Made by a program: the position numbers and the translations under genes. A DNA stretch of 64,000 nucleotides from Halorubrum sp. JWXQ-INN 858 (GTDB taxonomy: Archaea > Halobacteriota > Halobacteria > Halobacteriales > Haloferacaceae), in contig NZ_WUAX01000006.1 in assembly GCF_009806985.1 (NCBI RefSeq), forward strand, positions 60,184-124,183. The letters are read 5' to 3'. Below the pieces are notes generated by a model. The model did no database searches. It was not told the origin of the DNA and saw only the letters and a program-made list of their open reading frames with translations. Shown in pieces: positions 1 through 64,000 of the stretch. The stretch's first letter is position 1. Each line of letters starts with the position of its first letter.

Positions 1-522
1 GCGGTCACCGTTCCACACGGCTCGAACCTGCTGGATGTTCTCCACCTGTACATCGGGGCGGGTTTCGTACTCTGCGAGGATGAAGTCCGAGCGGTGGGTC
101 TTCAGGTTGAAGCCCTTACTCAGTCGGAGTTGATCGTGCTTGGAATCGTGCTTGATACCCTTCTGCTTCCACGTTACGGTGGAGCGCGGGTGTTCGTCGC
201 CGTGTTTGCGGTAGCCGGGTGGGTTGGCGTCCTCATCTCCGCGTTGGCGTGCTTTGTACCAACTAGTGAACGACTCAGCAAGCTCTTCGAGAACTCGCTG
301 ACTTGACTGAGAATGAAGGTCACTGTATCGTTCGTGTTCCTTGAGTTCGGATTTGAGTTCGCCGTCGTCGGGGATTTCCCCGTCGTCGTCCCACCGGCCC
401 TGCGTGTAGTACCGGGCGACGTTCCACAGTTTCGATGCAGAGAACCCGCACTGGTCGAGGTCGCCACTCACCTGTTGGTGGTTGACGATTTTCGCTCGAT
501 ACGTGCGGGTTGTCTCCAGCAT
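1..522 (-). CDS. tnpB: TnpB-type RNA-guided nuclease, N-terminal part (cut by window edge)
   Basis: The minus strand is open from an ATG at 522 to the left edge, giving 174 residues with no stop. It begins MLETTRTYRAKIVNHQQ and contains a GRWDDDGEIPDDG stretch and a YKARQRGDEDANPPGYRKHG stretch, which I recognise as the N-terminal region of haloarchaeal TnpB proteins of the IS200/IS605 (IS1341-type) group. TnpB proteins are RNA-guided DNA endonucleases whose guide RNA normally comes from the element's 3' end. Here that end, the RuvC-like active site and the zinc finger all lie outside the window, so intactness cannot be judged. No TnpA transposase is visible on the right side. A TATA-like TTTAATA on the minus strand lies near 556-564, about 35 nt before the start, and a 14-bp palindrome sits between the two. 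Confidence 0.88.
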   Translation of the reverse strand, partial: MLETTRTYRAKIVNHQQVSGDLDQCGFSASKLWNVARYYTQGRWDDDGEIPDDGELKSELKEHERYSDLHSQSSQRVLEELAESFTSWYKARQRGDEDANPPGYRKHGDEHPRSTVTWKQKGIKHDSKHDQLRLSKGFNLKTHRSDFILAEYETRPDVQVENIQQVRAVWNGDR

Positions 523-533
523 CGGACTGTGTT

Positions 534-547
534 CATAACTAGTTATG
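534..547. promoter_or_regulatory. 14-bp palindrome upstream of tnpB
   Basis: CATAACTAGTTATG is a perfect palindrome located between the presumed TATA box and the tnpB start. Its position suits a repressor operator for tnpB, but no regulator is identified, and it could also be part of the element's left end. Confidence 0.45.
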
Positions 548-634
548 TGAATGTCTATATTAAAATCAACGACTGGGCGTGGAATATCCGGCAGCCCCAT
601 CGAGTGTGGTTGGTGGAGGAGTTGTCGGCTGTAT

Positions 635-654
635 CCCCGCCCTGAAGAGCGGGG
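635..654. other. Hairpin near presumed right-hand boundary of the tnpB element
   Basis: CCCCGC and GCGGGG arms with an 8-nt loop form a stable hairpin, followed by TTTTAGCC. Sub-terminal hairpins are typical of IS200/IS605-family ends, and tnpB points away from this one, so it would be the element's left end. It also resembles an intrinsic terminator in the plus direction. The stretch 655-832 contains no gene that I can support. Confidence 0.45.
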
Positions 655-832
655 TTTTAGCCTTGAATCTTCCATAAGCAGAAGGCGGCGCTTCGCCCGC
701 CCCTTATAAGGGATCGGCGACGCGCTGCGGTCGCTTCTCGACCGCTGCCGGCGTTCGCTCCGCCCCGTCGTCCACCGGTCATCGCCACCACCGACCGTCC
801 CCTTTTAGGTGGCCGCCCGCCCGGATCGGTGT

Positions 833-1036
833 ATGAACGACGACAACGACGCGCCCGACGGTCCGGGGCTCGCCGCGGTGCTCTCGGCGGTGATCCTCTC
901 GTTCGTCCTGGTCACGGGGGCCGGGCTGTTCGTGGCCGACATCAACTCGACGCAGGCGGTGCTCATCGGCGGGGTGTCGTCGGTCGTCGCCGCCATCGCG
1001 GCGACGCGGAGCGGTCGCCGGGCGGCTCGGTCCTGA
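833..1036 (+). CDS. Small two-helix membrane protein, unknown function
   Basis: The protein has 67 residues. A short acidic N-terminus (MNDDNDAPDGPG) is followed by two hydrophobic segments, roughly residues 14-34 and 41-57, and ends in an arginine-rich tail, so it is probably a hairpin inserted in the membrane with the basic tail in the cytoplasm. I chose the ATG at 833 because CCTTTTAGG at about 801-808 sits at leaderless-promoter distance; the in-frame start further upstream at 809 would overlap that box. It precedes the pilin-like gene at 1094, which has its own TATA box. I do not recognise the family, and no function is proposed. Confidence 0.6.
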   Translation: MNDDNDAPDGPGLAAVLSAVILSFVLVTGAGLFVADINSTQAVLIGGVSSVVAAIAATRSGRRAARS

Positions 1037-1093
1037 TCCCCGCCGAGACGCCGGTCGGCGGATTTTATAAGTACTCGTGCCCGAGGGTCGGTA

Positions 1094-3004
1094 ATGCGAT
1101 TCAGTCACGACCGTCGGGGACAGTCGGTCGTGATCGGGACGGTGATCCTGTTCGGGTTCCTGATCGTGGCGCTGGCGGTGTATCAGGCGCAGATCGTCCC
1201 ACAGGACAACGCGCAGGTCGAGTTCGAGCACAGCCAATCCGTCGAGGGGGACTTCGTCGACCTCCGGAACGCGGTGTTGAGTGCCGGCCGATCCGGCGAC
1301 GACCGCTCGACGTCGATACCGCTCGGGACGCGATACCCTCAACGGACGTTCTTCGTGAATCCACCGCCCGCCACGGGTCAGTTGTCGACGAGCGATCCCG
1401 GAGGGTTGCGGATCGAGAACGCGAGGGTCGATGCCGAAGGGAACGTCGCCGCGTACTGGACCGACCGGATCGACGAGGACGACGCCATCGCGTTCGACAC
1501 GCGTTCGATCCGTTACGCGCCCGATTACACCGAATTCCGGAACCCGCCCGATCTCGTCTACGAACACTCCTTCGTCGTCGCCGAGTTCGACGACGCGGCG
1601 CTCGGACGCACCGGCCAGACTGCCGTGGATACGGATCGGAACCGGATCCGACTGACGGCGCTCGACGGGGACCTCAGGGAATCCGGCGTCGAGCGTGGGA
1701 GCGTCGACCCCGAGGTGCTCTCGCAGAACCGACGGTCGGTGACTCTCGAATCGGACGACGGCGGGCCGATCGTCCTCCGCCTTCCGACGGACGTCTCGAT
1801 GGACCGTGCCGACGACCTCGTCACCGCGTGGGAGCGCCAGCTCGGAGAGGACGTTCAGGAGGTTACGGTCGCGGGCGGCGAGGTCAGGATCGAACTCGAC
1901 GGCGACGACAGCTATCGCCTGGAGCTCGGAAAGGTCGGGGTCGGAACCGGCGCGACCGAGCCGGCGGCCGACGACCGCTACATCACCGCCGTCCCCTCAC
2001 AGCGGGTTGCGGCCGTCGCCGAGGTCCGCGACCGGTACAACAACCCGGTCGAAGGCGTTGCGGTCGACGTCGACGTCGACGGGAGCCCCGTGGAGACGCT
2101 CCGCACCGACGACGACGGTCGCGTCGAGTACGTCCCCGACGGACAGCCGACCGTCGAGATGCGGATCAACGAGGGGGACGAAGACTGGGAGGAGCTCCGC
2201 TTCGACGCCGGTACCGTCGGAGCCGGCGGCGGTGGTGGGGACAACATCAACCCCGGCGAGAACTCGGACGTCGTCCTGAACGACGTCGGCGTCCGCGGCG
2301 GGCAGCGGACGGTCGACCTGCAGTTCCGGAACAACGCCGACGAGGACCGCGAGTTCCGGGAGATGGAGTTCACGCTGTACTACCGCTCACAAGGGGACAC
2401 GCGGGAGTCGTTCACCGTCCGCGGCCCGGACGATACGGGCCAGGAGCTGACGCTTCGCGGCGGGTTCGTGGAGCTCGACGCGCCGTTCGTGATCCCGGCG
2501 GGCGGGACCGCGACGTTCACGATCGAGTTCGACGCGAACGCCCAGAACGACCTGCTCGGGGTGAGCGTCCGTGACGACCTGAACCGACAGGCGCTGTACC
2601 TCGCCGGGATCGAGGGATCGATCGACGAAGAGGACGACGACGTAAACGGCGGGAACGGTGGTGATGATGGCGACGCTCCCGCAGAGGCAATATTTGAATC
2701 CCTGTCCGCAACAGTAACAGACTCAGGCAGCTCCGGGATCAGAGAAGTCACATTTGATTACCAGCTCCCGGAAACCGCATCTGGCGTGGATTTCACGGTG
2801 ACTGACGACAGAGGGGAAACAAACACTGAGACCGGATCTGGTGATACCGGCCCGCAGACTCAAGCGGTTAGCATTGATGCCTCTTCAGGTAATAATAGGC
2901 CAGTTACGGTAACCGCAGATATCGAGGGTGGCAGCTGTCAGACTGCTACTCTCGACGAGGTTGATTCCAACCCACTATATCCAGACGACTGGGAGCCGTG
3001 CTAG
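1094..3004 (+). CDS. Large secreted or surface protein with type IV pilin-like N-terminus
   Basis: The 636-residue protein starts with a short basic segment (DRRGQSVVIG) and then one hydrophobic helix of about residues 10-30. That resembles a class III (prepilin) signal, where cleavage would fall next to the RRGQ and leave the helix on the mature protein. The rest is a long polar region with a bacterial-Ig-like stretch around residues 300-370 (RYNNPVEGVAVDVDVDG), a glycine run, and an acidic linker (EEDDDVNGGNGGDDGD) near residues 515-530. The last 110 residues or so contain another beta-rich domain with two cysteines and are encoded by DNA visibly poorer in GC than the rest. GATTTTATAA at 1061-1070 is the promoter. 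It probably acts at the cell surface. I know no specific function, and the assignment to pilin-like proteins rests on the N-terminus only. Confidence 0.7.
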   Translation: MRFSHDRRGQSVVIGTVILFGFLIVALAVYQAQIVPQDNAQVEFEHSQSVEGDFVDLRNAVLSAGRSGDDRSTSIPLGTRYPQRTFFVNPPPATGQLSTSDPGGLRIENARVDAEGNVAAYWTDRIDEDDAIAFDTRSIRYAPDYTEFRNPPDLVYEHSFVVAEFDDAALGRTGQTAVDTDRNRIRLTALDGDLRESGVERGSVDPEVLSQNRRSVTLESDDGGPIVLRLPTDVSMDRADDLVTAWERQLGEDVQEVTVAGGEVRIELDGDDSYRLELGKVGVGTGATEPAADDRYITAVPSQRVAAVAEVRDRYNNPVEGVAVDVDVDGSPVETLRTDDDGRVEYVPDGQPTVEMRINEGDEDWEELRFDAGTVGAGGGGGDNINPGENSDVVLNDVGVRGGQRTVDLQFRNNADEDREFREMEFTLYYRSQGDTRESFTVRGPDDTGQELTLRGGFVELDAPFVIPAGGTATFTIEFDANAQNDLLGVSVRDDLNRQALYLAGIEGSIDEEDDDVNGGNGGDDGDAPAEAIFESLSATVTDSGSSGIREVTFDYQLPETASGVDFTVTDDRGETNTETGSGDTGPQTQAVSIDASSGNNRPVTVTADIEGGSCQTATLDEVDSNPLYPDDWEPC

Positions 3005-3098
3005 TTCGTATTTAATTGTGTGATCCGATCAAATAGTTCCACGATCGACGTAAACCCCTATCGACACACCCATAAGCCCACCTCATGAACAGCTATCC

Positions 3099-4442
3099 AT
3101 GACCGCAGTGGGGATCGACGCCATCGAGATCCGATCGGGGAAGCTCAAGCTCGACCTGCCGAACACGTTCGCGCCGCAGAAGGGGGACGACCCGGAGAAG
3201 TACACGAAGGGGCTCGGCCTCAACAACTCCTCGTTCCCGGACGTCTACGAGGACATCGTCACGATGGGGGCCAACGCCGCCAAGTCGCTGATGGACCGCA
3301 AGGGGCTCGTTCCGGCCGACATCGGCCGGATCGACGTCGCCACGGAGTCGGCGTTCGACCACTCGAAGCCGGTGTCGACGTACATCGCGGGCTGTCTCGA
3401 GCAGGTGTACGACGACGACTTCCGGCACGCCAACAAGGGCGAGCGCAAGTTCGCCTGCGTGGCCGGCACGCAGGCGATCGACGACGCCTACAACTGGATC
3501 AAGGCGGGGCGCCACCGCGGGCGCGCGGCGCTCGTCGTCGCGACCGACACCGCGCTGTACGCCCGCGGCGACCCCGGCGAGGCGACGCAGGGCGCGGGCG
3601 CGGTGGCGATGCTCATCAGCGAGGACCCGTCGATCGTCGAGCTGTCGACCCACCAGGGATACGGCTCGATGGACGAGACCGACTTCCTGAAGCCGAACCA
3701 GCAGTTCCCGAGCGTCGACGGGAAGCGGTCGATGCAGGTGTACCTCGCCCGAATGCGTGAGGCGCTGGAGGACTACCAGTCCGTCGCGGGGAAGGTCCAC
3801 CTCGACGACTTCGCGTACGCGCCGTTCCACACCCCGTTCCCGGGGATGGTTCGGAAGGCCGCCCTGCTCGCGTACCGCCACATCATCCGCGACACGGAGA
3901 TCGAGGACGATCTCGCCGGCGAGATCGGTCGCCAGCCCCGCGAGGACGACTACGAGGACCGGGAGGCGTACGAGGCGGCGATCCGCGAGCACATGGACGA
4001 GCTGAAGACGACCGACGCGTACCAGTCGTGGTACGCCGACGCCGTCGAGCCGACCCTCGGGCTCTCCCGTGAGGTCGGTAACTGGTACACCGGCTCCGTC
4101 CACGTCGCCCGCGCGAGCGCGCTCCGCGACGCGATCGCGAAGGACCGCGACTTCGTCGGCGAGACGCTGCTCGTCGGCTCGTACGGCTCCGGCGCACAGG
4201 CGGAGATCCACGCGGAGACGGTCCGTGAGGGCTGGCGCGAGGAGATCGAAGGGCTCGATATCGACGCCCAGCTCGACGCTCGCTACGACCTCTCGTGGGA
4301 GGAGTACGAGGACGTCCACGACGTCCACGAGTACGACAAGGACGTCGAGCGCGAGATCGAGGAGTTCACCGCGCCGAGCGAGGAGTTCGTCTTCACCGGC
4401 TGGGGGCGCATGAACGAGCGGAAGTACGAGTACATCGCGTAG
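3099..4442 (+). CDS. hmgB: Hydroxymethylglutaryl-CoA synthase
   Basis: This 447-residue protein condenses acetyl-CoA with acetoacetyl-CoA to HMG-CoA, the second step of the mevalonate pathway that supplies isoprenoid membrane lipids in archaea. The N-terminus MTAVGIDAIEIRSGKLKLDL and the strings VATESAFDHSKP and KFACVAGTQA are family hallmarks. The catalytic cysteine is Cys120 in the ACVAGT motif. Length and order match haloarchaeal HMG-CoA synthases, which are longer than many archaeal ones and closer to the bacterial/eukaryotic type. CCCATAAGCCC at about 3069-3079 is a TATA-like box, 20-30 nt before the start. It is followed by an untranslated stretch with 30-bp tandem repeats and then the S19e gene. 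Confidence 0.95.
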   Translation: MTAVGIDAIEIRSGKLKLDLPNTFAPQKGDDPEKYTKGLGLNNSSFPDVYEDIVTMGANAAKSLMDRKGLVPADIGRIDVATESAFDHSKPVSTYIAGCLEQVYDDDFRHANKGERKFACVAGTQAIDDAYNWIKAGRHRGRAALVVATDTALYARGDPGEATQGAGAVAMLISEDPSIVELSTHQGYGSMDETDFLKPNQQFPSVDGKRSMQVYLARMREALEDYQSVAGKVHLDDFAYAPFHTPFPGMVRKAALLAYRHIIRDTEIEDDLAGEIGRQPREDDYEDREAYEAAIREHMDELKTTDAYQSWYADAVEPTLGLSREVGNWYTGSVHVARASALRDAIAKDRDFVGETLLVGSYGSGAQAEIHAETVREGWREEIEGLDIDAQLDARYDLSWEEYEDVHDVHEYDKDVEREIEEFTAPSEEFVFTGWGRMNERKYEYIA

Positions 4443-4470
4443 CCCTCGCCACGTTGCGAGCGCGGCTTCC

Positions 4471-4552
4471 CACCGCCGCCCACCACTGCCCGCCACCACT
4501 CACCGCCGCCCACCACTGCCCGCCACCACTCACCGCCGCCCACCACCGCCCG
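4471..4552. repeat. 30-bp tandem repeat, about 2.7 copies
   Basis: Copies at 4471-4500 and 4501-4530 are identical, and a third from 4531 is cut short and differs at one base. The unit is built of CACCGCC and CCACCACT words. It lies in the gap between HMG-CoA synthase and S19e and encodes nothing recognisable. Confidence 0.9.
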
Positions 4553-4651
4553 ATCGCGTCGCCGTCGACGCGGCGTCCACCGTGAAAACGGCTCGCACGA
4601 CGCCTCTCCAATACGATGGGTTTAAACGACTTTGGGCAGAATTCTTCCCCA

Positions 4652-5107
4652 ATGGTAACCATCTACGACGTGCCGGCCGACGCCCTCATCGAGGAGCTCG
4701 CCGCACGACTCGAGGAGCGGATCGACGAGCCCGACTGGGTCCAGTTCGCCAAGAGCGGCTCCGGCAAGGAGCTCCCGCCGGAACAGGACGACTTCTGGTA
4801 CGTCCGGTCCGCGAGCCTCCTCCGGAAGGTCGCCCAGAACGAGCCGATCGGCATCGAGCGGCTGGCGACGGAGTACGGCACGAAGAAGCGCGGCTCGAAC
4901 CGCTACATCGTCCGCCCCGGCGAGCACTCCAGCGGCTCCCGAAAGCTCATCCGCGCGTCGCTGCAGGCGCTCGAGGAGGAGGGACTCGTCTTCACCGCCG
5001 CCGGCGAGGGTCGCCGGATCACCGACGACGGCGAGGCGTTCCTCTCGGAGGTCGCCGCCGACGTCCTCGAGGACCTCGACCGCCCCGAACTCGAACGCTA
5101 CGCGTAA
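4652..5107 (+). CDS. rps19e: 30S ribosomal protein S19e
   Basis: The 151-residue protein begins MVTIYDVPADALIEELA and carries the family strings DWVQFAKSGSGKELPP, DFWYVRSASLLRKV, YGTKKRGSNRY and GSRKLIRASLQALE. S19e is an archaeal/eukaryotic small-subunit protein with a winged-helix-like fold needed for subunit maturation. The start at 4652 is preferred over an in-frame ATG at 4616 because GGGTTTAAACG at 4617-4627 is a promoter 25-30 nt before 4652, and the homologues begin with the VTIYDVP segment. It has its own promoter, and the eIF2B-like gene follows about 100 bp downstream. Confidence 0.95.
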   Translation: MVTIYDVPADALIEELAARLEERIDEPDWVQFAKSGSGKELPPEQDDFWYVRSASLLRKVAQNEPIGIERLATEYGTKKRGSNRYIVRPGEHSSGSRKLIRASLQALEEEGLVFTAAGEGRRITDDGEAFLSEVAADVLEDLDRPELERYA

Positions 5108-5204
5108 CCGCCGACCGACGCCGGCCGTTTTCGTAACCCGTCGCCCCGACAGCGGCCGCGCCGTCCCCGGAACCCCTTTGAGGTGTCCGCACTCATCCTC
5201 GGGT

Positions 5205-6050
5205 ATGATCGACGAGACGGTCGCCGAGATCCGGGCGATGCAGACCCACAGTACGTCGGTGGTGGCCGTGAAGGCGACGCGGTCGCTGGCGGAGCTGCTC
5301 GACCGCGAGTACATCACCGTCGACGAGTTCGAACGCGACCTCGAACACAACGCGGGCGTGTTACGCCGGTCGAACCCGTCACACGCCGCGCTCCACAATG
5401 CGATGCGTGAGGTCGAACGCTCCGTGGTCGGCGAGGTGTCGACGGTCGAGGCGGCCGCACAGCTGCTCGAGGACACGATCGAGCGCGTCGTCGCGGAGGT
5501 GGAGTCGTCGAAGGCCGCCGCCGCGGCCAACGCCGCCGAGCGGATCGCCGACGGCGACACGCTGCTCGTTCACGACTACTCGACGACGGTGTTGGAGTCG
5601 ATCGAGACGGCGGCGAGCGAGGGCAAACACCTGACGGTGTACGTCACCGAGGCACGCCCGCGAACGCTCGGTCGGAAGACCGCGCGTGCGCTCGCGGCGA
5701 TGGACCGGGTCGACGCTCGTATGGTCGTCGACAGCGCGATGGGATACGCGCTGCGCGGCTGTGACCACGTCCTGTTGGGGATCACCTGCATCACCGGCGG
5801 CACGTACTACAACCGCATCGGGACGTTCCCGCTCGTCGTCACCGCACGGGAGCTCGGCGTCCCGGTCACCGTCGTCGGCTCCGGCGCGAAGCGCATCGAG
5901 GAGTTCCAGTTCGAAAACGAGTTCCGCGACGCCGTCGAGGTGATGCGTGAACCCGTCGAGAACGTCACTATCGAGAACCCCAGCTACGACGCGACCCCGA
6001 TCGGAATGATCGACACCGTGATCACCGACGAGGGAATCGAGGAAGCGTAA
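5205..6050 (+). CDS. eIF2B / ribose-1,5-bisphosphate isomerase family protein lacking the usual catalytic residues
   Basis: The 281-residue protein has the fold signature of the eIF2B alpha/beta/delta - ribose-1,5-bisphosphate isomerase - MtnA superfamily: an N-terminal helical part with SNPSHAALHNAMREV (residues 56-70) and a C-terminal Rossmann-like part with VYVTEARPRTLGRKTA (145-160) and YYNRIGTFPLVVTAREL. Isomerases of the family use a cysteine in an HCN/HCH-type motif and an aspartate in a GAD-type motif. Here these places read HDYS (123-126) and GITCI (192-196), so both appear replaced. I infer a non-isomerase member, perhaps regulatory or binding a nucleotide or sugar phosphate. The start at 5205 gives the family N-terminus MIDETVAEIR. 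CCCTTTGAGG at about 5173-5182 is a weak promoter candidate. Confidence 0.8.
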   Translation: MIDETVAEIRAMQTHSTSVVAVKATRSLAELLDREYITVDEFERDLEHNAGVLRRSNPSHAALHNAMREVERSVVGEVSTVEAAAQLLEDTIERVVAEVESSKAAAAANAAERIADGDTLLVHDYSTTVLESIETAASEGKHLTVYVTEARPRTLGRKTARALAAMDRVDARMVVDSAMGYALRGCDHVLLGITCITGGTYYNRIGTFPLVVTARELGVPVTVVGSGAKRIEEFQFENEFRDAVEVMREPVENVTIENPSYDATPIGMIDTVITDEGIEEA

Positions 6051-6210
6051 CCGAGGCGGATAACCACGGGGATACCCCACGGTCGACAACTAGGCGGCGG
6101 ATAACCAGGCGGTCGACAGCCAGGCGGTAGAAAATTAGGCTATCGACGACCATGGGTTCGTCGACCCGGACGACCCGCACGCTTTTGCACCCCCGTCCCC
6201 GAGGTCGCGT

Positions 6211-7149
6211 ATGCAACGCGGTCGACGGAAACCGGACTGGCTCAAGTCACGACCGCCGTCCGGGAGCCGGTTCACGGCCATCAAGGAGACGCTTCGTGAC
6301 CGGGACCTCCACACGGTCTGTGAGGAGGCCAACTGCCCGAACATGGGCGAGTGCTGGTCCGGGCGCGACGGCCCCGGGACGGCGACGTTCATGCTCATGG
6401 GCGACCGCTGCTCGCGCGGGTGTAACTTCTGTGACGTCGAGACGGGGGGGATGGAGGCGCTGGACCCGGCGGAGCCCGCAAACGTCGCCGACGCGGTCGC
6501 GGAGATCGGCCTCGAGTACGTCGTCCTCACCTCCGTCGACCGCGACGACCTCGCCGACGGCGGCTCCGAACACTTCGCCGAGACGATCCGCGAGATCAAG
6601 CGGCGTGACCCCGGGATCCTCGTCGAGACGCTGATCCCCGACTTCGCGGGTGACCCCGACGCCGTCGACCGCATCGTCGACGCCGGCCCGGACGTGATCG
6701 CCCACAACGTCGAGACGGTCGAACGGCTCCAGTGGCCCGTCAGGGACCGTCGCGCGAACTACGAGCAGTCGCTCGCCGTCCTGGACCGGATCGACCGCAC
6801 CGCCGACGTCCACACGAAGACGAGCCTCATGCTCGGGGTCGGCGAGTACGACCACGAGGTGTACCGGACGCTCGGCGACCTCCGCGAGGTCGGCGTCGAC
6901 GTCGTCACCTTCGGCCAGTACCTCCAGCCGTCGCGGTCCCATCTGGACGTGTTCGACTACGTCCACCCCGACGTGTTCGACGTCTGGCAGCGCGTCGCCG
7001 AGGAGGAGTTCGGGTTCCTCTACTGTGCGTCGGGCCCGATGGTACGGTCGTCGTACAAGGCCGGCGAGCTCTTCGTCGAGGCGCTCCTGCGTGACGGCCG
7101 CTCCGTGGCGGACGCCAGACGGCACGCGCGGGCCGCGGGCGGGGACTGA
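6211..7149 (+). CDS. lipA: Lipoyl synthase
   Basis: This 312-residue radical-SAM enzyme inserts two sulfur atoms into the octanoyl group on lipoyl domains of 2-oxoacid dehydrogenases or the glycine cleavage H protein. Both iron-sulfur clusters are represented: CEEANCPNMGEC (Cys37, Cys42, Cys48) binds the auxiliary cluster that is sacrificed for sulfur, and CSRGCNFC (Cys67, Cys71, Cys74) is the radical-SAM site. The conserved HNVETVERL and GQYLQPSRSHL strings and the C-terminal RSSYKAGE are also present; the serine of the RSSY motif normally ligates the auxiliary cluster. GCTTTTGC at about 6180-6187 lies about 25 nt before the ATG. No lipoate ligase or octanoyltransferase gene is adjacent. Confidence 0.96.
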   Translation: MQRGRRKPDWLKSRPPSGSRFTAIKETLRDRDLHTVCEEANCPNMGECWSGRDGPGTATFMLMGDRCSRGCNFCDVETGGMEALDPAEPANVADAVAEIGLEYVVLTSVDRDDLADGGSEHFAETIREIKRRDPGILVETLIPDFAGDPDAVDRIVDAGPDVIAHNVETVERLQWPVRDRRANYEQSLAVLDRIDRTADVHTKTSLMLGVGEYDHEVYRTLGDLREVGVDVVTFGQYLQPSRSHLDVFDYVHPDVFDVWQRVAEEEFGFLYCASGPMVRSSYKAGELFVEALLRDGRSVADARRHARAAGGD

Positions 7150-7339
7150 GCCGACGGTCGGAACGGATCGGAGGACTCGCTCCAAACGGTTCCCCGACAT
7201 GTCGACCGAGACGTCCGATCCGCCGGCCGGCGGGAACGGATCGCTCCGCGGCAACGGTCGTTCTGTTCGCCTCCCTACAGCTCCGTGAGACCGAAGGGTT
7301 ATTTATTATAGCACATACTGTAACGTGATACTCTTACAC

Positions 7340-8473
7340 ATGGTCGCATCAAACACGATCGATCGGGGGCGGACGTTACTCCGCGAGCAACCGGTGCTGG
7401 CGCTCGCGGGCGTCGCGGGTGCGGTGCTCGTCTTGGACCTCCTCGCCCGGCTCGCCGGCGTCGAGGTCCCGCTGGTCGGCGATCGGACGTTCGGGGGGTC
7501 GCTCGGGATGGGCCGGTTCGGTGGCCTGTTGTGGAACGGGATCATCGTCGGCCTCATCTTCGGGCTGGCCGGGATCGGCCTCTCGATGACGTACAGCATC
7601 CTCAATTTCGCGAACTTCTCACACGGTGACTTGGTGACGACGGGCGCGTTCACCGGCTGGGGGGCTGCCCTCTTGGTCGCCGGATGGGGCGTCGCCGACG
7701 TCGGTCACCTCCTCCTGGTTCGGCCCGGGAGCGGCGCGAACCCCAACGAGATCGGGGCGTCGATCGCCCAAGCGCCGCTGTCGATCCTGATCGGCGCGGC
7801 CGTCGCCGCCGTCGCGACCGTCGTCGTGGCCGTGGCGATAGACCGGGCGGTGTACAAGCCGATGCGGGACCGCGGCGGCATCGCCCTGCTCATCGCCAGC
7901 ATCGGCGTCGCGTTGGCGCTCCGGTACGTGATCCAGTTCGTCTACGGGAGCCGGAACCGCGGCGTGACCTCGACGCAGGACGTCAACGCGACGGTGCTCG
8001 GGATCACCATCGATCTGCACGAGGCGACGCTCGTCCTCGTCGCCGCCGGGCTGATGCTCGGGATGCACCTCATGCTCCAACGGACCAAACTCGGGAAGGC
8101 GATGCGCGCGATGGCGGACAACAAGGACCTCGCGCTCGTGACGGGCATCCCGACCGAGCGCGTCGTCACGGCGACGTGGGTCCTCGGTGGGGCGCTCGCG
8201 GGCGTCGCGGGCTACCTGTACGTGTTAGAGCGCGGGACCATCGAGTTCAACCTCGGCTGGTTCCTCCTGTTGTTCATCTTCGCGGCCGTGATCCTCGGCG
8301 GAATCGGGTCGATATACGGTGCGATCGCCGGCGGCTTCGTCATCGGCTTCGTCCACGAGGTGTCGCTGATCTGGGTCCCCTCGGACTTCAACGCCGCCGC
8401 GGCGTTCACGATCATGATCCTCGTGTTGTTGTACCGCCCGCAGGGGCTCTTCGGCGGGGTGACGACGGCATGA
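7340..8473 (+). CDS. livH: Branched-chain amino-acid-type ABC transporter permease (LivH-like)
   Basis: The 377-residue inner-membrane protein has many hydrophobic helices and the LivH signature GIGLSMTYSILNFANFSHGD near residues 76-95. A second conserved cytoplasmic loop, LGKAMRAMADNKDLALVTGI, is the coupling region that contacts the ATPases. I start it at the ATG at 7340 because TTATTTATTATA at about 7300-7311 then leaves a very short leader; a GTG at 7325 is the alternative. It is the first gene of a four-gene operon: its stop overlaps the next start (ATGA). The solute is probably a branched-chain amino acid, but related transporters take urea, amides or other amino acids, and the sequence does not settle this. 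Confidence 0.92.
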   Translation: MVASNTIDRGRTLLREQPVLALAGVAGAVLVLDLLARLAGVEVPLVGDRTFGGSLGMGRFGGLLWNGIIVGLIFGLAGIGLSMTYSILNFANFSHGDLVTTGAFTGWGAALLVAGWGVADVGHLLLVRPGSGANPNEIGASIAQAPLSILIGAAVAAVATVVVAVAIDRAVYKPMRDRGGIALLIASIGVALALRYVIQFVYGSRNRGVTSTQDVNATVLGITIDLHEATLVLVAAGLMLGMHLMLQRTKLGKAMRAMADNKDLALVTGIPTERVVTATWVLGGALAGVAGYLYVLERGTIEFNLGWFLLLFIFAAVILGGIGSIYGAIAGGFVIGFVHEVSLIWVPSDFNAAAAFTIMILVLLYRPQGLFGGVTTA

Positions 8474-9813
8474 GCGCCGACGGCTCGAACGACCCGGACG
8501 CGGACGCGCCGGGCCCGGACGCCGAGGGGCCGAGCGCGGACGGCCCCGCCGACCTCGCGGCGTACCTCCGCGCGGAGGTCGCGGCCACCGACTTCCGGAT
8601 CGTCGTCGCGACGATGCTCGCCGTCTACGCCCTATTCGCCGTGTTCACGCTCCTCGCCGGGGGCGGTCTCAACACGCTCGGCTCGACGTGGGTGCGGCTC
8701 ACGTTCCTCTTTGCCGCCTACGCGATCCTCTCGTTGGCACTGAACCTCCACTGGGGGTACACGGGGCTGTTCAACATCGGGGTCGCGGGGTTCATGGGCG
8801 TCGGCGTGTACACGATGGCGGTGCTTTCGACCCCGCCGGACGCCATCTCCGGGATGGGGCTCGGCCTCCCGCTCCCCGTCGGCATCGTCGGCGGCATGCT
8901 CGCGGCGGCGCTGGTCGGACTGGTCGCCGCCGTGCCGGCGCTCCGCCTGCGCGCCGACTATCTCGCGATCGTCACCCTCGGCCTCTCGGAGATCATCCGG
9001 CTCACGCTCAACTCGGCGACGCTCTCCGGCTGGACGATAGCCACGTTCGGCTTCGGGACCGGCGGCGGCAGCGGGATCGACCTCCCGGCCCGCCCGACCG
9101 ACGCGCTGCTCGACACGGTCGTCGGGACGGCGCTCGTCGACGTCCTCGACCCGACGATAACCGCGTCGGTGCTCAGACGCTCGCTGTGGGTCCTCGTGAT
9201 GATCGGCTTCGTGATCGGGATCTACGTGTTGCTCGCGCGGGTCGGCAACTCGCCGTTCGGACGGGTGCTGAAGGCGATCCGGGAGGACGAGCTCGTCGCC
9301 CAATCGCTCGGAAAGGACACCCGATGGTTCAAGATCAAGGTGTTCATGCTCGGCTGTGCCCTGATGGGGCTCGGCGGGATCCTCTGGCAGGGCTCGCAAG
9401 GCTACGTCAGCCCGGACTCCTTCCGGCCGATCGTCACGTTCTACGTGTTCGTCGCGGTGATCATCGGCGGCTCCGGCTCCAACACCGGCAGCCTCGTGGG
9501 CTCGATCCTCTTCGTCGGCCTGCTGTTCGAGGGACCGCGGACGTTCGGCAACATCGTCTCCAACGCGGTGAGCCTTCCGAGCGCGCCCGGAACGTTCGCC
9601 GGGGCGGTCGCGCCGCTCGCCTCGCTCGACGTCACCCCGCTGCTGTCGTACCTCGTCGGCAACATCTCCGCGTTCCGCTTCATCCTGCTGGGCGTCGTGT
9701 TGATCCTCATCATCCAGAAGCGTCCAGACGGCGTCCTCGGTCACCGGACCGAGACGGCCGCCGCGATCGACCTCGATCGCCCCGCGGCGAACGGGGGTGG
9801 GAACGATGAGTGA
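8470..9813 (+). CDS. livM: Branched-chain amino-acid-type ABC transporter permease (LivM-like)
   Basis: The 447-residue second membrane subunit contains the LivM strings LALNLHWGYTGLFNIGVAGF, LRLRADYLAIVTLGLSEIIR and the coupling loop GRVLKAIREDELVAQSLGKD. A proline- and aspartate-rich N-terminal extension of about 35 residues before the first helix is typical of haloarchaeal versions. It overlaps livH by 4 bp at its start and livG by 8 bp at its end, indicating translational coupling. It forms the translocation pore together with LivH. Confidence 0.92.
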   Translation: MSADGSNDPDADAPGPDAEGPSADGPADLAAYLRAEVAATDFRIVVATMLAVYALFAVFTLLAGGGLNTLGSTWVRLTFLFAAYAILSLALNLHWGYTGLFNIGVAGFMGVGVYTMAVLSTPPDAISGMGLGLPLPVGIVGGMLAAALVGLVAAVPALRLRADYLAIVTLGLSEIIRLTLNSATLSGWTIATFGFGTGGGSGIDLPARPTDALLDTVVGTALVDVLDPTITASVLRRSLWVLVMIGFVIGIYVLLARVGNSPFGRVLKAIREDELVAQSLGKDTRWFKIKVFMLGCALMGLGGILWQGSQGYVSPDSFRPIVTFYVFVAVIIGGSGSNTGSLVGSILFVGLLFEGPRTFGNIVSNAVSLPSAPGTFAGAVAPLASLDVTPLLSYLVGNISAFRFILLGVVLILIIQKRPDGVLGHRTETAAAIDLDRPAANGGGNDE

Positions 9814-10582
9814 CGCGCCGTTGCAGGTGCGCGACCTCAAGAAGACGTTCGGCGGCATCGTCGCCGTCGACGGCGCGAGCTTCGAGGTCGAGGCCGGCTC
9901 GCTGACGGGACTCATCGGTCCGAACGGGGCCGGAAAGTCGACGACGTTCAACTGCATCACGGGCGCGCACACGCCCGACTCCGGCACCGTCGTCTTCCAG
10001 GGCGAGGATATCACCGGCCGGAGGCCGGACCAGATCGCCAACCGGGGGCTCGTCCGGACGTTCCAGATCGCCCGCGAGCTGGAGGAGATGACGGTCCTGG
10101 AGAACCTGATGTTGGCCCCGAAGGGGCAGCTCGGCGAGCAGCTGTGGCGGTCCGTGACGCCGATCGCTCGCGGGGAGGTGATCGAACAGGAGGCCGAGCT
10201 CCGCGAGCGGGTGTGGGAGACGCTCGACTTCTTCGAGATCGACCACATCGCTCACGACGAGGCGGGGACGCTCTCGGGGGGCCAGCGAAAGCTCCTCGAG
10301 ATGGCCCGGGCGATGATGACCGACCCCGACCTGCTGTTGTTGGATGAACCGCTCGCGGGCGTCAACCCGACGCTCGAGGAGAAGCTGCTGGACCGGATCC
10401 ACGAGCTCCGCGGTCAGGGGTACACGTTCCTGCTCGTGGAACACGACATGGACGTCATCATGGACAACTGCGAACACGTTATCGTCATGCATCAGGGGTC
10501 GGTACTGGCCGAGGGCGAACCCGAAGTCGTCCAGAGCGACGACCGAGTGATCGAAGCGTACCTGGGGGAGATCGACGTATGA
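9806..10582 (+). CDS. livG: ABC transporter ATPase (LivG-like)
   Basis: The 258-residue ATPase has Walker A GPNGAGKS (residues 38-45), the signature LSGGQRKLLEMARA, Walker B DLLLLDEPLAGVNP and the H-loop histidine in LLVEHDMDV. The order and the RTFQIARELEEMTVLEN segment match LivG. I prefer the ATG at 9806 over a GTG at 9797 because it is preceded by a purine-rich GGGGGTGGG (9793-9801) that can act as a ribosome binding site inside livM. It pairs with LivF to power the LivHM channel. Confidence 0.92.
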   Translation: MSDAPLQVRDLKKTFGGIVAVDGASFEVEAGSLTGLIGPNGAGKSTTFNCITGAHTPDSGTVVFQGEDITGRRPDQIANRGLVRTFQIARELEEMTVLENLMLAPKGQLGEQLWRSVTPIARGEVIEQEAELRERVWETLDFFEIDHIAHDEAGTLSGGQRKLLEMARAMMTDPDLLLLDEPLAGVNPTLEEKLLDRIHELRGQGYTFLLVEHDMDVIMDNCEHVIVMHQGSVLAEGEPEVVQSDDRVIEAYLGEIDV

Positions 10583-11355
10583 GCGGCGACGACACGCCGT
10601 CCACGGAGGGCGTCTCCGCGAAACGCGATCCGACCGCGACCGCGCCGGAGAACGCCCTGCTACGGGTTCGCGACCTCGACGCCGGCTACGGCGACTTACA
10701 GATCCTCACCGACGTCGTCCTCGACGTCGGCGACGGCGAGTACGTCACCATCGTCGGTCCGAACGGGGCCGGCAAGTCGACGGTGATGAAGACCGTCTTC
10801 GGGCTCACGACGTATATGGACGGGACGATCACGTTCCAGGGGTCGGAGATCCATCGGCTCCCGCCGGAGCGGATCATCCACGAGGGGATCAGCTACGTCC
10901 CGCAGAACGAGAACGTGTTCGGGTCGCTGACCGTCGAGGAGAACCTCGAGATGGGCGCGTACATCCTCGATGAGGTCCCCGAAGAGCGGATCGAGGCGGT
11001 GTACGACCGGTTCCCGGTGCTCCGGGAGCGACGGGACCAGAAGGCCGGCACGATGTCCGGCGGACAGCGGCAGATGGTGGCGATGGGGCGTGCGCTGATG
11101 CTCGATCCCGACCTCCTGTTGCTCGACGAGCCGTCGGCCGGACTCGCGCCCGACCTCGTCGACGACATGTTCGACCGGATCGACGCGATCAACGACGACG
11201 GGACGGCGGTCCTGATGGTCGAGCAGAACGCGAAGACCGCGCTTCGGCGGTGTGACCGCGGCTACGTGCTGGCTCAGGGCGAGAACAGCTACACGGACAC
11301 CGGCGACCGGCTGCTGGCCGACGAGCGGGTCCGCCAGCAGTTCCTGGGCGGGTGA
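10579..11355 (+). CDS. livF: ABC transporter ATPase (LivF-like)
   Basis: The 258-residue second ATPase has Walker A GPNGAGKS (60-67), signature MSGGQRQMVAMGRAL, Walker B DLLLLDEPSAGLAPDLV and the LivF-typical YVPQNENVFGSLTVEENLEMG segment. Its first 25 residues are a polar haloarchaeal extension. The ATG overlaps the livG stop (ATGA). It is the last gene of the operon; the binding-protein gene lies convergent downstream rather than inside the operon. The 178 bp between them hold no gene. Confidence 0.92.
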   Translation: MSGDDTPSTEGVSAKRDPTATAPENALLRVRDLDAGYGDLQILTDVVLDVGDGEYVTIVGPNGAGKSTVMKTVFGLTTYMDGTITFQGSEIHRLPPERIIHEGISYVPQNENVFGSLTVEENLEMGAYILDEVPEERIEAVYDRFPVLRERRDQKAGTMSGGQRQMVAMGRALMLDPDLLLLDEPSAGLAPDLVDDMFDRIDAINDDGTAVLMVEQNAKTALRRCDRGYVLAQGENSYTDTGDRLLADERVRQQFLGG

Positions 11356-11533
11356 GGTCGCGGTCTGGCTTTGAAGCAGCCGTTCAGGTGACGCGGCCGG
11401 CTCTGCGAGGAGTTGTCCGTTCGTCGCGGCCGTCTTTTCAAGTGGTCTCGTGAGCGCCGTCGTCGTCGGACGTCCACCGTCTCGGTGGGGTCCGTCGCCA
11501 CGACACCGCAAAAAACGTGGAAGTGCGTGCGCG

Positions 11534-12844
11534 TCAGTTCTCGAAGTCGATCGTCCGCTGGACCTCGATGACGCCGTCGATGAACCGGCTCACGTCGTAG
11601 GCGACCGCCACCATGTCGCCGTTGTCGTCGAAGTCGACCGACGAGGACGCGCCCTGGTAGTTGACCTCCTCGCCGTCGGCGATCATCTCGACCGCCTCGT
11701 CGAGGTTCTCCGGTCCGACCTCGGTGCCGGGTTCGTTCGCGACCTCGCGGATGTTGTCGCGGATCGCGGTGCCGTCCGCCTCGTCGCCGCCCGCGGCGAC
11801 CGTCGCGAGGGCGATCGCCGCGGCGGCGTCGTAGGCGTGGCTGTTGAACACGCCCGGCTCCGCGTCGAACTCCTCCTCGTACAGGTCGGCGAAGAAGTCG
11901 GCCCCGGGGCCCGCCGCGCTCGGCGCGGTCCCCCAGACGTCGTTCATCGAGTTGCCGACCTCGTCGGGGAGGGTGCTGTCGATCAGGCCGTCCGGCACGA
12001 CGATCTCGCCGTCCCAGTCGTCGGCGTAGTTGCCGTAGTAATCACGGAACAGCGTGATCCCCGACTGCGGGAACCCGACGATCATCAACGCGTCCGGGTC
12101 GTCCTCGAGGGCCTCGCCGATCTGTGAGGTGTACGTGGACTGTTCCGGCTCGAAGGAGACGCGGTTGAGGACCTCGCCCCCGAGGTCCTCGAACCCCTCC
12201 ACGAACGTCTCCTCGAGCGCCTGTCCGTAGTCGTCGTTGAGGAACAGCGTGCCGGCCGTGCTCGCACCGATGTCCTCGTCCGCCACCTGCGCCATCACCG
12301 GGCCTTGGAGCGCGTCGCTCGGACACGTCCGGAAGATGTAGCCGTCGTCGTCGAGGTCCGTCACCGCGGGCGCGGTCGACGACGGGGAGATCCCGACCAC
12401 CTGGTTCGGGATGAACACCTGACGGGTCACCTGGAGGTTGACGTTCGAGGACGTCGGGCCGACGACGGCGGGATAGCCGGCGTCGACGAGGTTCTGTGCC
12501 GACGAGATCCCCGCCTGTGGGTCGGTCTCCGTGTCGCCCGTCTGGACGTCGAAGTCGTAGCTGTCACCGAGCTGGCGCTCGACGAGCAGCGCGCCGTCCC
12601 GGATCGCCGGGCCGAGGCTGCCGAGGTCGCCGGTTTCCGGGGTGAGGACGCCGTAGCGGATCGTCCCGCCGTAGCCGACGTCGTCGCCCCCGCCGTTACC
12701 GTCGTCATCACCACCGTTGCCGTCGTCGCCACCGTTGCCGTCGTCACCGTTGCCGTCGTCGCCGCCGAGACAGCCGGCGACCCCGATCAGTCCCGCAACG
12801 CCGGTTCCTTTGATGACCGTTCGGCGATCGATGTTTCGTGCCAT
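11534..12844 (-). CDS. livK: Branched-chain amino-acid-type ABC transporter binding lipoprotein
   Basis: The 436-residue protein has a Tat signal (NIDRRTVIKGTG, Arg7-Arg8), a lipobox ending at Cys25 (GVAGC), and then a Gly/Asp/Asn-rich linker of about 30 residues that tethers it to the membrane surface. The remainder is a periplasmic-binding-protein type 1 (Leu/Ile/Val receptor) domain beginning IRYGVLTPETGDLGSLG, with GPTSSNVNLQVTRQVFIPNQ and LFLNDDYGQALEETFVEG. It is convergent with livHMGF and surely supplies its substrate, yet it has its own promoter (TTTATATCC on the minus strand near 12869-12877), allowing excess binding protein. The gamma-glutamyltransferase gene lies 117 bp upstream on the same strand. 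Confidence 0.92.
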   Translation of the reverse strand: MARNIDRRTVIKGTGVAGLIGVAGCLGGDDGNGDDGNGGDDGNGGDDDGNGGGDDVGYGGTIRYGVLTPETGDLGSLGPAIRDGALLVERQLGDSYDFDVQTGDTETDPQAGISSAQNLVDAGYPAVVGPTSSNVNLQVTRQVFIPNQVVGISPSSTAPAVTDLDDDGYIFRTCPSDALQGPVMAQVADEDIGASTAGTLFLNDDYGQALEETFVEGFEDLGGEVLNRVSFEPEQSTYTSQIGEALEDDPDALMIVGFPQSGITLFRDYYGNYADDWDGEIVVPDGLIDSTLPDEVGNSMNDVWGTAPSAAGPGADFFADLYEEEFDAEPGVFNSHAYDAAAAIALATVAAGGDEADGTAIRDNIREVANEPGTEVGPENLDEAVEMIADGEEVNYQGASSSVDFDDNGDMVAVAYDVSRFIDGVIEVQRTIDFEN

Positions 12845-12961
12845 ACTCTGACAAGCAAGGGTGGATATAAAGGTTTAACGCGAAGTTCGGCTGCACGGTC
12901 GTGGTCCTCACGCCGGTGCCGTCCCGATCGGAGAAAACGAATCCGCCCGCCGGCGTCCGTG

Positions 12962-14590
12962 TCAGTAGCCCTGCGCGTTGCCGTCCTTCCGCGGCTCGGT
13001 CGCCGCGGAGAGCACGCCCGCCTCGTTCCGGGCGATCTGTGCGCCGCCGAACACGTTCGGCGACAGGGTCCGGACGTCGTGGTCCCTCCGAACGAGCTTC
13101 GCGGCGACGTCGTCGTCGAACTGGGGTTCGAGCGCGAGCGAGCCGTCCTCGCGGTAGCGCCAGCGCGGCTCGTCGAGCGCGCGCTGTAGCGGCATCCCGT
13201 AGTCGACGACGTTCGAGATCACCTGTACGTGTCCCTGCGGCTGCATGTAGCCGCCCATTACGCCGAAGGCGGCCCAGTCGTCCTCGGCGAACTCGACGAG
13301 CCCCGGGATGAGGGTGTGGAACGGTCGCTTGCCGGGTTCGAGCCGGTTCGGGTGGTCGGGGTCGAGCGAGAACGAGGAGCCGCGGTTCTGGAGCGCGATC
13401 CCGGTGTCGCCGGCGACGAGCCCGGAGCCGAACCCGGCGAACCGCGAGTTGATGTACGAGACGACGTTGCCCTCGTCGTCGGCGACGGTGAGCAGGACGG
13501 TATCGGCGTCCTCGGCGTTCGCGTCGGGGACGCCGAACGTCACGTCGTGGTTCGCCTCCTCGCCGACCGCCGCGGCGCGCTTCTCGGCCCAGGCGGCCGA
13601 CGCGAGCGGGGGGTGCTCCTCGTAGTCCGGGTCGGTGATGTAGCGGTGGCCGTCGTGGAAGGCCAGCTTCATGGCCTCGGAGAAGTAGTGGACGCGCTCG
13701 GCGGAGTCGTAGTCGTACTCGCCGGCGCCGAGCTCGGCCGCGATGTTGAGCGCCTCCAGCGCGATGAGCCCCTGGTTGTTCGGCGGGAGCTCGTACACCT
13801 CCGCGCCGTTGTACGTCGTCGAGACGGGCTCCGGCCACTCGACCTCGAACGCCGCGAGGTCGTCGACGGTCATGAAGCCGCCCTCGGCCTGCACCTCCGT
13901 CGCGATGGCGTCGGCGATCTCTCCCTCGTAGACGACGTCAGCACCCTCCTCGGCGATCAGCTCCATCGACCGGCCGAGCTTCGGGAGCGTGACGTACTGG
14001 CCGACGCTCGGCGACTCGCCGTCGAAGAGGTACGCGTCGCGGGCGTGGTCGCTCTCGAACAGCTCCTCGCCGTGCTCCCACTGTGCGGCGACGACCTCGC
14101 TGACCGGGTACCCCTCGGTCGCGTAGCGGATCGCCGGCCGGAGGAGTCGATCGAGCCCGAACTCGCCGAACCGCTCCGCGGTCGCCTCCCAGCCGCGGGC
14201 GGTGCCGGGGACGGTGGCGGCGTGTGCGCCCGTGTCGGGCATCTCGGCGTCGGCGGGGTCGTCGACGTCGCTGTCCTCGTCGTCGGCGATCGCCTCGCGG
14301 ACGTTCTCGATCGTCGCGTCCGCCGGCGCGCCGCCGCAGGCCCGCATCGCGCCGACGTCGCCGTCGGCCGTCTTGTACAGCGCGAACACGTCGCCGCCGA
14401 TCCCCGTCGAGGTGGGCTCGACGACGTTGAGCGCCGCCGCGGTCGCGACGGCGGCGTCGAACGCGTTCCCGCCCGCGCGGAGGATCTCGATCCCCGCTTC
14501 GCTCGCGAGCGGTTGGCTCGTGGCGACGACGCCCCGCGGTCCGTACACGGTCGACCGGCGAGAGTTGAACCGATCTAAGTCTGGATCCAT
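12962..14590 (-). CDS. ggt: Gamma-glutamyltransferase
   Basis: The 542-residue Ntn-hydrolase family protein begins MDPDLDRFNSRRSTVYGPRG and has the family strings AGGNAFDAAVATAAALNVVEP, STGIGGDVFALY and NNQGLIALEALNI. The self-processing nucleophile is probably Thr364 in DADTVLLTVADDEGN, followed by VVSYINSRFAGFGSG. It would cleave or transfer gamma-glutamyl groups; haloarchaea use gamma-glutamylcysteine as a thiol, and the neighbouring amino-acid transporter fits uptake of the products, though this link is inferred. No Tat or Sec signal is seen, so it is probably cytoplasmic. Longer in-frame extensions upstream are rejected because a TATA-like AATTACTTA lies at about 14617-14625, inside an inverted repeat. 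Confidence 0.9.
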   Translation of the reverse strand: MDPDLDRFNSRRSTVYGPRGVVATSQPLASEAGIEILRAGGNAFDAAVATAAALNVVEPTSTGIGGDVFALYKTADGDVGAMRACGGAPADATIENVREAIADDEDSDVDDPADAEMPDTGAHAATVPGTARGWEATAERFGEFGLDRLLRPAIRYATEGYPVSEVVAAQWEHGEELFESDHARDAYLFDGESPSVGQYVTLPKLGRSMELIAEEGADVVYEGEIADAIATEVQAEGGFMTVDDLAAFEVEWPEPVSTTYNGAEVYELPPNNQGLIALEALNIAAELGAGEYDYDSAERVHYFSEAMKLAFHDGHRYITDPDYEEHPPLASAAWAEKRAAAVGEEANHDVTFGVPDANAEDADTVLLTVADDEGNVVSYINSRFAGFGSGLVAGDTGIALQNRGSSFSLDPDHPNRLEPGKRPFHTLIPGLVEFAEDDWAAFGVMGGYMQPQGHVQVISNVVDYGMPLQRALDEPRWRYREDGSLALEPQFDDDVAAKLVRRDHDVRTLSPNVFGGAQIARNEAGVLSAATEPRKDGNAQGY

Positions 14591-14611
14591 ACGCGTCCGT
14601 GGCGTGCGTTC

Positions 14612-14629
14612 CGGGTAAGTAATTACCCG
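14612..14629. promoter_or_regulatory. Inverted repeat over the ggt promoter
   Basis: CGGGTAA-GTAA-TTACCCG has perfect 7-bp arms and overlaps the presumed TATA box of ggt. That is the expected place for a repressor site. The divergent HTH regulator at 14750 is an obvious candidate to bind it, but nothing in the sequence proves this. Confidence 0.5.
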
Positions 14630-14749
14630 AAATAGTTTGGTGTTGCCGCTTTCGCGACGACGGCGCGCCCGACGAGCCGGGTCGTCGGTCGAGCGAATCC
14701 CCGCTAGTGCGGCCGAAAACGACTTGTGGGCCCGCGCCCAATCGACGGT

Positions 14750-15433
14750 ATGCGCGAGGTGACACTCCGGATCCGACACCACGGCGAGCCCGAAAGCGAC
14801 CTCAGTGCCCGCTATCCGGAGGTCACCATCCGGTCGGTCTCGTCGATGACGGGACGGACCACGGAGCGGAAACGGATCATGGAGTTCCGGGGGCCGAGCG
14901 AGGACATCGAGGCGTTCCTGGCGGATTTCCGCGAGGCGGACGCCGTGCTCGAGGCCGAACCGCTCTCACCGCTTACGGACGGCCACGTCTACGTCGCGGT
15001 CGTCATCGACGCCAGCCGGTGGGACAGCATCACGGAGCGGCTCACCGACATGGGGATCCACTACCGGATGGGGACGACCATCAGCGCGGGGATCGAGCGG
15101 TGGACGCTGTATCTGGACCGCGACGCCGACCTCTCGGCCGTGATACGGGCGTTGGAGCGCGGCGGCAACGACGTCGAGCTCGCCCGCAACGTGGAGCTAT
15201 CGGAGATCGACCGCCCGCCACAGCTGGAGCTCACCCGCTTTCTCGACGACCTGACGGACCGCCAGCGCGAGGTGCTCTCGACGGCGATCGGCCTCGGTTA
15301 CTACGAGCACGGCGGCGGGGTCGGCGTCGAGGACGTCGCCGCGGCGCTCGACCTCGGCTCGACGACGGTGTGGGAGCACCTCTCGCGCGCGGAGGCGAAG
15401 GTGATGGCCGGGCTGGCCGACCAGCTCGACTGA
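14750..15433 (+). CDS. Bat-type helix-turn-helix transcriptional regulator
   Basis: The 227-residue protein has an N-terminal sensory part of about 160 residues with no recognised cofactor motif, and a C-terminal HTH_10 (bacterio-opsin activator) domain: LTRFLDDLTDRQREVLSTAI through VEDVAAALDLGSTTVWEHLSRAEAKVM. Such proteins are common haloarchaeal one-component regulators. It is divergent from ggt with 159 bp between the starts, which suggests it controls ggt and perhaps the transporter genes, or itself. The start at 14750 is chosen because upstream codons of the open frame look non-coding. Confidence 0.85.
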   Translation: MREVTLRIRHHGEPESDLSARYPEVTIRSVSSMTGRTTERKRIMEFRGPSEDIEAFLADFREADAVLEAEPLSPLTDGHVYVAVVIDASRWDSITERLTDMGIHYRMGTTISAGIERWTLYLDRDADLSAVIRALERGGNDVELARNVELSEIDRPPQLELTRFLDDLTDRQREVLSTAIGLGYYEHGGGVGVEDVAAALDLGSTTVWEHLSRAEAKVMAGLADQLD

Positions 15434-15443
15434 CGCGGGAGCG

Positions 15444-16811
15444 CTACTCCTCGTACGGCCAGCGTCCCCCGATCCGCAGCTCCTGGACGTAGCCGTCGTC
15501 GATGGCGTCCCGGACCTCCTCGCGCGACCGGTGCGGGATCGTCACGTCGTCGCTCGCGAACCGATACGTCGCCTCCGCGACCAGCGTCGCGACTTCGCGG
15601 AGGTCGCGCGGGTCGAGCTTGTCGAGCGTGTCGGCGTGGGTGTGCCCCCAGCCGCGGCCCGACTGCTCGGAGGTCGTCGACGTCATCACCGACGGGATTC
15701 CCTCCTGGACGAACGCCCACTGGTCGCCGTGCGGCGAGATCGTGTCGCCGGTCGACAGCTCCGCGGCGAACGCCGCCGCGACCGACTCGAAGACGGCCCC
15801 CATCTCCTCGAACCCGTTCGTGCCGACGCGCAGGTTCCGCGAGTTACACGCCCCGTCGAGGTTGACGACGCAGGCGATCTCCTCGTGGGGGATCGTCTCG
15901 GCGGCGTGGTACGCGCCCCACAGGCCGACCTCCTCCGACCCGAAGGTGATCAGGTGAACGCGGGTGTCGAGGTCGTCCTCGACCGTCTTCAACAGGCGGC
16001 CGACCTCCGCGACGAGCGCGGAGCCCGCGCCGTTGTCGTTCGCGCCGTCGCTGACGTCGTGTGCGTCGACGTGGGCGGTGAGCAGCACGGCCTCGTCGGT
16101 GTCGGGTCCGACGTCCGCCACGGCGTTCACGGACGTCGTCGGCTCGTTCCGGCAGTCGACCTCGATCGTCAGCTCGGGAGGATCGCCCGCGCCGGCGTCG
16201 GCCTCGTCGGCGAGCCGCGACAGCCGCGCGCCGACTTCCTTGCTGATCCCGACGGCGGGGATCGGCCCCGGCCGATTGTGGTAGCCGATCTCGCCGGTCG
16301 GCGGCAGCGCCCCCTCGATGTGGTTCCGGAAGACGAACCCGATCGCCCCGTGCTCGGCGGCGTTGACGTACTTCTCCATCCGGTGGAGCCAGCGGTCGTG
16401 CGTCTCCGGCGTCCGCGAGGAGGCCATCGCGATCGCCCCCTCGAGGTCCCCCGCGGCCGCCTCGAACTCCTCGTAGGTGCCGTCGCCGACGTCGACGAGC
16501 GGTGCAGTCACGTCCCCCGCCGGGGTGCCCGGCAGCGCGATCACGTCGTGGCTCCCCTCGTGGCGGCGTTCGACGGGGCCCGACACCGACAGCGCGGAGT
16601 CACCGCGCCACCAGCCCGGGATCTCGAACTCGTCGAGCCCGGCGTTCCGCAGCCCCGCCTCCTCGTACGCCTCGACGATCCGCTCCGCGCCCCGGCGCTC
16701 GCCCGCCGACCCCGCCATCCGGTTCCCGATGTCGGTGAGGTCCGTGAGGATCCGCCACCCGAAGTCACTCGTTCGCGCGTTGCCGACGACGCCGTCCGGT
16801 AGCTCGACCAT
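15444..16811 (-). CDS. M28-family zinc aminopeptidase with PA-type insert
   Basis: The 455-residue protein has a helical N-terminal part (RILTDLTDIGNRMAGSAGER), a protease-associated-like insert in the first half, and a C-terminal peptidase domain. Candidate metal ligands are the His and Asp of LTAHVDAHDV, the Asp of DGANDNGAG, the Glu pair of TFGSEEVGLWGA and the His of GHTHADTLDKLDPR. The family removes N-terminal amino acids from peptides. No signal peptide is visible, so it is probably cytoplasmic. Its 3' end lies 10 bp from the convergent HTH gene. It may help use peptides or amino acids handled by the neighbouring transporter and transferase, an inference from context only. Confidence 0.9.
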   Translation of the reverse strand: MVELPDGVVGNARTSDFGWRILTDLTDIGNRMAGSAGERRGAERIVEAYEEAGLRNAGLDEFEIPGWWRGDSALSVSGPVERRHEGSHDVIALPGTPAGDVTAPLVDVGDGTYEEFEAAAGDLEGAIAMASSRTPETHDRWLHRMEKYVNAAEHGAIGFVFRNHIEGALPPTGEIGYHNRPGPIPAVGISKEVGARLSRLADEADAGAGDPPELTIEVDCRNEPTTSVNAVADVGPDTDEAVLLTAHVDAHDVSDGANDNGAGSALVAEVGRLLKTVEDDLDTRVHLITFGSEEVGLWGAYHAAETIPHEEIACVVNLDGACNSRNLRVGTNGFEEMGAVFESVAAAFAAELSTGDTISPHGDQWAFVQEGIPSVMTSTTSEQSGRGWGHTHADTLDKLDPRDLREVATLVAEATYRFASDDVTIPHRSREEVRDAIDDGYVQELRIGGRWPYEE

Positions 16812-16942
16812 ACGTCGGGGTCGGGCGGGGCGGAAAAGGCGTTGTGGGAACCGGCGGTTTCGTGGGCGGCGCTCGCGACCGACTCGGCGATCTCGGGTCC
16901 GGCGGTGAGTGATCAGCCGTGGTGGGTTCGAACGAGGGCCAC

Positions 16943-17278
16943 TCAGACGGGGTCGGCCTTCGTCACCTCGATCACGACGTCGTCGGGGTCGACGCCGATC
17001 CGCGCGAACTGCGTCCGAACGTGTTCTTTCGCCGCCGTCACGGCCTGGTCCCGGGTGTCGAAGCCGCGCGCCATCGGTTCCTCGAAGGCGACGCGGATCT
17101 CCGTGTCGTCGACGACCAGCGCCGAGCCGCCGCTTTCGACCTGGTAGAAGGAGTCACACACCCACACGTACGGGGCGTCCTCGTCGGGCGACCCCTTGTA
17201 CGTGGGCGGCTCCTCGCCGCGCTCGAACACGGTGCCGGTGAGGTCCGTCCCGCCGCCGCTGCCGCGAACGAGTATCAT
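16943..17278 (-). CDS. Conserved haloarchaeal protein, unknown function
   Basis: The 111-residue soluble protein starts MILVRGSGGGTDLTGTVFERGEEPPTYKGSPDEDAPYVWVCDSFYQVESGG. I do not recognise a characterised family, although it reads as a real haloarchaeal DUF protein with a beta-rich first half and an alpha/beta second half ending DPDDVVIEVTKADPV. The ATG at 17278 is chosen since upstream codons of the open frame look non-coding and the start lies close to a GTAAAAGGG box at 17301-17309 on the other side. It is divergent from the HerA-like ATPase gene with about 110 bp between, so the two could share regulation. Confidence 0.7.
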   Translation of the reverse strand: MILVRGSGGGTDLTGTVFERGEEPPTYKGSPDEDAPYVWVCDSFYQVESGGSALVVDDTEIRVAFEEPMARGFDTRDQAVTAAKEHVRTQFARIGVDPDDVVIEVTKADPV

Positions 17279-17386
17279 ACCCGTCGTACGGGACAGGCGG
17301 GTAAAAGGGTCCCGTGCGTCCCACTGTCGCCCCGGTCCCACCGACGCGGGGAAACCGCTTTCCACCTGGCACTCAGTGGGTCGGGT

Positions 17387-19288
17387 ATGACCTTGGAGGA
17401 CTTCACCGACTTCTCCGGCGAGGCGGACGGCGACGACTCCGGCGACCCCGCGGAGTTCGGTGACCCCAATGACTCCGGCGACGCCGCTGCCAACGGCGCT
17501 GACGCCGCCGACGCCGCGACCGAAAGCGCCCCCGCCGCGTCCGAGTCCGCTCGCGGCGTCGGGGAGGACGTGACCCGTTCCGACGACGCGTTCGCGGACT
17601 ACGACGTCGAGCCCGCGGGCGACGACGCGGGGCTCGGCGTCGTCTCCGTCTCACAGGGGCTCCGCGTCGCCGAGGACGCGGAGGAGACGTCCCTGAAGTC
17701 GTTCGTCACGACGGGCAACCGGGAGGCGGTCCGGCTCGGAAAGTACCTCGTGATCCCGTATCCGGACGGCGAACGGCTGTTCTGCCGGATCACCGGGCTC
17801 GAGTACGCCCAGGAGTTCCAGTCGGACGACGCCACGGAGATCCACGCGCGCAGGCAGATGCGCCGGGACGACTTCTCCGAGCGCGACTACAAGTTCATGG
17901 CCGAGCTGGAGCCGATGTCGGTCGTCTACGCCGACGGCGACGGACTGAGCCGCCGCATGACCGACCGCGTCCCGAAGCCGGGCGCGCTCGTCGAGGAGGC
18001 CGCCGACGCCGAGGAGATCAAGACCGGGCTGAAGATCCCCGGCGAGGGCGTCTTCCTCGGGCACCTCTCGGTCGGCGGCGAGAAGGTCCGGACCGCGGCC
18101 CGTCCCCCCACCGTCGACTATCGGGTGAAGGACGACTACGGCGACGGCGACCCCCTGGCGTTCCGGCACACGCTCGTCGCCGGCGGCACCGGGTCGGGGA
18201 AGACCCACGCCTCGAAGAACGTCCTCCGGCAGTACCTCGACGCCGACCGGACCTACCCGATGGACGACGGCCGGGAGGCGCGGATGGCCGTGGTGCAGTT
18301 CGACCCCCAGGACGAGTACGCACAGATGCACGACGACAACCCCGACCTCGACGCGGGGTTCGCCCGCCGGCTTGACCGCGAGGGGGTCGCCTACGGCGGG
18401 CACGAGGACACGGTCGCGCTCGTCCCCAAAGTCGCGGACGCGACGTACCCCGGCGAGGGCCACCGCGCGGAGCGGGTCGAGTTCACGATCCCGTTCTCGC
18501 TCGCCCGGGACATGCCGTGGCTCGTCGCCGGGAGCGGGCTCAACGACAACCAGTACCCCGCCCTGTTGACGCTCCTCAACCGCTTCTTCCGCGACTACGG
18601 CGACTCCGGGACGTACCGGCAGTTCCTCTCGTACCTCGACGACCCGGCGTTGAAAGCGGAGCTCGACGAGTCGGGACGGGTCCACGAGGCGACCTTCGAC
18701 GCCGTGAAACGCCGGGTGCGGGGGGTACCGAGCGGCGTGTTCGACGCCGACGCGACGCCGATCACGGAGCTCGACCACACGCTCGTCCGGCCGGGCGGAC
18801 TGACGGTGATCCCGACGTATCACCTCCCGACGTCCAGACAGAAGGAGATCGTCGTGCTCGCGGTCGCGGCGCTGCTCATCGACGACAAGCTCTCGAACGA
18901 CCCGGACAGCGACCGGATCAAGGAGACGCCGCTGCTCGTGGGGATGGACGAGGCGCACAACTTCCTCGCGGACGCCGACAACGTACAGGCCCACAAGGTC
19001 GTGGAGAAGTTCACGGAAGCGGCCAAACAGGGCCGCAAGGAGCGGCTCGGGCTGTTCCTCATCACGCAGGACCCGCAGGACGTCGCCGAGTCCGTCTTCA
19101 AGCAGGTGAACACGAAGGTCGTCCTCAACCTCGGCGACGAGGACGCGATCAAGAGCGTCAACATCCCGACGAACCTCGCGGGGAAGGTGCCGTACATGGA
19201 GAAGGGGCAGATGGTCGTCTACTCGCCGGACAACTCCGAACCCGTCGAGCTGATCGGGCTGTCGACCTGTGTGACTCGCCACGACTGA
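17387..19288 (+). CDS. HerA-like (DUF87) ATPase
   Basis: The 633-residue protein has a very acidic, Ala-rich N-terminal tail (residues 1-80), then a HAS-barrel-like region, and a FtsK/HerA P-loop ATPase domain with Walker A GGTGSGKT (266-273), QFDPQDEYAQMH, and Walker B plus DEAH-like box PLLVGMDEAHNF. The arginine/sensor region is QGRKERLGLFLITQDPQDV. HerA proteins are hexameric DNA translocases that work with NurA nuclease in end resection, but no NurA gene is adjacent, and this clade could have another DNA-linked role. The start at 17387 is the first plausible ATG after a spacer of non-coding appearance. Its stop codon lies inside the first unit of a 20-bp tandem repeat. Confidence 0.85.
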   Translation: MTLEDFTDFSGEADGDDSGDPAEFGDPNDSGDAAANGADAADAATESAPAASESARGVGEDVTRSDDAFADYDVEPAGDDAGLGVVSVSQGLRVAEDAEETSLKSFVTTGNREAVRLGKYLVIPYPDGERLFCRITGLEYAQEFQSDDATEIHARRQMRRDDFSERDYKFMAELEPMSVVYADGDGLSRRMTDRVPKPGALVEEAADAEEIKTGLKIPGEGVFLGHLSVGGEKVRTAARPPTVDYRVKDDYGDGDPLAFRHTLVAGGTGSGKTHASKNVLRQYLDADRTYPMDDGREARMAVVQFDPQDEYAQMHDDNPDLDAGFARRLDREGVAYGGHEDTVALVPKVADATYPGEGHRAERVEFTIPFSLARDMPWLVAGSGLNDNQYPALLTLLNRFFRDYGDSGTYRQFLSYLDDPALKAELDESGRVHEATFDAVKRRVRGVPSGVFDADATPITELDHTLVRPGGLTVIPTYHLPTSRQKEIVVLAVAALLIDDKLSNDPDSDRIKETPLLVGMDEAHNFLADADNVQAHKVVEKFTEAAKQGRKERLGLFLITQDPQDVAESVFKQVNTKVVLNLGDEDAIKSVNIPTNLAGKVPYMEKGQMVVYSPDNSEPVELIGLSTCVTRHD

Positions 19289-19360
19289 CGGGAGCCCGCC
19301 ACGACTGACGGGAGCCTGCCACGACTGACGGGAGCCTGCCACGACTGACGGGAGCCTGCC
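19281..19360. repeat. 20-bp tandem repeat, 4 copies, starting at the stop codon of the HerA-like gene
   Basis: The unit ACGACTGACGGGAGCCTGCC occurs at 19281, 19301, 19321 and 19341, with one base different in the first copy. The TGA at 19286 is the stop codon of the upstream gene and is repeated in every unit. As 20 is not a multiple of 3, successive stops fall in different frames. Confidence 0.95.
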
Positions 19361-19451
19361 ACGACCGACCGCGCTGGCTCGTGCCGACACGACCTCGTCC
19401 CGGGTCGCCGGGACGCCCGCCTTTTTGTCCGCTCCGTGACAACGGTCGTTC

Positions 19452-19895
19452 ATGACCAAACGGATCCTCGTGGCGATCGACGGGTCGGACGCGGCGGTCG
19501 ACGCGCTCCGCTTTGCGGCGACCGAGTGGCCCGACGCCGAGCTGACGGCGCTCCACGTGATCAACCCCGCGGACTCGACCTCCGGAGCCGAGGGCGGGTT
19601 CCCGGGCGCGATAGACCAGTGGTACGACAGCGCGAAGGCGCGTGCCGATCGGATCCTCGCGACCGCGGCCGACGCGGTCGACCGCGACGTCGCGACGCGG
19701 CTGGAGGTCGGCCGCCCAACCCCGACGATCCTGCAGGTCGCCCACGGGGAGGGCGACGACGAGGACCCGGCGGACCCGTTCGACCACGTCGTCCTCGCCA
19801 GCCAGGGGCGAACCGGCCTCTCGCGAGTCCTGCTCGGCAGCGTCGCCGAGGGCGTCGTCCGGCGCGCCGAAGTCCCCGTCACGGTCGTTCGCTGA
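19452..19895 (+). CDS. Universal stress protein (UspA family)
   Basis: The 147-residue single-domain protein begins MTKRILVAIDGSDAAVDALRFA, where the Asp near residue 10 is the usual adenine-nucleotide contact. The C-terminal ATP loop is present as VLASQGRTGLSRVLLGSVAEGVVRRAEVPVTVVR, matching the G-x2-G-x9-G-S/T pattern, so it probably binds ATP. It is cytoplasmic. CTTTTTGTCC at about 19421-19430 is the likely promoter. Haloarchaea carry many copies, and the role of an individual one cannot be told from sequence. Confidence 0.92.
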   Translation: MTKRILVAIDGSDAAVDALRFAATEWPDAELTALHVINPADSTSGAEGGFPGAIDQWYDSAKARADRILATAADAVDRDVATRLEVGRPTPTILQVAHGEGDDEDPADPFDHVVLASQGRTGLSRVLLGSVAEGVVRRAEVPVTVVR

Positions 19896-20010
19896 GGGGC
19901 CCGAACCCGCCGCGAGTGGCCGCTTGCGCCGACGTAACTGAAGCCGTCGCCCGCGGCAAGACGGACGCCGTCGGCGTCGTTCATGTCGCTGCGGCCCGTA
20001 GCGATTTCCG

Positions 20011-20703
20011 ATGGAGTTCACAGACGTCGTCGACGCGCGACGGTCCGTACACGACTACGCCGACGAGGACCTCGACCGGGAGACGATCGAGGCGATCGTC
20101 GAGGCGGCGACGACGATGCCGTCCAGTTACAACCTGCAGCCGTGGGAGTTCCTCGTGCTCACCGAGGACGCTGACCGCGAGCGCCTTCGGGAGGTCGCGT
20201 ACGGGCAGGCCCACGTGACCGACGCGCCCGTCGCCGTCGTCGTGCTCGGGAACCTCGACCCGGCCGCCCACGTCGATCGGGTCCTCGACGACCAGGTCGA
20301 GAAGGGGTACCGCGACGAGGCGGGCGCGGCGGCGGCCCGCGAGACGATCGTCGGAATGCGCGAGTATCCAACGGCCGAGCGGCGCGTGTGGGCCGCGAAG
20401 TCGACGTCGCTGGCGGCGATGGGGCTCATGCTCGCGGCCCGCGACCGCGGCGTGGCCACCTGTCCGATCGGCGGGTTCGACCCGGAGGCGCTCCACGAGG
20501 CGTTCGACGTCCCCGACGGGTACGAGCCGGTCATGCTCGTCACGATGGGGTATCCCGCGGCGGACGCCGCCGACGAGGAGCGCCCCCGGAAGCTCCGTCG
20601 CCCCGTCTCGGAGGTCGTCCACTACGGCTCGTTCGATCCCGACGGCGGTGCCGACGGGGCCGACGGCGCGCTCGCCGGGACGGAAGCGACGACCGACGAC
20701 TGA
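20011..20703 (+). CDS. Nitroreductase-family flavoprotein
   Basis: The 230-residue FMN-dependent oxidoreductase has the family start MEFTDVVDARRSVHDYADED (the RRSV segment contacts FMN phosphate) and MPSSYNLQPWEFLVL. The second half carries AAKSTSLAAMGLMLAARDRG and the CPIGGFDPEAL region. Family members reduce quinones, flavins or nitro-compounds with NAD(P)H as dimers; the natural substrate is not evident. The last 30 residues form a haloarchaeal Asp/Gly/Ala-rich tail. The stop codon at 20701 is the first base of a 14-bp tandem repeat. Confidence 0.9.
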   Translation: MEFTDVVDARRSVHDYADEDLDRETIEAIVEAATTMPSSYNLQPWEFLVLTEDADRERLREVAYGQAHVTDAPVAVVVLGNLDPAAHVDRVLDDQVEKGYRDEAGAAAARETIVGMREYPTAERRVWAAKSTSLAAMGLMLAARDRGVATCPIGGFDPEALHEAFDVPDGYEPVMLVTMGYPAADAADEERPRKLRRPVSEVVHYGSFDPDGGADGADGALAGTEATTDD

Positions 20704-20756
20704 GGGTTGACGACTGAGGATCGACGACTGAGGATCGACGATTGAGGGTCGACGAT
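20701..20756. repeat. 14-bp tandem repeat, 4 copies, starting at the stop codon of the nitroreductase gene
   Basis: The unit TGAGGATCGACGAC begins at 20701, 20715, 20729 and 20743, with one or two base differences per copy. The first TGA is the stop of the upstream gene, and each unit ends with GACGA(C/T), similar to its final Asp codons. It fills the gap before the TATA box of the next gene. Confidence 0.92.
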
Positions 20757-20802
20757 CGACGCCCGACGACCCTTTTAAGCGTTGACGCACGTATCCCCCG
20801 CC

Positions 20803-21741
20803 ATGCCCTCCGAGAGCGACGCTCCCGGCGACGGTACCGTCGCCGAGCGTTCCGACGAACCCGGCACGGAAGCGGTGGAGTGGGGACTGGTCCGCTACGA
20901 CCGGCTCCGCTCCGTCCTCGCCGGGGTCGGGGCGATTCTGGTGGTAGCGATCGCCGCCTTCGTGACGCTGTTCGTCGTCCGGTTCTCGGCTGCGATCGTG
21001 AGCGCCGCACTCGCCGGCACGCTTCCGACTCCGAGCGGTAGCGTGTGGGTCCTCGTACTGCTGTTGCTCGTCGGCGGTCCGCTCTCGCTCGTGTACGTCC
21101 TCATCGGCCTCGACCGATCGACGCCGGAGGGACGGTCGAGCCTTTATAAGGGACTCGACGGGTTCCGGGCGATCCCGCGGGACCTCCGGCCGGGCTGGAC
21201 GGTGGCCGGGGCGGCCGCGCTCGGGGCGGTCTGGTGGGGCGGCCCCTCCTGGCTCGTCACGAGCCTGTGGCTGTTGTTCCCGATGATCTGGTTCGTTCCG
21301 CTGATCGCGGGCTACAGAGGGACCACCGTGCGGGTCGACCCGGTCGACCGCACCGTCGAGCGGGCGGTCGTCTCAAGCGACCGCACCGCCACCGACGACC
21401 TCGACGCGGTCGTCCGGACCCGGCGGATCGACCTGCCGTGGACGACCGTCTTCGTGCTCGCGTTCCGGGGCACCGAGTGGTACCGGTCGACGCCGTGGCT
21501 GTTCGTTCCGACGGCCCGCGCCGACGAGGTCGAGCGCGTCCTCGCCGCCGCGCTCTCGCGCAGCGACGGTCCCGATCGGGCGGGCGTCCCCCAGCGCGTC
21601 GTCCTCGCGCTCGTCGGCGGGAGCGCGCTGTTCGTCGGGCTCGCGCTGGCGCTCGCCGCCGACGAGAGCGCCGGCTGGGCCCTGGCGCTCGTCGCGTCCC
21701 CGATCAGCCTCCTCTTTTTCGCGCTGGCCGCCCGCCTCTGA
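20803..21741 (+). CDS. Multi-pass membrane protein, unknown function
   Basis: The 312-residue protein has a polar N-terminus of about 40 residues, then two N-terminal helices (about residues 48-78 and 85-105), a helical pair near 130-165 (GAVWWGGPSWLVTSLWLLFPMIWFVPLIAGY), a soluble stretch of about 80 residues with a beta-rich look (GTTVRVDPVDRTVERAVV), and two more helices at the C-terminus. I do not recognise the family; haloarchaea have many such proteins. CCTTTTAAGC at 20771-20780 lies 25-30 nt before the ATG at 20803, which decides the start over an upstream TTG. No function is proposed. Confidence 0.75.
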   Translation: MPSESDAPGDGTVAERSDEPGTEAVEWGLVRYDRLRSVLAGVGAILVVAIAAFVTLFVVRFSAAIVSAALAGTLPTPSGSVWVLVLLLLVGGPLSLVYVLIGLDRSTPEGRSSLYKGLDGFRAIPRDLRPGWTVAGAAALGAVWWGGPSWLVTSLWLLFPMIWFVPLIAGYRGTTVRVDPVDRTVERAVVSSDRTATDDLDAVVRTRRIDLPWTTVFVLAFRGTEWYRSTPWLFVPTARADEVERVLAAALSRSDGPDRAGVPQRVVLALVGGSALFVGLALALAADESAGWALALVASPISLLFFALAARL

Positions 21742-21798
21742 GGAGGGTGTGTCTGACGGTACCATGCACCTCAAATACCGTCGGCACGTAGAGAGGAT

Positions 21799-22098
21799 AT
21801 GGACTCGAAACGTCTCGACGCCGCTCTGGCGGCGGAGTTCGGCGGCACCCGCGCGGAGCGCCGGGCGGTCGTCCGGGCGGCCCGCGACCTCGCCGACTCG
21901 GGGAAGCCGTCGCGCGACCGCGGGCACGCGCTGACCGTCCCCGGCGTGGTGAGTCACCTCTCGGACGCGCCCGACGACGCGTCCCTCGTCGACCGGTGGA
22001 ACTGGTGGATGGGCGCGCTCGACACCGCCTACGGCGGCTACGACTACTTCACCGTCCGGTTCCTCGAAGGCGACGAGGAGGCGGGACTCCGTCGGTAG
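21799..22098 (+). CDS. Conserved haloarchaeal small protein, unknown function
   Basis: The 99-residue soluble protein begins MDSKRLDAALAAEFGGTRAERRAVVRAARDLAD, a charged helical half, and ends with SLVDRWNWWMGALDTAYGGYDYFTVRFLEGDEE, which is unusually rich in tryptophan and tyrosine. It looks like a true haloarchaeal gene, but I cannot name its family. A CAAATACC box at about 21771-21778 precedes the start by about 25 nt, consistent with leaderless expression. Confidence 0.65.
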   Translation: MDSKRLDAALAAEFGGTRAERRAVVRAARDLADSGKPSRDRGHALTVPGVVSHLSDAPDDASLVDRWNWWMGALDTAYGGYDYFTVRFLEGDEEAGLRR

Positions 22099-22272
22099 CG
22101 TCCGATCGACTGTCGAGTGCCAAGCGACGATCGTCAGGCGTCGAGCGCCGATCGTCAGTATCGACTGCGGTCCGAGGCCGCATCGTCCACCGACCCCCGA
22201 CGCCTTCCTTTACTTTCACTTTCACCCCGCGCATGGCTCGCTTATAGGGTGTCACGCGGCCGATGAGGTGGT

Positions 22273-22458
22273 ATGAGCACGCGAAGCCAGGACGCGCCCC
22301 GCTACGCCGCGCCGACGCGCGTCGACGTGACGGAATGCCGCGCCGACCGCATCGCCGACCGCGCCCGCGCGAACCGCGTCGGCGGCAGCGAGGTCCACCT
22401 CGAGCGACGGGGCGGTCGCACCTTCCTCGTCACGTCGCCGAGCGACGGTCGACGCTGA
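22273..22458 (+). CDS. Small basic protein, unknown function
   Basis: The 61-residue protein MSTRSQDAPRYAAPTRVDVTECRADRIADRARANR is basic, unlike most proteins here, with a single cysteine and an ending RRGGRTFLVTSPSDGRR that could form a beta strand pair. GCTTATAGG at 22239-22247 stands 26-34 nt before the ATG, good evidence of real transcription. Its TGA stop at 22456 sits in the first unit of a 23-bp tandem repeat. Function unknown. Confidence 0.6.
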   Translation: MSTRSQDAPRYAAPTRVDVTECRADRIADRARANRVGGSEVHLERRGGRTFLVTSPSDGRR

Positions 22459-22545
22459 CGGTCCGGCTCGACTATCGCTGACGGTCCGGCTCGATTGTCG
22501 CTGACGGTCAGGCTCGATTGTCGCTGACGGTCAGGCTCGACTGCC
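22454..22545. repeat. 23-bp tandem repeat, 4 copies, starting at the stop codon of the small gene before it
   Basis: Units starting GCTGACGGTC begin at 22454, 22477, 22500 and 22523, with a few substitutions such as CCGGCTCG/CAGGCTCG. The TGA at 22456 is the stop codon of the upstream gene and recurs in each unit, shifted in frame by each 23-bp step. Confidence 0.93.
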
Positions 22546-22607
22546 GCCAACGGGGCGGAGGGGCGGCCGTTGGGGAGCGTCGACGCGACGCCGCGGCACA
22601 CGCCGCG

Positions 22608-23558
22608 TTAGACGACGCGGTTCCGCATCGCGTCGAGGTCGCCCGCCCGCAGCGCCTCGTAGTTCGTCGTCACGATCTCGCGCCACCGCTCCGGTTTGTG
22701 CGGCGACGAGCCGGCCATGTGCGGCGTGACGAGCGCGTTCGGCAGGTCCCACAGCTCGGAGTCGGGCGGGAGCGGCTCGGTCGCGAACGTGTCGAGGCCC
22801 GCCCCGCGGATCCGTCCGTACTGTAACGCCCTGATAAGGGCCGGCTCGTCACAGAGCTCGCCCCGGCCGATGTTCACGATGACGGTGTCCCGTCCCATCA
22901 CCCGGAACTCGTCGTCGCCGATCAGGCCCGCGGTCTCGTCGGTCAACGGGCACGCGAGGACGACGTAGTCGCTCCGGCGAAGCAGCGTGTGGTAGTCGTC
23001 CGCGGCGATCGCCTCGTCGACGACCGGGGGCATCGAGTCGAGGTCGCGTTTCGTCCCGAGCACGGTGGTTCCGAGCGCCGAACACAGCGTCGCGATCCGG
23101 GTCCCGATCGCGCCGACGCCGATCACGCCGACCGTCCGCCCGCGCAACTCCCCGCCCTCGACGCGCCGCCAGCGGTTCGCCTCGGCGTTCGCCATCGCCT
23201 CGTCGAGCCGGCGCTCGAACGTGAGCAGGTACCAGAGCACCTGCTCGGCGATCGGCTCGGCGTGGATCCCCGAGGAGTTGGTGACGACGACGCCCGCGTC
23301 GGCGAGCCGGTCGAGGTCGAGGTGGTCGACGCCGGCCGAGACGACGTGGAGCCACTCCAGCGACGTCGCCCGGTCGATCAGCTCGTCCGGGAACCGCCCG
23401 GTGACGACGATCCGCGCGTCGGCGATGGCCGACCGCGTCTCGTCGGGGGAGCGGGCGACACGAACCGACCCGGCTATCGGCCCGGAGAGCGCGTCCTGCA
23501 GCGACGACGCGCGATCGAGGCCGAGGTGGTGGGTCAACAGCACGTCGGGTGCGTCCAT
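22608..23558 (-). CDS. D-2-hydroxyacid dehydrogenase (NAD-dependent)
   Basis: The 316-residue protein has the family's NAD-binding motif GVIGVGAIGTRIATLC near residues 143-158, the substrate arginine region NIGRGELCDEPAL, the catalytic Glu region FATEPLPPDSELWDLPN and the catalytic His of TPHMAGSSPHKPER. It reduces or oxidises a 2-hydroxyacid; the exact acid is not evident. CCTTTTAAGCG on the minus strand (about 23581-23591) gives a leaderless start at 23558. It follows aspS on the same strand after 141 bp but has its own promoter. Confidence 0.92.
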   Translation of the reverse strand: MDAPDVLLTHHLGLDRASSLQDALSGPIAGSVRVARSPDETRSAIADARIVVTGRFPDELIDRATSLEWLHVVSAGVDHLDLDRLADAGVVVTNSSGIHAEPIAEQVLWYLLTFERRLDEAMANAEANRWRRVEGGELRGRTVGVIGVGAIGTRIATLCSALGTTVLGTKRDLDSMPPVVDEAIAADDYHTLLRRSDYVVLACPLTDETAGLIGDDEFRVMGRDTVIVNIGRGELCDEPALIRALQYGRIRGAGLDTFATEPLPPDSELWDLPNALVTPHMAGSSPHKPERWREIVTTNYEALRAGDLDAMRNRVV

Positions 23559-23699
23559 ACGACTCCCTGTTTCGGGACACGCTTAAAAGGGTCCGTGCCG
23601 GACATCGGCACGCCGAAACGCGCTTAATAGGGCTGTGCGGGTTCGGTACGGCGGTACGACGCTACGTCGAGACGACCGCGACGCGAGCGCGGTCGCGCC

Positions 23700-25004
23700 T
23701 CAGGGTTCCAGCCGGTTCGGGTCGCGCGGGAACATGATCGCTTCCTTGATGTTGTCGAGCTCGGCGACCTGCTGGACGAGCCGGTCGATGCCGAGCCCGT
23801 AGCCGCCGTGGGGCGGCGTCCCGAAGCTCAGCGCCTCGAGGTAGAACGAGAAGTTCGCCTCCTCGACGCCCTCCTCGGCCATCACCTCGCGCATGACGTC
23901 GACGTCGTGCTGGCGCTGGCCGCCCGAGGAGAGCTCCTGACCCTTGTAGATCAGGTCGAACTTCCGCGAGGCGATCCCGTCGCCCTCGACGTCCTGCATG
24001 TAGTAGAACTTCTCGTCGGGGTAGCCGACGACGAAGATGGCCGGGTGGCCCTGCTCCTCGAAGTGCTCGCCGAGGAGCTTCTCGCCCTTCGTGTCGAGGT
24101 CCGTGGGGTCCTCCGGGAAGTGGCCGTACTCGTCCTCGAGCAGGTCGAGCGCCTCGTCGAACGTGATCCGCGGGAACGCCTCCTCCGGGACCGTCAGGTC
24201 GACGTCGAGCTCGTCGAGCTCGCGTTCGGCCCCTTCGGCGACCGCCCGAAGCGCGTAGCGCAGCGACTCCTCCTGGACGTCCATCACGTCGTGGTGGTCG
24301 TCGATGTACGCGAGTTCGACGTCGAACATCGCGATCTCCGAGACGTGTCGGGACGTCGCGAAGTCCTCGGCGCGGAACGCCGTGCCGTTCTCGTACACGG
24401 CCTCGTAGCCGGCCGCCATCAGGATCTGTTTGTACAGCTGCGGGCTCTGTGAGAGGAACGCGTCGCGGTCGTAGTAGAGGATCGGGAACAGCTCCGCGCC
24501 GCCCTCCGCGCCGCCCTTCGAGATGCGCGGCGTCTTGATGTCGACGAACCCCTCGTCGTCGAACCACTCCTCCATCGCGGTCATCAGCTTCGAGCGCAGG
24601 GTGAACACCGAGAGGACCTCGGGCTTCCGGAGGTCGAGCGCACGGTTGTCGAGCCGGGTGGAGAGGTCGACGTCGATGTCCTTCGAGATCTCCAGCGGGA
24701 GCGGCGAGTCGGCCTCGTCGAGCACCTCGTAGGCGGTCGGCGCGAGCTCGACGCCGCCGGGAGCCTGGTCGCTCTCGAGCGGTTCGCCGACCACTCGGAC
24801 GACGTCCTCCGCGCTCGCGTCCTGGACGGCCTCGAACAGCTCCGGCTCGCGCTCCTCCTTGAACACGACCTGGATGAGCCCCTCGCGGTCGCGAACGATG
24901 AGGAAGACCAGCCCGCCCAGGTCGCGGATCTCGTGTACGTGCCCCGCGATGGCGACCTCGTCGGCGTCCGGTTCGACGTCTACGGTGTGAATACGCTCGA
25001 TCAT
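23700..25004 (-). CDS. aspS: Aspartyl-tRNA synthetase (archaeal type, probably non-discriminating)
   Basis: The 434-residue class II synthetase has an N-terminal OB-fold anticodon-binding domain ([23 protein letters not shown]) and a catalytic domain with motif 1 around [16 protein letters not shown], motif 2 [14 protein letters not shown] and motif 3 [31 protein letters not shown]. The archaeal-type OB domain lacks the large bacterial insertion. Haloarchaea commonly lack asparaginyl-tRNA synthetase and charge tRNA-Asn with Asp before amidation; that this copy is non-discriminating is inferred from lineage. The 208 bp between it and cdc48 contain no gene. Confidence 0.95.
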
Positions 25005-25212
25005 AGGAGTAGTGAGTTACCTGCTACTGGCCGGGCGTCCGTCATAGACCTGTCGTCTCGGCGTCGACCGTGGGGTCCGTACGGGGGTCGCGACGCCGTC
25101 GAGACGTGGCCGTAGATGGGTTGGGGGAGACGCTAGCGAGGCAGTCGAGAGACGCCGCCGAGACGGTCTGAAAACCGACGAACGCTCGGGGAAACCGGCC
25201 CGTTCCGACCGC

Positions 25213-27438
25213 CTACTGGAACCCGATACGGCCGGAGCCGGTGTCGCGCATCGCGTCCCGTCCGCCGCCCTTGAACTCCCGCTCGACGTCCTCGTAGTAC
25301 GAGAGGAGGTCCTCGGTGATCGTCGGCCGGACCGACTCCATCGCTCGCCGGAAGTGTTTCATCTCCACCTCGGTCGCGTCGTCGTCGTCGCGGAGCGCCT
25401 CGATCGCCGCCTCCCGCGCGATCCCCTCGAGGTCGGAGCCGACGTAGCCATCGGTGATCTCCGCGATCTCCCGCAGGCTGACGTCCGGCGCGAGCGGCGT
25501 CTCCGCCGTGTGGATCTCGAGGATCTGTTCGCGGCCGCCCTGGTCGGGCTGGCCGATCATGACGAGCCGGTCGAACCGGCCGGAGCGCAACAGCGCGGGG
25601 TCGATCATGTCCGGACGGTTCGTCGCCCCGATCACCATCACGTCGCCCATCTCCTCTAACCCGTCGAGCTCGGTGAGGAGCTGGTTGACGACGCGCTCGG
25701 AGACGTTGTTGCCCATCTCCTGCCCGCGGGAGGGCGCGAGGCTGTCGAGCTCGTCGAAGAAGACGATCGTCGGGCTCACCTGCCGCGCCTTCCGGAACGT
25801 CTGACGGATCGCCTTCTCGGACTCACCGACCCACTTCGAGAGCAGCTGTGGCCCCCGCACGGAGATGAAGTTGGCGTTCGTCTCGTTGGCGACCGCCTTC
25901 GCCATCAGGGTCTTGCCGGTTCCGGGCGGGCCGTAGAGGAGGACGCCCTTCGGTGCGTCGACGCCCATGCGTGCGAACTTCTCGGGCGAGGTGAGCGGCC
26001 ACTCGACGGACTCTTGGACCTGCTGTTTCGCCTCCTCCAATCCGCCGACGTCGTCCCACGAGATCTTCGGGAGCTCGACGAGCACTTCCCGCATCGCCGA
26101 GGGCTCGACCTCGTTGAGCGCGCCGGAGAAGTCGCTCCGTTTCACTATCATCCGGTCGATGAGGCTCGGCGGGATGTCCTCCTCGTCGAGGTCGATCTCG
26201 GGGAGGTACCGCCGTAAGGCCTTCATCGCCGCCTCCTTCGTCAGGCTCTCGATGTCCGCGCCGACGAACCCGTGCGTCTCGTCGGCGAGGTGGTCGAGCG
26301 AGACGTCGTCGGACAGCGGCATCCCGCGCGTGTGGATCTGGAGGACCTCCTTGCGGCCGACCTCGTCGGGGACGCCGATCTCGATCTCGCGGTCGAACCG
26401 GCCCGGACGGCGGAGGGCGGGGTCGACGGAGTCGACGCGGTTCGTCGCCGCGATGACGATCACCTGTCCGCGCGTCTCCAGGCCGTCCATCATCGTGAGC
26501 AGCTGGGCCACGACGCGCCGTTCGACCTCGCCGGTGACGTCCTCGCGCTTGGGCGCGATCGAGTCGAGCTCGTCGATGAAGATGATCGACGGCGACTCGT
26601 CTTTCGCGTCCTCGAAGATCTCCCGGAGCTGCTGTTCGGACTCGCCGTAGTACTTCGAGATGATCTCCGGGCCCGCGATCGAGAAGAACGACGCCGACGT
26701 CTCGTTGGCGACGGCCTTCGCGAGCAGGGTCTTCCCGGTGCCGGGCGGGCCGTGGAGCAACACGCCCTGTGGCGGCTCGATCCCGAGCTTCGAGAAGATC
26801 TGCGGGTGCTTCATGGGGAGCTCGACCATCTCCCGGACGCGCTGGATCTCCGACTGCAGGCCGCCGATGTCCTCGTAGGTGATGCCGCCGCCGGTCTTCT
26901 CGAACCCGGAGATCGGCTCCTCGCGGAGCTCGACCTCCGTGTCCTCAGTGACGAGACAGACGCCCTCGGGCTCCGTCTCGACGGCGATAAGCGGGATCGC
27001 CTGTCCCGGCGAGCGCATGAACGGGTGGTTCGTCGAGCTCATGACGGGGACGATGTCGCGCTCGACGACCGGGCGCTTGAGGATCTGGCGTTTCACCATC
27101 CCGGCGGCGTCGGAGCCGAACTGGACGGAGGCCTCCTCGGGCGGGGCCAACACGAGCTTCTCGGCCTTCTCGGCCTCCGCCTTCCGGATGGTGACGCGCT
27201 CGCCGATGCCGACGTCGGCGTTCTGTCGCGTGAACCCGTCGATGCGGACCGTGTCCGTGTTCCAGTCCTGTCGGTCCGCGCGCCACACTTTGGCGGCGGT
27301 CGTCTCCGCGCCCTCGATCTCGATGATGTCGCCGGGCGATAGCTTCAGGTGTAACAGCGTGTCGGGATCGAGCCGGGCGATACCGCGCCCCGAGTCGTTC
27401 GGGTACGCCTTCGCCACTTCGAGTTGGACTTCGTTCAT
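25213..27438 (-). CDS. cdc48: Cdc48/VAT-type AAA+ unfoldase
   Basis: The 741-residue protein has an N-terminal double-psi barrel plus clam domain ([24 protein letters not shown], about residues 1-180), and two AAA+ modules. D1 has Walker A GPPGTGKT (230-237), Walker [10 protein letters not shown] (285-293) and arginine finger region [14 protein letters not shown]2 has GPPGTGKT (503-510) and [11 protein letters not shown]. It forms hexamers that unfold proteins for the archaeal proteasome. Pore loops are represented by KYYGESE and KWVGESE. The ending GRIGFQ lacks a HbYX-like tail. GGCTTATGG on the minus strand near 27479-27487 is the best promoter candidate. Confidence 0.96.
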
Positions 27439-27875
27439 GGTTTCTCGCGGGGATCAGGGATACCTGTACGCGGGGCGGCCATAAGCCTGTTGCCCCGACG
27501 AACATCACCGTCCAGTCGGGCGATCTCCGGTCCCGTCGCGGTGCTGTATGTCATCTTGTATCACACTACGGAAGCCGGCTTTAAAACCTCGTCGTCTACG
27601 GGGGTCCGTGTCTGACGCGACGTCGACTGCCCCGGAGCTTCGACGAGAGGGATCGCTCCGTTCTTCCGCAGCTCCATGTGCTGTGTTCCCTCGATATACG
27701 TGGCTGGTCACCGCCAATCGCCGGCCCGATAAGGGGGCTCTGTCGGGCGGTACGGCTATCCTGTCGTCGATAGCCATCCATAACTTATGGATGTGTCACG
27801 TGGCCCCGAGCACGTCGTAACGGGATGGGTACGAGAAAGAATTATAACATACACGGTCATAGTATGTGCTATATT
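27439..27875. other. 437-bp divergent intergenic region
   Basis: No gene is supported here. It carries the presumed cdc48 promoter near 27479-27487, a GGCTTTAAAACC box at about 27576-27587 readable in both directions, an AT-rich stretch from 27838 with AATTATAAC (promoter of the small membrane protein), and ACATAC/GTATGT arms at 27848-27853 and 27863-27868 that could be an operator between that box and the start codon. Confidence 0.5.
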
Positions 27876-28103
27876 ATGACTGGCTACTACGACTACGTGC
27901 TCGGGCTCATCCCGGCTGCCCTGATCGGAATCACCGCGCTGTTGAACCTGGTGGGGCTGTCGTTGCTGATCGCGTTGCCCGTGGGCGCGGCCGTCGCGAT
28001 CGGCCTGATGGGCCACGCGATGTTCGTCAAGGGTCCAGTCAACGCCGCCGCGCCGTCGCCGTCCGCGGGAGCCGGACCGACCCCGCCCGGGACCTCGGAG
28101 TGA
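27876..28103 (+). CDS. Small two-helix membrane protein, unknown function
   Basis: The 75-residue protein MTGYYDYVLGLIPAALIGIT has two hydrophobic helices, about residues 7-28 and 30-48, and then FVKGPVNAA and a Pro/Ala/Gly tail. The pattern is shared by many short haloarchaeal membrane proteins, but I cannot assign a function. The ATG at 27876 is preferred over one at 27825 because AATTATAAC at about 27840-27848 would then be the promoter at the usual distance. It is divergent from cdc48. Confidence 0.65.
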   Translation: MTGYYDYVLGLIPAALIGITALLNLVGLSLLIALPVGAAVAIGLMGHAMFVKGPVNAAAPSPSAGAGPTPPGTSE

Positions 28104-28347
28104 TCCGTCGCAAGGGCCGGAAGGCGTGGTTCCGCTGACGCCCTCCGACACCTCCGCGACCTTTCCCGTCCGCGTCCAGCAGCTTCCGCGCTCCGGTCGT
28201 CTCTGCCGTTCTCCCTCCCCTCCCGTTCCGTTCTCCCTCCCCTTCCCCTTCCGTTCCGTTCTCCCTCCCCTTCCGTCCGGCTCTCCGTCCCGTCTCGCTC
28301 CGCTCGTCGGCCTGTACCGTTTAATCCTCGCGCCCCGCAGTGAGGGT

Positions 28348-29346
28348 ATGACCGACGCGCTGTTCCTCTCGAGTCCCGACGTCGACGACCTCGCCGACCC
28401 CGCCGACTACGTCGCGGCCGTCCGCGACGGCTACCGTCAGGTCGGCGAGGGCGCACCCGCCGAGCCGCGGACGAAGCTCGGCACCCGCGACCCGCCGGGC
28501 ATGCTCACCACGTACGCCGCGATCCTCCCCGAGACGGGCGCGATGGGCGGGTATACGTACTCGGCCGGCTTCACCGATCGCGACGCGTGGTTCGTGACGC
28601 CGCTGTTCGACGCCGACTCCGGGGAGCCGCTCGCGCTGCTCGACGGCGCCTCGATGAACCCCTTCAAGACGGGGGCGGCGGGCGCGGTCGCCGTCGACGC
28701 GCTGGCCCGCGCCGACGCGACCGAGATCGCGGTGATCGGCACCGGTCCACAGGCCCGCGGACAGCTCCGTGCGACCGCGACGGTCCGCCCGTTCGAGGCG
28801 GTTCGCGTCTTCTCGCCGACCGCCGCGAACCGCGAGTCGTTCGCCGCCGAGTTCGACGAGCGGCTCGACGCCGACGTCACCGCGGTGGCGGACGCGAGCG
28901 CGGCGGTCGCCGACGCGGACGTGATCGTGACGGCGACGACGTCGAGCGTGCCCGTGATCGACGACGCCGACGTCGAGCCGGGGACCCACGTCACCGCCAT
29001 GGGGCAGTATCACCCCGAGAAGAACGAACTTCCGCCCGCGCTCGTCGCGCGGGCGACGTACGTCCCCGACCTGGCCGCACGGGCGACCGTCGACGCCGGG
29101 TCGTTCATCGCCGCGATGGAGGCCGGGCTGATCGACGCGGACCACGTCGCCGCCGAGCTCGGCGACGTCGTCGCCGGCACCCACCCCGGGCGCACGAGCG
29201 ACGACGAGGTGACCGTCTTCGACTCCGGCGGGACGGGGATCGAGACGGTCGCGGCCGCCCACCTGCTGTACGAGCGCGCCGCGGAGCGTGGGCGGGGGAC
29301 GCCGGTCCCGTTCGCACCGGCGAGCGAGGCGCTGACGGGTCGATAG
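28348..29346 (+). CDS. Ornithine cyclodeaminase / mu-crystallin family protein
   Basis: The 332-residue protein belongs to the family of ornithine cyclodeaminase, archaeal alanine dehydrogenase and ketimine reductases. It shows PPGMLTTYAAILPETGAMGGYTYSA in the substrate region, SMNPFKTGAAGAVAVDALAR, the NAD(P) motif VIGTGPQARGQLRA and VTATTSSVPVID. The archaeal alanine dehydrogenase (Archaeoglobus type) is in the same family, so alanine formation is as likely as proline formation. GTTTAATC at about 28319-28326 is the promoter and fixes the start at 28348. The region before it (28140-28320) is pyrimidine-rich and holds no gene. Confidence 0.88.
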   Translation: MTDALFLSSPDVDDLADPADYVAAVRDGYRQVGEGAPAEPRTKLGTRDPPGMLTTYAAILPETGAMGGYTYSAGFTDRDAWFVTPLFDADSGEPLALLDGASMNPFKTGAAGAVAVDALARADATEIAVIGTGPQARGQLRATATVRPFEAVRVFSPTAANRESFAAEFDERLDADVTAVADASAAVADADVIVTATTSSVPVIDDADVEPGTHVTAMGQYHPEKNELPPALVARATYVPDLAARATVDAGSFIAAMEAGLIDADHVAAELGDVVAGTHPGRTSDDEVTVFDSGGTGIETVAAAHLLYERAAERGRGTPVPFAPASEALTGR

Positions 29347-29397
29347 TCGTCCCGGGCTTCCAGCCGGATTGTCGCCGCCCCCGCGCTCCCGGCCGGA

Positions 29398-30903
29398 TCA
29401 GTCGTCGCCCGTGGCCGCGTCGGGGCGGTACTGCTGGCTGATCGCCTTCCACTTCCCGGTCGAGAACCGGTAGTAGTTGACGGCCGCGGGGACGAGCGAC
29501 TGTCCGAAGTACGACAGGTACAGGCCCCACAGACCGAGCGCGGTCGTCGCGCCGAGGTACGCCACGGGTATCGCGACCCCGAACATCCCGACGGCGCGGC
29601 TGTAGAACGGCCAGCGCGTGTCGCCGGTAGCGTCGAGCGCGCCGGCGTACGTCCCGCCGATCCCGCGGGCGATCACGGCGATCGCCGCCGCGCGAACCAG
29701 CCCGACCGCGACGTCGACCGTCTCGCCCGTCGGGTCGTCGACGAACAGGACCACGATCGGGTCGGCGAAGACGAAGACGACGGCGGAGCCGATCGCGTAC
29801 GTCACGACGGAGATCCGCATGATCTCGTGACCGTACGCCTCCGCGCCGGCCTCGTCGCCCTCGCCGAGCGACTGGCCGACCAGGCTGCTCGCGGAGAGGC
29901 CGAACCCCCAACCGGGCGTGTTCATCAGCCCCCAGACCTGCCGGCTGATCACGTAGGCGGCGACGACGTGCGAGCCGAACAGCGCGATGATGGCCAACAG
30001 CGGGAACCGGGCTCCCGTCCACACCATGCGCCGCCCGACGGCCGGCGTGCTGATCCGAACCATGTCGGCGATCGTCTCGCGGTGGACGTACCGGCCGCGG
30101 AAGGAGACGGACACGGGGAACGCACCCACGCCGGGGAGCCGTCCGAGCGCGAGCCCGATCCCGAACGCGAGGGTGACGGCGACGTTCGCGAGCACCGTGC
30201 CGATCGCGGCCCCGACGACGCCGAGCCCCAGCCCGAAGATCAACACCACGTTGAGCCCGATGTTGGCGACCGCCCCGCCGCCGCGGATGACCATCGGCGT
30301 CCACGAGTCGTCGGCGCCGATCAACACCCGGCCTCCCACGAGGTTGAGCCCGGCGAACGGGATCCCGAGCGCGACGATCTGGAGGTACGCGCCGCCGAGC
30401 TCGATCGCTCGCGGGTCGTTCGTCAGCAGGCCGATCAGTTCCGCCGGAAACGCGAAGAGAGCGACCGTGATCGGCAGCGTCGCGGCGACGACGATGAAGG
30501 AGCTCGTGCGGACCGCCTGTCCGATCTGGTCGAACGCCTCCGCCCCGTAGCGCTGGGAGATGAGCGCGATCGCCCCCGTGGCGAAGCCGCCGCCGACGGT
30601 GAACGCCAACCCCCAGAACGGCCCGGCGAACCCGATCCCGGCGATCGCCGCCGGCCCGACGGCGATGCCGACCATCGCGATGTCGACGGCGCTTTTCGAC
30701 TTGCGGGCGACGCCGGTGAGGATCCGCGGCCACGCGAGGTCCGTCGTTCGGCGGGCCCGAGTCTCGTCGACTGCCCCGACGCGCGCGAGGAGGAGGGCGA
30801 TGGCGAGGACGAAGCGGCGGATGGGGTTCGGGAGCCGAGAGAGGATCCCCCACAGCCGGGTATCACGGGACACGTACACTCCCCCTGAACCGGGGTCGCG
30901 CAT
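29398..30903 (-). CDS. MATE-family multidrug/solute efflux transporter
   Basis: The 501-residue protein has about twelve membrane helices in two homologous halves. Typical features are VDIAMVGIAVGPAAIAGIGFAGP in the first half, TNDPRAIELGGAYLQIVALGIPF, and NTPGWGFGLSASSLVGQSLG in the second. MATE proteins export cationic compounds using Na+ or H+. An N-terminal extension of about 55 residues precedes the first strong helix; a GTG eleven codons into the frame is a possible alternative start. It lies 51 bp after the small membrane protein gene on the same strand, probably the last gene of the pelA transcript. Confidence 0.88.
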   Translation of the reverse strand: MRDPGSGGVYVSRDTRLWGILSRLPNPIRRFVLAIALLLARVGAVDETRARRTTDLAWPRILTGVARKSKSAVDIAMVGIAVGPAAIAGIGFAGPFWGLAFTVGGGFATGAIALISQRYGAEAFDQIGQAVRTSSFIVVAATLPITVALFAFPAELIGLLTNDPRAIELGGAYLQIVALGIPFAGLNLVGGRVLIGADDSWTPMVIRGGGAVANIGLNVVLIFGLGLGVVGAAIGTVLANVAVTLAFGIGLALGRLPGVGAFPVSVSFRGRYVHRETIADMVRISTPAVGRRMVWTGARFPLLAIIALFGSHVVAAYVISRQVWGLMNTPGWGFGLSASSLVGQSLGEGDEAGAEAYGHEIMRISVVTYAIGSAVVFVFADPIVVLFVDDPTGETVDVAVGLVRAAAIAVIARGIGGTYAGALDATGDTRWPFYSRAVGMFGVAIPVAYLGATTALGLWGLYLSYFGQSLVPAAVNYYRFSTGKWKAISQQYRPDAATGDD

Positions 30904-30954
30904 AAAGTCATGGAAAGCGGGGAACGCGGCGCTGACGTCCGCCCGTGGACCCGG

Positions 30955-31434
30955 TCAGACCCGTTGGCTCGGGTGGCGCGTCGGCTCGCCGTGGACCGCC
31001 CGGTAGACGGTCGGAAAGGCGGCGAGCCCGACGACTTGCACGACCCCGCCGCCGAGGAACGCGAGCCCGAGCGATCCGGCCGCGGTCGCGACGGCGGCGA
31101 CGCCGAACGTCGCCGCGAGGAACAGCGCCGAGAAGTACGCCGCCCGCAGGGGGACGCTCGCGAACTCGCCGAGCCGCGGCCAGCGTCCGACGTCGACGGC
31201 GCGGGCGCGGAAGAGGGCCAACGCCAGCGACCCCGCGCCGATCGCGGCGATCCCGGCCAGCGGGACCGCGTCCGGGTAGTGGAACTGAAAGAGCACGACC
31301 GGGACGAACGCGGGCGTCGACAGCACGGTCAGCTCGATCCCCCCGAAGAAGTAGCGCTCGACCCAGTAGCCCACCCCGCTCTTCTCGTTCGAGTAGTGGG
31401 CCTCGTCGTAGCCGCGGGGTTCCTCGTCCGTCAT
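30955..31434 (-). CDS. Membrane protein co-transcribed with pelota, unknown function
   Basis: The 159-residue protein has a polar N-terminus ([20 protein letters not shown]) and four probable helices, approximately residues 33-53, 58-76, 95-118 and 122-143. Its ATG overlaps the pelA stop (ATGA), so it is translationally coupled to pelota. I recognise it as a haloarchaeal DUF-type protein but know no function. Coupling to the ribosome-rescue factor could mean a link to translation at the membrane, or be merely positional. Confidence 0.75.
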
Positions 31435-32498
31435 TGCAGCCGGTATCGGAGTATCGCGGCGATGCCGCCGAGGTTCGAGAGCTGTTCGCCGGGCGCGAAC
31501 TCCGCGGAGAAGACGACGACGTCGCCGCCCTGTCGCTCGACCGTCCGGATGACCTCGTTGACGTCGATCGACCAGTCGCCCTCGCCCTGCCGCTCCGTCC
31601 GCAGGCGGTCGTCGACGACGAGCAGCGTCTCGATCGCGCCGAATTCCGCCGCCTCAGCGACGTCCTCGGGGCCGTACGTCGCCTTCGCGCCGGTGGCGAT
31701 GTTCTCGGTGAGGTCGTCGATCAGGTTCGCCTCCTTCGAGATCCGCGTCTCCTTTTGGACCTCGTCGACCGCGCCCCGTTTGAGCACCTCGTGAACCCCG
31801 CGCTCGCCAGCCGACGAGGTGTCGACCGTCGTCAGGCTCCCCGTCAGGTCCGGAAACGCCTCCGCGATGTAGTCGCGGGCGTCGTTCTTCGTGAAGCCGG
31901 GCCCCGCGAGGATCACCGCGTCGGCGTCGAGGTGCGAGAGCGCCTCGCCGAGCTCGGCGAACAGCTCGTCGCGCGGTCGGGAGTACTCGCCCTTGCCCGT
32001 CGGCTTCGTGAACGAGGCGTACTCCTCGGTGCCGTACTGCTGGACGGTGTGGATCGACGCCGCCCCTTCCTCGACGGTCGCGATGGCGACGTCGGGGTTC
32101 TCGGCGGCCTCCGTCGCCTCCTCGATCCGCTCCGTCTGGTCCGGCTTGAAACGTTTCTCGACGGTGACCTCGTCGTGCTGCTCGACGTTGAGCGTGTGGT
32201 GGTTCCCGAGCTGGTCCTCGCGGGAACAGCCGACGATGGTGCCGCCGACACGCAGCCGGTTGGCGAACCGCGCGAACTCCACGGTGTCGACCTCGATGGT
32301 GACGAAGAGGTGTTCGCGTTGCCCCCCGGTGTCCCGCATCCGGTCGTCGTCCCGCTGGATGCGACGGGTCGTGTCCCCCGAGACCAGATCGCCCGGTTCG
32401 AGGACGTGTGCGAGGTGCCAGAGGTCGTCGACGTTCTCGGGGACGAGGGTGAGCCGTTCCCGGCCCTCCTCGCCGTACCCCCGGTCGGCGATGCGCAT
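31431..32498 (-). CDS. pelA: mRNA surveillance protein pelota
   Basis: The 355-residue protein is the archaeal Pelota/Dom34, a relative of release factor aRF1 that, with aEF1-alpha and ABCE1, splits ribosomes stalled on aberrant mRNA. The N-terminal Sm-like domain starts [22 protein letters not shown] with [23 protein letters not shown]; the central domain has [21 protein letters not shown] and [18 protein letters not shown]; the C-terminal domain ends [11 protein letters not shown]...[12 protein letters not shown]. It lacks the GGQ of release factors, as expected. The start at 32498 matches the conserved N-terminus; upstream codons are not conserved in appearance. Confidence 0.95.
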
Positions 32499-32591
32499 GG
32501 GCGCTCGTTCGCCCCGCGGGGTATCAACCCTTGGCATCCGCGCTCGGCATCCGCGCTCACCGCGCGCGGCCAGTCCGGCACTCGACGGGCG

Positions 32592-33830
32592 TCACCGCCG
32601 CGGCTCCTCGGTCGACGGTCCCCAGTCGAACCCGGCGCTCCCGGAGGCGTCGTCGCCCTCGTCGGCCACCTCATCAGGCTCCGACTCCGATCGGTCCCGG
32701 GCGGCACGGCCCCGCCCCGGAGCGACACGGCCCCGTTCGGCCTTCTGGGCGGCCTCCCGGGCGGCCGCCGCCGCGAGCACGTCCGTCGCCGTGCGCGGCA
32801 CCGATCGGCCGGTCTGGACCGCCGGCGGTGGCTCGTCGGTCGACGGTCGACCCCGACGCCCCCCGGTCGCCGCCGCGACCGGTTCGTCGCCCGACCCCAT
32901 CGAGTCGTCGGTGTGCGCCGAGTCGGCGGTGTGCGTCGAGTCGGCGGTGTGCGTCGCCTGCACACGCGTTCGGGTCGGAGCGTCGCCGTCGAGCCGAGCG
33001 ATCGCGTCGGCAGCGCCGTGTCCGTACAGCGCGTGGACGACCAACCGGGTCGCGAAGACGACGCCGATCCCGACGAGGAGCGGGACGAACGGAGCCGCGA
33101 GCGCGTACCCGGTGAGCAGCGTCACGGCCGCGAGGACCCACCCGGCGGCGTAGTCGCCGGAGGCGGCGACCGCGAGAACGCGGCCCGGCCGGAGCCCGTC
33201 GCGGAGTCGCCCCGAGCTCGCGAACAGTGCGAGCGCGGCCGGTCGGAGGTACGCGAACGCGACGAGGTAGCCGAGCGCGAGGACGCCGACGAAGCCGCCG
33301 AGCACCGCGACGACCGCGTCGGCGGGCGCGATCCCGACGGCTCCGACCCCGACGACCTCGCTTCCGACGACCTCGCTTCCGACGGACCCGCTTCCGACGG
33401 TCCCTCCCCCATCGATCCCCTCGGCGACGGGCGAGAGGTCGACCCGTCCGAGCGAGACGAACGCGCCGGCCAACGTCCCCGCCCCGACGAGGACGGCCAG
33501 CGGGAGCAGGTAGCACGCGCTGAGCAGGACCGACTTCAGGCCGTCGCGGTAGAGGCCTCCCCACCTCACGAAGGACGGGGCCCCGCCGTGGGGGATCGGC
33601 TCGTCCGCGGCGGCGAGCCCTCCCGCGACGACCCGGACGAAGTACCCTCGGAGCACGAGCGGAGGCGCGAACACGACCGGCGCGAGCACGAAAAGCGGCG
33701 GGAAGAGGAGCGACACGAGGAGCCAGGCCGGGACGACGGTCCACGTCAGGAGCGTCAACACCGTTCCGACGACGAGGACGCCCGCGGCGTCGTCCGTCCG
33801 CGTCGGCGTCGATAGCGCGTCCCGAAGCAT
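32592..33830 (-). CDS. DUF4013-type membrane protein with repeat-containing tail
   Basis: The 412-residue protein begins MLRDALSTPTRTDDAAGVLVVGTVLTLLTWTVVPAWLL and has about six to eight helices in the first 270 residues, with the motif LVLRGYFVRVVAGGLAAADEPIPH that I associate with DUF4013 proteins. The C-terminal 140 residues are disordered-looking and cytoplasmic, rich in Ala, Arg and acidic residues. Two short in-frame repeats are notable: HTADS-type units near residues 293-309 and VGSEV-type units near 145-160, both from tandem DNA repeats. Function unknown. It follows no obvious partner and precedes pelA on the same strand. Confidence 0.75.
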   Translation of the reverse strand: MLRDALSTPTRTDDAAGVLVVGTVLTLLTWTVVPAWLLVSLLFPPLFVLAPVVFAPPLVLRGYFVRVVAGGLAAADEPIPHGGAPSFVRWGGLYRDGLKSVLLSACYLLPLAVLVGAGTLAGAFVSLGRVDLSPVAEGIDGGGTVGSGSVGSEVVGSEVVGVGAVGIAPADAVVAVLGGFVGVLALGYLVAFAYLRPAALALFASSGRLRDGLRPGRVLAVAASGDYAAGWVLAAVTLLTGYALAAPFVPLLVGIGVVFATRLVVHALYGHGAADAIARLDGDAPTRTRVQATHTADSTHTADSAHTDDSMGSGDEPVAAATGGRRGRPSTDEPPPAVQTGRSVPRTATDVLAAAAAREAAQKAERGRVAPGRGRAARDRSESEPDEVADEGDDASGSAGFDWGPSTEEPRR

Positions 33831-33963
33831 ACCGACACGTCTCGCGCGGCGGGGATAAATGGTGTCCCGCGCGTCGGGCCGCGGGACGGTGATTCGGCGA
33901 CCCGGCGGATCGACCGTAACCCGCTCACGATAGCTATTTGGACCGCGCGGACCCACCACCGGC

Positions 33964-34713
33964 ATGCGCATCGGCCTCACCGTCGGCGACGACCTCGGTC
34001 GGCTCGCCGACTCGCCTCCGGCGTTCGATTTCGTCGAGCTCGGGATCGGCTCGGGTAGTCTCCCGCCCGAGACGATCGACCCGGACCGGCTCGACCGCGC
34101 GCTCGCGGGGCGCGACCTCCTCGTTCATCTCCCGTACAGCCAGCCGTTGACGAGCTACGCGGACGAGATCAACGACGCGATCGTCGCCTATCAGCGTCGG
34201 CTCCTGGAGACGGTCGGCGACCTCGGCGCGGAGAAGGCGGTGCTCCACGCCACCTCGGCGGACCGAGACGACGTCGCCTTCCGGGAGGTCGCGGCCGCCC
34301 AGCTCCGGCGGGTCGCGGACGCGGGGCGGGAGGCCGGCGTGGAGGTCGTCGTCGAGAACGTCGGCCACCACCACGGCGGGCTCCAGCTCTCCGTGCTCGG
34401 CGACCTCGCTCGCGAGACGGGGACGCCGGTCTGTTTCGACGTCGGGCACGCCTACATGGAGGGCGACAACAAGGCGATCCGGCGGTTCCTGCGGAGCAAC
34501 GGCGACCTCGTCTCACACCTCCACCTCCACGACGTCCGCCGTCGCGGCGACACGCACATCCCCGTTGGGGCCGGCGAGGTCGACTACGAGATGTTGAGCG
34601 ACGAACTCGTCGGTTTCGAGGGAACCGTCGCCTTGGAGGTGTTCACCGACGACGACGCGCTCCTGCTCGACTCCGCGGCGCGCGTCGCCGACACGCTCGG
34701 CGTGGACTTTTAA
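33964..34713 (+). CDS. Sugar-phosphate isomerase/epimerase-like TIM-barrel protein
   Basis: The 249-residue protein belongs to the AP endonuclease 2 / xylose isomerase-like TIM-barrel family. The expected metal-binding residues are present: Glu in VVVENVGHHHGG, Asp and His in VCFDVGHAYMEG, the HLHLHDVRRRGDTHIPVGAGEVDY segment and the final Glu in VALEVFTDDD. The substrate cannot be told from sequence; members include isomerases, epimerases and endonuclease IV, and the short length fits sugar isomerases better. GCTATTTGG at about 33931-33939 is a promoter. It ends just before a run of seven T. Confidence 0.87.
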   Translation: MRIGLTVGDDLGRLADSPPAFDFVELGIGSGSLPPETIDPDRLDRALAGRDLLVHLPYSQPLTSYADEINDAIVAYQRRLLETVGDLGAEKAVLHATSADRDDVAFREVAAAQLRRVADAGREAGVEVVVENVGHHHGGLQLSVLGDLARETGTPVCFDVGHAYMEGDNKAIRRFLRSNGDLVSHLHLHDVRRRGDTHIPVGAGEVDYEMLSDELVGFEGTVALEVFTDDDALLLDSAARVADTLGVDF

Positions 34714-34736
34714 GGGTCGTCGCCGTCGTCGGTTGG

Positions 34737-34743
34737 TTTTTTT
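34737..34743 (+). terminator. T7 tract after the TIM-barrel gene
   Basis: Seven T in a row follow the plus-strand gene by 24 bp, in the manner of archaeal terminators. The tract also overlaps the stop codon (TAA on the minus strand) of the convergent gene. Confidence 0.5.
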
Positions 34744-35623
34744 AAGAGTCGTCGTCGCCGACATCGCTCCCGTCCGATCCGTTGCCGTCCCGTCCGGTGT
34801 CGTCCCCATCGTCGCCGTCCCGTCCGGTGTCGTCCCCATCGTCGCCGTCCCGGCCGCCTCCATCGTCGCCGTCCCGGCCGTCTCCATCGTCGTCGCCCCC
34901 GGTTCCGTCGATCTGTCGTTTGATCGATTCCAGCTCGGACTCCACGTCGACCTCCGGGGCGTCGTCGCCGTTCGTCGAGTCCTCGTCGACGTCCGCTCCA
35001 TCGCCGCCGGTCGCGTCCGTCTGACTCGCCGCGTCGTCGGGGTCGGTCACGTCGATATGCACCGCGCCGTCGGCAGCGTTCTCGGAGCGGTCGGCGCGGC
35101 TCGACGCCTCCCGTCGACCGTCGCGACCGCGGTCTCGGTGGGCGTCGACCTCGCGTCGGCCTTCCTCGATCCGGGCCTCGATCTCGGCGGTGAGGTCGCG
35201 TGCGTCCGCGACGATCGACCGCGACGCGGCGTCCTCCGGGAGGTCGGCCTCGGAGAGCGCGGTCCGGAGCTCGGCGAGCGACCGCGCGAGCCCGGCGCTG
35301 GCCTCGTCGCGGACGCCGGCGAGCCGGTCGGCGGTCGCGTCGCCGGCGGCGTCGGCGTCGAGCCCGCGGGTCGGGTCCGCGAGCCGGAGCGATCCCTGGA
35401 CCAGCTTCAGCGACTTGATCGTCGCCTCCAACAGGGCGATGACCGTCGGGATGGTGTACTGCTCGGTGAACCGCAGAAGTTCCGAGATCCGCGGCGGGCG
35501 CGGCGGTCCGCGTCGGTCCCGTTCGTCGCGTCGCAGGTCGCGTCGTAGCTCCGAGAGCACGTCCTCGAGCTCGTCGAGCCGCTCCTCGAGGTCGTCGTCG
35601 CGTGATCGGTCACGGGAACTCAT
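34742..35623 (-). CDS. Conserved haloarchaeal coiled-coil protein with Asp/Gly repeat tail
   Basis: The 293-residue protein starts with a charged coiled-coil-like stretch (DDDLEERLDELEDVLSELRRDLRRDERD, about residues 8-36), followed by PPRPPRISELLRFTEQYTIPTVIALLEATIKSLKLVQG, a conserved core that I recognise from haloarchaeal DUF proteins. A second helical part lies around 105-165, and the last 60 residues are repeats of GDDGDDTGRD type, encoded by 30-bp DNA repeats near 34784-34843. GGCTTTTTACC on the minus strand at about 35648-35659 is the promoter. No function is known to me. Confidence 0.72.
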   Translation of the reverse strand: MSSRDRSRDDDLEERLDELEDVLSELRRDLRRDERDRRGPPRPPRISELLRFTEQYTIPTVIALLEATIKSLKLVQGSLRLADPTRGLDADAAGDATADRLAGVRDEASAGLARSLAELRTALSEADLPEDAASRSIVADARDLTAEIEARIEEGRREVDAHRDRGRDGRREASSRADRSENAADGAVHIDVTDPDDAASQTDATGGDGADVDEDSTNGDDAPEVDVESELESIKRQIDGTGGDDDGDGRDGDDGGGRDGDDGDDTGRDGDDGDDTGRDGNGSDGSDVGDDDS

Positions 35624-35708
35624 ACGCCCCCTTTGGCGGTCCGCGGGTAAAAAGCCCGTCAGGGTCGGCGAAACGCCAGCCGAGTCGGGTGGGCGCTCGT
35701 CGACCGGC

Positions 35709-36794
35709 TCAGTCGAACCGTCCGCGCCGGTACTGTACCGGCCACTCGATGTCGGCCCCGAGCTCGTGGGCCGCCTCCAGCGGCCAGTACGGGTGTCGGA
35801 GCAGCTCGCGGCCGATCGCGACGAGGTCGGCGCGCCCGTTCCGAACGAGCGCGTCGGCGTGTGCCGGCTCCGTGATCCCGCCGACGGCGGCCACGGGGAC
35901 GTCCGCGCGCTCGCGGACCGCCTCGGCGCACGGGACCTGATACCCGGGGCCGGTCCCGGGGAGCCGTTGGTCCGGGTGGATCCCCCCGCTGGAGACGTCG
36001 ATCAGGTCGGCCCCGGCGTCGACGAGCAGCGGCGCGAGCCGCACCGAGTCGTCGACGTCCCACGACGGCCGATCCGGCAGCCAGTCGGTCGCGGAGATCC
36101 GGACGAACAGGGGCTTGTCCGCCGGCCAGACGTCGCGCACCGCGGCGACGGCTTCGCGGAGCAGCCGCGTCCGGTTCTCGAAGCTCCCGCCGTACTCGTC
36201 GTCGCGGTCGTTCGTGACCGGCGAGAGGAACTGGTGGAACAGGTAGCCGTGTGCGGCGTGCACCTCCGCGACCTCGAAGCCGGCCGCCAGCGCGCGTTCG
36301 GCGGCCGCCCGGAACGACTCGGTCACGTCCGCGATCCCGTCGATGTCGAGCCGGCGGGTTGCCGCCTGTCGTTCCTCCGGGTACGGGTCGTCGCTCGCGG
36401 AGACGGTCTCCCACCCGTCCTCGTGATCGGGGCCGAGCCCGTGACCGCCGTCGGCGGGGACCGCGTGTGAGCCCTTCCGCCCGGCGTGGGCCAGCTGGAT
36501 CGCGGGGACGGACCCCTGCGATCGGACGAACTCCGTGATCGGCTCGAGCCGCTCGACGTGCTCGTCGGACCAGATCCCGAGACAGCCCGGCGTGATCCGA
36601 CCGCGGGGCTCGACGGCGGTCGCCTCCGCCATGACCAGCCCCGCGCCGCCGACCGCGCGCGAACCGAGGTGGACCCGATGCCACTCGTTCGCGAGGCCGT
36701 CGTCGGCCGAGTACTGACACATCGGCGAGAGCATCACTCGGTTCGGGATCTCGGTGTCACGGATCGATAGCGGCGTGAAAAGCGACGGCGTCAT
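35709..36794 (-). CDS. NADH:flavin oxidoreductase of the Old Yellow Enzyme family (YqjM-like)
   Basis: The 361-residue TIM-barrel FMN enzyme reduces activated C=C bonds of enones. PMCQYSADDG with Cys near residue 25 and the Tyr two places on is typical of the thermophilic-like YqjM branch. Other hallmarks are IQLAHAGRKGS, EVHAAHGYLFHQFLSPVTNDRDDEYGGSFENRTRLLREAV and DVSSGGIHP, with FMN-phosphate contacts in VGGITEPAHADAL and GRADLVAIGRELLRHPYWP. The physiological substrate is unknown. The start fits the conserved N-terminus SLFTPLSIRDTEIPNRV. Confidence 0.93.
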   Translation of the reverse strand: MTPSLFTPLSIRDTEIPNRVMLSPMCQYSADDGLANEWHRVHLGSRAVGGAGLVMAEATAVEPRGRITPGCLGIWSDEHVERLEPITEFVRSQGSVPAIQLAHAGRKGSHAVPADGGHGLGPDHEDGWETVSASDDPYPEERQAATRRLDIDGIADVTESFRAAAERALAAGFEVAEVHAAHGYLFHQFLSPVTNDRDDEYGGSFENRTRLLREAVAAVRDVWPADKPLFVRISATDWLPDRPSWDVDDSVRLAPLLVDAGADLIDVSSGGIHPDQRLPGTGPGYQVPCAEAVRERADVPVAAVGGITEPAHADALVRNGRADLVAIGRELLRHPYWPLEAAHELGADIEWPVQYRRGRFD

Positions 36795-37100
36795 CGTCCA
36801 CCCTCCGCGCCGGGGCGAGTAATGGACACCGGTATCCCCGGTTCGTTGCCCGTATCGCGGGTTCGTTCCGATATCGCGGGTTCGTTCCGATATCGCGGGT
36901 TCGTTCCGATATCGTGGGTTCGTTCGAGTATTGCGGGTCCGTCGTCGTGTATCACGTGGCTGTGTCCGTGTTTTACCGTGCTTCGCCGCGATCGGGCGGT
37001 GGCGTCGTCCCGACGTGACGGGCTCCAGTCGCCGTCCCCCCTCGCGCTCGGTTTAGGCCCACCGAAACCTATATGGCTCCCTGACCCCCACGACCCGGTA
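36795..37100. other. 306-bp divergent intergenic region
   Basis: No gene is supported. It contains the 19-bp tandem repeats at 36851-36945 and, at the right end, CCTATATGG (37067-37075), the promoter of the small acidic gene starting at 37101. Confidence 0.5.
36851..36945. repeat. 19-bp tandem repeat, about 4-5 copies
   Basis: Units of GATATCGCGGGTTCGTTCC type begin at 36851, 36870, 36889 and 36908, with a degenerate fifth at 36927. The second and third copies are identical. It lies between two divergent genes and away from any stop codon. Confidence 0.92.
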
Positions 37101-37262
37101 ATGAGTAGCGGAGACGGACTGGAAGCCGGCCCCGAGGCGTCCGTGAACGACCTCCCCATCGTCGCTGCGAGTCACACCTCGCCCGACCGGACGGTGTTCA
37201 CCGAGCAGGGTAACACCGAGGCGTGGATCGCGACGGACCTCACCGTCGACCTCGAGCGGTAG
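37101..37262 (+). CDS. Small acidic haloarchaeal protein (DUF7331-like)
   Basis: The 53-residue protein starts MSSGDGLEAGPEASVNDLPI and ends RTVFTEQGNTEAWIATDLTVDLER. The ending, with its NTEAWIATDLTV string, is one I associate with a short haloarchaeal family (DUF7331, from memory and not certain). CCTATATGG at 37067-37075 lies about 26-34 nt before the ATG, a clear leaderless promoter, and supports this start over the long open frame running through the upstream repeats. Function unknown. Confidence 0.7.
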   Translation: MSSGDGLEAGPEASVNDLPIVAASHTSPDRTVFTEQGNTEAWIATDLTVDLER

Positions 37263-37467
37263 GAGCGTCGGGGATCGTGGGTAGGACGCCGAGGGTCCGG
37301 GACGGCGATCGATAGCGGTCGCTCGGTTGATCGCGGTCGATCGGTCGGTGATGACGCGAGCAAAAACGTGAGACCGTCATCCGGCTGGGGTCGTCGTTCG
37401 ATGCCGAACGCCCGCCGGTGTCGTCGATTCCGTGAGGTCCCTGTTGGGGTGCCCTTCGCGAGGGCGA

Positions 37468-38007
37468 CTACTGCTCGTGGACGAGCGTGTCGTCCTCGAG
37501 GTAGTGCTCGATGTGGTGGCCGTGCTCCTCGACGGTCTCGAGCGTGTCACGGAGGAGCTCCTCGGTGGCGTAGTCCCCGAGGTTGTTCGCGAGCTGGATG
37601 TGCTCGCGGAGCGTCTCCGTGATGTCCCCGAACATCTCCAGGTCGTTCTCGAGAGACGTCCGGATGTCGTAGGCGTCCTTCCCCTCGGGGGTCACGGGAG
37701 CGTGCTCCTCGAGGTTCGCACCGCCCGAGAGCGGCACCCCGCCGATCGCCTGGGCGCGCTCGGCGATGTGGTCGGCACCCTCCTCGAGGTCGGCGGCGAC
37801 CTCGCCCAGGTAGATGTGGATGTCGCGGAACTCCGCGCCCTCGACGAGCCAGTGGTGCTTCTTGATCTGGTGGTACAGCACGTAGGTCGCCGCGAGGTCC
37901 GTGTTGAGCGCGTCGACGAGCTGCTCGGCCTTCTCCTCGGGGATGCGGAGCGCCTCGCTCTCGTGGACGTCGCCGTACTGCTGTCGGGCGTGTTTTTGAG
38001 TGCTCAT
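37468..38007 (-). CDS. dpsA: DNA-protecting iron-storage protein DpsA
   Basis: The 179-residue ferritin-like four-helix protein forms a dodecamer that oxidises and stores iron and protects DNA. The ferroxidase residues shared between subunits are in KKHHWLVEGAEFRDIHIYLGEVAADLEEGADHIAERAQAIGG. Length and start (MSTQKHARQQYGDVHESEALRI) agree with halobacterial DpsA. CTTAAGTGG on the minus strand (about 38033-38041) is the TATA box, and an AT-rich tract at about 38060-38100 lies just upstream and may hold regulatory sites. No DtxR-type box like that at 49731 is seen here. Confidence 0.93.
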   Translation of the reverse strand: MSTQKHARQQYGDVHESEALRIPEEKAEQLVDALNTDLAATYVLYHQIKKHHWLVEGAEFRDIHIYLGEVAADLEEGADHIAERAQAIGGVPLSGGANLEEHAPVTPEGKDAYDIRTSLENDLEMFGDITETLREHIQLANNLGDYATEELLRDTLETVEEHGHHIEHYLEDDTLVHEQ

Positions 38008-38263
38008 AACGGTTCGACGTTCGTTCGCTCACCACTTAAGCGTTGTTACGATCAGAAGATGTATTCTCGTTTCAGAATTTAATATTCGTTATTATGAAAA
38101 CGATCGGGTATCGCGGCACCGCTCAGCATCCGGGCTCCCGGGCGATAGAGAGGAGAAAAACGGAGAGACGGCGGATCGTCGATCGTGGGTCGTCAGCCGC
38201 GGATCGCCGATCGTGGGTCGTTGACCGCGGATCGCCGACGTCGAGACGGTCAGGTCGGGTCGC

Positions 38264-39526
38264 TTACGCGAGCTTCTCGATGTTCTCGACGACGGCGTCG
38301 GCGAACTCGGAGGTCGCGAGCTTCTCGCCGCCCTCGATCTGACGGTGGAGGTCGTAGGTGACGTGTCCGGAGGAGATGGTCTCCTCGACGGCGTCGCGGA
38401 CGAGGTCGGCGGCGTCCTTCCAGCCGAGGTAGTCGAGCATCTCGCGGCCCGAGAGGATCATCGCGGTGGGGTTCACCTTGTCCTGGCCGGCGTACTTGGG
38501 CGCGGAGCCGTGGACGGGCTCGGCGAGACAGCGGCCGTGTCCTCGGTTGATGCCGGGCGCGATCCCGAGCCCGCCGATCTGCGCGCCGGCGGCGTCGGAC
38601 ATGTAGTCGCCGTTGAGGTTCATCGTCGCGATGACGGAGTAGTCCTCCGTCCGGGTGAGCAGCTGCTGGAGCATGTTGTCGGCGATGCGGTCCTTCACGA
38701 CGAGCGTGCCCTCAGGCTGCTCGCCGTCGTGCTCCTCCCAGAGCGCGTCCTCGGTGATGACGTCGTCGTCGTACTCCTCCTCGACGAGTTCGTAGCCCCA
38801 GTCGCGGAACGCGCCCTCGGTGAACTTCATGATGTTCCCCTTGTGGACGAGGGTGACGGAGTCGCGGCCGTTCGCGAGGGCGTAGTCGATCGCCTCGCGG
38901 ATGAGCCGCTTCGAGCCGAACTCGGAGATGGGCTTGACGCCGATGCCGACGGGGCCGTCGTGAATGACGTCGGCGATCTCCATGTCGTCTTCGAGGAAGT
39001 CACGGACCTGCTCGACCTCGTCGGTGCCGGCCTCCCACTCGACGCCGGCGTACACGTCCTCGGTGTTCTCCCGGAACGTGATCATGTCCATCTTCTCCGG
39101 TTCCTTGACGGGCGACGGGACGCCGTCGATGTGGTAGGTCGGCCGAACGTTCGCGTACATGTCGAGCGTCTTTCGGAGCGCGACGTTGAGCGAGCGGAAC
39201 CCGGCACCGACGGGCGTCGTCAGCGGGCCCTTGATCGCGACGCGGTGGGCGCGGATCGCGGAGACGGTGTCCTCGGGGAGGTTCTCGCCGTACTTGTCGC
39301 GGGCGGCCTCGCCGGCGTAGACGCGCATCCACGCGATGGAACGGCCGGTCGCCTCGGCGGCCGCGTCGAGCACCTTCTGGGCGGCGGGTCCGACGTCGGT
39401 GCCGATACCGTCGCCGTGGATGATCGGGATGATCGGGTTCGACGGGACGTCCAGCTCGCCGGTCTCCTCGTCGGCGACCTGGATCGCCTCGCCCTCCTCC
39501 GGAACTTCGACTTTGTCGTAGCTCAT
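38264..39526 (-). CDS. icd: Isocitrate dehydrogenase (NADP-type)
   Basis: The 420-residue TCA-cycle enzyme decarboxylates isocitrate to 2-oxoglutarate. Substrate and metal residues appear in GAGFRSLNVALRKTLDMYANVRP, TFRENTEDVYAGVEW, LVHKGNIMKFTEGAF and LNGDYMSDAAGAQIGG, and the cofactor loop EPVHGSAPKYAGQDKVNPTAMIL is present. The Lys-Tyr followed after some residues by further polar positions favours NADP, as in other haloarchaea, although specificity was not checked by structure. A short 27-bp-type repeat lies just downstream at about 38180-38236. Confidence 0.95.
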   Translation of the reverse strand: MSYDKVEVPEEGEAIQVADEETGELDVPSNPIIPIIHGDGIGTDVGPAAQKVLDAAAEATGRSIAWMRVYAGEAARDKYGENLPEDTVSAIRAHRVAIKGPLTTPVGAGFRSLNVALRKTLDMYANVRPTYHIDGVPSPVKEPEKMDMITFRENTEDVYAGVEWEAGTDEVEQVRDFLEDDMEIADVIHDGPVGIGVKPISEFGSKRLIREAIDYALANGRDSVTLVHKGNIMKFTEGAFRDWGYELVEEEYDDDVITEDALWEEHDGEQPEGTLVVKDRIADNMLQQLLTRTEDYSVIATMNLNGDYMSDAAGAQIGGLGIAPGINRGHGRCLAEPVHGSAPKYAGQDKVNPTAMILSGREMLDYLGWKDAADLVRDAVEETISSGHVTYDLHRQIEGGEKLATSEFADAVVENIEKLA

Positions 39527-39608
39527 GAACGTTCGTGGCTTCTCACACCGACCTAAAGTGCCTGCCGCTTTCCGACCACGGCGAGTCCTGCCGCTTACGC
39601 CGAATCAC

Positions 39609-40526
39609 TCACGATCGCTCCGGCTCCACCGTCACGTCGCGCTTCCCGGTCCAGCGATATCGCCGGCCGCCCCAGACGAACGTCCGTCGGGCGAACGCGT
39701 ACGCCATCAGCGCGGGCATGACGAGGGCTGCAGGACCCGCGAGCAGGAACGTGGGTCGGCGAAGGCCGGCCCAGGCGTACGTCGCCGCCGACAGCACGGT
39801 CACGACCGAAAGCGTCGGGAGCGGCGCGACGAGCAGGAGCGCCGACAGCACGACCGCGAGCACGACGTTGCCTGCGGTCGCCCATGGTGCGTGGTACCGC
39901 GTGATCCACAGGAACCGGACGAACCGCTCCAGCGACGCCCGAGCCGAGCCCCCCGCCGGGACCCGTCGCGTCCGGTCGACGGCCGTCACGTCGAGGTGGT
40001 CGGTCAGCGTGCCGTCGTCGCTGACGCTGCGGCGGAGGTCGGCGAGGAACGCGGCCTCGTCGAGGTCGTCGCGCTCGAAGACGACGGCCCCGCCCCACGC
40101 GATCCCGGCGAGCGACACCGCGAGGGTGCCGCCGATCAGGTACGCGGGCTCCAACAGGACCCCGAGCGGGTCGCGCCCGAGGAACACCGGGAGCTCCGTC
40201 GTCGGGCCCTGCCGGTCGTAGTCGGCGTTGAGCGCGGCGAGCCAGCCCGGCGGGTGGCGGAAGTCGTCGTCGGTCCAGACGATCCGGTCGGCCGCGGCCG
40301 CCTCCATGCCGGCGGCGATGGCGTTGGCCTTCCCGGAACAGCCCGTCGGCTCGCCCGCGAGAACGATCCGGACGCCGTCCGGCGTCTCGTCCCGGCGGTC
40401 GGCGACGGGGTCGGCGGCCGTGTCCGCGATCACGAGGAGCTCGTCGTCGGGCCCGAGGTCCGTCGCGACCTCCGTGCAGGCGTCGGTCCAGCGGACGGTC
40501 GGGAGCAGCACGGAGGTCGGAGGCAC
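39609..40526 (-). CDS. Glycosyltransferase family 2 membrane protein
   Basis: The 305-residue protein has an N-terminal GT-A domain with TSVLLPTVRWTDACTEVAT, SGKANAIAAGMEAAA and the metal-binding DDD of VWTDDDFRHPPGWLAAL, then an insert and four to five C-terminal helices (about residues 195-285). It lacks a clear QXXRW motif. It probably transfers a sugar to a lipid or protein at the cytoplasmic face of the membrane. I place the start at a GTG at 40526: a TTTTTATG box on the minus strand (about 40551-40558) lies about 25-30 nt upstream, and no ATG fits. Confidence 0.8.
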   Translation of the reverse strand: MPPTSVLLPTVRWTDACTEVATDLGPDDELLVIADTAADPVADRRDETPDGVRIVLAGEPTGCSGKANAIAAGMEAAAADRIVWTDDDFRHPPGWLAALNADYDRQGPTTELPVFLGRDPLGVLLEPAYLIGGTLAVSLAGIAWGGAVVFERDDLDEAAFLADLRRSVSDDGTLTDHLDVTAVDRTRRVPAGGSARASLERFVRFLWITRYHAPWATAGNVVLAVVLSALLLVAPLPTLSVVTVLSAATYAWAGLRRPTFLLAGPAALVMPALMAYAFARRTFVWGGRRYRWTGKRDVTVEPERS

Positions 40527-40616
40527 GGCGAAACGGTTCGGGCCCCGGTCGCATAAAAACCGGCGGCGACGGGCGCTTCCCCGAGGCTTAAGACGACCCC
40601 CGTCGGGACGGTCCGT

Positions 40617-41504
40617 ATGCGCGTGATAGTCCACGGCGGCGCGGGCGGCGCTCCGGACGAGCCGGAACCGAGACAGGCGGTCCTCGACGAGGCGGCCGCG
40701 GCGGGGACGGACGGAACGAGCCCGCTCGACGCCGTCGAGCGGGCGGTGGGGGTGCTCGAGACGAGCCCGCGGTTCAACGCGGGCGTCGGCGGCGCGGTCC
40801 AGTCGGACGGCGTCGTCCGCACGGACGCGGGCGTGATGACGTCGGACCGGGCGATCGGCGCGGCCTGCTCGATGCCGGGCGTCGAGCACGCGGTGAGCGT
40901 CGCCCGCGTGGTGCATTCGGAGACGCCCCACATCTTCGTCTCGGGCGAGCACGCGGTGTCGCTCGCGGACGAGTTCGGGGTCGACACCGACGTCGACCTC
41001 CTGACCGACGAGAAGCGCGAGCGGTACGAGGCGGAGGACCCGCCGCGGGGCGGCCCGCGCGAGCACCTCGCGTGGCTCGAGACGCGGTTCGGCTCCGGCG
41101 ACGATCAGGCTGGCAAGTCGGACGCGCCCGACCACGACACCGTCGGCGCGGTCGCGTCGGACGGCGAGGCGTTCGCGGCCGCCACCTCGACCGGCGGGCG
41201 GTCGTTCGCGCTCGCGGGCCGCGTCGGCGACGTGCCGCAGGTCGGATCGGGCTTCTTCTGCACCGAGGCGGGCGGCGCGAGCGCCACGGGCGCGGGCGAG
41301 GACATCGCGCGCGTGACGCTCACGGAGCGGGCCGTCTCGCACCTCGAGGACGGGCTCGACGCGGCGGCGGCCGCGGACCGGGCGATGGCGGAGTTCGAGG
41401 AGCTGACGGGGTCGGGCGCGGGCGTCATCGTGCTCGACGCGGACGGCGCGGGGAGCGCGTTCAACACGGAGCTGATGCAGACGAGCGTCGCCGTCGACGA
41501 GTGA
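40617..41504 (+). CDS. Isoaspartyl peptidase / L-asparaginase family (Ntn hydrolase)
   Basis: The 295-residue precursor begins MRVIVHGGAGGAPDEPEPR. The self-cleaving nucleophile is Thr175 in DHDTVGAVASDGEAFAAATSTGG, producing alpha and beta chains. GRVGDVPQVGSGFFCTEAGGASATGAGED matches the substrate-binding strings of the family. It would hydrolyse isoaspartyl dipeptides and asparagine. GCTTAAG at about 40587-40593 is a promoter 25-30 nt before the ATG. The stop is followed by the TATA-like 25-bp repeat array. Confidence 0.92.
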   Translation: MRVIVHGGAGGAPDEPEPRQAVLDEAAAAGTDGTSPLDAVERAVGVLETSPRFNAGVGGAVQSDGVVRTDAGVMTSDRAIGAACSMPGVEHAVSVARVVHSETPHIFVSGEHAVSLADEFGVDTDVDLLTDEKRERYEAEDPPRGGPREHLAWLETRFGSGDDQAGKSDAPDHDTVGAVASDGEAFAAATSTGGRSFALAGRVGDVPQVGSGFFCTEAGGASATGAGEDIARVTLTERAVSHLEDGLDAAAAADRAMAEFEELTGSGAGVIVLDADGAGSAFNTELMQTSVAVDE

Positions 41505-41524
41505 CAGGGTCGCCCTCGGCTGGG

Positions 41525-41659
41525 CGTTTATAAGCGGTTCGCGGTAGGGTGTTTATCAGCAGATCGCGGTGGGGAGTTTATAAGCGGAATTCGGTGGGTG
41601 CTTATAAACGGAGTTCGGTGGATCGTTTATAAGTGGGGCTCGGAGCTGCGTTTATAAAC
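41525..41659. repeat. Array of six TATA-like boxes at 25-bp spacing
   Basis: TTTATAAGC-type words begin at 41527, 41552, 41577, 41601, 41626 and 41651. The boxes vary little (one reads TTTATCAGC, two end AAAC, one ends AAGT), while the sequences between them, such as GGTTCGCGG and GGAATTCGG, differ more. Each box resembles a haloarchaeal promoter element. Confidence 0.9.
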
Positions 41660-41781
41660 GAAGCGTGGCGGGTGACTCGGTCCGGTGCGGGCGTTGGAGG
41701 GCGAACCGGGCGACGCGCTCTCGGCGGCGTCTGAGTGGCCACGGCACCGCGACCGCACCTCACGCCTCCCCAGCCTCGCCC

Positions 41782-41853
41782 CGCGGCCGCTTATAAGCGG
41801 CCGCGAGGCTCCCTCGCGCGCCGTTCGGGCCCAGCGGGCCCGAACGGGTGCGC
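41782..41853. other. Cluster of palindrome and hairpins
   Basis: A 24-bp palindrome is centred on TTATAA with CGCGGCCGC and GCGGCCGCG arms (41782-41805). It shares its right edge with a small hairpin CGCGAGG-CTC-CCTCGCG (41802-41818). A 12-bp-arm hairpin follows, CCGTTCGGGCCC-AGC-GGGCCCGAACGG (41821-41847), with partly complementary GCGC flanks. The function is unknown. Confidence 0.85.
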
Positions 41854-42063
41854 GCCGACCGCGGGTCGACGGCACACTTCGGACGCGCGGACTCCTGTCG
41901 TCGCTGTCGCCGTCGCTGTCGCGGTCACTGTTGCCGTCGCTGTCGCGGTCACTGTTGCCGTCGCCGTCGTGTCACCGTCGTCGGCTCCTGATGAGTACAC
42001 GCTCGAACGACGGCTCGCGTCGCGGAGCCGAGGATACAAATCGGGGGCCCGCCTTTCGCCGGT

Positions 42064-43059
42064 ATGGTAACCTTCCTCGCCGGCGGCACGGGGACGCCGA
42101 AGCTCCTCGAGGGTGCGGCCGGCCCGTTCGAGCCGACCGACGTCACCGTCGTCGCCAACACGGGCGACGACGTCGAGCTCGGCGGCCACCTGGTCTGTCC
42201 GGACCTCGACACGGTGCTGTTCGCGGGCGGCGACGTGCTCGACCGCGAGCGCTGGTGGGGGATCGACGGCGACACGACGGCGACGCACGCGGAGCTGATG
42301 CGGCTCGCGGACGCGGCCGGCCTCGCGGGCGGCCCCCGCTACCTCGACGCCGACGCGCAGACGGCGGGGCGTGAGATCGCCCGCTGGCGGCGCTTCTCGG
42401 GCGTCGCGGAGTTCATGGAGATCGGCGACCGCGACCGCGCGGTCCACCTCACGCGGACGAGCCTGCTTGACGAGGGCGAGACGCTCACCGCGGTCACGCG
42501 GACGCTCACCGACGCGTTCGGCCTCGACGTGGCGCTCCTCCCGATGTCGGACGACCCCGTCGCGACGCTGATCCACACGGCGGCCGGCGAGACGATCCAC
42601 TTCCAGGAGTACTGGGTCGCGCGGCGCGCGGAGCCGACGGTCGCGGACGTCGAGTTCCGCGGCGCGGACGCCGCGACCCCGACCGACGCCGTCCGCGACG
42701 CGCTCGCCGACCCCGTCGTGATCGGCCCGTCGAACCCCGTGACGAGCATCGGCCCGCTCCTCGCGGTGCCGGGGATCGAGGCGGCGCTCGCGAGGACGCC
42801 GGTCGTCGCCGTCTCCCCGTTCGTCGGCGACGAGGTGTTCTCGGGGCCCGCCGCGGCGCTGATGGCCGGCGTCGGCCACGAGCCCTCGACCGCGGGCGTC
42901 GCCGACGCGTACCCGTTCGCGGACGCGTTCGTCCTCGACGACGCGGACCCGACCGCCCTCGACCGGCACGTCGAGCGGACCGACACGCGGATCGACGACG
43001 CGGACGACGCCGAACGCGTCGCCCGCGCCTGCAAACGGGCGCTGGAGGCGGTCGCGTGA
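42064..43059 (+). CDS. cofD: 2-phospho-L-lactate transferase
   Basis: The 331-residue enzyme joins the phospholactyl (or related) group to the deazaflavin Fo, the last step in making the F420-0 core. [42 protein letters not shown] and [20 protein letters not shown] are CofD hallmarks; the Asp-containing NTGDD motif binds the nucleotide and metal. It is the first gene of a four-gene operon: its TGA overlaps the next ATG. The CofC and Fo synthase genes are not in the window. Confidence 0.95.
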
Positions 43060-43958
43060 GCCCGCGACCGTCCTCCCGGGACGCGTCGTCACCTCGAGAC
43101 GCGTCGTCACCCCACGACGCGTCGTCGGGCGAAGCCACGGCATCCCACCGCGGACCGTGGCCGGCGGACGGGCCGTTCCTCGTCGCCGCCAGCCTCAGCG
43201 GCGAGGCGAACGCGGCGTGGGCGCGGGCGGCGAGCACGCACGTCGACGTCGCGGTCCTCGGCGGGATCGCGCTCGACCCGGCCAGCCGCGCGGCCGCGCG
43301 GGACCTCGTCGCCCGCGAGCGGTCGGAGTTCCTCCCCGCCTCGCCGCCGGCGTTCATCGACCGCCAGCTCCAGGCGCTCGCGGACGCGCCGGTCCGGGCG
43401 GGCGTCAACGTCCGGAGCGCCACTCTCGACCCGATCCGGGAGGCCGCCGCGGTGTGTGCCGCACACGACGCGATCTGCGAGGTCAACGCGCACTGCCGGC
43501 AGCCCGAGCTGTGTGCGGTCGGCTGCGGTGAGTCGCTGCTGCGGGACGCCGACCGGCTCGCGGACGCGGTCGCCGCCGCGGTCGACGCGGGCGCGACGAC
43601 GGGCGTGAAGGTCCGCGCGGAGGTGCCCGGCGTCGATCTCGTCGCGGTCGCGGACGCGGTCGCGGCGGCGGGGGCCGACTGGTTCCACGTCGACGCGATG
43701 GACTCGGAGCCCGTCGTCGCCGACCTCGCGGCCGCGCGGGCGACCGCCGACTGGGACCTGACGCTCGTCGCCAACAACGGGGTCCGGGACCGGGCGACCG
43801 TCGCCGAATACGCCGCCCACGGCGCGGACGCCGTGAGCGTCGGACGGCCGACCGGGGCGACCGCCGATCCCCGAGTCCTCCCGCGGGTCGCCGACGCGGT
43901 CGCGGCGTGGCGCGACGGTCGGCCGTCCCCGCCGCCGACCGCGGGTGATCGCGAATGA
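43056..43958 (+). CDS. Dihydrouridine synthase-like TIM-barrel protein, specific role unknown
   Basis: The 300-residue protein starts with a repeat-rich tail (DASSP-type units) to about residue 35 and continues as a TIM barrel related to tRNA-dihydrouridine synthases and dihydroorotate dehydrogenases. [22 protein letters not shown] has three cysteines and is characteristic of an archaeal subfamily; it might bind a metal or cluster, or FMN through the later [17 protein letters not shown] and [28 protein letters not shown] strings. Its location between cofD and citG argues for cofactor metabolism rather than tRNA modification, but this is inference. It overlaps both neighbours by 4 bp. Confidence 0.7.
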
Positions 43959-44977
43959 CGGGTGGGTCCGACGACGGAGCCGAGGGAGCCGAGCGAGCAG
44001 ACGGAGCCGAGCGAGCCGAGGAAGCCGAGGACCGGCCGCAGCCCGCTCGCTCCCCGGTCGACGACGCGACGCTCGCGCTGCTGTTGGAGGTCGCGGGGAC
44101 GCCGAAGCCGGGCAACGTCGACCGCCGTCGCGACCTCGCGGACCTCCGGTTCGAGTCGTTCCTCGGCGGGGCGGTCGGCGCGCGCGACGGGCTGGCGCGC
44201 GCGGCCCGTGGCGGGGCCGTCGGCGACGCGTTCGAGCGGGCGGTCACCGGGATGGCCGACCGCGCGGGGACGAACACGCAGTTCGGGTGCCTGCTCCTCC
44301 TGACGCCGCTGGTCCGGGCGACCGCCGCGGGCGACCTCTCTCCGGGCGGCGTCGACCGCGTGGCCCGGGCGACGACCGTCGACGACGCGGTCGCCTTCTA
44401 CCGGGCGTTCGAACGCGTCGACGTCGCGGTCGGCGACCCGCCCGCCGACGCCGCCGCCCTCGACGTCCGCCGCGGGGGCGACGCCGAGCCCACGCTCCGC
44501 GAGCGCGACCTCGACCTTCGGGACGTGCTCGCGCTGTCTGCGAGCCCCTCGGCCGACGCGACGGGAGCGGAGCCGACGGAGGGGAAAGGGGGAGCCGACG
44601 GAGCCGCCGCGGCGGACGCGGTCCCGGACCGGAACGCCCAGGAGTGGATCGACGGGTTCCCGCGGACGTTCCGCGCGGCCCGGTGGATCGCCGGCGACGA
44701 GGGGCCGGTCGCGGACCGCGCGGCCCGGGCGTTCCTCAGGCAGCTCGCTCGCGAGCCCGACACGCTCGTCGCGACGGCCCGCGGTCCGGACGTCGCCCGC
44801 GAGGCCAGCCGCCGGGCCGCGGCCCTCGTCGACGACGGCGGACGCGTCGATCTCGCGGCCGCCGAGGACCTCGCGGAGGCGTTCGTCGCGGAGGGAATAA
44901 ACCCCGGAACGACCGCCGACCTGACCTGCGCCGCGCTGTACGTCGCGCTGCGCCGCGGCGTGGAGGTGCGGTCGTGA
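43955..44977 (+). CDS. CitG / triphosphoribosyl-dephospho-CoA synthase-like protein
   Basis: The 340-residue protein belongs to the CitG/MdcB family; signature strings are AGTPKPGNVDRRRDLADLRFESFL and EGINPGTTADLTCAALYVALRRG. Bacterial CitG makes the prosthetic-group precursor of citrate lyase, yet no citrate lyase genes are present and archaeal members have no proven reaction. A haloarchaeal insert at about residues 190-225 and an acidic N-terminal tail are extra. Overlaps on both sides (ATGA before, GTGA after) place it firmly in the cofD operon, so a phosphoribosyl or nucleotide transfer step of an unknown cofactor is a reasonable guess. Confidence 0.8.
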   Translation: MTGGSDDGAEGAERADGAERAEEAEDRPQPARSPVDDATLALLLEVAGTPKPGNVDRRRDLADLRFESFLGGAVGARDGLARAARGGAVGDAFERAVTGMADRAGTNTQFGCLLLLTPLVRATAAGDLSPGGVDRVARATTVDDAVAFYRAFERVDVAVGDPPADAAALDVRRGGDAEPTLRERDLDLRDVLALSASPSADATGAEPTEGKGGADGAAAADAVPDRNAQEWIDGFPRTFRAARWIAGDEGPVADRAARAFLRQLAREPDTLVATARGPDVAREASRRAAALVDDGGRVDLAAAEDLAEAFVAEGINPGTTADLTCAALYVALRRGVEVRS

Positions 44978-45636
44978 GCGACGACGCCGAGGAGTCGGCG
45001 GCGTGGCCCGTCGAGCTGTGCGGCGTCACCGAGTCGGTGGTCGCGACGCTCGGTCCGAACGGGCTGTGGAACGCCGCGGCGCTCGGCCTGCACGCGCCCG
45101 CGAATCCGGGGGACCCCGTCACCGCGCGGACGTACGGGCGGACCCGGACCTGGCGGAACTTCGAGGAGCGCGGCGGCGGGGTCGTCCAGTTCACGTCGGA
45201 CCCCCGCGAGTTCGTCGACGCCGCGTTGACGGTCCGCGAGTCGCCGGAGCGGATCCTGCCGAACGCGGACGCCTGGGTTGAGGTGACCGTCGAGGCGGTC
45301 GGCGCGGAGACCGCCGGCGACACCACGATCCGGACGTGGGAGCTGACGCCGGTCGCGGCCGGGACGATCGCCGAGCGCGTCCCGACGATCAACCGCGGCT
45401 TCGGGGCGACGATCGACGCCACCGTGGCTGCCTCCCGGCTCGACGTTCCGGGGTTCGAGACGGACGCCCTGCTCGACCGGCTCGGCTACTTCGCGGACGT
45501 CGTCGAGCGCTGCGGCGGTCCGCGCGAGCGCGAGGCGTTCGCGCGGATCGACGACGCGACGGGATGGCGCGACCGCGCCGCGAAGCGGCGAAGGGGAGAC
45601 GAGGAAGGCAACATGAGCAGCGGAACCGGGACGTAG
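44974..45636 (+). CDS. DUF447-family protein
   Basis: The 220-residue protein starts at a GTG overlapping the citG stop (GTGA). It has the DUF447 pattern VELCGVTESVVATLGPNGLWNAAALGLHAPA, VTARTYGRTRTWRNFEERGGGVVQFTSDPREFVDAAL and TINRGFGATIDATVAASRL. The family has a flavin-reductase-like split barrel, but no reaction is established. From memory, DUF447 and CitG-like genes also accompany tetrahydromethanopterin synthesis genes in methylotrophic bacteria and in methanogens. It is the last gene of the operon and converges on pgk. Confidence 0.82.
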   Translation: MSDDAEESAAWPVELCGVTESVVATLGPNGLWNAAALGLHAPANPGDPVTARTYGRTRTWRNFEERGGGVVQFTSDPREFVDAALTVRESPERILPNADAWVEVTVEAVGAETAGDTTIRTWELTPVAAGTIAERVPTINRGFGATIDATVAASRLDVPGFETDALLDRLGYFADVVERCGGPREREAFARIDDATGWRDRAAKRRRGDEEGNMSSGTGT

Positions 45637-45689
45637 GGGGAGAAGCCGAGAGAGCGCCGGAGAGCGCCGAGAGAGGGTCGGAGACCGGG

Positions 45690-46910
45690 CTACGCCTCCG
45701 CGCTCGCCTCGAGCAGCTCGACGGCCGGTAGCGGCTCGCCGGTGAGCGCGCGGATGTACGCGCCGCCGGCGATGGAGACGTGCGAGAAGTCGGCCTCGTC
45801 CAGCCCGTACATCTCGATCGCTCGGGAGGTGTCGCCGCCGCCGACGACCGAAAAGCAGTCGGTGTCGGCGATCGCTTCGAGCACGCCGACGGTCCCGACC
45901 GAGAAGCGCTCGTCCTCGAAGACGCCGAGCGCCCCCTTCACGAACACCGCGTCGGACTCGCGGATCAGGGGGTCGTACGCCTCGACGGTCCCGGTGCCGA
46001 CGTCGAGGTACGCGACCGTCTTCTCGTCGATGTCCGCGACCCGGTGTTCGGCGCGGTCGCCGTCGGCGTCCTCGTAGGCGAGGTCGGTCGCGAGGTGGAC
46101 CTCGTCGGCACGGGCCGCCAAGATCTCCTCGACGACCTCGTGGTTCGCCGCCCACTGCTCGTCGAACAGGTCCATCCCCTCGAGGTCACGGCCGACGGGG
46201 TGTCCCGCCGCGCGCAAGAAGAGCTCCCCGGCGACGCCGCCGAGCAGGAAGCGGTCGACCGTCCCCTCCAACGCGTCCATCACGCCGATCACGTCGGTCG
46301 CCTTCGTCCCGCCGACGACCATCGTGACGGGACCGTCGAACTCCTTGCGGGCGATGGCGGTGTTCGCCTCGTACTCCGACTGCATCACGCGGCCGGCGTA
46401 CGCGGGGAGAACGAGGGGGAAGCCGACCAGCGAGGCGTGCTTCCGATGGGCGGCGGAGTAGGCGTCGTTGACGTACGCGTCGAACAGCGGCGCGAGCGTT
46501 CGCACGAACTCCGTGTCGGCCTTCTCCTCGGGCGACGCCTCGGGCAGTTCGTCCCCGCACATCCGGGTGTTCTCCAACAGGAGCACCTCGCCGGCGGCGA
46601 GCGCCTCGATGGCCGCGACGGCCTCGTCGCCGTAGGTGTCGGCGACGAAGCCGACGTCGCGTCCGATGTGGTCGGCGAGGATCGCGGCGTGGCCCGACAG
46701 CGACGTGAAGTCGCCGCCGCCCGGGCGGCCCTGGTGGGCCAGACACGCGACGCGGTGGCCCGCCTCCGCAAGCTCGCGGACGGTCCGGGCGTGGCGTTCG
46801 AAGCGGCGGTTGTCCTGCGGCTCGCCGTCCTCGATCGGCGAGTTGAGGTCGAGTCGTACGAGCACGGTGGCGTCGTCGGGCAGGTCGTCGAGGGTTCTGA
46901 AGGTGGACAT
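45690..46910 (-). CDS. pgk: Phosphoglycerate kinase
   Basis: The 406-residue glycolytic/gluconeogenic kinase has VLVRLDLNSPIEDGEPQDNRRF (substrate loop), HQGRPGGGDFTSLSGHAAIL, LLENTRMCGDELPE, VMVVGGTKATDVIGVMDALE-like and the nucleotide loop SVVGGGDTSRAIEMYGLDE-like sequences, with the C-terminal SIAGGAYIRALTGEPLPAVELL. It follows gap on the same strand with a 91-bp gap, giving a gap-pgk unit for lower glycolysis and gluconeogenesis. Confidence 0.95.
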   Translation of the reverse strand: MSTFRTLDDLPDDATVLVRLDLNSPIEDGEPQDNRRFERHARTVRELAEAGHRVACLAHQGRPGGGDFTSLSGHAAILADHIGRDVGFVADTYGDEAVAAIEALAAGEVLLLENTRMCGDELPEASPEEKADTEFVRTLAPLFDAYVNDAYSAAHRKHASLVGFPLVLPAYAGRVMQSEYEANTAIARKEFDGPVTMVVGGTKATDVIGVMDALEGTVDRFLLGGVAGELFLRAAGHPVGRDLEGMDLFDEQWAANHEVVEEILAARADEVHLATDLAYEDADGDRAEHRVADIDEKTVAYLDVGTGTVEAYDPLIRESDAVFVKGALGVFEDERFSVGTVGVLEAIADTDCFSVVGGGDTSRAIEMYGLDEADFSHVSIAGGAYIRALTGEPLPAVELLEASAEA

Positions 46911-47001
46911 GGGTGTCGGGTCGGGTCGGCGGTATGTATCTCTGGGGGATCCGCGGTGGGCGGTGGTGGTCGTGGTCGGTGGTCGTCGACCGCGGGGACG
47001 C

Positions 47002-48054
47002 TTACGACTCGTCGGTGACGTACGCCGCCGTGTCGAGCATCCGGTTCGAGAAGCCGTACTCGTTGTCGTACCACGTGAGGACCTTCAGGAGCGTCCCGTC
47101 GCCGACGACGTTCGTCGACTGGAGGTCGACGTAGCTGGAGAACGGGAGGCCGACGATGTCGCTGGAGACGACCTCGTCGTCGGTGTAGCCCAGAACGCCC
47201 GCGAGCGGCCCCGAGTCGGCGGCGTCACGGAACGCGTCGTTGACGGCCTCGGCGGTGACGGGCTCGTCGAGCGCGACGACGAACTCCGTGATCGAGCCGT
47301 TCGGGACGGGGACGCGGATCGCCATTCCGTCGATCTTCCCCTCGAGCTGGGGGAGGATCTCGGTCGCCGCGCCGGCCGCGCCGGTGGACGTCGGGACGAT
47401 GTTCTCGGCGGCGGCGCGCCCGCGTCGGGTCTTCGCCTTGGGGCCGTCGATGAGCGTCTGTGAGCCGGTGTACGCGTGGACGGTCGTCAGGGTGCCGGCC
47501 TCGATGCCGAACTCCTCGTCGAGCACCTGCGCGACGGGCGTGATGGAGTTCGTCGTACAGGAGGCGTTCGAGACGACGTCCTCGCCGTCGTACTCCTCGT
47601 GGTTGACGCCGTACACGAGCTGTTTGACGGGCGCTTCCCCCTTCGGGGGCGCGGAGATGACGACCTTCCCCGCGCCGCCCTCGAGGTGACCGCTCGCCTC
47701 CTCCTTCGTACGGAACACGCCGGTACACTCGAGCACGACGTCGACGTCGAGGTCCCCCCATGGGAGGTCCGCGGGGTCCTGGACGTTGAACAGCGACACC
47801 GAGGTGTCGCCGATCACGAGCGACTCGTCGTCGAGCTCGACGCCGTCGAGCCGACCCATGACGGTGTCGTACTTCGCGAGGTACGCCATGTCCTCGAAGT
47901 CCATCACGTCGTTGATGCCGACGAGCTCGATGCGTGGGTCCTCGAGGACCGCGCGGAACACGTTCCGCCCGATGCGACCGAAGCCGTTCAGGCCGATGCG
48001 CACCACGTCGTCGTCCGCCACGTCGTCCGCGGCGCCGAGATACGATTTACTCAT
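47002..48054 (-). CDS. gapB: Type I glyceraldehyde-3-phosphate dehydrogenase
   Basis: The 350-residue enzyme has the NAD(P)-binding IGLNGFGRIGRNVFRA near residue 20, the active site NASCTTN with Cys166, and the C-terminal VLTWYDNEYGFSNRMLDTAAYV. It is of the bacterial (phosphorylating, type I) class found in haloarchaea beside or instead of the archaeal class II enzyme. An N-terminal extension of about 16 residues precedes the Rossmann core. AATTTAAG on the minus strand (about 48076-48084) fixes the start. Whether it serves glycolysis or gluconeogenesis cannot be read here; the symbol gapB is tentative. Confidence 0.92.
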   Translation of the reverse strand: MSKSYLGAADDVADDDVVRIGLNGFGRIGRNVFRAVLEDPRIELVGINDVMDFEDMAYLAKYDTVMGRLDGVELDDESLVIGDTSVSLFNVQDPADLPWGDLDVDVVLECTGVFRTKEEASGHLEGGAGKVVISAPPKGEAPVKQLVYGVNHEEYDGEDVVSNASCTTNSITPVAQVLDEEFGIEAGTLTTVHAYTGSQTLIDGPKAKTRRGRAAAENIVPTSTGAAGAATEILPQLEGKIDGMAIRVPVPNGSITEFVVALDEPVTAEAVNDAFRDAADSGPLAGVLGYTDDEVVSSDIVGLPFSSYVDLQSTNVVGDGTLLKVLTWYDNEYGFSNRMLDTAAYVTDES

Positions 48055-48226
48055 ATACGAATAAGTGGGGCGCAGCTACTTAAATTCGACCGAGTCGCGC
48101 TCGGGCGGGGATGGGGGCGGTCTCGACGCTCGTCGCGCATCCGTGTTTCAGTCGCGCTGGCGTCGGATAACGGCGAATACGTGCGTGGACAGAAGGCTTA
48201 TCGGGACCACGGTCTTCACGTGGGGT

Positions 48227-48604
48227 ATGGACAGAGACGACCGTGACGATCCGTTCGGGGACTTCTTCGAGGAGATCGAACGGATGATGAACGAGATGGC
48301 CGGCGCGAGCGCCGGCGTCGAGGACGCCGGCTTCGGATCGGAGACGCACGTGGACGCGTACACGACCGACGAGCGCGTCCGACTCGTCGCGGACCTCCCC
48401 GCCGTCTCGAAGGAGCAGCTCTCCCTCCAGTGTGACGGGGAGTCGATCACCATCTCCGCGGCGTCCGACCGGCGGGAGTACGACGAGACCGTCGACCTCC
48501 CCGTCCCGGTCGACGAGCACTCCGGCAGCGCGACGTTCAACAACGGCGTGCTCGAGGTCGAGTTCGACCGCGACGACGACTCCGCCTCCATCGACGTCGT
48601 CTAA
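48227..48604 (+). CDS. Small heat-shock protein, Hsp20 family
   Basis: The 125-residue protein has a charged N-terminal arm (DPFGDFFEEIERMMNEMAG) and a compact alpha-crystallin domain from about residue 40 (ETHVDAYTTDERVRLVADLPAVSKEQLSLQCDGESITISA) to the GVLEVEFDRDDD strand. It is a holdase chaperone and lacks a C-terminal IXI motif. GGCTTATCGG at about 48195-48204 gives a leaderless start at 48227. It is divergent from gap. Confidence 0.9.
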   Translation: MDRDDRDDPFGDFFEEIERMMNEMAGASAGVEDAGFGSETHVDAYTTDERVRLVADLPAVSKEQLSLQCDGESITISAASDRREYDETVDLPVPVDEHSGSATFNNGVLEVEFDRDDDSASIDVV

Positions 48605-48643
48605 GGGCCGTCGAGACGCCCGTTCGACGCCTCTCCCGGTGCC

Positions 48644-49561
48644 CTATTCCTGCGTCGAAACGCGCTCGATCAGCCCCGCGAGCCGGTCGTAGAAACCCGG
48701 CTCGTACTTCGTCGCCGCGTCCACCGTCGGGCGGGCGTTCGTCTCGTTGACGAGGAGCCGACCGTCGGTCGCGAGCAGGTCCACCCCGAGGTAGTCGATC
48801 CCGAGCGTCGCGGCGGTCCGCTCCGCGAGTTCGCGCGCGTCGTCGTCGAGGTCGACACCGCGTGCGTCCGCGCCGCGGTGGACGTTGTGCTTCCAGCGCC
48901 CCGCGGTGAGGGCGCCCGCGGGCAGCTCGCGCCGGACCGCGCCCGCGTACGTCCCGTCGACGACCATCGCGCGGTAGTCGCGCGCGTCCGGGAGGAACTC
49001 CTGGATCAGGTACGACTTGTCCCCCGTCGCGCGGTAGTCGTGGGCGAGGTTCAGGTAGTCGACGATCCCGAACAGCGAGTCGAGGTCGGCCGCCTTCGCC
49101 ACGCCGATCCCCCGCGTCGCGGAGTTGGGCTTGACGACGACCGGAAACGAGAAATCGGCGACCGCGTCGGCGACGACGTCGTCGTCGACCGGGTTCGAGA
49201 CCATCGTCGTCCGGGGGACGGGGAGGTCCGCCCGGTCGAGCGCGGCGATCACGCCCGCCTTGTTCCGCGAGGTCACCACGGCGTCGCGACCGTTCACCCA
49301 CGGGATCGACAGCCGCGCGTCGATCGCGCCGCCCTCCATGAGCCGCGAGGGGTAGACGAAGCCGACGTCGAACCGGTCGTCCGTGCCGTCCGCGCCGTGT
49401 GCGACCGCACCGTCCGCACCGCCCGTGCCTGTCACGCCGCCGGAGACGCGGATCGCCCGCTCTTTCGCGCGGAGGTGTTCGACCGCGATCCCGCGCTCGG
49501 CGAGCGGCGCACGGATCCGGTCGAGGGTCTCCGCGTCGGTCGTCACGGCGAGTCGGAGCAT
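48644..49561 (-). CDS. RimK-like ATP-grasp ligase
   Basis: The 305-residue protein has the ATP-grasp fold: PFVVVKPNSATRGIGV-type phosphate loop (read FPVVVKPNSATRGIGVAKA), IQEFLPDARDYRAMVVDGTYAGAVRRELPAG, and the metal region YLGVDLLATDGRLLVNETNARPTVDAATKYE. Such ligases add glutamate or other amino acids to proteins, cofactors (F420 by CofE-independent routes) or lysine-biosynthesis carriers; the substrate here is unknown. TTTAAGTCG on the minus strand at about 49583-49591 places the start at 49561. Confidence 0.85.
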   Translation of the reverse strand: MLRLAVTTDAETLDRIRAPLAERGIAVEHLRAKERAIRVSGGVTGTGGADGAVAHGADGTDDRFDVGFVYPSRLMEGGAIDARLSIPWVNGRDAVVTSRNKAGVIAALDRADLPVPRTTMVSNPVDDDVVADAVADFSFPVVVKPNSATRGIGVAKAADLDSLFGIVDYLNLAHDYRATGDKSYLIQEFLPDARDYRAMVVDGTYAGAVRRELPAGALTAGRWKHNVHRGADARGVDLDDDARELAERTAATLGIDYLGVDLLATDGRLLVNETNARPTVDAATKYEPGFYDRLAGLIERVSTQE

Positions 49562-49698
49562 GCCCGTCGTTCCGTTCGGCGACGACTTAAACCCGTCACG
49601 GACGGCCGAGCTCCGGGGACGGAGGCCCCTGGAAGCGTGGTTCCACGGTTCGTCGTTCGAAACCTTCTTCAGCCCCGTGGGCACAGAATTCATCGAGT

Positions 49699-49714
49699 TT
49701 TTGGCCAACCTAAA
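49699..49714. promoter_or_regulatory. Weaker DtxR-type iron box
   Basis: TTTTGG-CCAA-CCTAAA is an inverted repeat with one mismatch in the arms. It lies just before the TATA-like CCTTATTAC of the iron-transport gene and resembles the stronger box at 49731. Confidence 0.55.
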
Positions 49715-49730
49715 CCGGAACCCTTATTAC

Positions 49731-49748
49731 TTTTAGGTCGGCCTAAAA
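49731..49748. promoter_or_regulatory. DtxR/Idr-type iron operator
   Basis: TTTTAGG-TCGG-CCTAAAA has perfect 7-bp arms and lies between the TATA box and the start codon of the iron-binding lipoprotein gene. It matches the TTAGG/CCTAA pattern bound by DtxR-family iron regulators, so iron-dependent repression is expected. Confidence 0.75.
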
Positions 49749-49753
49749 TAACC

Positions 49754-50893
49754 ATGGGAGACGATCCGACCAGCCGATCCGCGCCGCTCACGAGCCGCCG
49801 TCGGTTTCTCGGGCTCGCGGGGGCGACCGGGAGCGTCGCGGTCGCCGGGTGTACCGGGATCCTCGGTGGCGGGGACGACGGCGATCCGTTCGACGACTAC
49901 GGTCCGCAGGGCGCGGCGCTCGAGTCCTCGGCGGTCTCCTGGGACGACCTCGGGGACCTCGAAGGGGAACTGACGGTGTACTCCGGGCGCACCCGCGACC
50001 AGATCGATCCGCTGTTCGAGGCGATCGAGGACGCGTACGACGACTTCACGATCAACCGCGACTACGACGACAACTCCGCACAGCTCAACAAGATCAACGA
50101 GGAGGGCGAAGGGAGCCCCGCCGACGTGTTCTACACGCAGTCGTCCGGGGCGCTCGCGTCGCTCAAGCGGGACGGGCTCGTCCGAACCCTTCCCGAGGAC
50201 GTCATCGGGGCGGTCGACGACAACTACAGCGACCCTGACGGGACGTGGACCGGCGCGTCCGGGCGCGTCCGTGCGGTTCTGTACAACACCGACCGTTGGG
50301 AGGAGGACCTCCCGGACGACGTCTTCGCGTACGCCGAGGAGGAACGGTTCTGCGACGTCATCTCGACCCGGCCGAACTCCGGGACGTTCCGGTCGTTCAT
50401 CGTCGCGATGATCGAACTGGAGGGCGAGGACGCGGCCCGTGAGTGGATCCGCGCGATGGTCGAGGACCAGAACGCCACGCTGTACTCCGGCGGCTCCCAA
50501 CAGGCCGAGGAGGTGAACGCGGGCAACCAGGCGGTCGGGCTCGGCAACCAGTACTACGCCGGCCGCATCGTGGAGAACGACCCGGACGCCTCCATCGACA
50601 TCGCGTTCACCGACAACGACGCGGGCTGTCTGTTCAACGTCTCCGGGGTCGGGATCCTCAAGGCGGCCGACCGGCCGAACCTCGCCGCGGAGTTCACCCG
50701 CCACGTCCTCGCCGCCCAGGGCCAGGAGTTCTTCGTCGAGGTCAACGGCGAGTACCCGGTGCTCGACGGCGTCGACTACGTCGGCGACCTCCCGACGCTC
50801 GATGAGATCAACCCGCCGGCGTTCGACCTCAACGCCCTCGCCGACGTCGAGCGGGCGGTCGACCTGCTCCGTGACGAAGGGATGACGGTCTGA
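49754..50893 (+). CDS. Iron(III) ABC transporter substrate-binding lipoprotein
   Basis: The 379-residue protein has a Tat signal (SRRRFLGLAGATG, Arg15-17), a lipobox ending at Cys33 (VAVAGC) and then the FbpA-like domain: GELTVYSGRTRDQIDPLFEAIEDAYDD, PADVFYTQSSGALASL, and YYAGRIVENDPDASIDIAFTDNDAGCLFNVSGVGILKAADRPN. It is surface-anchored and captures ferric iron or a simple chelate. The start follows a TATA box flanked by two DtxR-type boxes, so it is presumably derepressed when iron is scarce. The permease gene follows after 110 bp. Confidence 0.92.
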   Translation: MGDDPTSRSAPLTSRRRFLGLAGATGSVAVAGCTGILGGGDDGDPFDDYGPQGAALESSAVSWDDLGDLEGELTVYSGRTRDQIDPLFEAIEDAYDDFTINRDYDDNSAQLNKINEEGEGSPADVFYTQSSGALASLKRDGLVRTLPEDVIGAVDDNYSDPDGTWTGASGRVRAVLYNTDRWEEDLPDDVFAYAEEERFCDVISTRPNSGTFRSFIVAMIELEGEDAAREWIRAMVEDQNATLYSGGSQQAEEVNAGNQAVGLGNQYYAGRIVENDPDASIDIAFTDNDAGCLFNVSGVGILKAADRPNLAAEFTRHVLAAQGQEFFVEVNGEYPVLDGVDYVGDLPTLDEINPPAFDLNALADVERAVDLLRDEGMTV

Positions 50894-51003
50894 CGCGCCG
50901 AACGCCCCGTCCGTCCCGTCCCGGACCGTATCCGCCCCTCACCGCGTCGACCCCCTATCAGAAGCCGTAAATCCCGCGGGGAAGAACCATCGTAGCGACA
51001 CTC

Positions 51004-52575
51004 GTGTTCGAGACCGTTCGGCGTGACGACGACGGAGGGCGATCCGCCCTCGGGCTGCTGCTCTTGAGCGGCGTCATCGCGACGCTCGTCACCTCGCCGC
51101 TGCTCTGGCTGTTCCTCCGGGCCGGACAGGTCGACCCCGCGCGCGCGGCCTCGCTCGTCTTCTCGGCACGCACCGCCGAGATCCTCGCCAACAGCGTCGG
51201 GCTGATGGTCGGCGTGACCGTCCTCTCGGTCGCCATCGGCGTTCCCCTCGCGGTGCTCACGACGGGGACCGACCTCCCGTACGGCCGCTTCTGGACGGTC
51301 GTCGCCGCGCTGCCGCTCGTGATCCCGAGCTACATCGGGGCGTTCGCGTTCGTCAGGACGTTCGGGAGCGGCGGCGAGGTGAGCGAGGCCGTCGGCCTCC
51401 CCCTTCCGGCGATCGACGGCTTCCCCGGCGCGGTCCTCGTCATCACGCTGTACACGTACCCGTACGTCTACCTGTCGACGCGGGCGGCCCTGCTCTCGCT
51501 CGACATGGAGATCGTCGAGGCCGCTCGGAGCCTCAACGTCCCGCCGATCGAGGCGTACCGGCGGGTGGTGATCCCGCAGATCCGCCCCGCGGTCGCCGCG
51601 GGCGCGCTGCTCGTCGCGCTGTACGCCGTCTCCGACTTCGGGACGCCCGCGTTCATGCGCGTGAGCGTCTTTACCTACGAGATCTACGTCGAGTACGGCG
51701 CGTTCAACGTTCAGTACGCCGCGCTCCTCTCGATGCAGCTGCTCGCGGTCACCGCCGTCATCCTTCTGATCGAGGCGCGGATCGGCGGCGACAGCGACTC
51801 GGCCGGCGGGGGTCGGACCGCCCGGATCCGCCTCGGGCGCTGGAAGTGGGTCGCGATGACCGCGATCGGGGGGATCGGCGTCATCACGCTGGTCTTGCCC
51901 GTCGCCATCTTCGGCGTCTGGGCGCTCCGCGGCCCGGAGGGGAGCGTCCCGTCGCTCGCCTTCCAGCCCGGCATCGCGTTGAACTCCGTCTACCTCGCGA
52001 CGATGGCGGCGGCGGTCGCCTGCCTGTTGGCGATCCCCGTCGCGTACCACTCGGCGCGGTACGACTCGCCGCTCTCCCGGCTGTTCGAACGCGCCACGTA
52101 CGTCGGCTTCGCCGTCCCCGGCGTGGTCATCGGGCTCGCGCTGGTCTTTTTCGGCGCGAACTACGCGCCGTGGATCTACCGCACCGTCCCGCTGTTGGTG
52201 TTCGCGTACGTCGTCCGCTTCCTCCCGCAGGTCGTCGGCACGACTCGCTCGGCCGTGTTGCAGGTCGACGACCGGCTCGTCGAGGCCGCCCGCACGCTGA
52301 ACGCCGGCCCGGTCGAGACGTTCCGGAAGGTGACGCTGCCGCTCATCCTGCCGGGCGTCGTCGCCGGCGGCGTCCTCGTCTTCCTCACCACGATGAAGGA
52401 GCTGCCGGCGACGCTCATGCTCCAGCCGATCGGGGTCGACACGCTCGTGACGATCATCTGGGCCGCCCACGAGACGCTCTACTACCAGTACGCGGCGGTG
52501 CCGGCGCTCATCCTCGTGGTGATATCCGGCGTCTCGATGGTCGTGCTCCTCAGACAGGAGTCGGGGCTCGGGTGA
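51004..52575 (+). CDS. Iron(III) ABC transporter permease (FbpB-like)
   Basis: The 523-residue protein contains two fused permease halves with about twelve helices. Each half carries an EAA-type loop facing the ATPase: DMEIVEAARSLNVPPIEAYRRVVIPQIRPA in the first and RLVEAARTLNAGPVETFRKVTLPLILPGV in the second. It forms the channel for the iron bound by the upstream lipoprotein. I accept the GTG at 51004, as no ATG fits; the start is uncertain by some residues. An ATPase gene normally follows but here none does: the next gene is tfx on the other strand. Confidence 0.9.
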   Translation: MFETVRRDDDGGRSALGLLLLSGVIATLVTSPLLWLFLRAGQVDPARAASLVFSARTAEILANSVGLMVGVTVLSVAIGVPLAVLTTGTDLPYGRFWTVVAALPLVIPSYIGAFAFVRTFGSGGEVSEAVGLPLPAIDGFPGAVLVITLYTYPYVYLSTRAALLSLDMEIVEAARSLNVPPIEAYRRVVIPQIRPAVAAGALLVALYAVSDFGTPAFMRVSVFTYEIYVEYGAFNVQYAALLSMQLLAVTAVILLIEARIGGDSDSAGGGRTARIRLGRWKWVAMTAIGGIGVITLVLPVAIFGVWALRGPEGSVPSLAFQPGIALNSVYLATMAAAVACLLAIPVAYHSARYDSPLSRLFERATYVGFAVPGVVIGLALVFFGANYAPWIYRTVPLLVFAYVVRFLPQVVGTTRSAVLQVDDRLVEAARTLNAGPVETFRKVTLPLILPGVVAGGVLVFLTTMKELPATLMLQPIGVDTLVTIIWAAHETLYYQYAAVPALILVVISGVSMVVLLRQESGLG

Positions 52576-52628
52576 CGCGGCGTGCCGGGCGTGTCGGCGC
52601 GTGCCCGTCGCTCACGCCGGGGAGGACG

Positions 52629-53144
52629 TCATGGCCTGCGGACCCGCAGGGCCCCGTCGTTCGCGACGGTGACGAAGAGGCGGCTCCGTACCTCCCGCCC
52701 GTGGACGGCGTCGCCGGCGCGGTCGCCGATCGTCTTCATGAGGCTCGGGGCGGTCTGGCTCACCTTCACGCCCGCCTCGTCGCAGGCGTCGTACACCTGT
52801 TGGGGGGCGTCGTAGAGGTCCGTCCCGGAGGCGATCTCGACGCGGACCGGTGCCGACAGCGCCTCCGCGAACGCGATCGTCTCCTTCGCGCGCTCGACGT
52901 TGTCGCGCGCGCTCGACTCGACGCTGGAGACGTTCGCGCGTGAGGTGCCGAGCCGGTCGGCGATGTCGGCCTGTCGGAGCCCCTGTTCGCGGAGCGCGAG
53001 CACCTCCGCCTGCCTGCGCGTGAGGACGCTCGCGTCGGCGTCGAACCCCGCCCGATCCAACAGCGCCGCGGCGTCGACGTCGGCATCAACCCCCTCGCTC
53101 CCGGAGGTTCCGCCGTCGGTGACGTGCCCGTCGTGTGCGACCAT
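52629..53144 (-). CDS. Tfx-family HTH DNA-binding protein
   Basis: The 171-residue protein has an N-terminal HTH: SVLTRRQAEVLALREQGLRQADIADRLGTSRANVSSVESSARDNVERAKETI, followed by an alpha/beta ligand-type domain VRVEIASGTDLYDAPQQVYDACDEAGVKVSQTAP ending LRVRRP. Tfx was first described as an activator of molybdoformylmethanofuran dehydrogenase genes in a methanogen; haloarchaeal targets are not known to me. The ATG at 53144 is the last plausible start before 23-bp tandem repeats in the upstream region; a GTG seven codons later is possible. No clear TATA box was found. Confidence 0.85.
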   Translation of the reverse strand: MVAHDGHVTDGGTSGSEGVDADVDAAALLDRAGFDADASVLTRRQAEVLALREQGLRQADIADRLGTSRANVSSVESSARDNVERAKETIAFAEALSAPVRVEIASGTDLYDAPQQVYDACDEAGVKVSQTAPSLMKTIGDRAGDAVHGREVRSRLFVTVANDGALRVRRP

Positions 53145-53417
53145 ACGACCAGAAGGGGACGTGACGTGAAAAGCGACCGGGGCGGTGCGTGACAAGCGAC
53201 CGGGGCGGTGCGTGACAAGCGACCAGGGCGGTGCGTGACAAACGACCGGGGCGGTGCGTGACAAGCGACCGGGGCGACGAATCCGCCGTCACCGCTCGTC
53301 GGCGGCGGAACACGTACGCACACGCCGCCCCCGGGCGGTCGATGCGATCGACCCGATCGGGCGGCTGAAGAACCGTCCCGGTGAGTGGACTGTCCGAACG
53401 GGGGAGCCCCCGTTACC
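53145..53417. other. Intergenic region between tfx and the TRAM gene
   Basis: It contains the 23-bp repeats at 53173-53279. Nothing else was recognised, and no obvious TATA box for tfx was seen. Confidence 0.5.
53173..53279. repeat. 23-bp tandem repeat, about 4.6 copies, upstream of tfx
   Basis: Units GCGACCGGGGCGGTGCGTGA-CAA begin at 53173, 53196, 53219, 53242 and 53265, with single-base changes (ACCAGGG, AACGACC). The array ends about 30 bp before the tfx start codon on its promoter side. Confidence 0.93.
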
Positions 53418-53873
53418 TCACTTGCCCCAGAAGTTCTCGCGGCTGCCCAGTCGCTCGCGGTCAGGCCGGGTAGGTCGGCGGCGCTCGTCGTCGGACTCGC
53501 CGTCCTCGCCCTCTTCGCCGTCCTCGCCCTCTTCGTCCTCGGGGAGCCGCTCGACGACCCGCTTTGCGGTCGCGTGGTTCGACTTCACCCGATGGATCGC
53601 GACGCGGGCGCGAGCCGGCGGGAGCAGCCCGTCGACGAGCACGATGAAGCCGTCCTCGGTCCGCCCCACGCCCGCTCCGCTCTCGTGCATGTCGTCGACC
53701 TCGACCACGACCTCCTCGCCGGGCTGGACCGGCTGCTGTTTGAGCTCGTAGATCGGCATGTCGTAGTGGTTACACCACTCGGCACCGCCTTTGTTCCCGT
53801 AGTGTTGACACCCCATCCCCTGGATCCGTTCGTCGAAACTGGGGCATTCGTCGGCGAGTGGACAGTCCGCCAT
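53418..53873 (-). CDS. TRAM-domain protein with cysteine-rich N-terminus
   Basis: The 151-residue protein has an N-terminal segment with four cysteines and histidines (MADCPLADECPSFDERIQGMGCQHYGNKGGAEWCNHYDM) that could bind zinc or a cluster, then a TRAM domain (EEVVVEVDDMHESGAGVGRTEDGFIVLVDGLLPPARARVAIHRV), a predicted RNA-binding beta-barrel found in tRNA methylthiotransferases and RNA methyltransferases. A glutamate-rich linker and a conserved end RERLGSRENFWGK follow. It probably binds RNA; single-TRAM proteins are proposed archaeal RNA chaperones. Confidence 0.87.
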   Translation of the reverse strand: MADCPLADECPSFDERIQGMGCQHYGNKGGAEWCNHYDMPIYELKQQPVQPGEEVVVEVDDMHESGAGVGRTEDGFIVLVDGLLPPARARVAIHRVKSNHATAKRVVERLPEDEEGEDGEEGEDGESDDERRRPTRPDRERLGSRENFWGK

Positions 53874-53944
53874 GGCCGTCGATAACGGGGGGTCGCTCTA
53901 AACGTTTCCGACTGTGACGCCGAAAAACGGGGGCGTCGAGCGGA

Positions 53945-54292
53945 TCAGAGGAATTCCCGGACCTCGGAGTACCACATGTCGTGATGGTCGACCGCGCCCA
54001 CGCCGTCGGCGACGTCGACGGCCAGCGCGTGCCAGCACCGCGCCGTCGGGTCCTCGGGATCGAGGTTGTACGTCGCGTCCGCACAGTCACACCGTCCGTC
54101 CTCGACGACGTATTCGTCCTCGTGACCGACGACGACGGTGAAGTCCCGGTAGCGCTTGACTCGCTCCTCGGCGACCGCCTCGATGGCGCGGGACCCGCGG
54201 TCGCCGTGTTCGTCGACGATGGCGGCGGCGATCGGGCCGGTCAGCTCGCCGGTCGCGGAGAGCGCCGCCTCCCAGTCGTCGACCGGTTCCAT
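53945..54292 (-). CDS. SWIM zinc-finger protein
   Basis: The 115-residue protein has the SWIM pattern CxCx(n)CxH in RCDCADATYNLDPEDPTARCWHALAV, preceded by a small alpha/beta region YRDFTVVVGHEDEYVVED. SWIM fingers bind DNA or protein; haloarchaeal genomes have several. Its end is 71 bp from the TRAM gene, on the same strand. The target is unknown. Confidence 0.85.
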   Translation of the reverse strand: MEPVDDWEAALSATGELTGPIAAAIVDEHGDRGSRAIEAVAEERVKRYRDFTVVVGHEDEYVVEDGRCDCADATYNLDPEDPTARCWHALAVDVADGVGAVDHHDMWYSEVREFL

Positions 54293-54356
54293 GCGAGGCC
54301 GTTCACGGGCAGCCGCCTAAACGGCGTCGGTCACGTCGACCGATCGGCGACGGCAG

Positions 54357-54809
54357 TCAGTAGTCCTCCGGGTCGGGCTCGTACCGGTCGCCGTACTCCC
54401 GGACGGGGTCGACCGGTCGCCCGTCGTCGGTCTCGGGAGCCACGTAGTCGATGAGCGCCTCGACGTCCGGCTCGCGGACGCGGACGTCGACGAAGACGTC
54501 GCCGAGCTCGTCGGGGTTCCCCACCGCGAAGTTGACCACGCCCTCGAAGGCGGCCTGCTTTTTCAGCGAGAACGAGAAGCCGTCCGCCGTGGACCGCCGC
54601 CTGAACACGCGCCGGGCGGTGTCGAGGATCTCCTGTTCGTGGAGCACGTCGGAGAACGCGTCGAGCGTGTGCGTCTCGGCGACGAGCCGGCCGTCCTCGT
54701 GGACCGGATCGGTCTCCGGGAACACGTTGCGGATCGCGTCGGCGACGCGGTCGGTCACCTCGGTGTCGTTCACCGGGGCCTCGATCCGGACGTCGATGCT
54801 GTAGATCAC
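54357..54809 (-). CDS. UPF0201-family RNA-binding protein
   Basis: The 150-residue protein begins at a GTG (IYSIDVRIEAPVNDTEVTDRVADAI) overlapping the stop of the kinase-like gene before it (GTGA). The strings LREQ-like VLHEQEILDTARRVFRRRSTADGFSFSLKKQAAFEGVVNF match UPF0201, whose fold resembles RNA-binding domains of ribosomal proteins. In some archaea UPF0200 and UPF0201 are joined in one polypeptide; here they are separate but translationally coupled. Its role is unknown, with RNA binding only predicted. Confidence 0.85.
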   Translation of the reverse strand: MIYSIDVRIEAPVNDTEVTDRVADAIRNVFPETDPVHEDGRLVAETHTLDAFSDVLHEQEILDTARRVFRRRSTADGFSFSLKKQAAFEGVVNFAVGNPDELGDVFVDVRVREPDVEALIDYVAPETDDGRPVDPVREYGDRYEPDPEDY

Positions 54810-55384
54810 GGGCGATCACCTCCGATCTCCTCGACCTCCTCGACGCCGAGCACCTCGCGGATCCGGGTCCGGAACGCCTCGAGGGTGCCCGTGTTGTCGA
54901 CCTCGACGTCCGCGCGCTCGAGCGTTTCGCCGAGCCCGAGCGCGATCTCGCGTTCGTCCCGCTCGCGGAGCGCCTCGAGGCTCGCGTCCGAGGCGTCGCG
55001 GCCGCGGTCGTCGAGCCGCTCGGCGCGGAGCTCGAACGGGGCGTGGACCGCGACGAGGGTGAAGTCGTCGCCGAACGCCTCCCGGAAGCGCTCCAGTTCG
55101 ACCGTCGAGCGGAGCCCGTCGACGAGCACTGCGTCGCCGTCGCCGTCCGCGGCCGCCTCGCGGATCAGCGGGAGCGTCCGGGCCGCGATGGCGTCGTCGC
55201 CCTCCTCCTCGCGCAGCGTGCCCGCCATCCGTCCGTGGTGCTCCGCCGGATCCAACCCGCGCCGCCGACACTCCTCGCGGACGACGTCGCCCATGACGAC
55301 GACGGGGACGCCCGCCGCCGCGGCCACGTTCGCCGCCTCCCCCTTGCCGCTGCCGGGAAGCCCGACGGTTCCGTACACGTTCAT
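54806..55384 (-). CDS. UPF0200-family P-loop NTPase (kinase-like)
   Basis: The 192-residue protein begins MNVYGTVGLPGSGKGEAANVAA with Walker A GLPGSGKG near residues 8-15, resembling adenylate and dephospho-CoA kinases, with VVVMGDVVREECRRRGL, the LID-like ERLDDRGRDASDASLEALRERDERE and a conserved NTGTLEAF end. It is a nucleotide-dependent enzyme of unknown substrate and probably partners with the UPF0201 protein encoded by the overlapping gene. The ATG at 55384 matches the P-loop-proximal start of homologues. Its promoter region faces the tRNA-Arg gene. Confidence 0.85.
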   Translation of the reverse strand: MNVYGTVGLPGSGKGEAANVAAAAGVPVVVMGDVVREECRRRGLDPAEHHGRMAGTLREEEGDDAIAARTLPLIREAAADGDGDAVLVDGLRSTVELERFREAFGDDFTLVAVHAPFELRAERLDDRGRDASDASLEALRERDEREIALGLGETLERADVEVDNTGTLEAFRTRIREVLGVEEVEEIGGDRP

Positions 55385-55481
55385 TACCCGCCCTACCGGT
55401 GTGGCGGACTTAGGTCTGCTGTTGGACGGCGCGCCCCGAATCACGACCGTTTTTAAGCGGCGACGCTGACTGTCGACGCGA

Positions 55482-55556
55482 GGGCGCGTAGCTCAGCCAG
55501 GATAGAGCGTCGGACTTCTAATCCGATGGTCGTGGGTTCGAATCCCATCGCGCTCG
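55482..55556 (+). tRNA. tRNA-Arg (anticodon TCT)
   Basis: The 75-nt cloverleaf has a 7-bp acceptor stem GGGCGCG/CGCGCTC (one G-T pair), an anticodon stem CGGA with loop CTTCTAA (anticodon TCT), and T-arm GGGTTCGAATCCC-like sequence; no CCA is encoded. TTTTTAAGC at about 55450-55458 is its promoter. Its 3' end is immediately followed by AT-rich DNA, suggesting it is an integration site. Confidence 0.97.
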
Positions 55557-55557
55557 T
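55548..55557 (+). repeat. Left copy of 10-bp repeat at island boundary (candidate attL)
   Basis: TCGCGCTCGT covers the last nine bases of the tRNA-Arg gene plus one. The same ten bases recur at 57410, at the other edge of the AT-rich block. Confidence 0.5.
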
Positions 55558-55675
55558 GCTACAAATTATACTCGATTTTAATTATCTAGACGACCATATT
55601 TGGCCGCTGATTATGCATTGAACATGTTCTGAAACCATTTATTTAATTTAGATACGTTTATTCAAAGTTGATGAT

Positions 55676-55694
55676 TAGTAGTATCTATCTACTA
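55676..55694. promoter_or_regulatory. Inverted repeat upstream of the ATPase gene
   Basis: TAGTAG-TATCTAT-CTACTA lies about 70 bp before the start of the island gene, upstream of its TATA-like ATCTATAATG (about 55730-55739). It could be an operator. Confidence 0.4.
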
Positions 55695-55763
55695 TTGTCT
55701 AACATCAGAAAGTCATAATTTAATCGAAGAATCTATAATGTTGTTCAATCAAATAAGTCTCAA

Positions 55764-57035
55764 ATGCCGACACACACTTACAAGATTGATGAAGTGTTTG
55801 GTATGGCTAGGGGTATACCTGAGAATTATGTTCGTAGAGAGTATGTAGATAATGAATTAGAGAAAACACTCCATAGGAACAAACATGTTGTGATATATGG
55901 GGGCTCAAAACAGGGTAAAACCTGCCTTCGAAAGTCGTGTATTACTGAAGATAGTCAAATAGTTGTTCAGTGTAATAATAGATGGGATTTGGAAGATATT
56001 CACTCTGCAATCTTGAAGAAGTCTGGGTTTAAAATAACTAAATCTGAAAAGAGATCTATTTCTGGATCTCAAAAAATTACTGCAAAGATACGTTCTGGCC
56101 TATTAAGTGGCGGATCTGAAACTACAATATCCGGGCAAAAAGAAGTTCTTGAAGAAGGTTTAGAGCTTGATCCAGAAGACGTGAATGACGTTATTGACGC
56201 TTTAGATACGATCAGTTTCTCCAAGAAGATCGTACTCGAGGATTTTCATTATTTACCGGAAGATACGCAAGAAGATTTCTCTGTCGCACTAAAGGCATTT
56301 CACGAAACCTCTGATCTTAATTTTGTTATTGTTGGTGTTTGGTTAGAAGAAAACAAACTTATCGTTAAAAATGGAGATTTGACTGGCCGTGTTATTTCGG
56401 TGAATGCGGATAAGTGGACTTCTAATGATTTGGAAGATGTAATTAAGAAAGGTGCTGATTTATTGGATATTGAGTTCGATGCGAAATTCAAGAAAGAATT
56501 GATTAAAAATTGCCATGATAGCGTTTTCATCGTTCAGGAAGCTTGCCAAGAGGCCTGTCTTGAAGAAAATATACTTGACAGTAGTGGTCCTACAACAGTA
56601 GTCGGTACTGATCTAGATGCTAACGAAATAATCGCAGAGATTATTGATTCTCAGAAAGCAAGGTACGAATCCTTTATTCGAAACTTCTCTGATGGTTTCC
56701 AATCGACAGAATTAGAGATGTACAAATGGCTCCTATACCCTATCCTAACTGCGGACTCATCGGAGCTGGAAGAGGGACTTATTTATGGTGATATGAGGAA
56801 AAAGATCGAATCACAACATCCAGAGGGTACCAGTTTGAATCCTGGTAATCTGACCCAGTCTTTGCAGTCTACAGGCTCCCTTCAGGCAGATTTAGGGATA
56901 AAACCGTTTATTCTTGATTATGACAAAAGAAATAGTAAACTTTCTGTAGTTGATCGAGGATTTCTCATTTGGTCACAGACCGAAGATGAGGCTTCTCTCC
57001 TAGAGTACGCTGGGTTGGATACACAAATAGACTAG
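55764..57035 (+). CDS. AT-rich P-loop ATPase with C-terminal winged-helix-like region, unknown function
   Basis: The 423-residue protein has an N-terminal YKIDEVFGMARGIPENYVRR box, then Walker A GGSKQGKT (residues 46-53), Walker B-like KIVLEDFH (155-162), a sensor-type strand NFVIVGVWLEENKLI (186-200) and a helical lid region (about 220-270). The last 100 residues (MYKWLLYPILTAD to LSVVDRGFLIWSQ) look like a winged helix. The order, ATPase then DNA-binding-like wing, resembles Orc1/Cdc6, MNS-type and STAND ATPases; I cannot place it in a named family. It is the only gene on the island and lacks a visible effector domain, so it may be a defence, regulatory or replication protein. ATCTATAATG lies about 25 nt before the ATG. 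Confidence 0.7.
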   Translation: MPTHTYKIDEVFGMARGIPENYVRREYVDNELEKTLHRNKHVVIYGGSKQGKTCLRKSCITEDSQIVVQCNNRWDLEDIHSAILKKSGFKITKSEKRSISGSQKITAKIRSGLLSGGSETTISGQKEVLEEGLELDPEDVNDVIDALDTISFSKKIVLEDFHYLPEDTQEDFSVALKAFHETSDLNFVIVGVWLEENKLIVKNGDLTGRVISVNADKWTSNDLEDVIKKGADLLDIEFDAKFKKELIKNCHDSVFIVQEACQEACLEENILDSSGPTTVVGTDLDANEIIAEIIDSQKARYESFIRNFSDGFQSTELEMYKWLLYPILTADSSELEEGLIYGDMRKKIESQHPEGTSLNPGNLTQSLQSTGSLQADLGIKPFILDYDKRNSKLSVVDRGFLIWSQTEDEASLLEYAGLDTQID

Positions 57036-57586
57036 GCAAATTTGTTGGATTCAAACAACCTCTCCCACTGGAGAATTAACACTGGATATCTGTTAGCTTT
57101 GTACCGGTGTGATTCCAAGAAGTATATTAACATATAAAATACACATTCAAATCTCATTAATCGTTGCTATATATACTCTCTTTTTGACGAGATTCTAGTA
57201 AATAATATTTAATAAAGCCTGAATTAAATAGGTAACGTATTATCAGGAACAGTACTCCGATTTGATGTCTTGAATTTGATCGACTCCTCTGCTCTGTCTG
57301 ATAGCACTCCTAAATATAATTTCCGGGCTACAACTGGTCAAGTAGTATAACTCATTATGTTCGGGTATAAACATCAAACAGAACCCAACACGATAGATGT
57401 CCAAAACTTCGCGCTCGTATTGAGGCCCTTTGTGTTCGATCGTGGTTAATAACCTGCAAGCTCGCTCCGCGTCGCCGTCTCACCGTGGTTTTTCCTGCAC
57501 CCCTGTGAGCAGCGATCGGTGCCCGTTCACGGACCGAACACGCTCGGATCGATAGAGGAAAGTCGCGTTGTCTCCGACTTCGGGCT
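57036..57586. other. 551-bp region after the ATPase gene
   Basis: The AT-rich part to 57419 has many stop codons in all frames and no gene. From 57420 it is GC-rich host DNA leading to the ferredoxin gene. TCGCGCTCGT at 57410-57419 marks the transition. Nothing else is supported. Confidence 0.55.
57410..57419 (+). repeat. Right copy of 10-bp repeat at island boundary (candidate attR)
   Basis: TCGCGCTCGT duplicates the tRNA-Arg 3' terminus (55548-55557) and sits exactly where base composition changes back to that of the host. Confidence 0.5.
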
Positions 57587-57946
57587 ATGAGCGACGACTC
57601 CGATGAGCACGACGAGCGCGACGACGTGATCGCCCCGAGCGACCTGGGCGGTGAGGGGCCGCCGGTCGAGGAGAAGCCGTACAAGATCGTCTTCGAGGCG
57701 AACAAGTGCTTCGGCGCGGGCCGCTGTGCCGAGGTCGCCGACAACTGGGAGATGGACATCGAGACGGGGCTCGCGGCGGTGCGGTCGTACTACATCGGCG
57801 AGGACGAGCTGGCCGAGAACGTCCGTGCCGCCGAGGTCTGCCCGGCGAAGAAGGACCAGGGGATCATCCACGTCGTCGACCGCCGAACCGACGAGGAGAT
57901 CGCGCCGAACCCGCACGGCGACGGGACGCTCTCGGTCGACTGGTAG
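57587..57946 (+). CDS. Ferredoxin of the CX5C...CP type
   Basis: The 119-residue protein has an acidic N-terminus of about 30 residues, then KIVFEANKCFGAGRCAEVADNWEMD and AAEVCPAKK. Only three cysteines (41, 47, 85) are present, in the pattern of [3Fe-4S]-type ferredoxins such as those serving cytochromes P450. It probably transfers electrons in the cytoplasm; the partner is unknown. The start fits a haloarchaeal acidic leader, without a distinct TATA box. Confidence 0.85.
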   Translation: MSDDSDEHDERDDVIAPSDLGGEGPPVEEKPYKIVFEANKCFGAGRCAEVADNWEMDIETGLAAVRSYYIGEDELAENVRAAEVCPAKKDQGIIHVVDRRTDEEIAPNPHGDGTLSVDW

Positions 57947-58093
57947 CGGTCCGCCGACCACTCTTATAAGCGTCGGCGGCGGCGTACCTGCCGGACCGTG
58001 GCGGTCGCCGACGCGATCGGCCGGGCCGGCCACGCCGGCCGACGCGGAGCCATCCGAAAGGCGTTTGACCGTCCCCCGAAAACCCGGAGGTGC

Positions 58094-58178
58094 GCGGGGG
58101 TGGCTGAGCCTGGCCAAAAGCGGCGGACTTAAGATCCGCTCCTGTAGAGGTTCGAGGGTTCGAATCCCTTCCCCCGCA
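58094..58178 (+). tRNA. tRNA-Leu (anticodon TAA)
   Basis: The 85-nt gene has acceptor stem GCGGGGG/CCCCCGC, anticodon stem GCGGA/TCCGC with loop CTTAAGA (anticodon TAA), a long variable arm and T-arm GGGTTCGAATCCC, plus discriminator A and no CCA. Its T-arm to 3' end portion is repeated four more times downstream. No clear TATA box was identified within 40 nt upstream. Confidence 0.96.
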
Positions 58179-58639
58179 TACTGCCGCGAGCATTCTCGCG
58201 AGCGGCAGATCTCGGCTTAAAAGGGATTCGAATCAGGGAACGGAGCGTTGCGGAGCGACCGTGGTTCGAATCCCTTCCCCCGCATACTGCCGCGAGCATC
58301 CTCGCGAGCGGCAGATCCCGGCTTATAAGGGATTCGAATCAGGGAACGGAGCGTTGCGGAGCGACCGTGGTTCGAATCCCTTCCCCCGCATGCTGCCGCG
58401 AGCATTCTCGCGAGCGGCAGATCCCTGCTTAAAAGGGATTCGGATCAGAGAACGGAGCGTTGCGGAGTGACCGTGGTTCGAATCCCTTCCCCCGCATGCT
58501 GCCGCGAGCACCCTCGCGAGCGGCAGATCCCGGCTTAAAAGGGATTCTGACCCGGAAAGTCGCAGCCCGGACCCGTCCGTCGAAGACGCAACGGAAGCCC
58601 GTGAACGTCTTTTCAAGGTTCGAATCCCTTCCCCCGCAT
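58157..58639 (+). repeat. Five copies of the tRNA-Leu 3' end at 106, 106, 106 and 142 bp
   Basis: The 23-base stretch from GGTTCGAATCCC to CGCAT occurs at 58157 (in the tRNA), 58263, 58369, 58475 and 58617. The first three units of 106 bp are nearly identical and contain, after the tRNA-end box, a hairpin with CTGCCG/CGGCAG arms, a CGGCTTAAAAGG-type box, an inverted T-arm AGGGATTCGAATC, and GGAGCG direct repeats. The fourth unit keeps the start, but its second half differs. The fifth is degenerate after its hairpin. Confidence 0.95.
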
Positions 58640-58821
58640 ACTGCCGCGAACGTCCTCGCGAGCGACGGACATCGATAAGGGGACGACGGGTCGTCGATCG
58701 TCGCCATCGCCGTCGCGGTCCACGGAGCCGCCGCTTGGATGGGTTCGTGAGCGTTCGGCAACCGAAACGAGAAAGAACCGGAACACGGACGATACCGCCC
58801 GCGAACGGGCGTGGGGCCCGG
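58640..58821. other. Intergenic sequence between the tRNA-end array and L11
   Basis: After the last tRNA-end copy there is a degenerate hairpin (CTGCCGCGAACG...CGAGCGACGG) and then 150 bp with nothing recognised. Minus-strand open frames over this and the array are antisense shadows of tRNA-derived sequence. Confidence 0.5.
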
Positions 58822-59298
58822 TTACGCGTCGAGGACGTCGTCGTAGTCGCCGGCGTCGACGCGGTCGTCGAACGTCCGGGCGTCCTCGCCTTCGATGGTG
58901 ACGCCGAGGGAGGCGCAGGTGCCGCCGACCTCCTTGGCGGCGTTCTTCGTGTCGTACGCGAGCAGGTCCGTGGACTTCTGCTCGGCGACCTTCTTCACTT
59001 GCTCGACGGACATGTCGGCGACGAAGTCCTTCTGGGGTTCGCCCGAGCCGGTCTCGAAGCCGACCTCGTCCTTGATGAGCTCCGCCGTCGGCGGGACGCC
59101 GACCTCGATGCTGAAGGAGCCGTCGTCGTCGTACTCGACGGTAACCGGGACCTCCATGCCGTCGAAGGCCGCGGTCTCCTCGTTGATCTGGTTGACGACG
59201 TCCTGTACGTCTACCGGGGTCGGGCCGAGCTCCGGCCCGAGCGGCGGGCCAGGGTTGGCCTGCCCGCCGGGGACGAGCACTTCGATGGTTCCAGCCAT
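58822..59298 (-). CDS. rpl11: 50S ribosomal protein L11
   Basis: The 158-residue protein begins MAGTIEVLVPGGQANPGPPLGPELGPTPVDVQDVVNQIN, the flexible N-terminal domain that contacts elongation factors, and ends with the rRNA-binding part IEGEDARTFDDRVDAGDYDDVL preceded by KNAAKEVGGTCASLGV. It helps form the ribosomal stalk base. TTAAAAG on the minus strand (about 59321-59328) gives a leaderless start at 59298. It stands alone; L1, L10 and L12 genes are not adjacent. Confidence 0.95.
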   Translation of the reverse strand: MAGTIEVLVPGGQANPGPPLGPELGPTPVDVQDVVNQINEETAAFDGMEVPVTVEYDDDGSFSIEVGVPPTAELIKDEVGFETGSGEPQKDFVADMSVEQVKKVAEQKSTDLLAYDTKNAAKEVGGTCASLGVTIEGEDARTFDDRVDAGDYDDVLDA

Positions 59299-59479
59299 AC
59301 CCGTATTGACCCGGCGGCGACTTTTAACGGTTGTTCTTTCACGCGGGGGGCGGGAGCGGTTCACACGCCGCCGAACCGGGGCCGTGGTGGCGGTCACGGC
59401 CCGGGCGGTTCTCGTTTCCGATTCGCGTCCGGTGCTGGGTCGATCCTGAGTCCCGTTCGGCTCCGACCCGTCGCCCGCC

Positions 59480-60838
59480 TCACACCTCGGTCGCGATCCG
59501 TCCCGGGAGGAAGGTCCCCGTCTCGCGGCGGATCCCGAACAGCAACACGACCCCGGCGAGCAGCGGCACCGCCGCACACGCCACGTAGATCGGCGTGAAC
59601 CCGACCAGATCTATCAGCGGTAACGAGAGCATCGGGCCGAGCCCGCCGCCCACGTCGCCGAGCACGTTGTTCGTCCCCGACGCCCGGCCCATCCGCTCGT
59701 CGGGGGTCAGGTCCGCCAACAGCGCCATCATCGGGCCGCTCGTCCCGCCCTGTCCCGCCCCGATGAACAGGCAGGCGAGCGCGAGGTCGAGCGTCGACCC
59801 GGCCCGGGCCAAAAGCAGGAACCCCGCGAAGGAGACGACGAGGAACGCGAGGAGGATCGGCGTCCGCGACTCCCGCGTGTCCGAGATCCGGCCGCCGACG
59901 AGCATGAACACCGACGCGGAGATCACCGTGCCGGCCATGAATATCCCGGAGGTGCCCTGCGGATCGAGCCCGAGCAGCGAGACGTCGTTCTCGCCGAGGA
60001 ACAACACCAGCGTGGCGAACAGCGCGCCGATGTACGCGAACAGCAGCCCGAAGTTGACGAGCCCGACGGTGACCGCGGGGATCGAGGTGTCGATCTCCCA
60101 CGGCCTGACCGACGCCTTCTCGCCGGCGCTGGTCACGTGGGTCTCGGGGACGAGCCGGTACGCGACGACGCTCGCGAGGAGCGCGAACGCGGCGGCGGCG
60201 GCGAACGCGGCGACGTTGCCGGCGAGCGAGGAGACGACGCCGCCGAGCACGAGCCCCGCCGGGAACCCCATCGTGATCCCGCCGCGGACCACGCCCATGT
60301 TCGTCCCGCGCGAGCCGCTGTCGGAGACGTCGGCCGCGATCGTGTACGCGGTCGCGAACACCGCCGCCGACCCGAGCCCCCACAACACCCGTGCGAGCAA
60401 GAACCACGTCTCCGGCGCGACGGCGGCCGCGATCGGCGTGAACCACTGGTCGGTGCCGACGACGAGGGAGCCGACCGCGACCGTCGGGAGCCCCTCGGCG
60501 ACCCACCGTAGCGACTCCGCCGGCGGCATGACCAGTGCGACCACGTACCCGAGGGTAGCGATCCCCTCGATGAGCAGCCCGTAGACGAAGGGTTTACGCG
60601 TCCCGTACCGGTCCACCAATGCGCCCGCAGGCGCGTTGGCGACGAGCCGCACCCAGCGGTTCGCCGAGAGGATCACGCCGACCATGAACGCCGAGATGCC
60701 GAGGACGGCCCCGAGGTTCGGGAGGATGGGGAAGACGACACCGCCGCCGAACCCGACGAAGAAGGTGCTCGCGATCACCGCGAGCAGCACCGTCGGCGGC
60801 CGTTCGATCCCGAACGACGGAAGTCGTCCCACGGCCAC
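59480..60838 (-). CDS. MFS transporter, probable efflux pump
   Basis: The 452-residue protein has about twelve helices. The MFS loop motif between helices 2 and 3 reads GALVDRYGTRKPFVYG, and a matching second-half loop reads MLVGGRISDTRESRTPILL. Its start is a GTG, 20 bp after the stop of the TetR-type regulator on the same strand, so the two form one operon. A regulated drug or metabolite exporter is the natural reading, although substrates cannot be inferred from sequence. Confidence 0.9.
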   Translation of the reverse strand: MAVGRLPSFGIERPPTVLLAVIASTFFVGFGGGVVFPILPNLGAVLGISAFMVGVILSANRWVRLVANAPAGALVDRYGTRKPFVYGLLIEGIATLGYVVALVMPPAESLRWVAEGLPTVAVGSLVVGTDQWFTPIAAAVAPETWFLLARVLWGLGSAAVFATAYTIAADVSDSGSRGTNMGVVRGGITMGFPAGLVLGGVVSSLAGNVAAFAAAAAFALLASVVAYRLVPETHVTSAGEKASVRPWEIDTSIPAVTVGLVNFGLLFAYIGALFATLVLFLGENDVSLLGLDPQGTSGIFMAGTVISASVFMLVGGRISDTRESRTPILLAFLVVSFAGFLLLARAGSTLDLALACLFIGAGQGGTSGPMMALLADLTPDERMGRASGTNNVLGDVGGGLGPMLSLPLIDLVGFTPIYVACAAVPLLAGVVLLFGIRRETGTFLPGRIATEV

Positions 60839-60858
60839 TCACCTCCGCCCGTTCGCGC

Positions 60859-61674
60859 TCATCCCGAGTCCTCGTCGTCGGCCGTTACGCTCGCGGTCGA
60901 TCCGTCGGTCGCGTCCGCGGCCGGTCCATCCGTCGTCCCCTCGCCCATCACATCCTCGTCCGTCGCATCCTCGTCCATCGTCTCCTCACCCGCCGCACGC
61001 CCCTCTCCGGGTTCCTCCCCTGTTCGGGCGGGGAGGCTCTCGACGGTTTCGGCGATGGACGGCAGCTCGACCCCCTCGGCGAGGAGCGGTTCGAGGACTC
61101 GGCTCATCGTCGCCTCCGCGACCGTCCGGGTGTACGCCGGTCCCTCAGACTCGTCGCCGGCCATGGTGATCTGTCGCGTGCGCGCCCCGTCGAGGGTCGC
61201 GACGAGCAGCGCGGCCGTCTCCTCGACGTCGACGTCGCGGAAGACGCCCGAATCGATCCCCTCGACGAGCACCTCCGACACGGTCCCCCGGAGGAGGCGG
61301 TCGCTCCGGGCCAGCTGCTCGCGGATCCGGTCGTTGAACGGCCCCTGCGAGCGGAGCTCCAACAGCGCGATGTGGAACGACTCGCGCTCGCTCTCGTCGC
61401 GCTCGAAGACGAACCAGCAGACGAACTCGACCAGCCGTTCGGTCGGGGGGCGGTCGGCGCGCTCGGCGACGCGCCCCTCGAAGTCGCTGATCACGTGGTC
61501 GAGGAAGGCGACGAGGAGGTCCTCCTTCGTGTCGTAGTGGTAGTGCAGCAGGGACTTGCTCTTCGAGCACTCGTCGGCGATGTCCTGCATCGTGAGCCCG
61601 GCGTAGCCGTGTGCACACAGGGCACGATAGACCCCGTCCATGATCTCCTCGGCCGTGCTCGGCTCGTCGGTCAT
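60859..61674 (-). CDS. TetR/AcrR-family repressor
   Basis: The 271-residue protein has an N-terminal HTH (GYAGLTMQDIADECSKSKSLLHYHYDTKEDLLVAFLDHV, about residues 18-55), a helical ligand-binding domain of the TetR_C type, and an unusually long acidic and Thr-rich tail of about 60 residues (EEPGEGRAAGEETMDEDATDEDV). It precedes an MFS gene in the same operon. A near-perfect inverted repeat adjoins its start codon, so autorepression with release by a ligand is expected. Confidence 0.9.
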   Translation of the reverse strand: MTDEPSTAEEIMDGVYRALCAHGYAGLTMQDIADECSKSKSLLHYHYDTKEDLLVAFLDHVISDFEGRVAERADRPPTERLVEFVCWFVFERDESERESFHIALLELRSQGPFNDRIREQLARSDRLLRGTVSEVLVEGIDSGVFRDVDVEETAALLVATLDGARTRQITMAGDESEGPAYTRTVAEATMSRVLEPLLAEGVELPSIAETVESLPARTGEEPGEGRAAGEETMDEDATDEDVMGEGTTDGPAADATDGSTASVTADDEDSG

Positions 61675-61692
61675 TGACTGACTGGTCAGTCA
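61675..61692. promoter_or_regulatory. TetR-type operator at the start of the regulator gene
   Basis: TGACTGAC-TG-GTCAGTCA has perfect 8-bp arms and directly adjoins the ATG of the TetR-type gene. A TTTAGCCC-like box on the minus strand at about 61698-61705 lies just upstream, so protein bound here would block transcription start. The form is typical of TetR-family operators. Confidence 0.8.
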
Positions 61693-61850
61693 GCAGGGGC
61701 TAAATCCCTATCGATGGACCGTCAGGATCGCCGGAACCCGACCCGCCGGGGACGGTGACGTCGCGGCCGGAGGCGGCTCGGTGCGGCCCGGGGCGGTGGA
61801 CGACGCGCCGCCACGTTCCCTCGACGGGGCACCGTCGCGCCCCGTCATCG

Positions 61851-63632
61851 TCATTCCGGCCGGAACCGCCAGCGGTCGCGGTCGTACCCCCACCACGGGG
61901 ACGGCTCCTCGCCGAACTCCACGTCGTCCCGGTAGCCGAGCACGTCGTCGGGGAAGTGGAGGAAGTTGAACGGCTGCTCCTCGCTGAGGACCCCGAACGC
62001 CTCGGCGAGCAGGCCCTGGCGGCGGTCCAGGTCGGTCGCTCGCGACGCCTCCGCGAGCAGTTCGGTGACCCCACGCGGGTCCGGGTAGCCGCCGAGGACG
62101 GCGTTGAACTCGGGGTCCCAGAACTGTCTCGTCGCCTCCGGCGACCGGGGGTACGTGTTCGTCCGGATCCCGGCGAGCATGTCGAACTCGCGCGCGTCGG
62201 CGACGTTCGGCACCTGGAGGAACTCGCTCAGGAGGACGTCGAACGGGACCCCTTCGAGGTCGACGTCGACCCCGAGGTGGGTCTCGTACTCCTCGGCCAG
62301 GAACCGGGCGGTCACCTCCACGTCGTCGACGCCGGTCGAGTAGGCGTACGTGAGCGACAGCTGCTCGCCGGTCGCCTCCTCGACGAGGACGTCGCCGTCG
62401 TACGCGTAGCCGTCCGGGAGGGCGTCGGCCAGTTCCGCCCGGGCCCGGTCGGGGTCGAAGCCGACCCGGTCCACCTCGCTGTCGTCGTAGAACGACGACC
62501 ACTCGGGCTGGTAGGTCGCCGCCGGCCGTGCCGCCCCGTGGAGGACGTCGTCGACGATCGATCCGACGTCGGTCGCACGGGTGAACGCCCGGCGCACGGC
62601 GGGGTCGTCCCACCCGTCCCACGCCCCGTTGCCGCGGTGCTGATAGATGATCGACGAGACGTACGCCGACGGGACGTCGACGACTTGGACCCCGTCCATG
62701 GCGGCGAACTCGTCTCGCCGGCGGGCGGGGACGTGGGTCGTCGTGACCTCGCCGGTCTGGAGCGCCGACAGGCGGGTCGACTCCTCGCGGATCACCCGGA
62801 ACTCGAACGCGTCGAAGTACGGGAGGTCCGCGGCCTCCTCGTGGCTCCGGCGGTAGTAGTCGCCGTTCCGGACCGTGAGCATGCGCGCTTCCGGTTCGAT
62901 GGTGTCGACCGTGTACGCCCCGAGGTTCCCCGCGTACGAGAGCGACTGCACCGCGTCGTCCTCGTCGAGGCCGTCCCCGTCCCGGTCCTCGACGTACGGC
63001 TCGAGGAGTTCCCTCGGCATGAACGCCTGAAACGCCCAGAGAACAGGTTCGAGGACGAACCCCGGGTTCGGCTCGGGGAACCGGACCGCGAACGTGGACT
63101 CCCCGGTCGCTTCGACCTCGACGTCGACCGATTCGGTCTCGCCAGCCGGCGTCGTCCGCCAGTCGCCGACGTTCGACGCGGCCGCCCAGTTGTCTTCCCC
63201 GAGGATCACCTCGTTGATCGAGTAGACGACGTCCTCGGCCGTGAAGCGTCCGTACGGGTCGCTCCAGGCGGCGTGTTCCGTGAGCGCGAACGCGTACTCG
63301 GTGAAGTCGTCGTTCACCTCGTAGTCGCGGACGAGCCGGGCCGAGAGGTTGTCGTCGTCGTCGAGCTCGTACAGGGGGTCTTTCACCCGGGCGACGCGGT
63401 CGGCCGAGGTCTGATCGACGATCCGGAAGACGTTGTAACTCGACACGTCCGTCGACTGCGTCTCGACCCACGTCCCGCGGCCCTCGCCCTCGCCGCCGTG
63501 GTCGTCACCGTCTCCCTCGTTGCCGTCACCGTCCTCTCCGGTACAGCCGGCGATCGCGGTGGCTCCCCCCGTCGCGACGGCCGTGAGGACCGCTCGGCGG
63601 GACGGTCCCCGACCATCGGTTCGCTGTGACAC
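61851..63632 (-). CDS. Peptide/solute ABC transporter substrate-binding lipoprotein (family 5)
   Basis: The 593-residue protein starts with a GTG and has a Tat signal (SRRAVLTAVATGGATAIAGC, Arg12-13), a lipobox ending at Cys30, an acidic linker (GEDGDGNEGDGDD) and then the family 5 binding fold: ARVKDPLYELDDDDNLSARLVRDYEVNDDFTEYAFALTEHAAWSDPYGRFTAEDVVYSINEV. It probably binds oligopeptides, or nickel, sugars or other solutes used by this family. No permease or ATPase gene is in the window, so it is an orphan here. TTTATTAC on the minus strand (about 63653-63660) is the promoter. Confidence 0.88.
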   Translation of the reverse strand: MSQRTDGRGPSRRAVLTAVATGGATAIAGCTGEDGDGNEGDGDDHGGEGEGRGTWVETQSTDVSSYNVFRIVDQTSADRVARVKDPLYELDDDDNLSARLVRDYEVNDDFTEYAFALTEHAAWSDPYGRFTAEDVVYSINEVILGEDNWAAASNVGDWRTTPAGETESVDVEVEATGESTFAVRFPEPNPGFVLEPVLWAFQAFMPRELLEPYVEDRDGDGLDEDDAVQSLSYAGNLGAYTVDTIEPEARMLTVRNGDYYRRSHEEAADLPYFDAFEFRVIREESTRLSALQTGEVTTTHVPARRRDEFAAMDGVQVVDVPSAYVSSIIYQHRGNGAWDGWDDPAVRRAFTRATDVGSIVDDVLHGAARPAATYQPEWSSFYDDSEVDRVGFDPDRARAELADALPDGYAYDGDVLVEEATGEQLSLTYAYSTGVDDVEVTARFLAEEYETHLGVDVDLEGVPFDVLLSEFLQVPNVADAREFDMLAGIRTNTYPRSPEATRQFWDPEFNAVLGGYPDPRGVTELLAEASRATDLDRRQGLLAEAFGVLSEEQPFNFLHFPDDVLGYRDDVEFGEEPSPWWGYDRDRWRFRPE

Positions 63633-64000
63633 ACTTCGACGTTGGCGATCCGCGTAATAAACCTTTCCGGGATCTTACGTGTGGGGGTTCGGACGGCCCC
63701 GACGTCGGCGGAGGTGTGCGCCTTCTCGACCGGAACGGTGGCGGATATCGGACGCAAGAGGCGGCGTGTCGACGGTCGGTCGGAAACGGTCGCTTCCACC
63801 ACGAGCCCGGTGCTGTTCGTTCGAAAATGATTTCTCGGCTACACATTCCACTACATATCCGGCTACACATGAGGGAACGTGCCCACGCACTCGAGCGGGG
63901 CATCGGACGTGGAGCGGGTCGAGATGCGACATCGACGTCGCCCGCGCCGAACGACCGACGCTATCGCTCTGATGGGTGAGCGTTCGAAAAAGCCGATACA
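63633..64000. other. Right-hand 368 bp, no gene supported
   Basis: It holds the promoter of the binding lipoprotein gene at its left end, and an AT-richer stretch near 63826-63875 with CTACACAT-type near-repeats (GGCTACACAT twice). A weak ATG at 63971 (MGERSKKPI) runs off the right edge and might start a gene, but nothing supports it. Confidence 0.4.

Follow-up and report, generated by a model that had tools for sequence, protein, structure and literature searches.

In Escherichia coli, the distal repeats behind the tRNA gene tyrT are 178 bp long, and each of them carries 19 bp of the tRNA 3' end. To our knowledge, inverted copies, interchangeable loop cores and tandem-G.A hairpins are not known from this system. 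A small RNA is reported to be released from the transcripts of tyrT and other tRNA operons in E. coli (PMC4986893). With regard to haloarchaea, 11 partial tRNAs are described in Haloferax gibbonsii LR2-5, several of which directly adjoin a full tRNA (PMC7921747), and partial tRNA remnants in Haloquadratum walsbyi are linked with prophages or integrative elements (PMC3119063). In the available parts of the two papers, these partial tRNAs are not said to have hairpins, inverted arms, arrays or shared cores. Moreover, archaeal mobile elements enter genomes mainly at tRNA genes.

The window analysed here is a stretch of 64,000 nt from Halorubrum sp. JWXQ-INN 858, in which a sequence-only reading had reported that the tail of tRNA-Leu(TAA) occurs in five copies, with box-to-box steps of 106, 106, 106 and 142 bp. 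This description was borne out by exact matches of the box, GGTTCGAATCCCTTCCCCCGCAT, starting at 58157, 58263, 58369, 58475 and 58617, and by Tandem Repeats Finder (TRF), which gave the array a period of 106, 3.7 copies, 95% matches and a score of 705, the top of 57 rows. The first description did not include the inverted T-arm copies and the two hairpins of each unit, which are listed here together with the boxes.

58094..58178, + strand: tRNA-Leu(TAA) gene, whose last 22 nt form box 1 (ARAGORN; Rfam RF00005, 56.3 bits)
58157..58179, + strand: box 1, comprising the T-arm, the acceptor 3' strand, the discriminator and one T; within the tRNA gene
58181..58208, + strand: H1 hairpin of unit 1, CTGCCGC-GAGC...GCGA-GCGGCAG (sequence, fold and GA-tip analysis)
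58221..58234, - strand: inverted T-arm copy of unit 1, AAGGGATTCGAATC (inverted repeats and fold)
58235..58262, + strand: loop2 of unit 1, AGGGAACGGAGCGTTGCGGAGCGACCGT, repeated at 58341-58368 and 58447-58474
58263..58285, + strand: box 2, exact copy
58287-58314, 58393-58420 and 58499-58526, + strand: H1 repeats of units 2-4
58327-58340 and 58433-58446, - strand: further inverted T-arm copies, with a degenerate one at 58539-58552
58369..58391, + strand: box 3, exact copy
58475..58497, + strand: box 4, exact copy
58553..58616, + strand: loop2 of unit 4, of another type, GTCGCAGCCCGGACCCGTCCGTCGAAGACGCAACGGAAGCCCGTGAACGTC
58617..58639, + strand: box 5, exact copy
58640..58668, + strand: degenerate H1 remnant past the last box (repeat family D2)

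The order of a unit is the tRNA 3' end, the GC-rich H1 hairpin, the inverted copy of the T-arm, the loop2 hairpin and the next copy of the tRNA 3' end, and the box pairs with the inverted copy downstream of it in predicted folds. The last step is 142 bp because unit 4 holds a different and longer loop2. In such arrays, forward and reverse tRNA 3' ends alternate around two kinds of hairpin, and the inverted copy behind other tRNAs or in other species may span the acceptor and even the trailer. The copy number in the window is as assembled, and a mere assembly artefact is unlikely because independent and closed genomes have such arrays. The open reading frames across the array extend through into its neighbours and look incidental. 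A ferredoxin-like gene with close named relatives in Halorubrum neighbours the array, and elsewhere in the window (55482-57035) a tRNA-Arg(TCT) is followed by AT-rich DNA with a 423-aa open reading frame, ATPase-like by eye, which is perhaps a small inserted element.

It had also been proposed that the box stays unchanged and the rest of the unit drifts, through selection, conversion or repeated use. The window alone does not bear out the contrast or its causes, as variable columns number 0 of 23 in the box and 8 of 83 outside it for three units (Fisher p=0.20), and the same comparison for four units gives p=0.05. Across the genus, both parts of the proposal stand, with 24 mismatches at 1166 box positions in 53 modules.

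A comparison of the tRNA-Leu locus among relatives, which the sequence-only reading had suggested, was made in 34 genomes of the genus. Modules behind tRNA-Leu(TAA) are common to nearly all Halorubrum, with variable copy number and two genomes without any array at this gene, and also occur in Haloferax, Halopenitus, Halobellus, Halogeometricum, Halegenticoccus, Halogranum, Halobaculum and Halostagnicola. A general pattern (inverted T-arm, 20-50 nt, T-arm) was found in all 39 Halorubrum genomes, the backwards control giving zero, and in 57 of 60 haloarchaeal genomes against 3 of 236 other genomes of the phylum; one of these three matches reads like a tRNA body. A tRNA lies just upstream in all of 20 pattern loci, except for L374, which was chosen for its tRNA and has no pattern match. 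Modules stand behind about 21 of the 46 tRNA genes in the closed genome G027 and behind about 8 of the 43 in the window's genome (counted in loci around tRNA matches). In the loci analysed, we counted 192 modules over 129 of 238 tRNA genes; the tRNAs of the arrays cover 24 anticodon classes, and the DNA between boxes is a hairpin module of 60-140 nt in nearly all of the 192. Most haloarchaea have arrays behind some of their tRNA genes, and the window array is, by sequence comparison, one example of an order-wide haloarchaeal feature. In L031, L034, L035 and L331, behind tRNA-Lys and tRNA-Gly, there are modules of a second type, in which antisense tips (CCACGCTCGCTTCGCTCGCGTGG) adjoin a box cut short at the T-loop (ATCCC plus acceptor).

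Copy number differs among genomes and neighbouring units can be identical, as in the tandem units after tRNA-Lys and tRNA-Glu of G027, which supports the earlier suggestion of tandem duplication as an origin. Since copy number changes readily in evolution and two Halorubrum genomes have no array behind tRNA-Leu(TAA), an essential role is not implied.

The repeated sequences follow the tRNA behind which they lie. Among the 192 modules, the box is identical to the resident tRNA in 116 and has one mismatch in 36, and boxes vary with the genus-specific tRNA sequence (e.g. AGTTCGAATCTCGTCCCCCGCA in Haloferax). Similarly, the inverted arms have, over 12 positions, 1.45 mismatches to their own tRNA; permuting the boxes among 29 classes raised this to 2.80, and none of 10000 permutations gave a value as low. 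In Haloferax prahovense (L168), the inverted arm is complementary without a mismatch over 25 bp, while its relatives (L187, L191 and L174) share an imperfect version; judged from these sequences, the perfect arm is likely the mark of template switching between arms.

On the other hand, the loop2 cores are not bound to one tRNA, since clustering placed the same loop2 types behind different tRNAs. One 46-nt core, which is not a simple repeat, occurs after Glu-TTC, Glu-CTC, Gly-GCC, Ser-GGA and Arg-CCG in G041, a member of another haloarchaeal family, mostly flanked by the direct and inverted copies proper to each tRNA. The loop2 of unit 4 behind tRNA-Leu in the window is the same core. Because loop2 is flanked by T-arm sequence common to all tRNAs, ordinary recombination could shift loops and leave the acceptor-specific part untouched. 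A structured insert of about 100 nt, common to the loop2 of tRNA-Gly(CCC) and tRNA-Ser(GGA) in G027 (L335 and L353), looks like a recent movement between loci.

The hairpins themselves appear to be constrained. Seventeen loop2 sequences of 44 nt align without gaps, and pairs form in 95.2% of cells, compared with 77.2% for shuffles and 27-38% for slid controls; 36 cells are compensatory, against 11.5 in shuffles. These sequences are related, so that the shuffle results, as well as the Wilcoxon results and the orientation counts given below, overstate independence. In a wider set, the outer stems show 35 combinations, with a paired score of 3.11 against a permutation maximum of 2.43. The tip of loop2 reads GA-NN-GNA-NN-GA, in which two base pairs covary, mostly around a GNA triloop, and the tandem G.A is invariant on both sides in all 17 sequences; loop2 also has a conserved asymmetric internal loop. 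As DNA, the sequence GCGAAGC is known to form an extraordinarily stable mini-hairpin.

The hairpins have a preferred strand. Those with a GA tip located 3' of tRNAs number 89 in the sense and 9 in the antisense orientation, and 73 and 1 in a second, overlapping set. The better-folding strand is that of the tRNA sense in 134:27 cases for H1 and 106:47 for loop2, and about 144 loop2 are oriented forward with only 2 flipped, counts that again come from related sequences. Among arm-box pairs G.T exceeds A.C (69:38), whereas the loop2 palindromes, by a crude centre method, give the opposite (11:42). Covariation, the invariant tip and the strand bias together favour selection on one strand, most simply as RNA, and thereby the functional array that was among the origins first named. 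The strand bias could instead reflect the polarity of unit formation or inheritance. GA tips stand behind 16 of 28 module-bearing tRNAs and are nearly absent after module-less ones (1 of 60), so a general haloarchaeal terminator hairpin was rejected as an explanation. A term-seq study of Haloferax reports hairpins upstream of some termination sites, and the available part of it describes no GA-tip motif (PMC7237163). In Rfam searches, only tRNA reached the gathering score over the window array, and the module loci gave no hairpin family; one sot0042 match lay away from the arrays.

Among described systems, the repeat RNA of tyrT (RtT) is the closest parallel known to us, as both are tandem repeats behind a tRNA gene and each unit carries the tRNA 3' end. 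The difference is that the haloarchaeal arrays stand at many tRNA genes per genome and across a whole order, and RF00391 (RtT) had no match in the window's genome under a positive E. coli control. Integron attC sites share with the arrays a repeated site, imperfect inverted arms, a variable central loop, adjacent copies and strand polarity, but the haloarchaeal arms follow the host tRNA, the loops fall in recurring families and the units (106 and 142 bp) are too short for cassette genes. PATEs, SMRs and MITEs are likewise short, non-coding and palindromic; they are dispersed and have their own termini, whereas the arrays are tRNA-bound and their arms are local tRNA sequence. The partial tRNAs of H. 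gibbonsii may be the same feature as the arrays. Our literature search in open-licence papers yielded no description of such arrays, and the sequence-only reading likewise knew of none in haloarchaea; the order-wide tRNA-tail hairpin arrays are apparently undescribed.

How did these arrays arise? We are inclined, with slightly better than even confidence, to explain them as a whole as haloarchaeal fold-back hairpin elements that are anchored to tRNA 3' ends, tandem-expanded, re-matched in their arms and selected as RNA in their hairpins. The unit order, the tRNA-following copies, the interchangeable loop2, the covarying sense-strand hairpins and the variable copy number, on which this explanation builds, are properties of the DNA itself. 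The sequence-only reading had placed stacked attachment sites among its candidates, that is, scars left at the tRNA 3' end where elements were repeatedly integrated by tyrosine recombinases and lost again. A box running from the T-arm to the 3' end is indeed shaped like a tRNA attachment core, the 3' ends of tRNAs are preferred by archaeal integrases (PMC8371274) and mobile genetic elements (MGEs) do enter haloarchaeal tRNAs; nevertheless, this origin found no support and we regard it as very improbable. Archaeal tyrosine-recombinase attachment sites share with the arrays a direct repeat of the tRNA 3' end (PMC8371274), but the array repeat bounds a hairpin of about 100 bp, has inverted copies, which stacked sites leave unexplained, and comes with neither element nor integrase; in every genome, the DNA between boxes takes the form of a constrained module of two hairpins and not of element remnants. 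In G016, tRNA-Gly(TCC) is separated from its array by an 8-kb integrase-bearing element (L331, 338-8900). The attR of this element duplicates the tRNA sequence from the anticodon region through to its end, and two intact modules come after it, so that in this one MGE the attachment core is longer than the box and the array, displaced downstream, is spared and persists beside a true attR. Together with a tRNA-Lys module in G061 that is 5 kb away from its tRNA, this case indicates that true integrations deal with the array as flanking host DNA. The nearest match to PF00589, a general integrase model not specific to intI, stands at C1:193808 on the window's contig, about 75 kb from the array (C1:118340-118822), so that no integron integrase was found by this model within that distance either. 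The array sequence had no match in phage and plasmid DNA collections, and the only viral contig with the exact 22-bp box carries it as the tail of what seems to be another tRNA.

A mobile hairpin element that targets the T-loop, by single-strand transposition or cassette-like site-specific recombination, with loop2 as payload and the inverted T-arm as part of the recognition hairpin, would account for the single loop core behind five tRNAs in G041 and its presence in another family, for the fixed orientation to the tRNA with rare flips, and for the related hairpins in dispersed repeats described below. PATEs, IS605-type elements and SMRs are moreover abundant in Haloquadratum (PMC3119063). We nevertheless hold such an element to be unlikely, because the arms fit the resident tRNA and not a common element end, the analysis turned up neither an encoded enzyme nor a linked transposase nor a target duplication, and exchange through the shared T-arm explains the spread equally well. 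The labile copy number, the homogenisation of units, the arm correction in Haloferax, which resembles template switching, and the two Halorubrum genomes without the array would also suit a functionless by-product of tandem duplication and quasi-palindrome mutation at tRNA 3' ends. This seems quite improbable to us in view of the invariant tandem G.A within covarying stems (17 of 17), the conserved asymmetric internal loop and the strong strand bias, since palindromes under drift would be expected to approach complete pairing in either strand.

For the anchored fold-back elements selected as RNA, which we prefer, the following course may be imagined. Copies would multiply by unequal exchange, and template switching between arms, of which H. 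prahovense offers one likely case, would restore the match of the inverted arms to the tRNA; template switching or conversion would also keep the arms matched. Recombination in the common T-arm sequence would transfer loop2 among tRNA genes. RNA polymerase running past the tRNA would produce a trailer folding as a chain of hairpins, and this trailer may affect tRNA 3' processing or termination, or be freed as a small RNA like RtT of E. coli; because such a read-through trailer would fold and act in one of these ways, its hairpins could be selected as RNA. An RNA function of the tRNA-tail hairpins is probable, as far as sequence evidence goes. The arrays matter as a conserved, covarying hairpin system on the tRNA tails of a whole archaeal order, which is unmodelled by Rfam and was at most noted as 'partial tRNAs'. 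If transcribed, they would constitute a large tRNA-linked RNA family that is testable in Haloferax volcanii; if not, they would provide a natural system for studies of palindrome correction, tandem expansion and inter-locus exchange at tRNA genes. For annotators, a haloarchaeal partial tRNA adjoining a full tRNA need not be an integration scar.

Finally, a covariance model of loop2 matched 26 of 28 haloarchaeal genomes and 0 of 119 others. In three closed genomes, each of the 26 best matches closely follows a tRNA and has its orientation, which is partly a consequence of the training set, made up of tRNA-tail loops. Weaker matches revealed a dispersed multi-hairpin repeat of about 300 nt in Halorubrum, located away from tRNAs, with the motifs CGAGGCTGGGGAGGYGTGAGG...TTCCCGCGAGCGAAGCGAGCGGGAGCACGGAAGTCGCAGCCC...GGGACTCAAAGGGGCAG...GGCTGGGGCTTTGG and covarying hairpins. 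It has the same internal loop and GA tip as loop2 of the tRNA tails, had no Rfam match and is present in some two dozen copies in the three closed genomes, as judged from model matches. The GA tip occurs in this repeat and a few other loci, and the idea that it is exclusive to tRNA tails was dropped. A broader reading, which we put forward tentatively and with some doubt, is that a hairpin class with a tandem-G.A/GNA-triloop tip and an internal loop of the GTCGCAGC/ACCGTC type colonises haloarchaeal tRNA 3' ends with the host tRNA 3' sequence as its arms, spreads between tRNA genes and functions either as small RNAs linked to tRNAs or as the substrate of a dedicated protein, being order-wide and previously undescribed. 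If so, the dispersed repeat of Halorubrum would belong to the same system. Its loci are as follows.

L404-L409, L411-L413, L416 and L417: dispersed-repeat loci
41750-41860 of the window, - strand: trace of the dispersed repeat

Adjoining this trace, tandem repeats of about 25 bp resembling TTTATAAGC (TATA-box-like) are found at 41522-41633 of the window.
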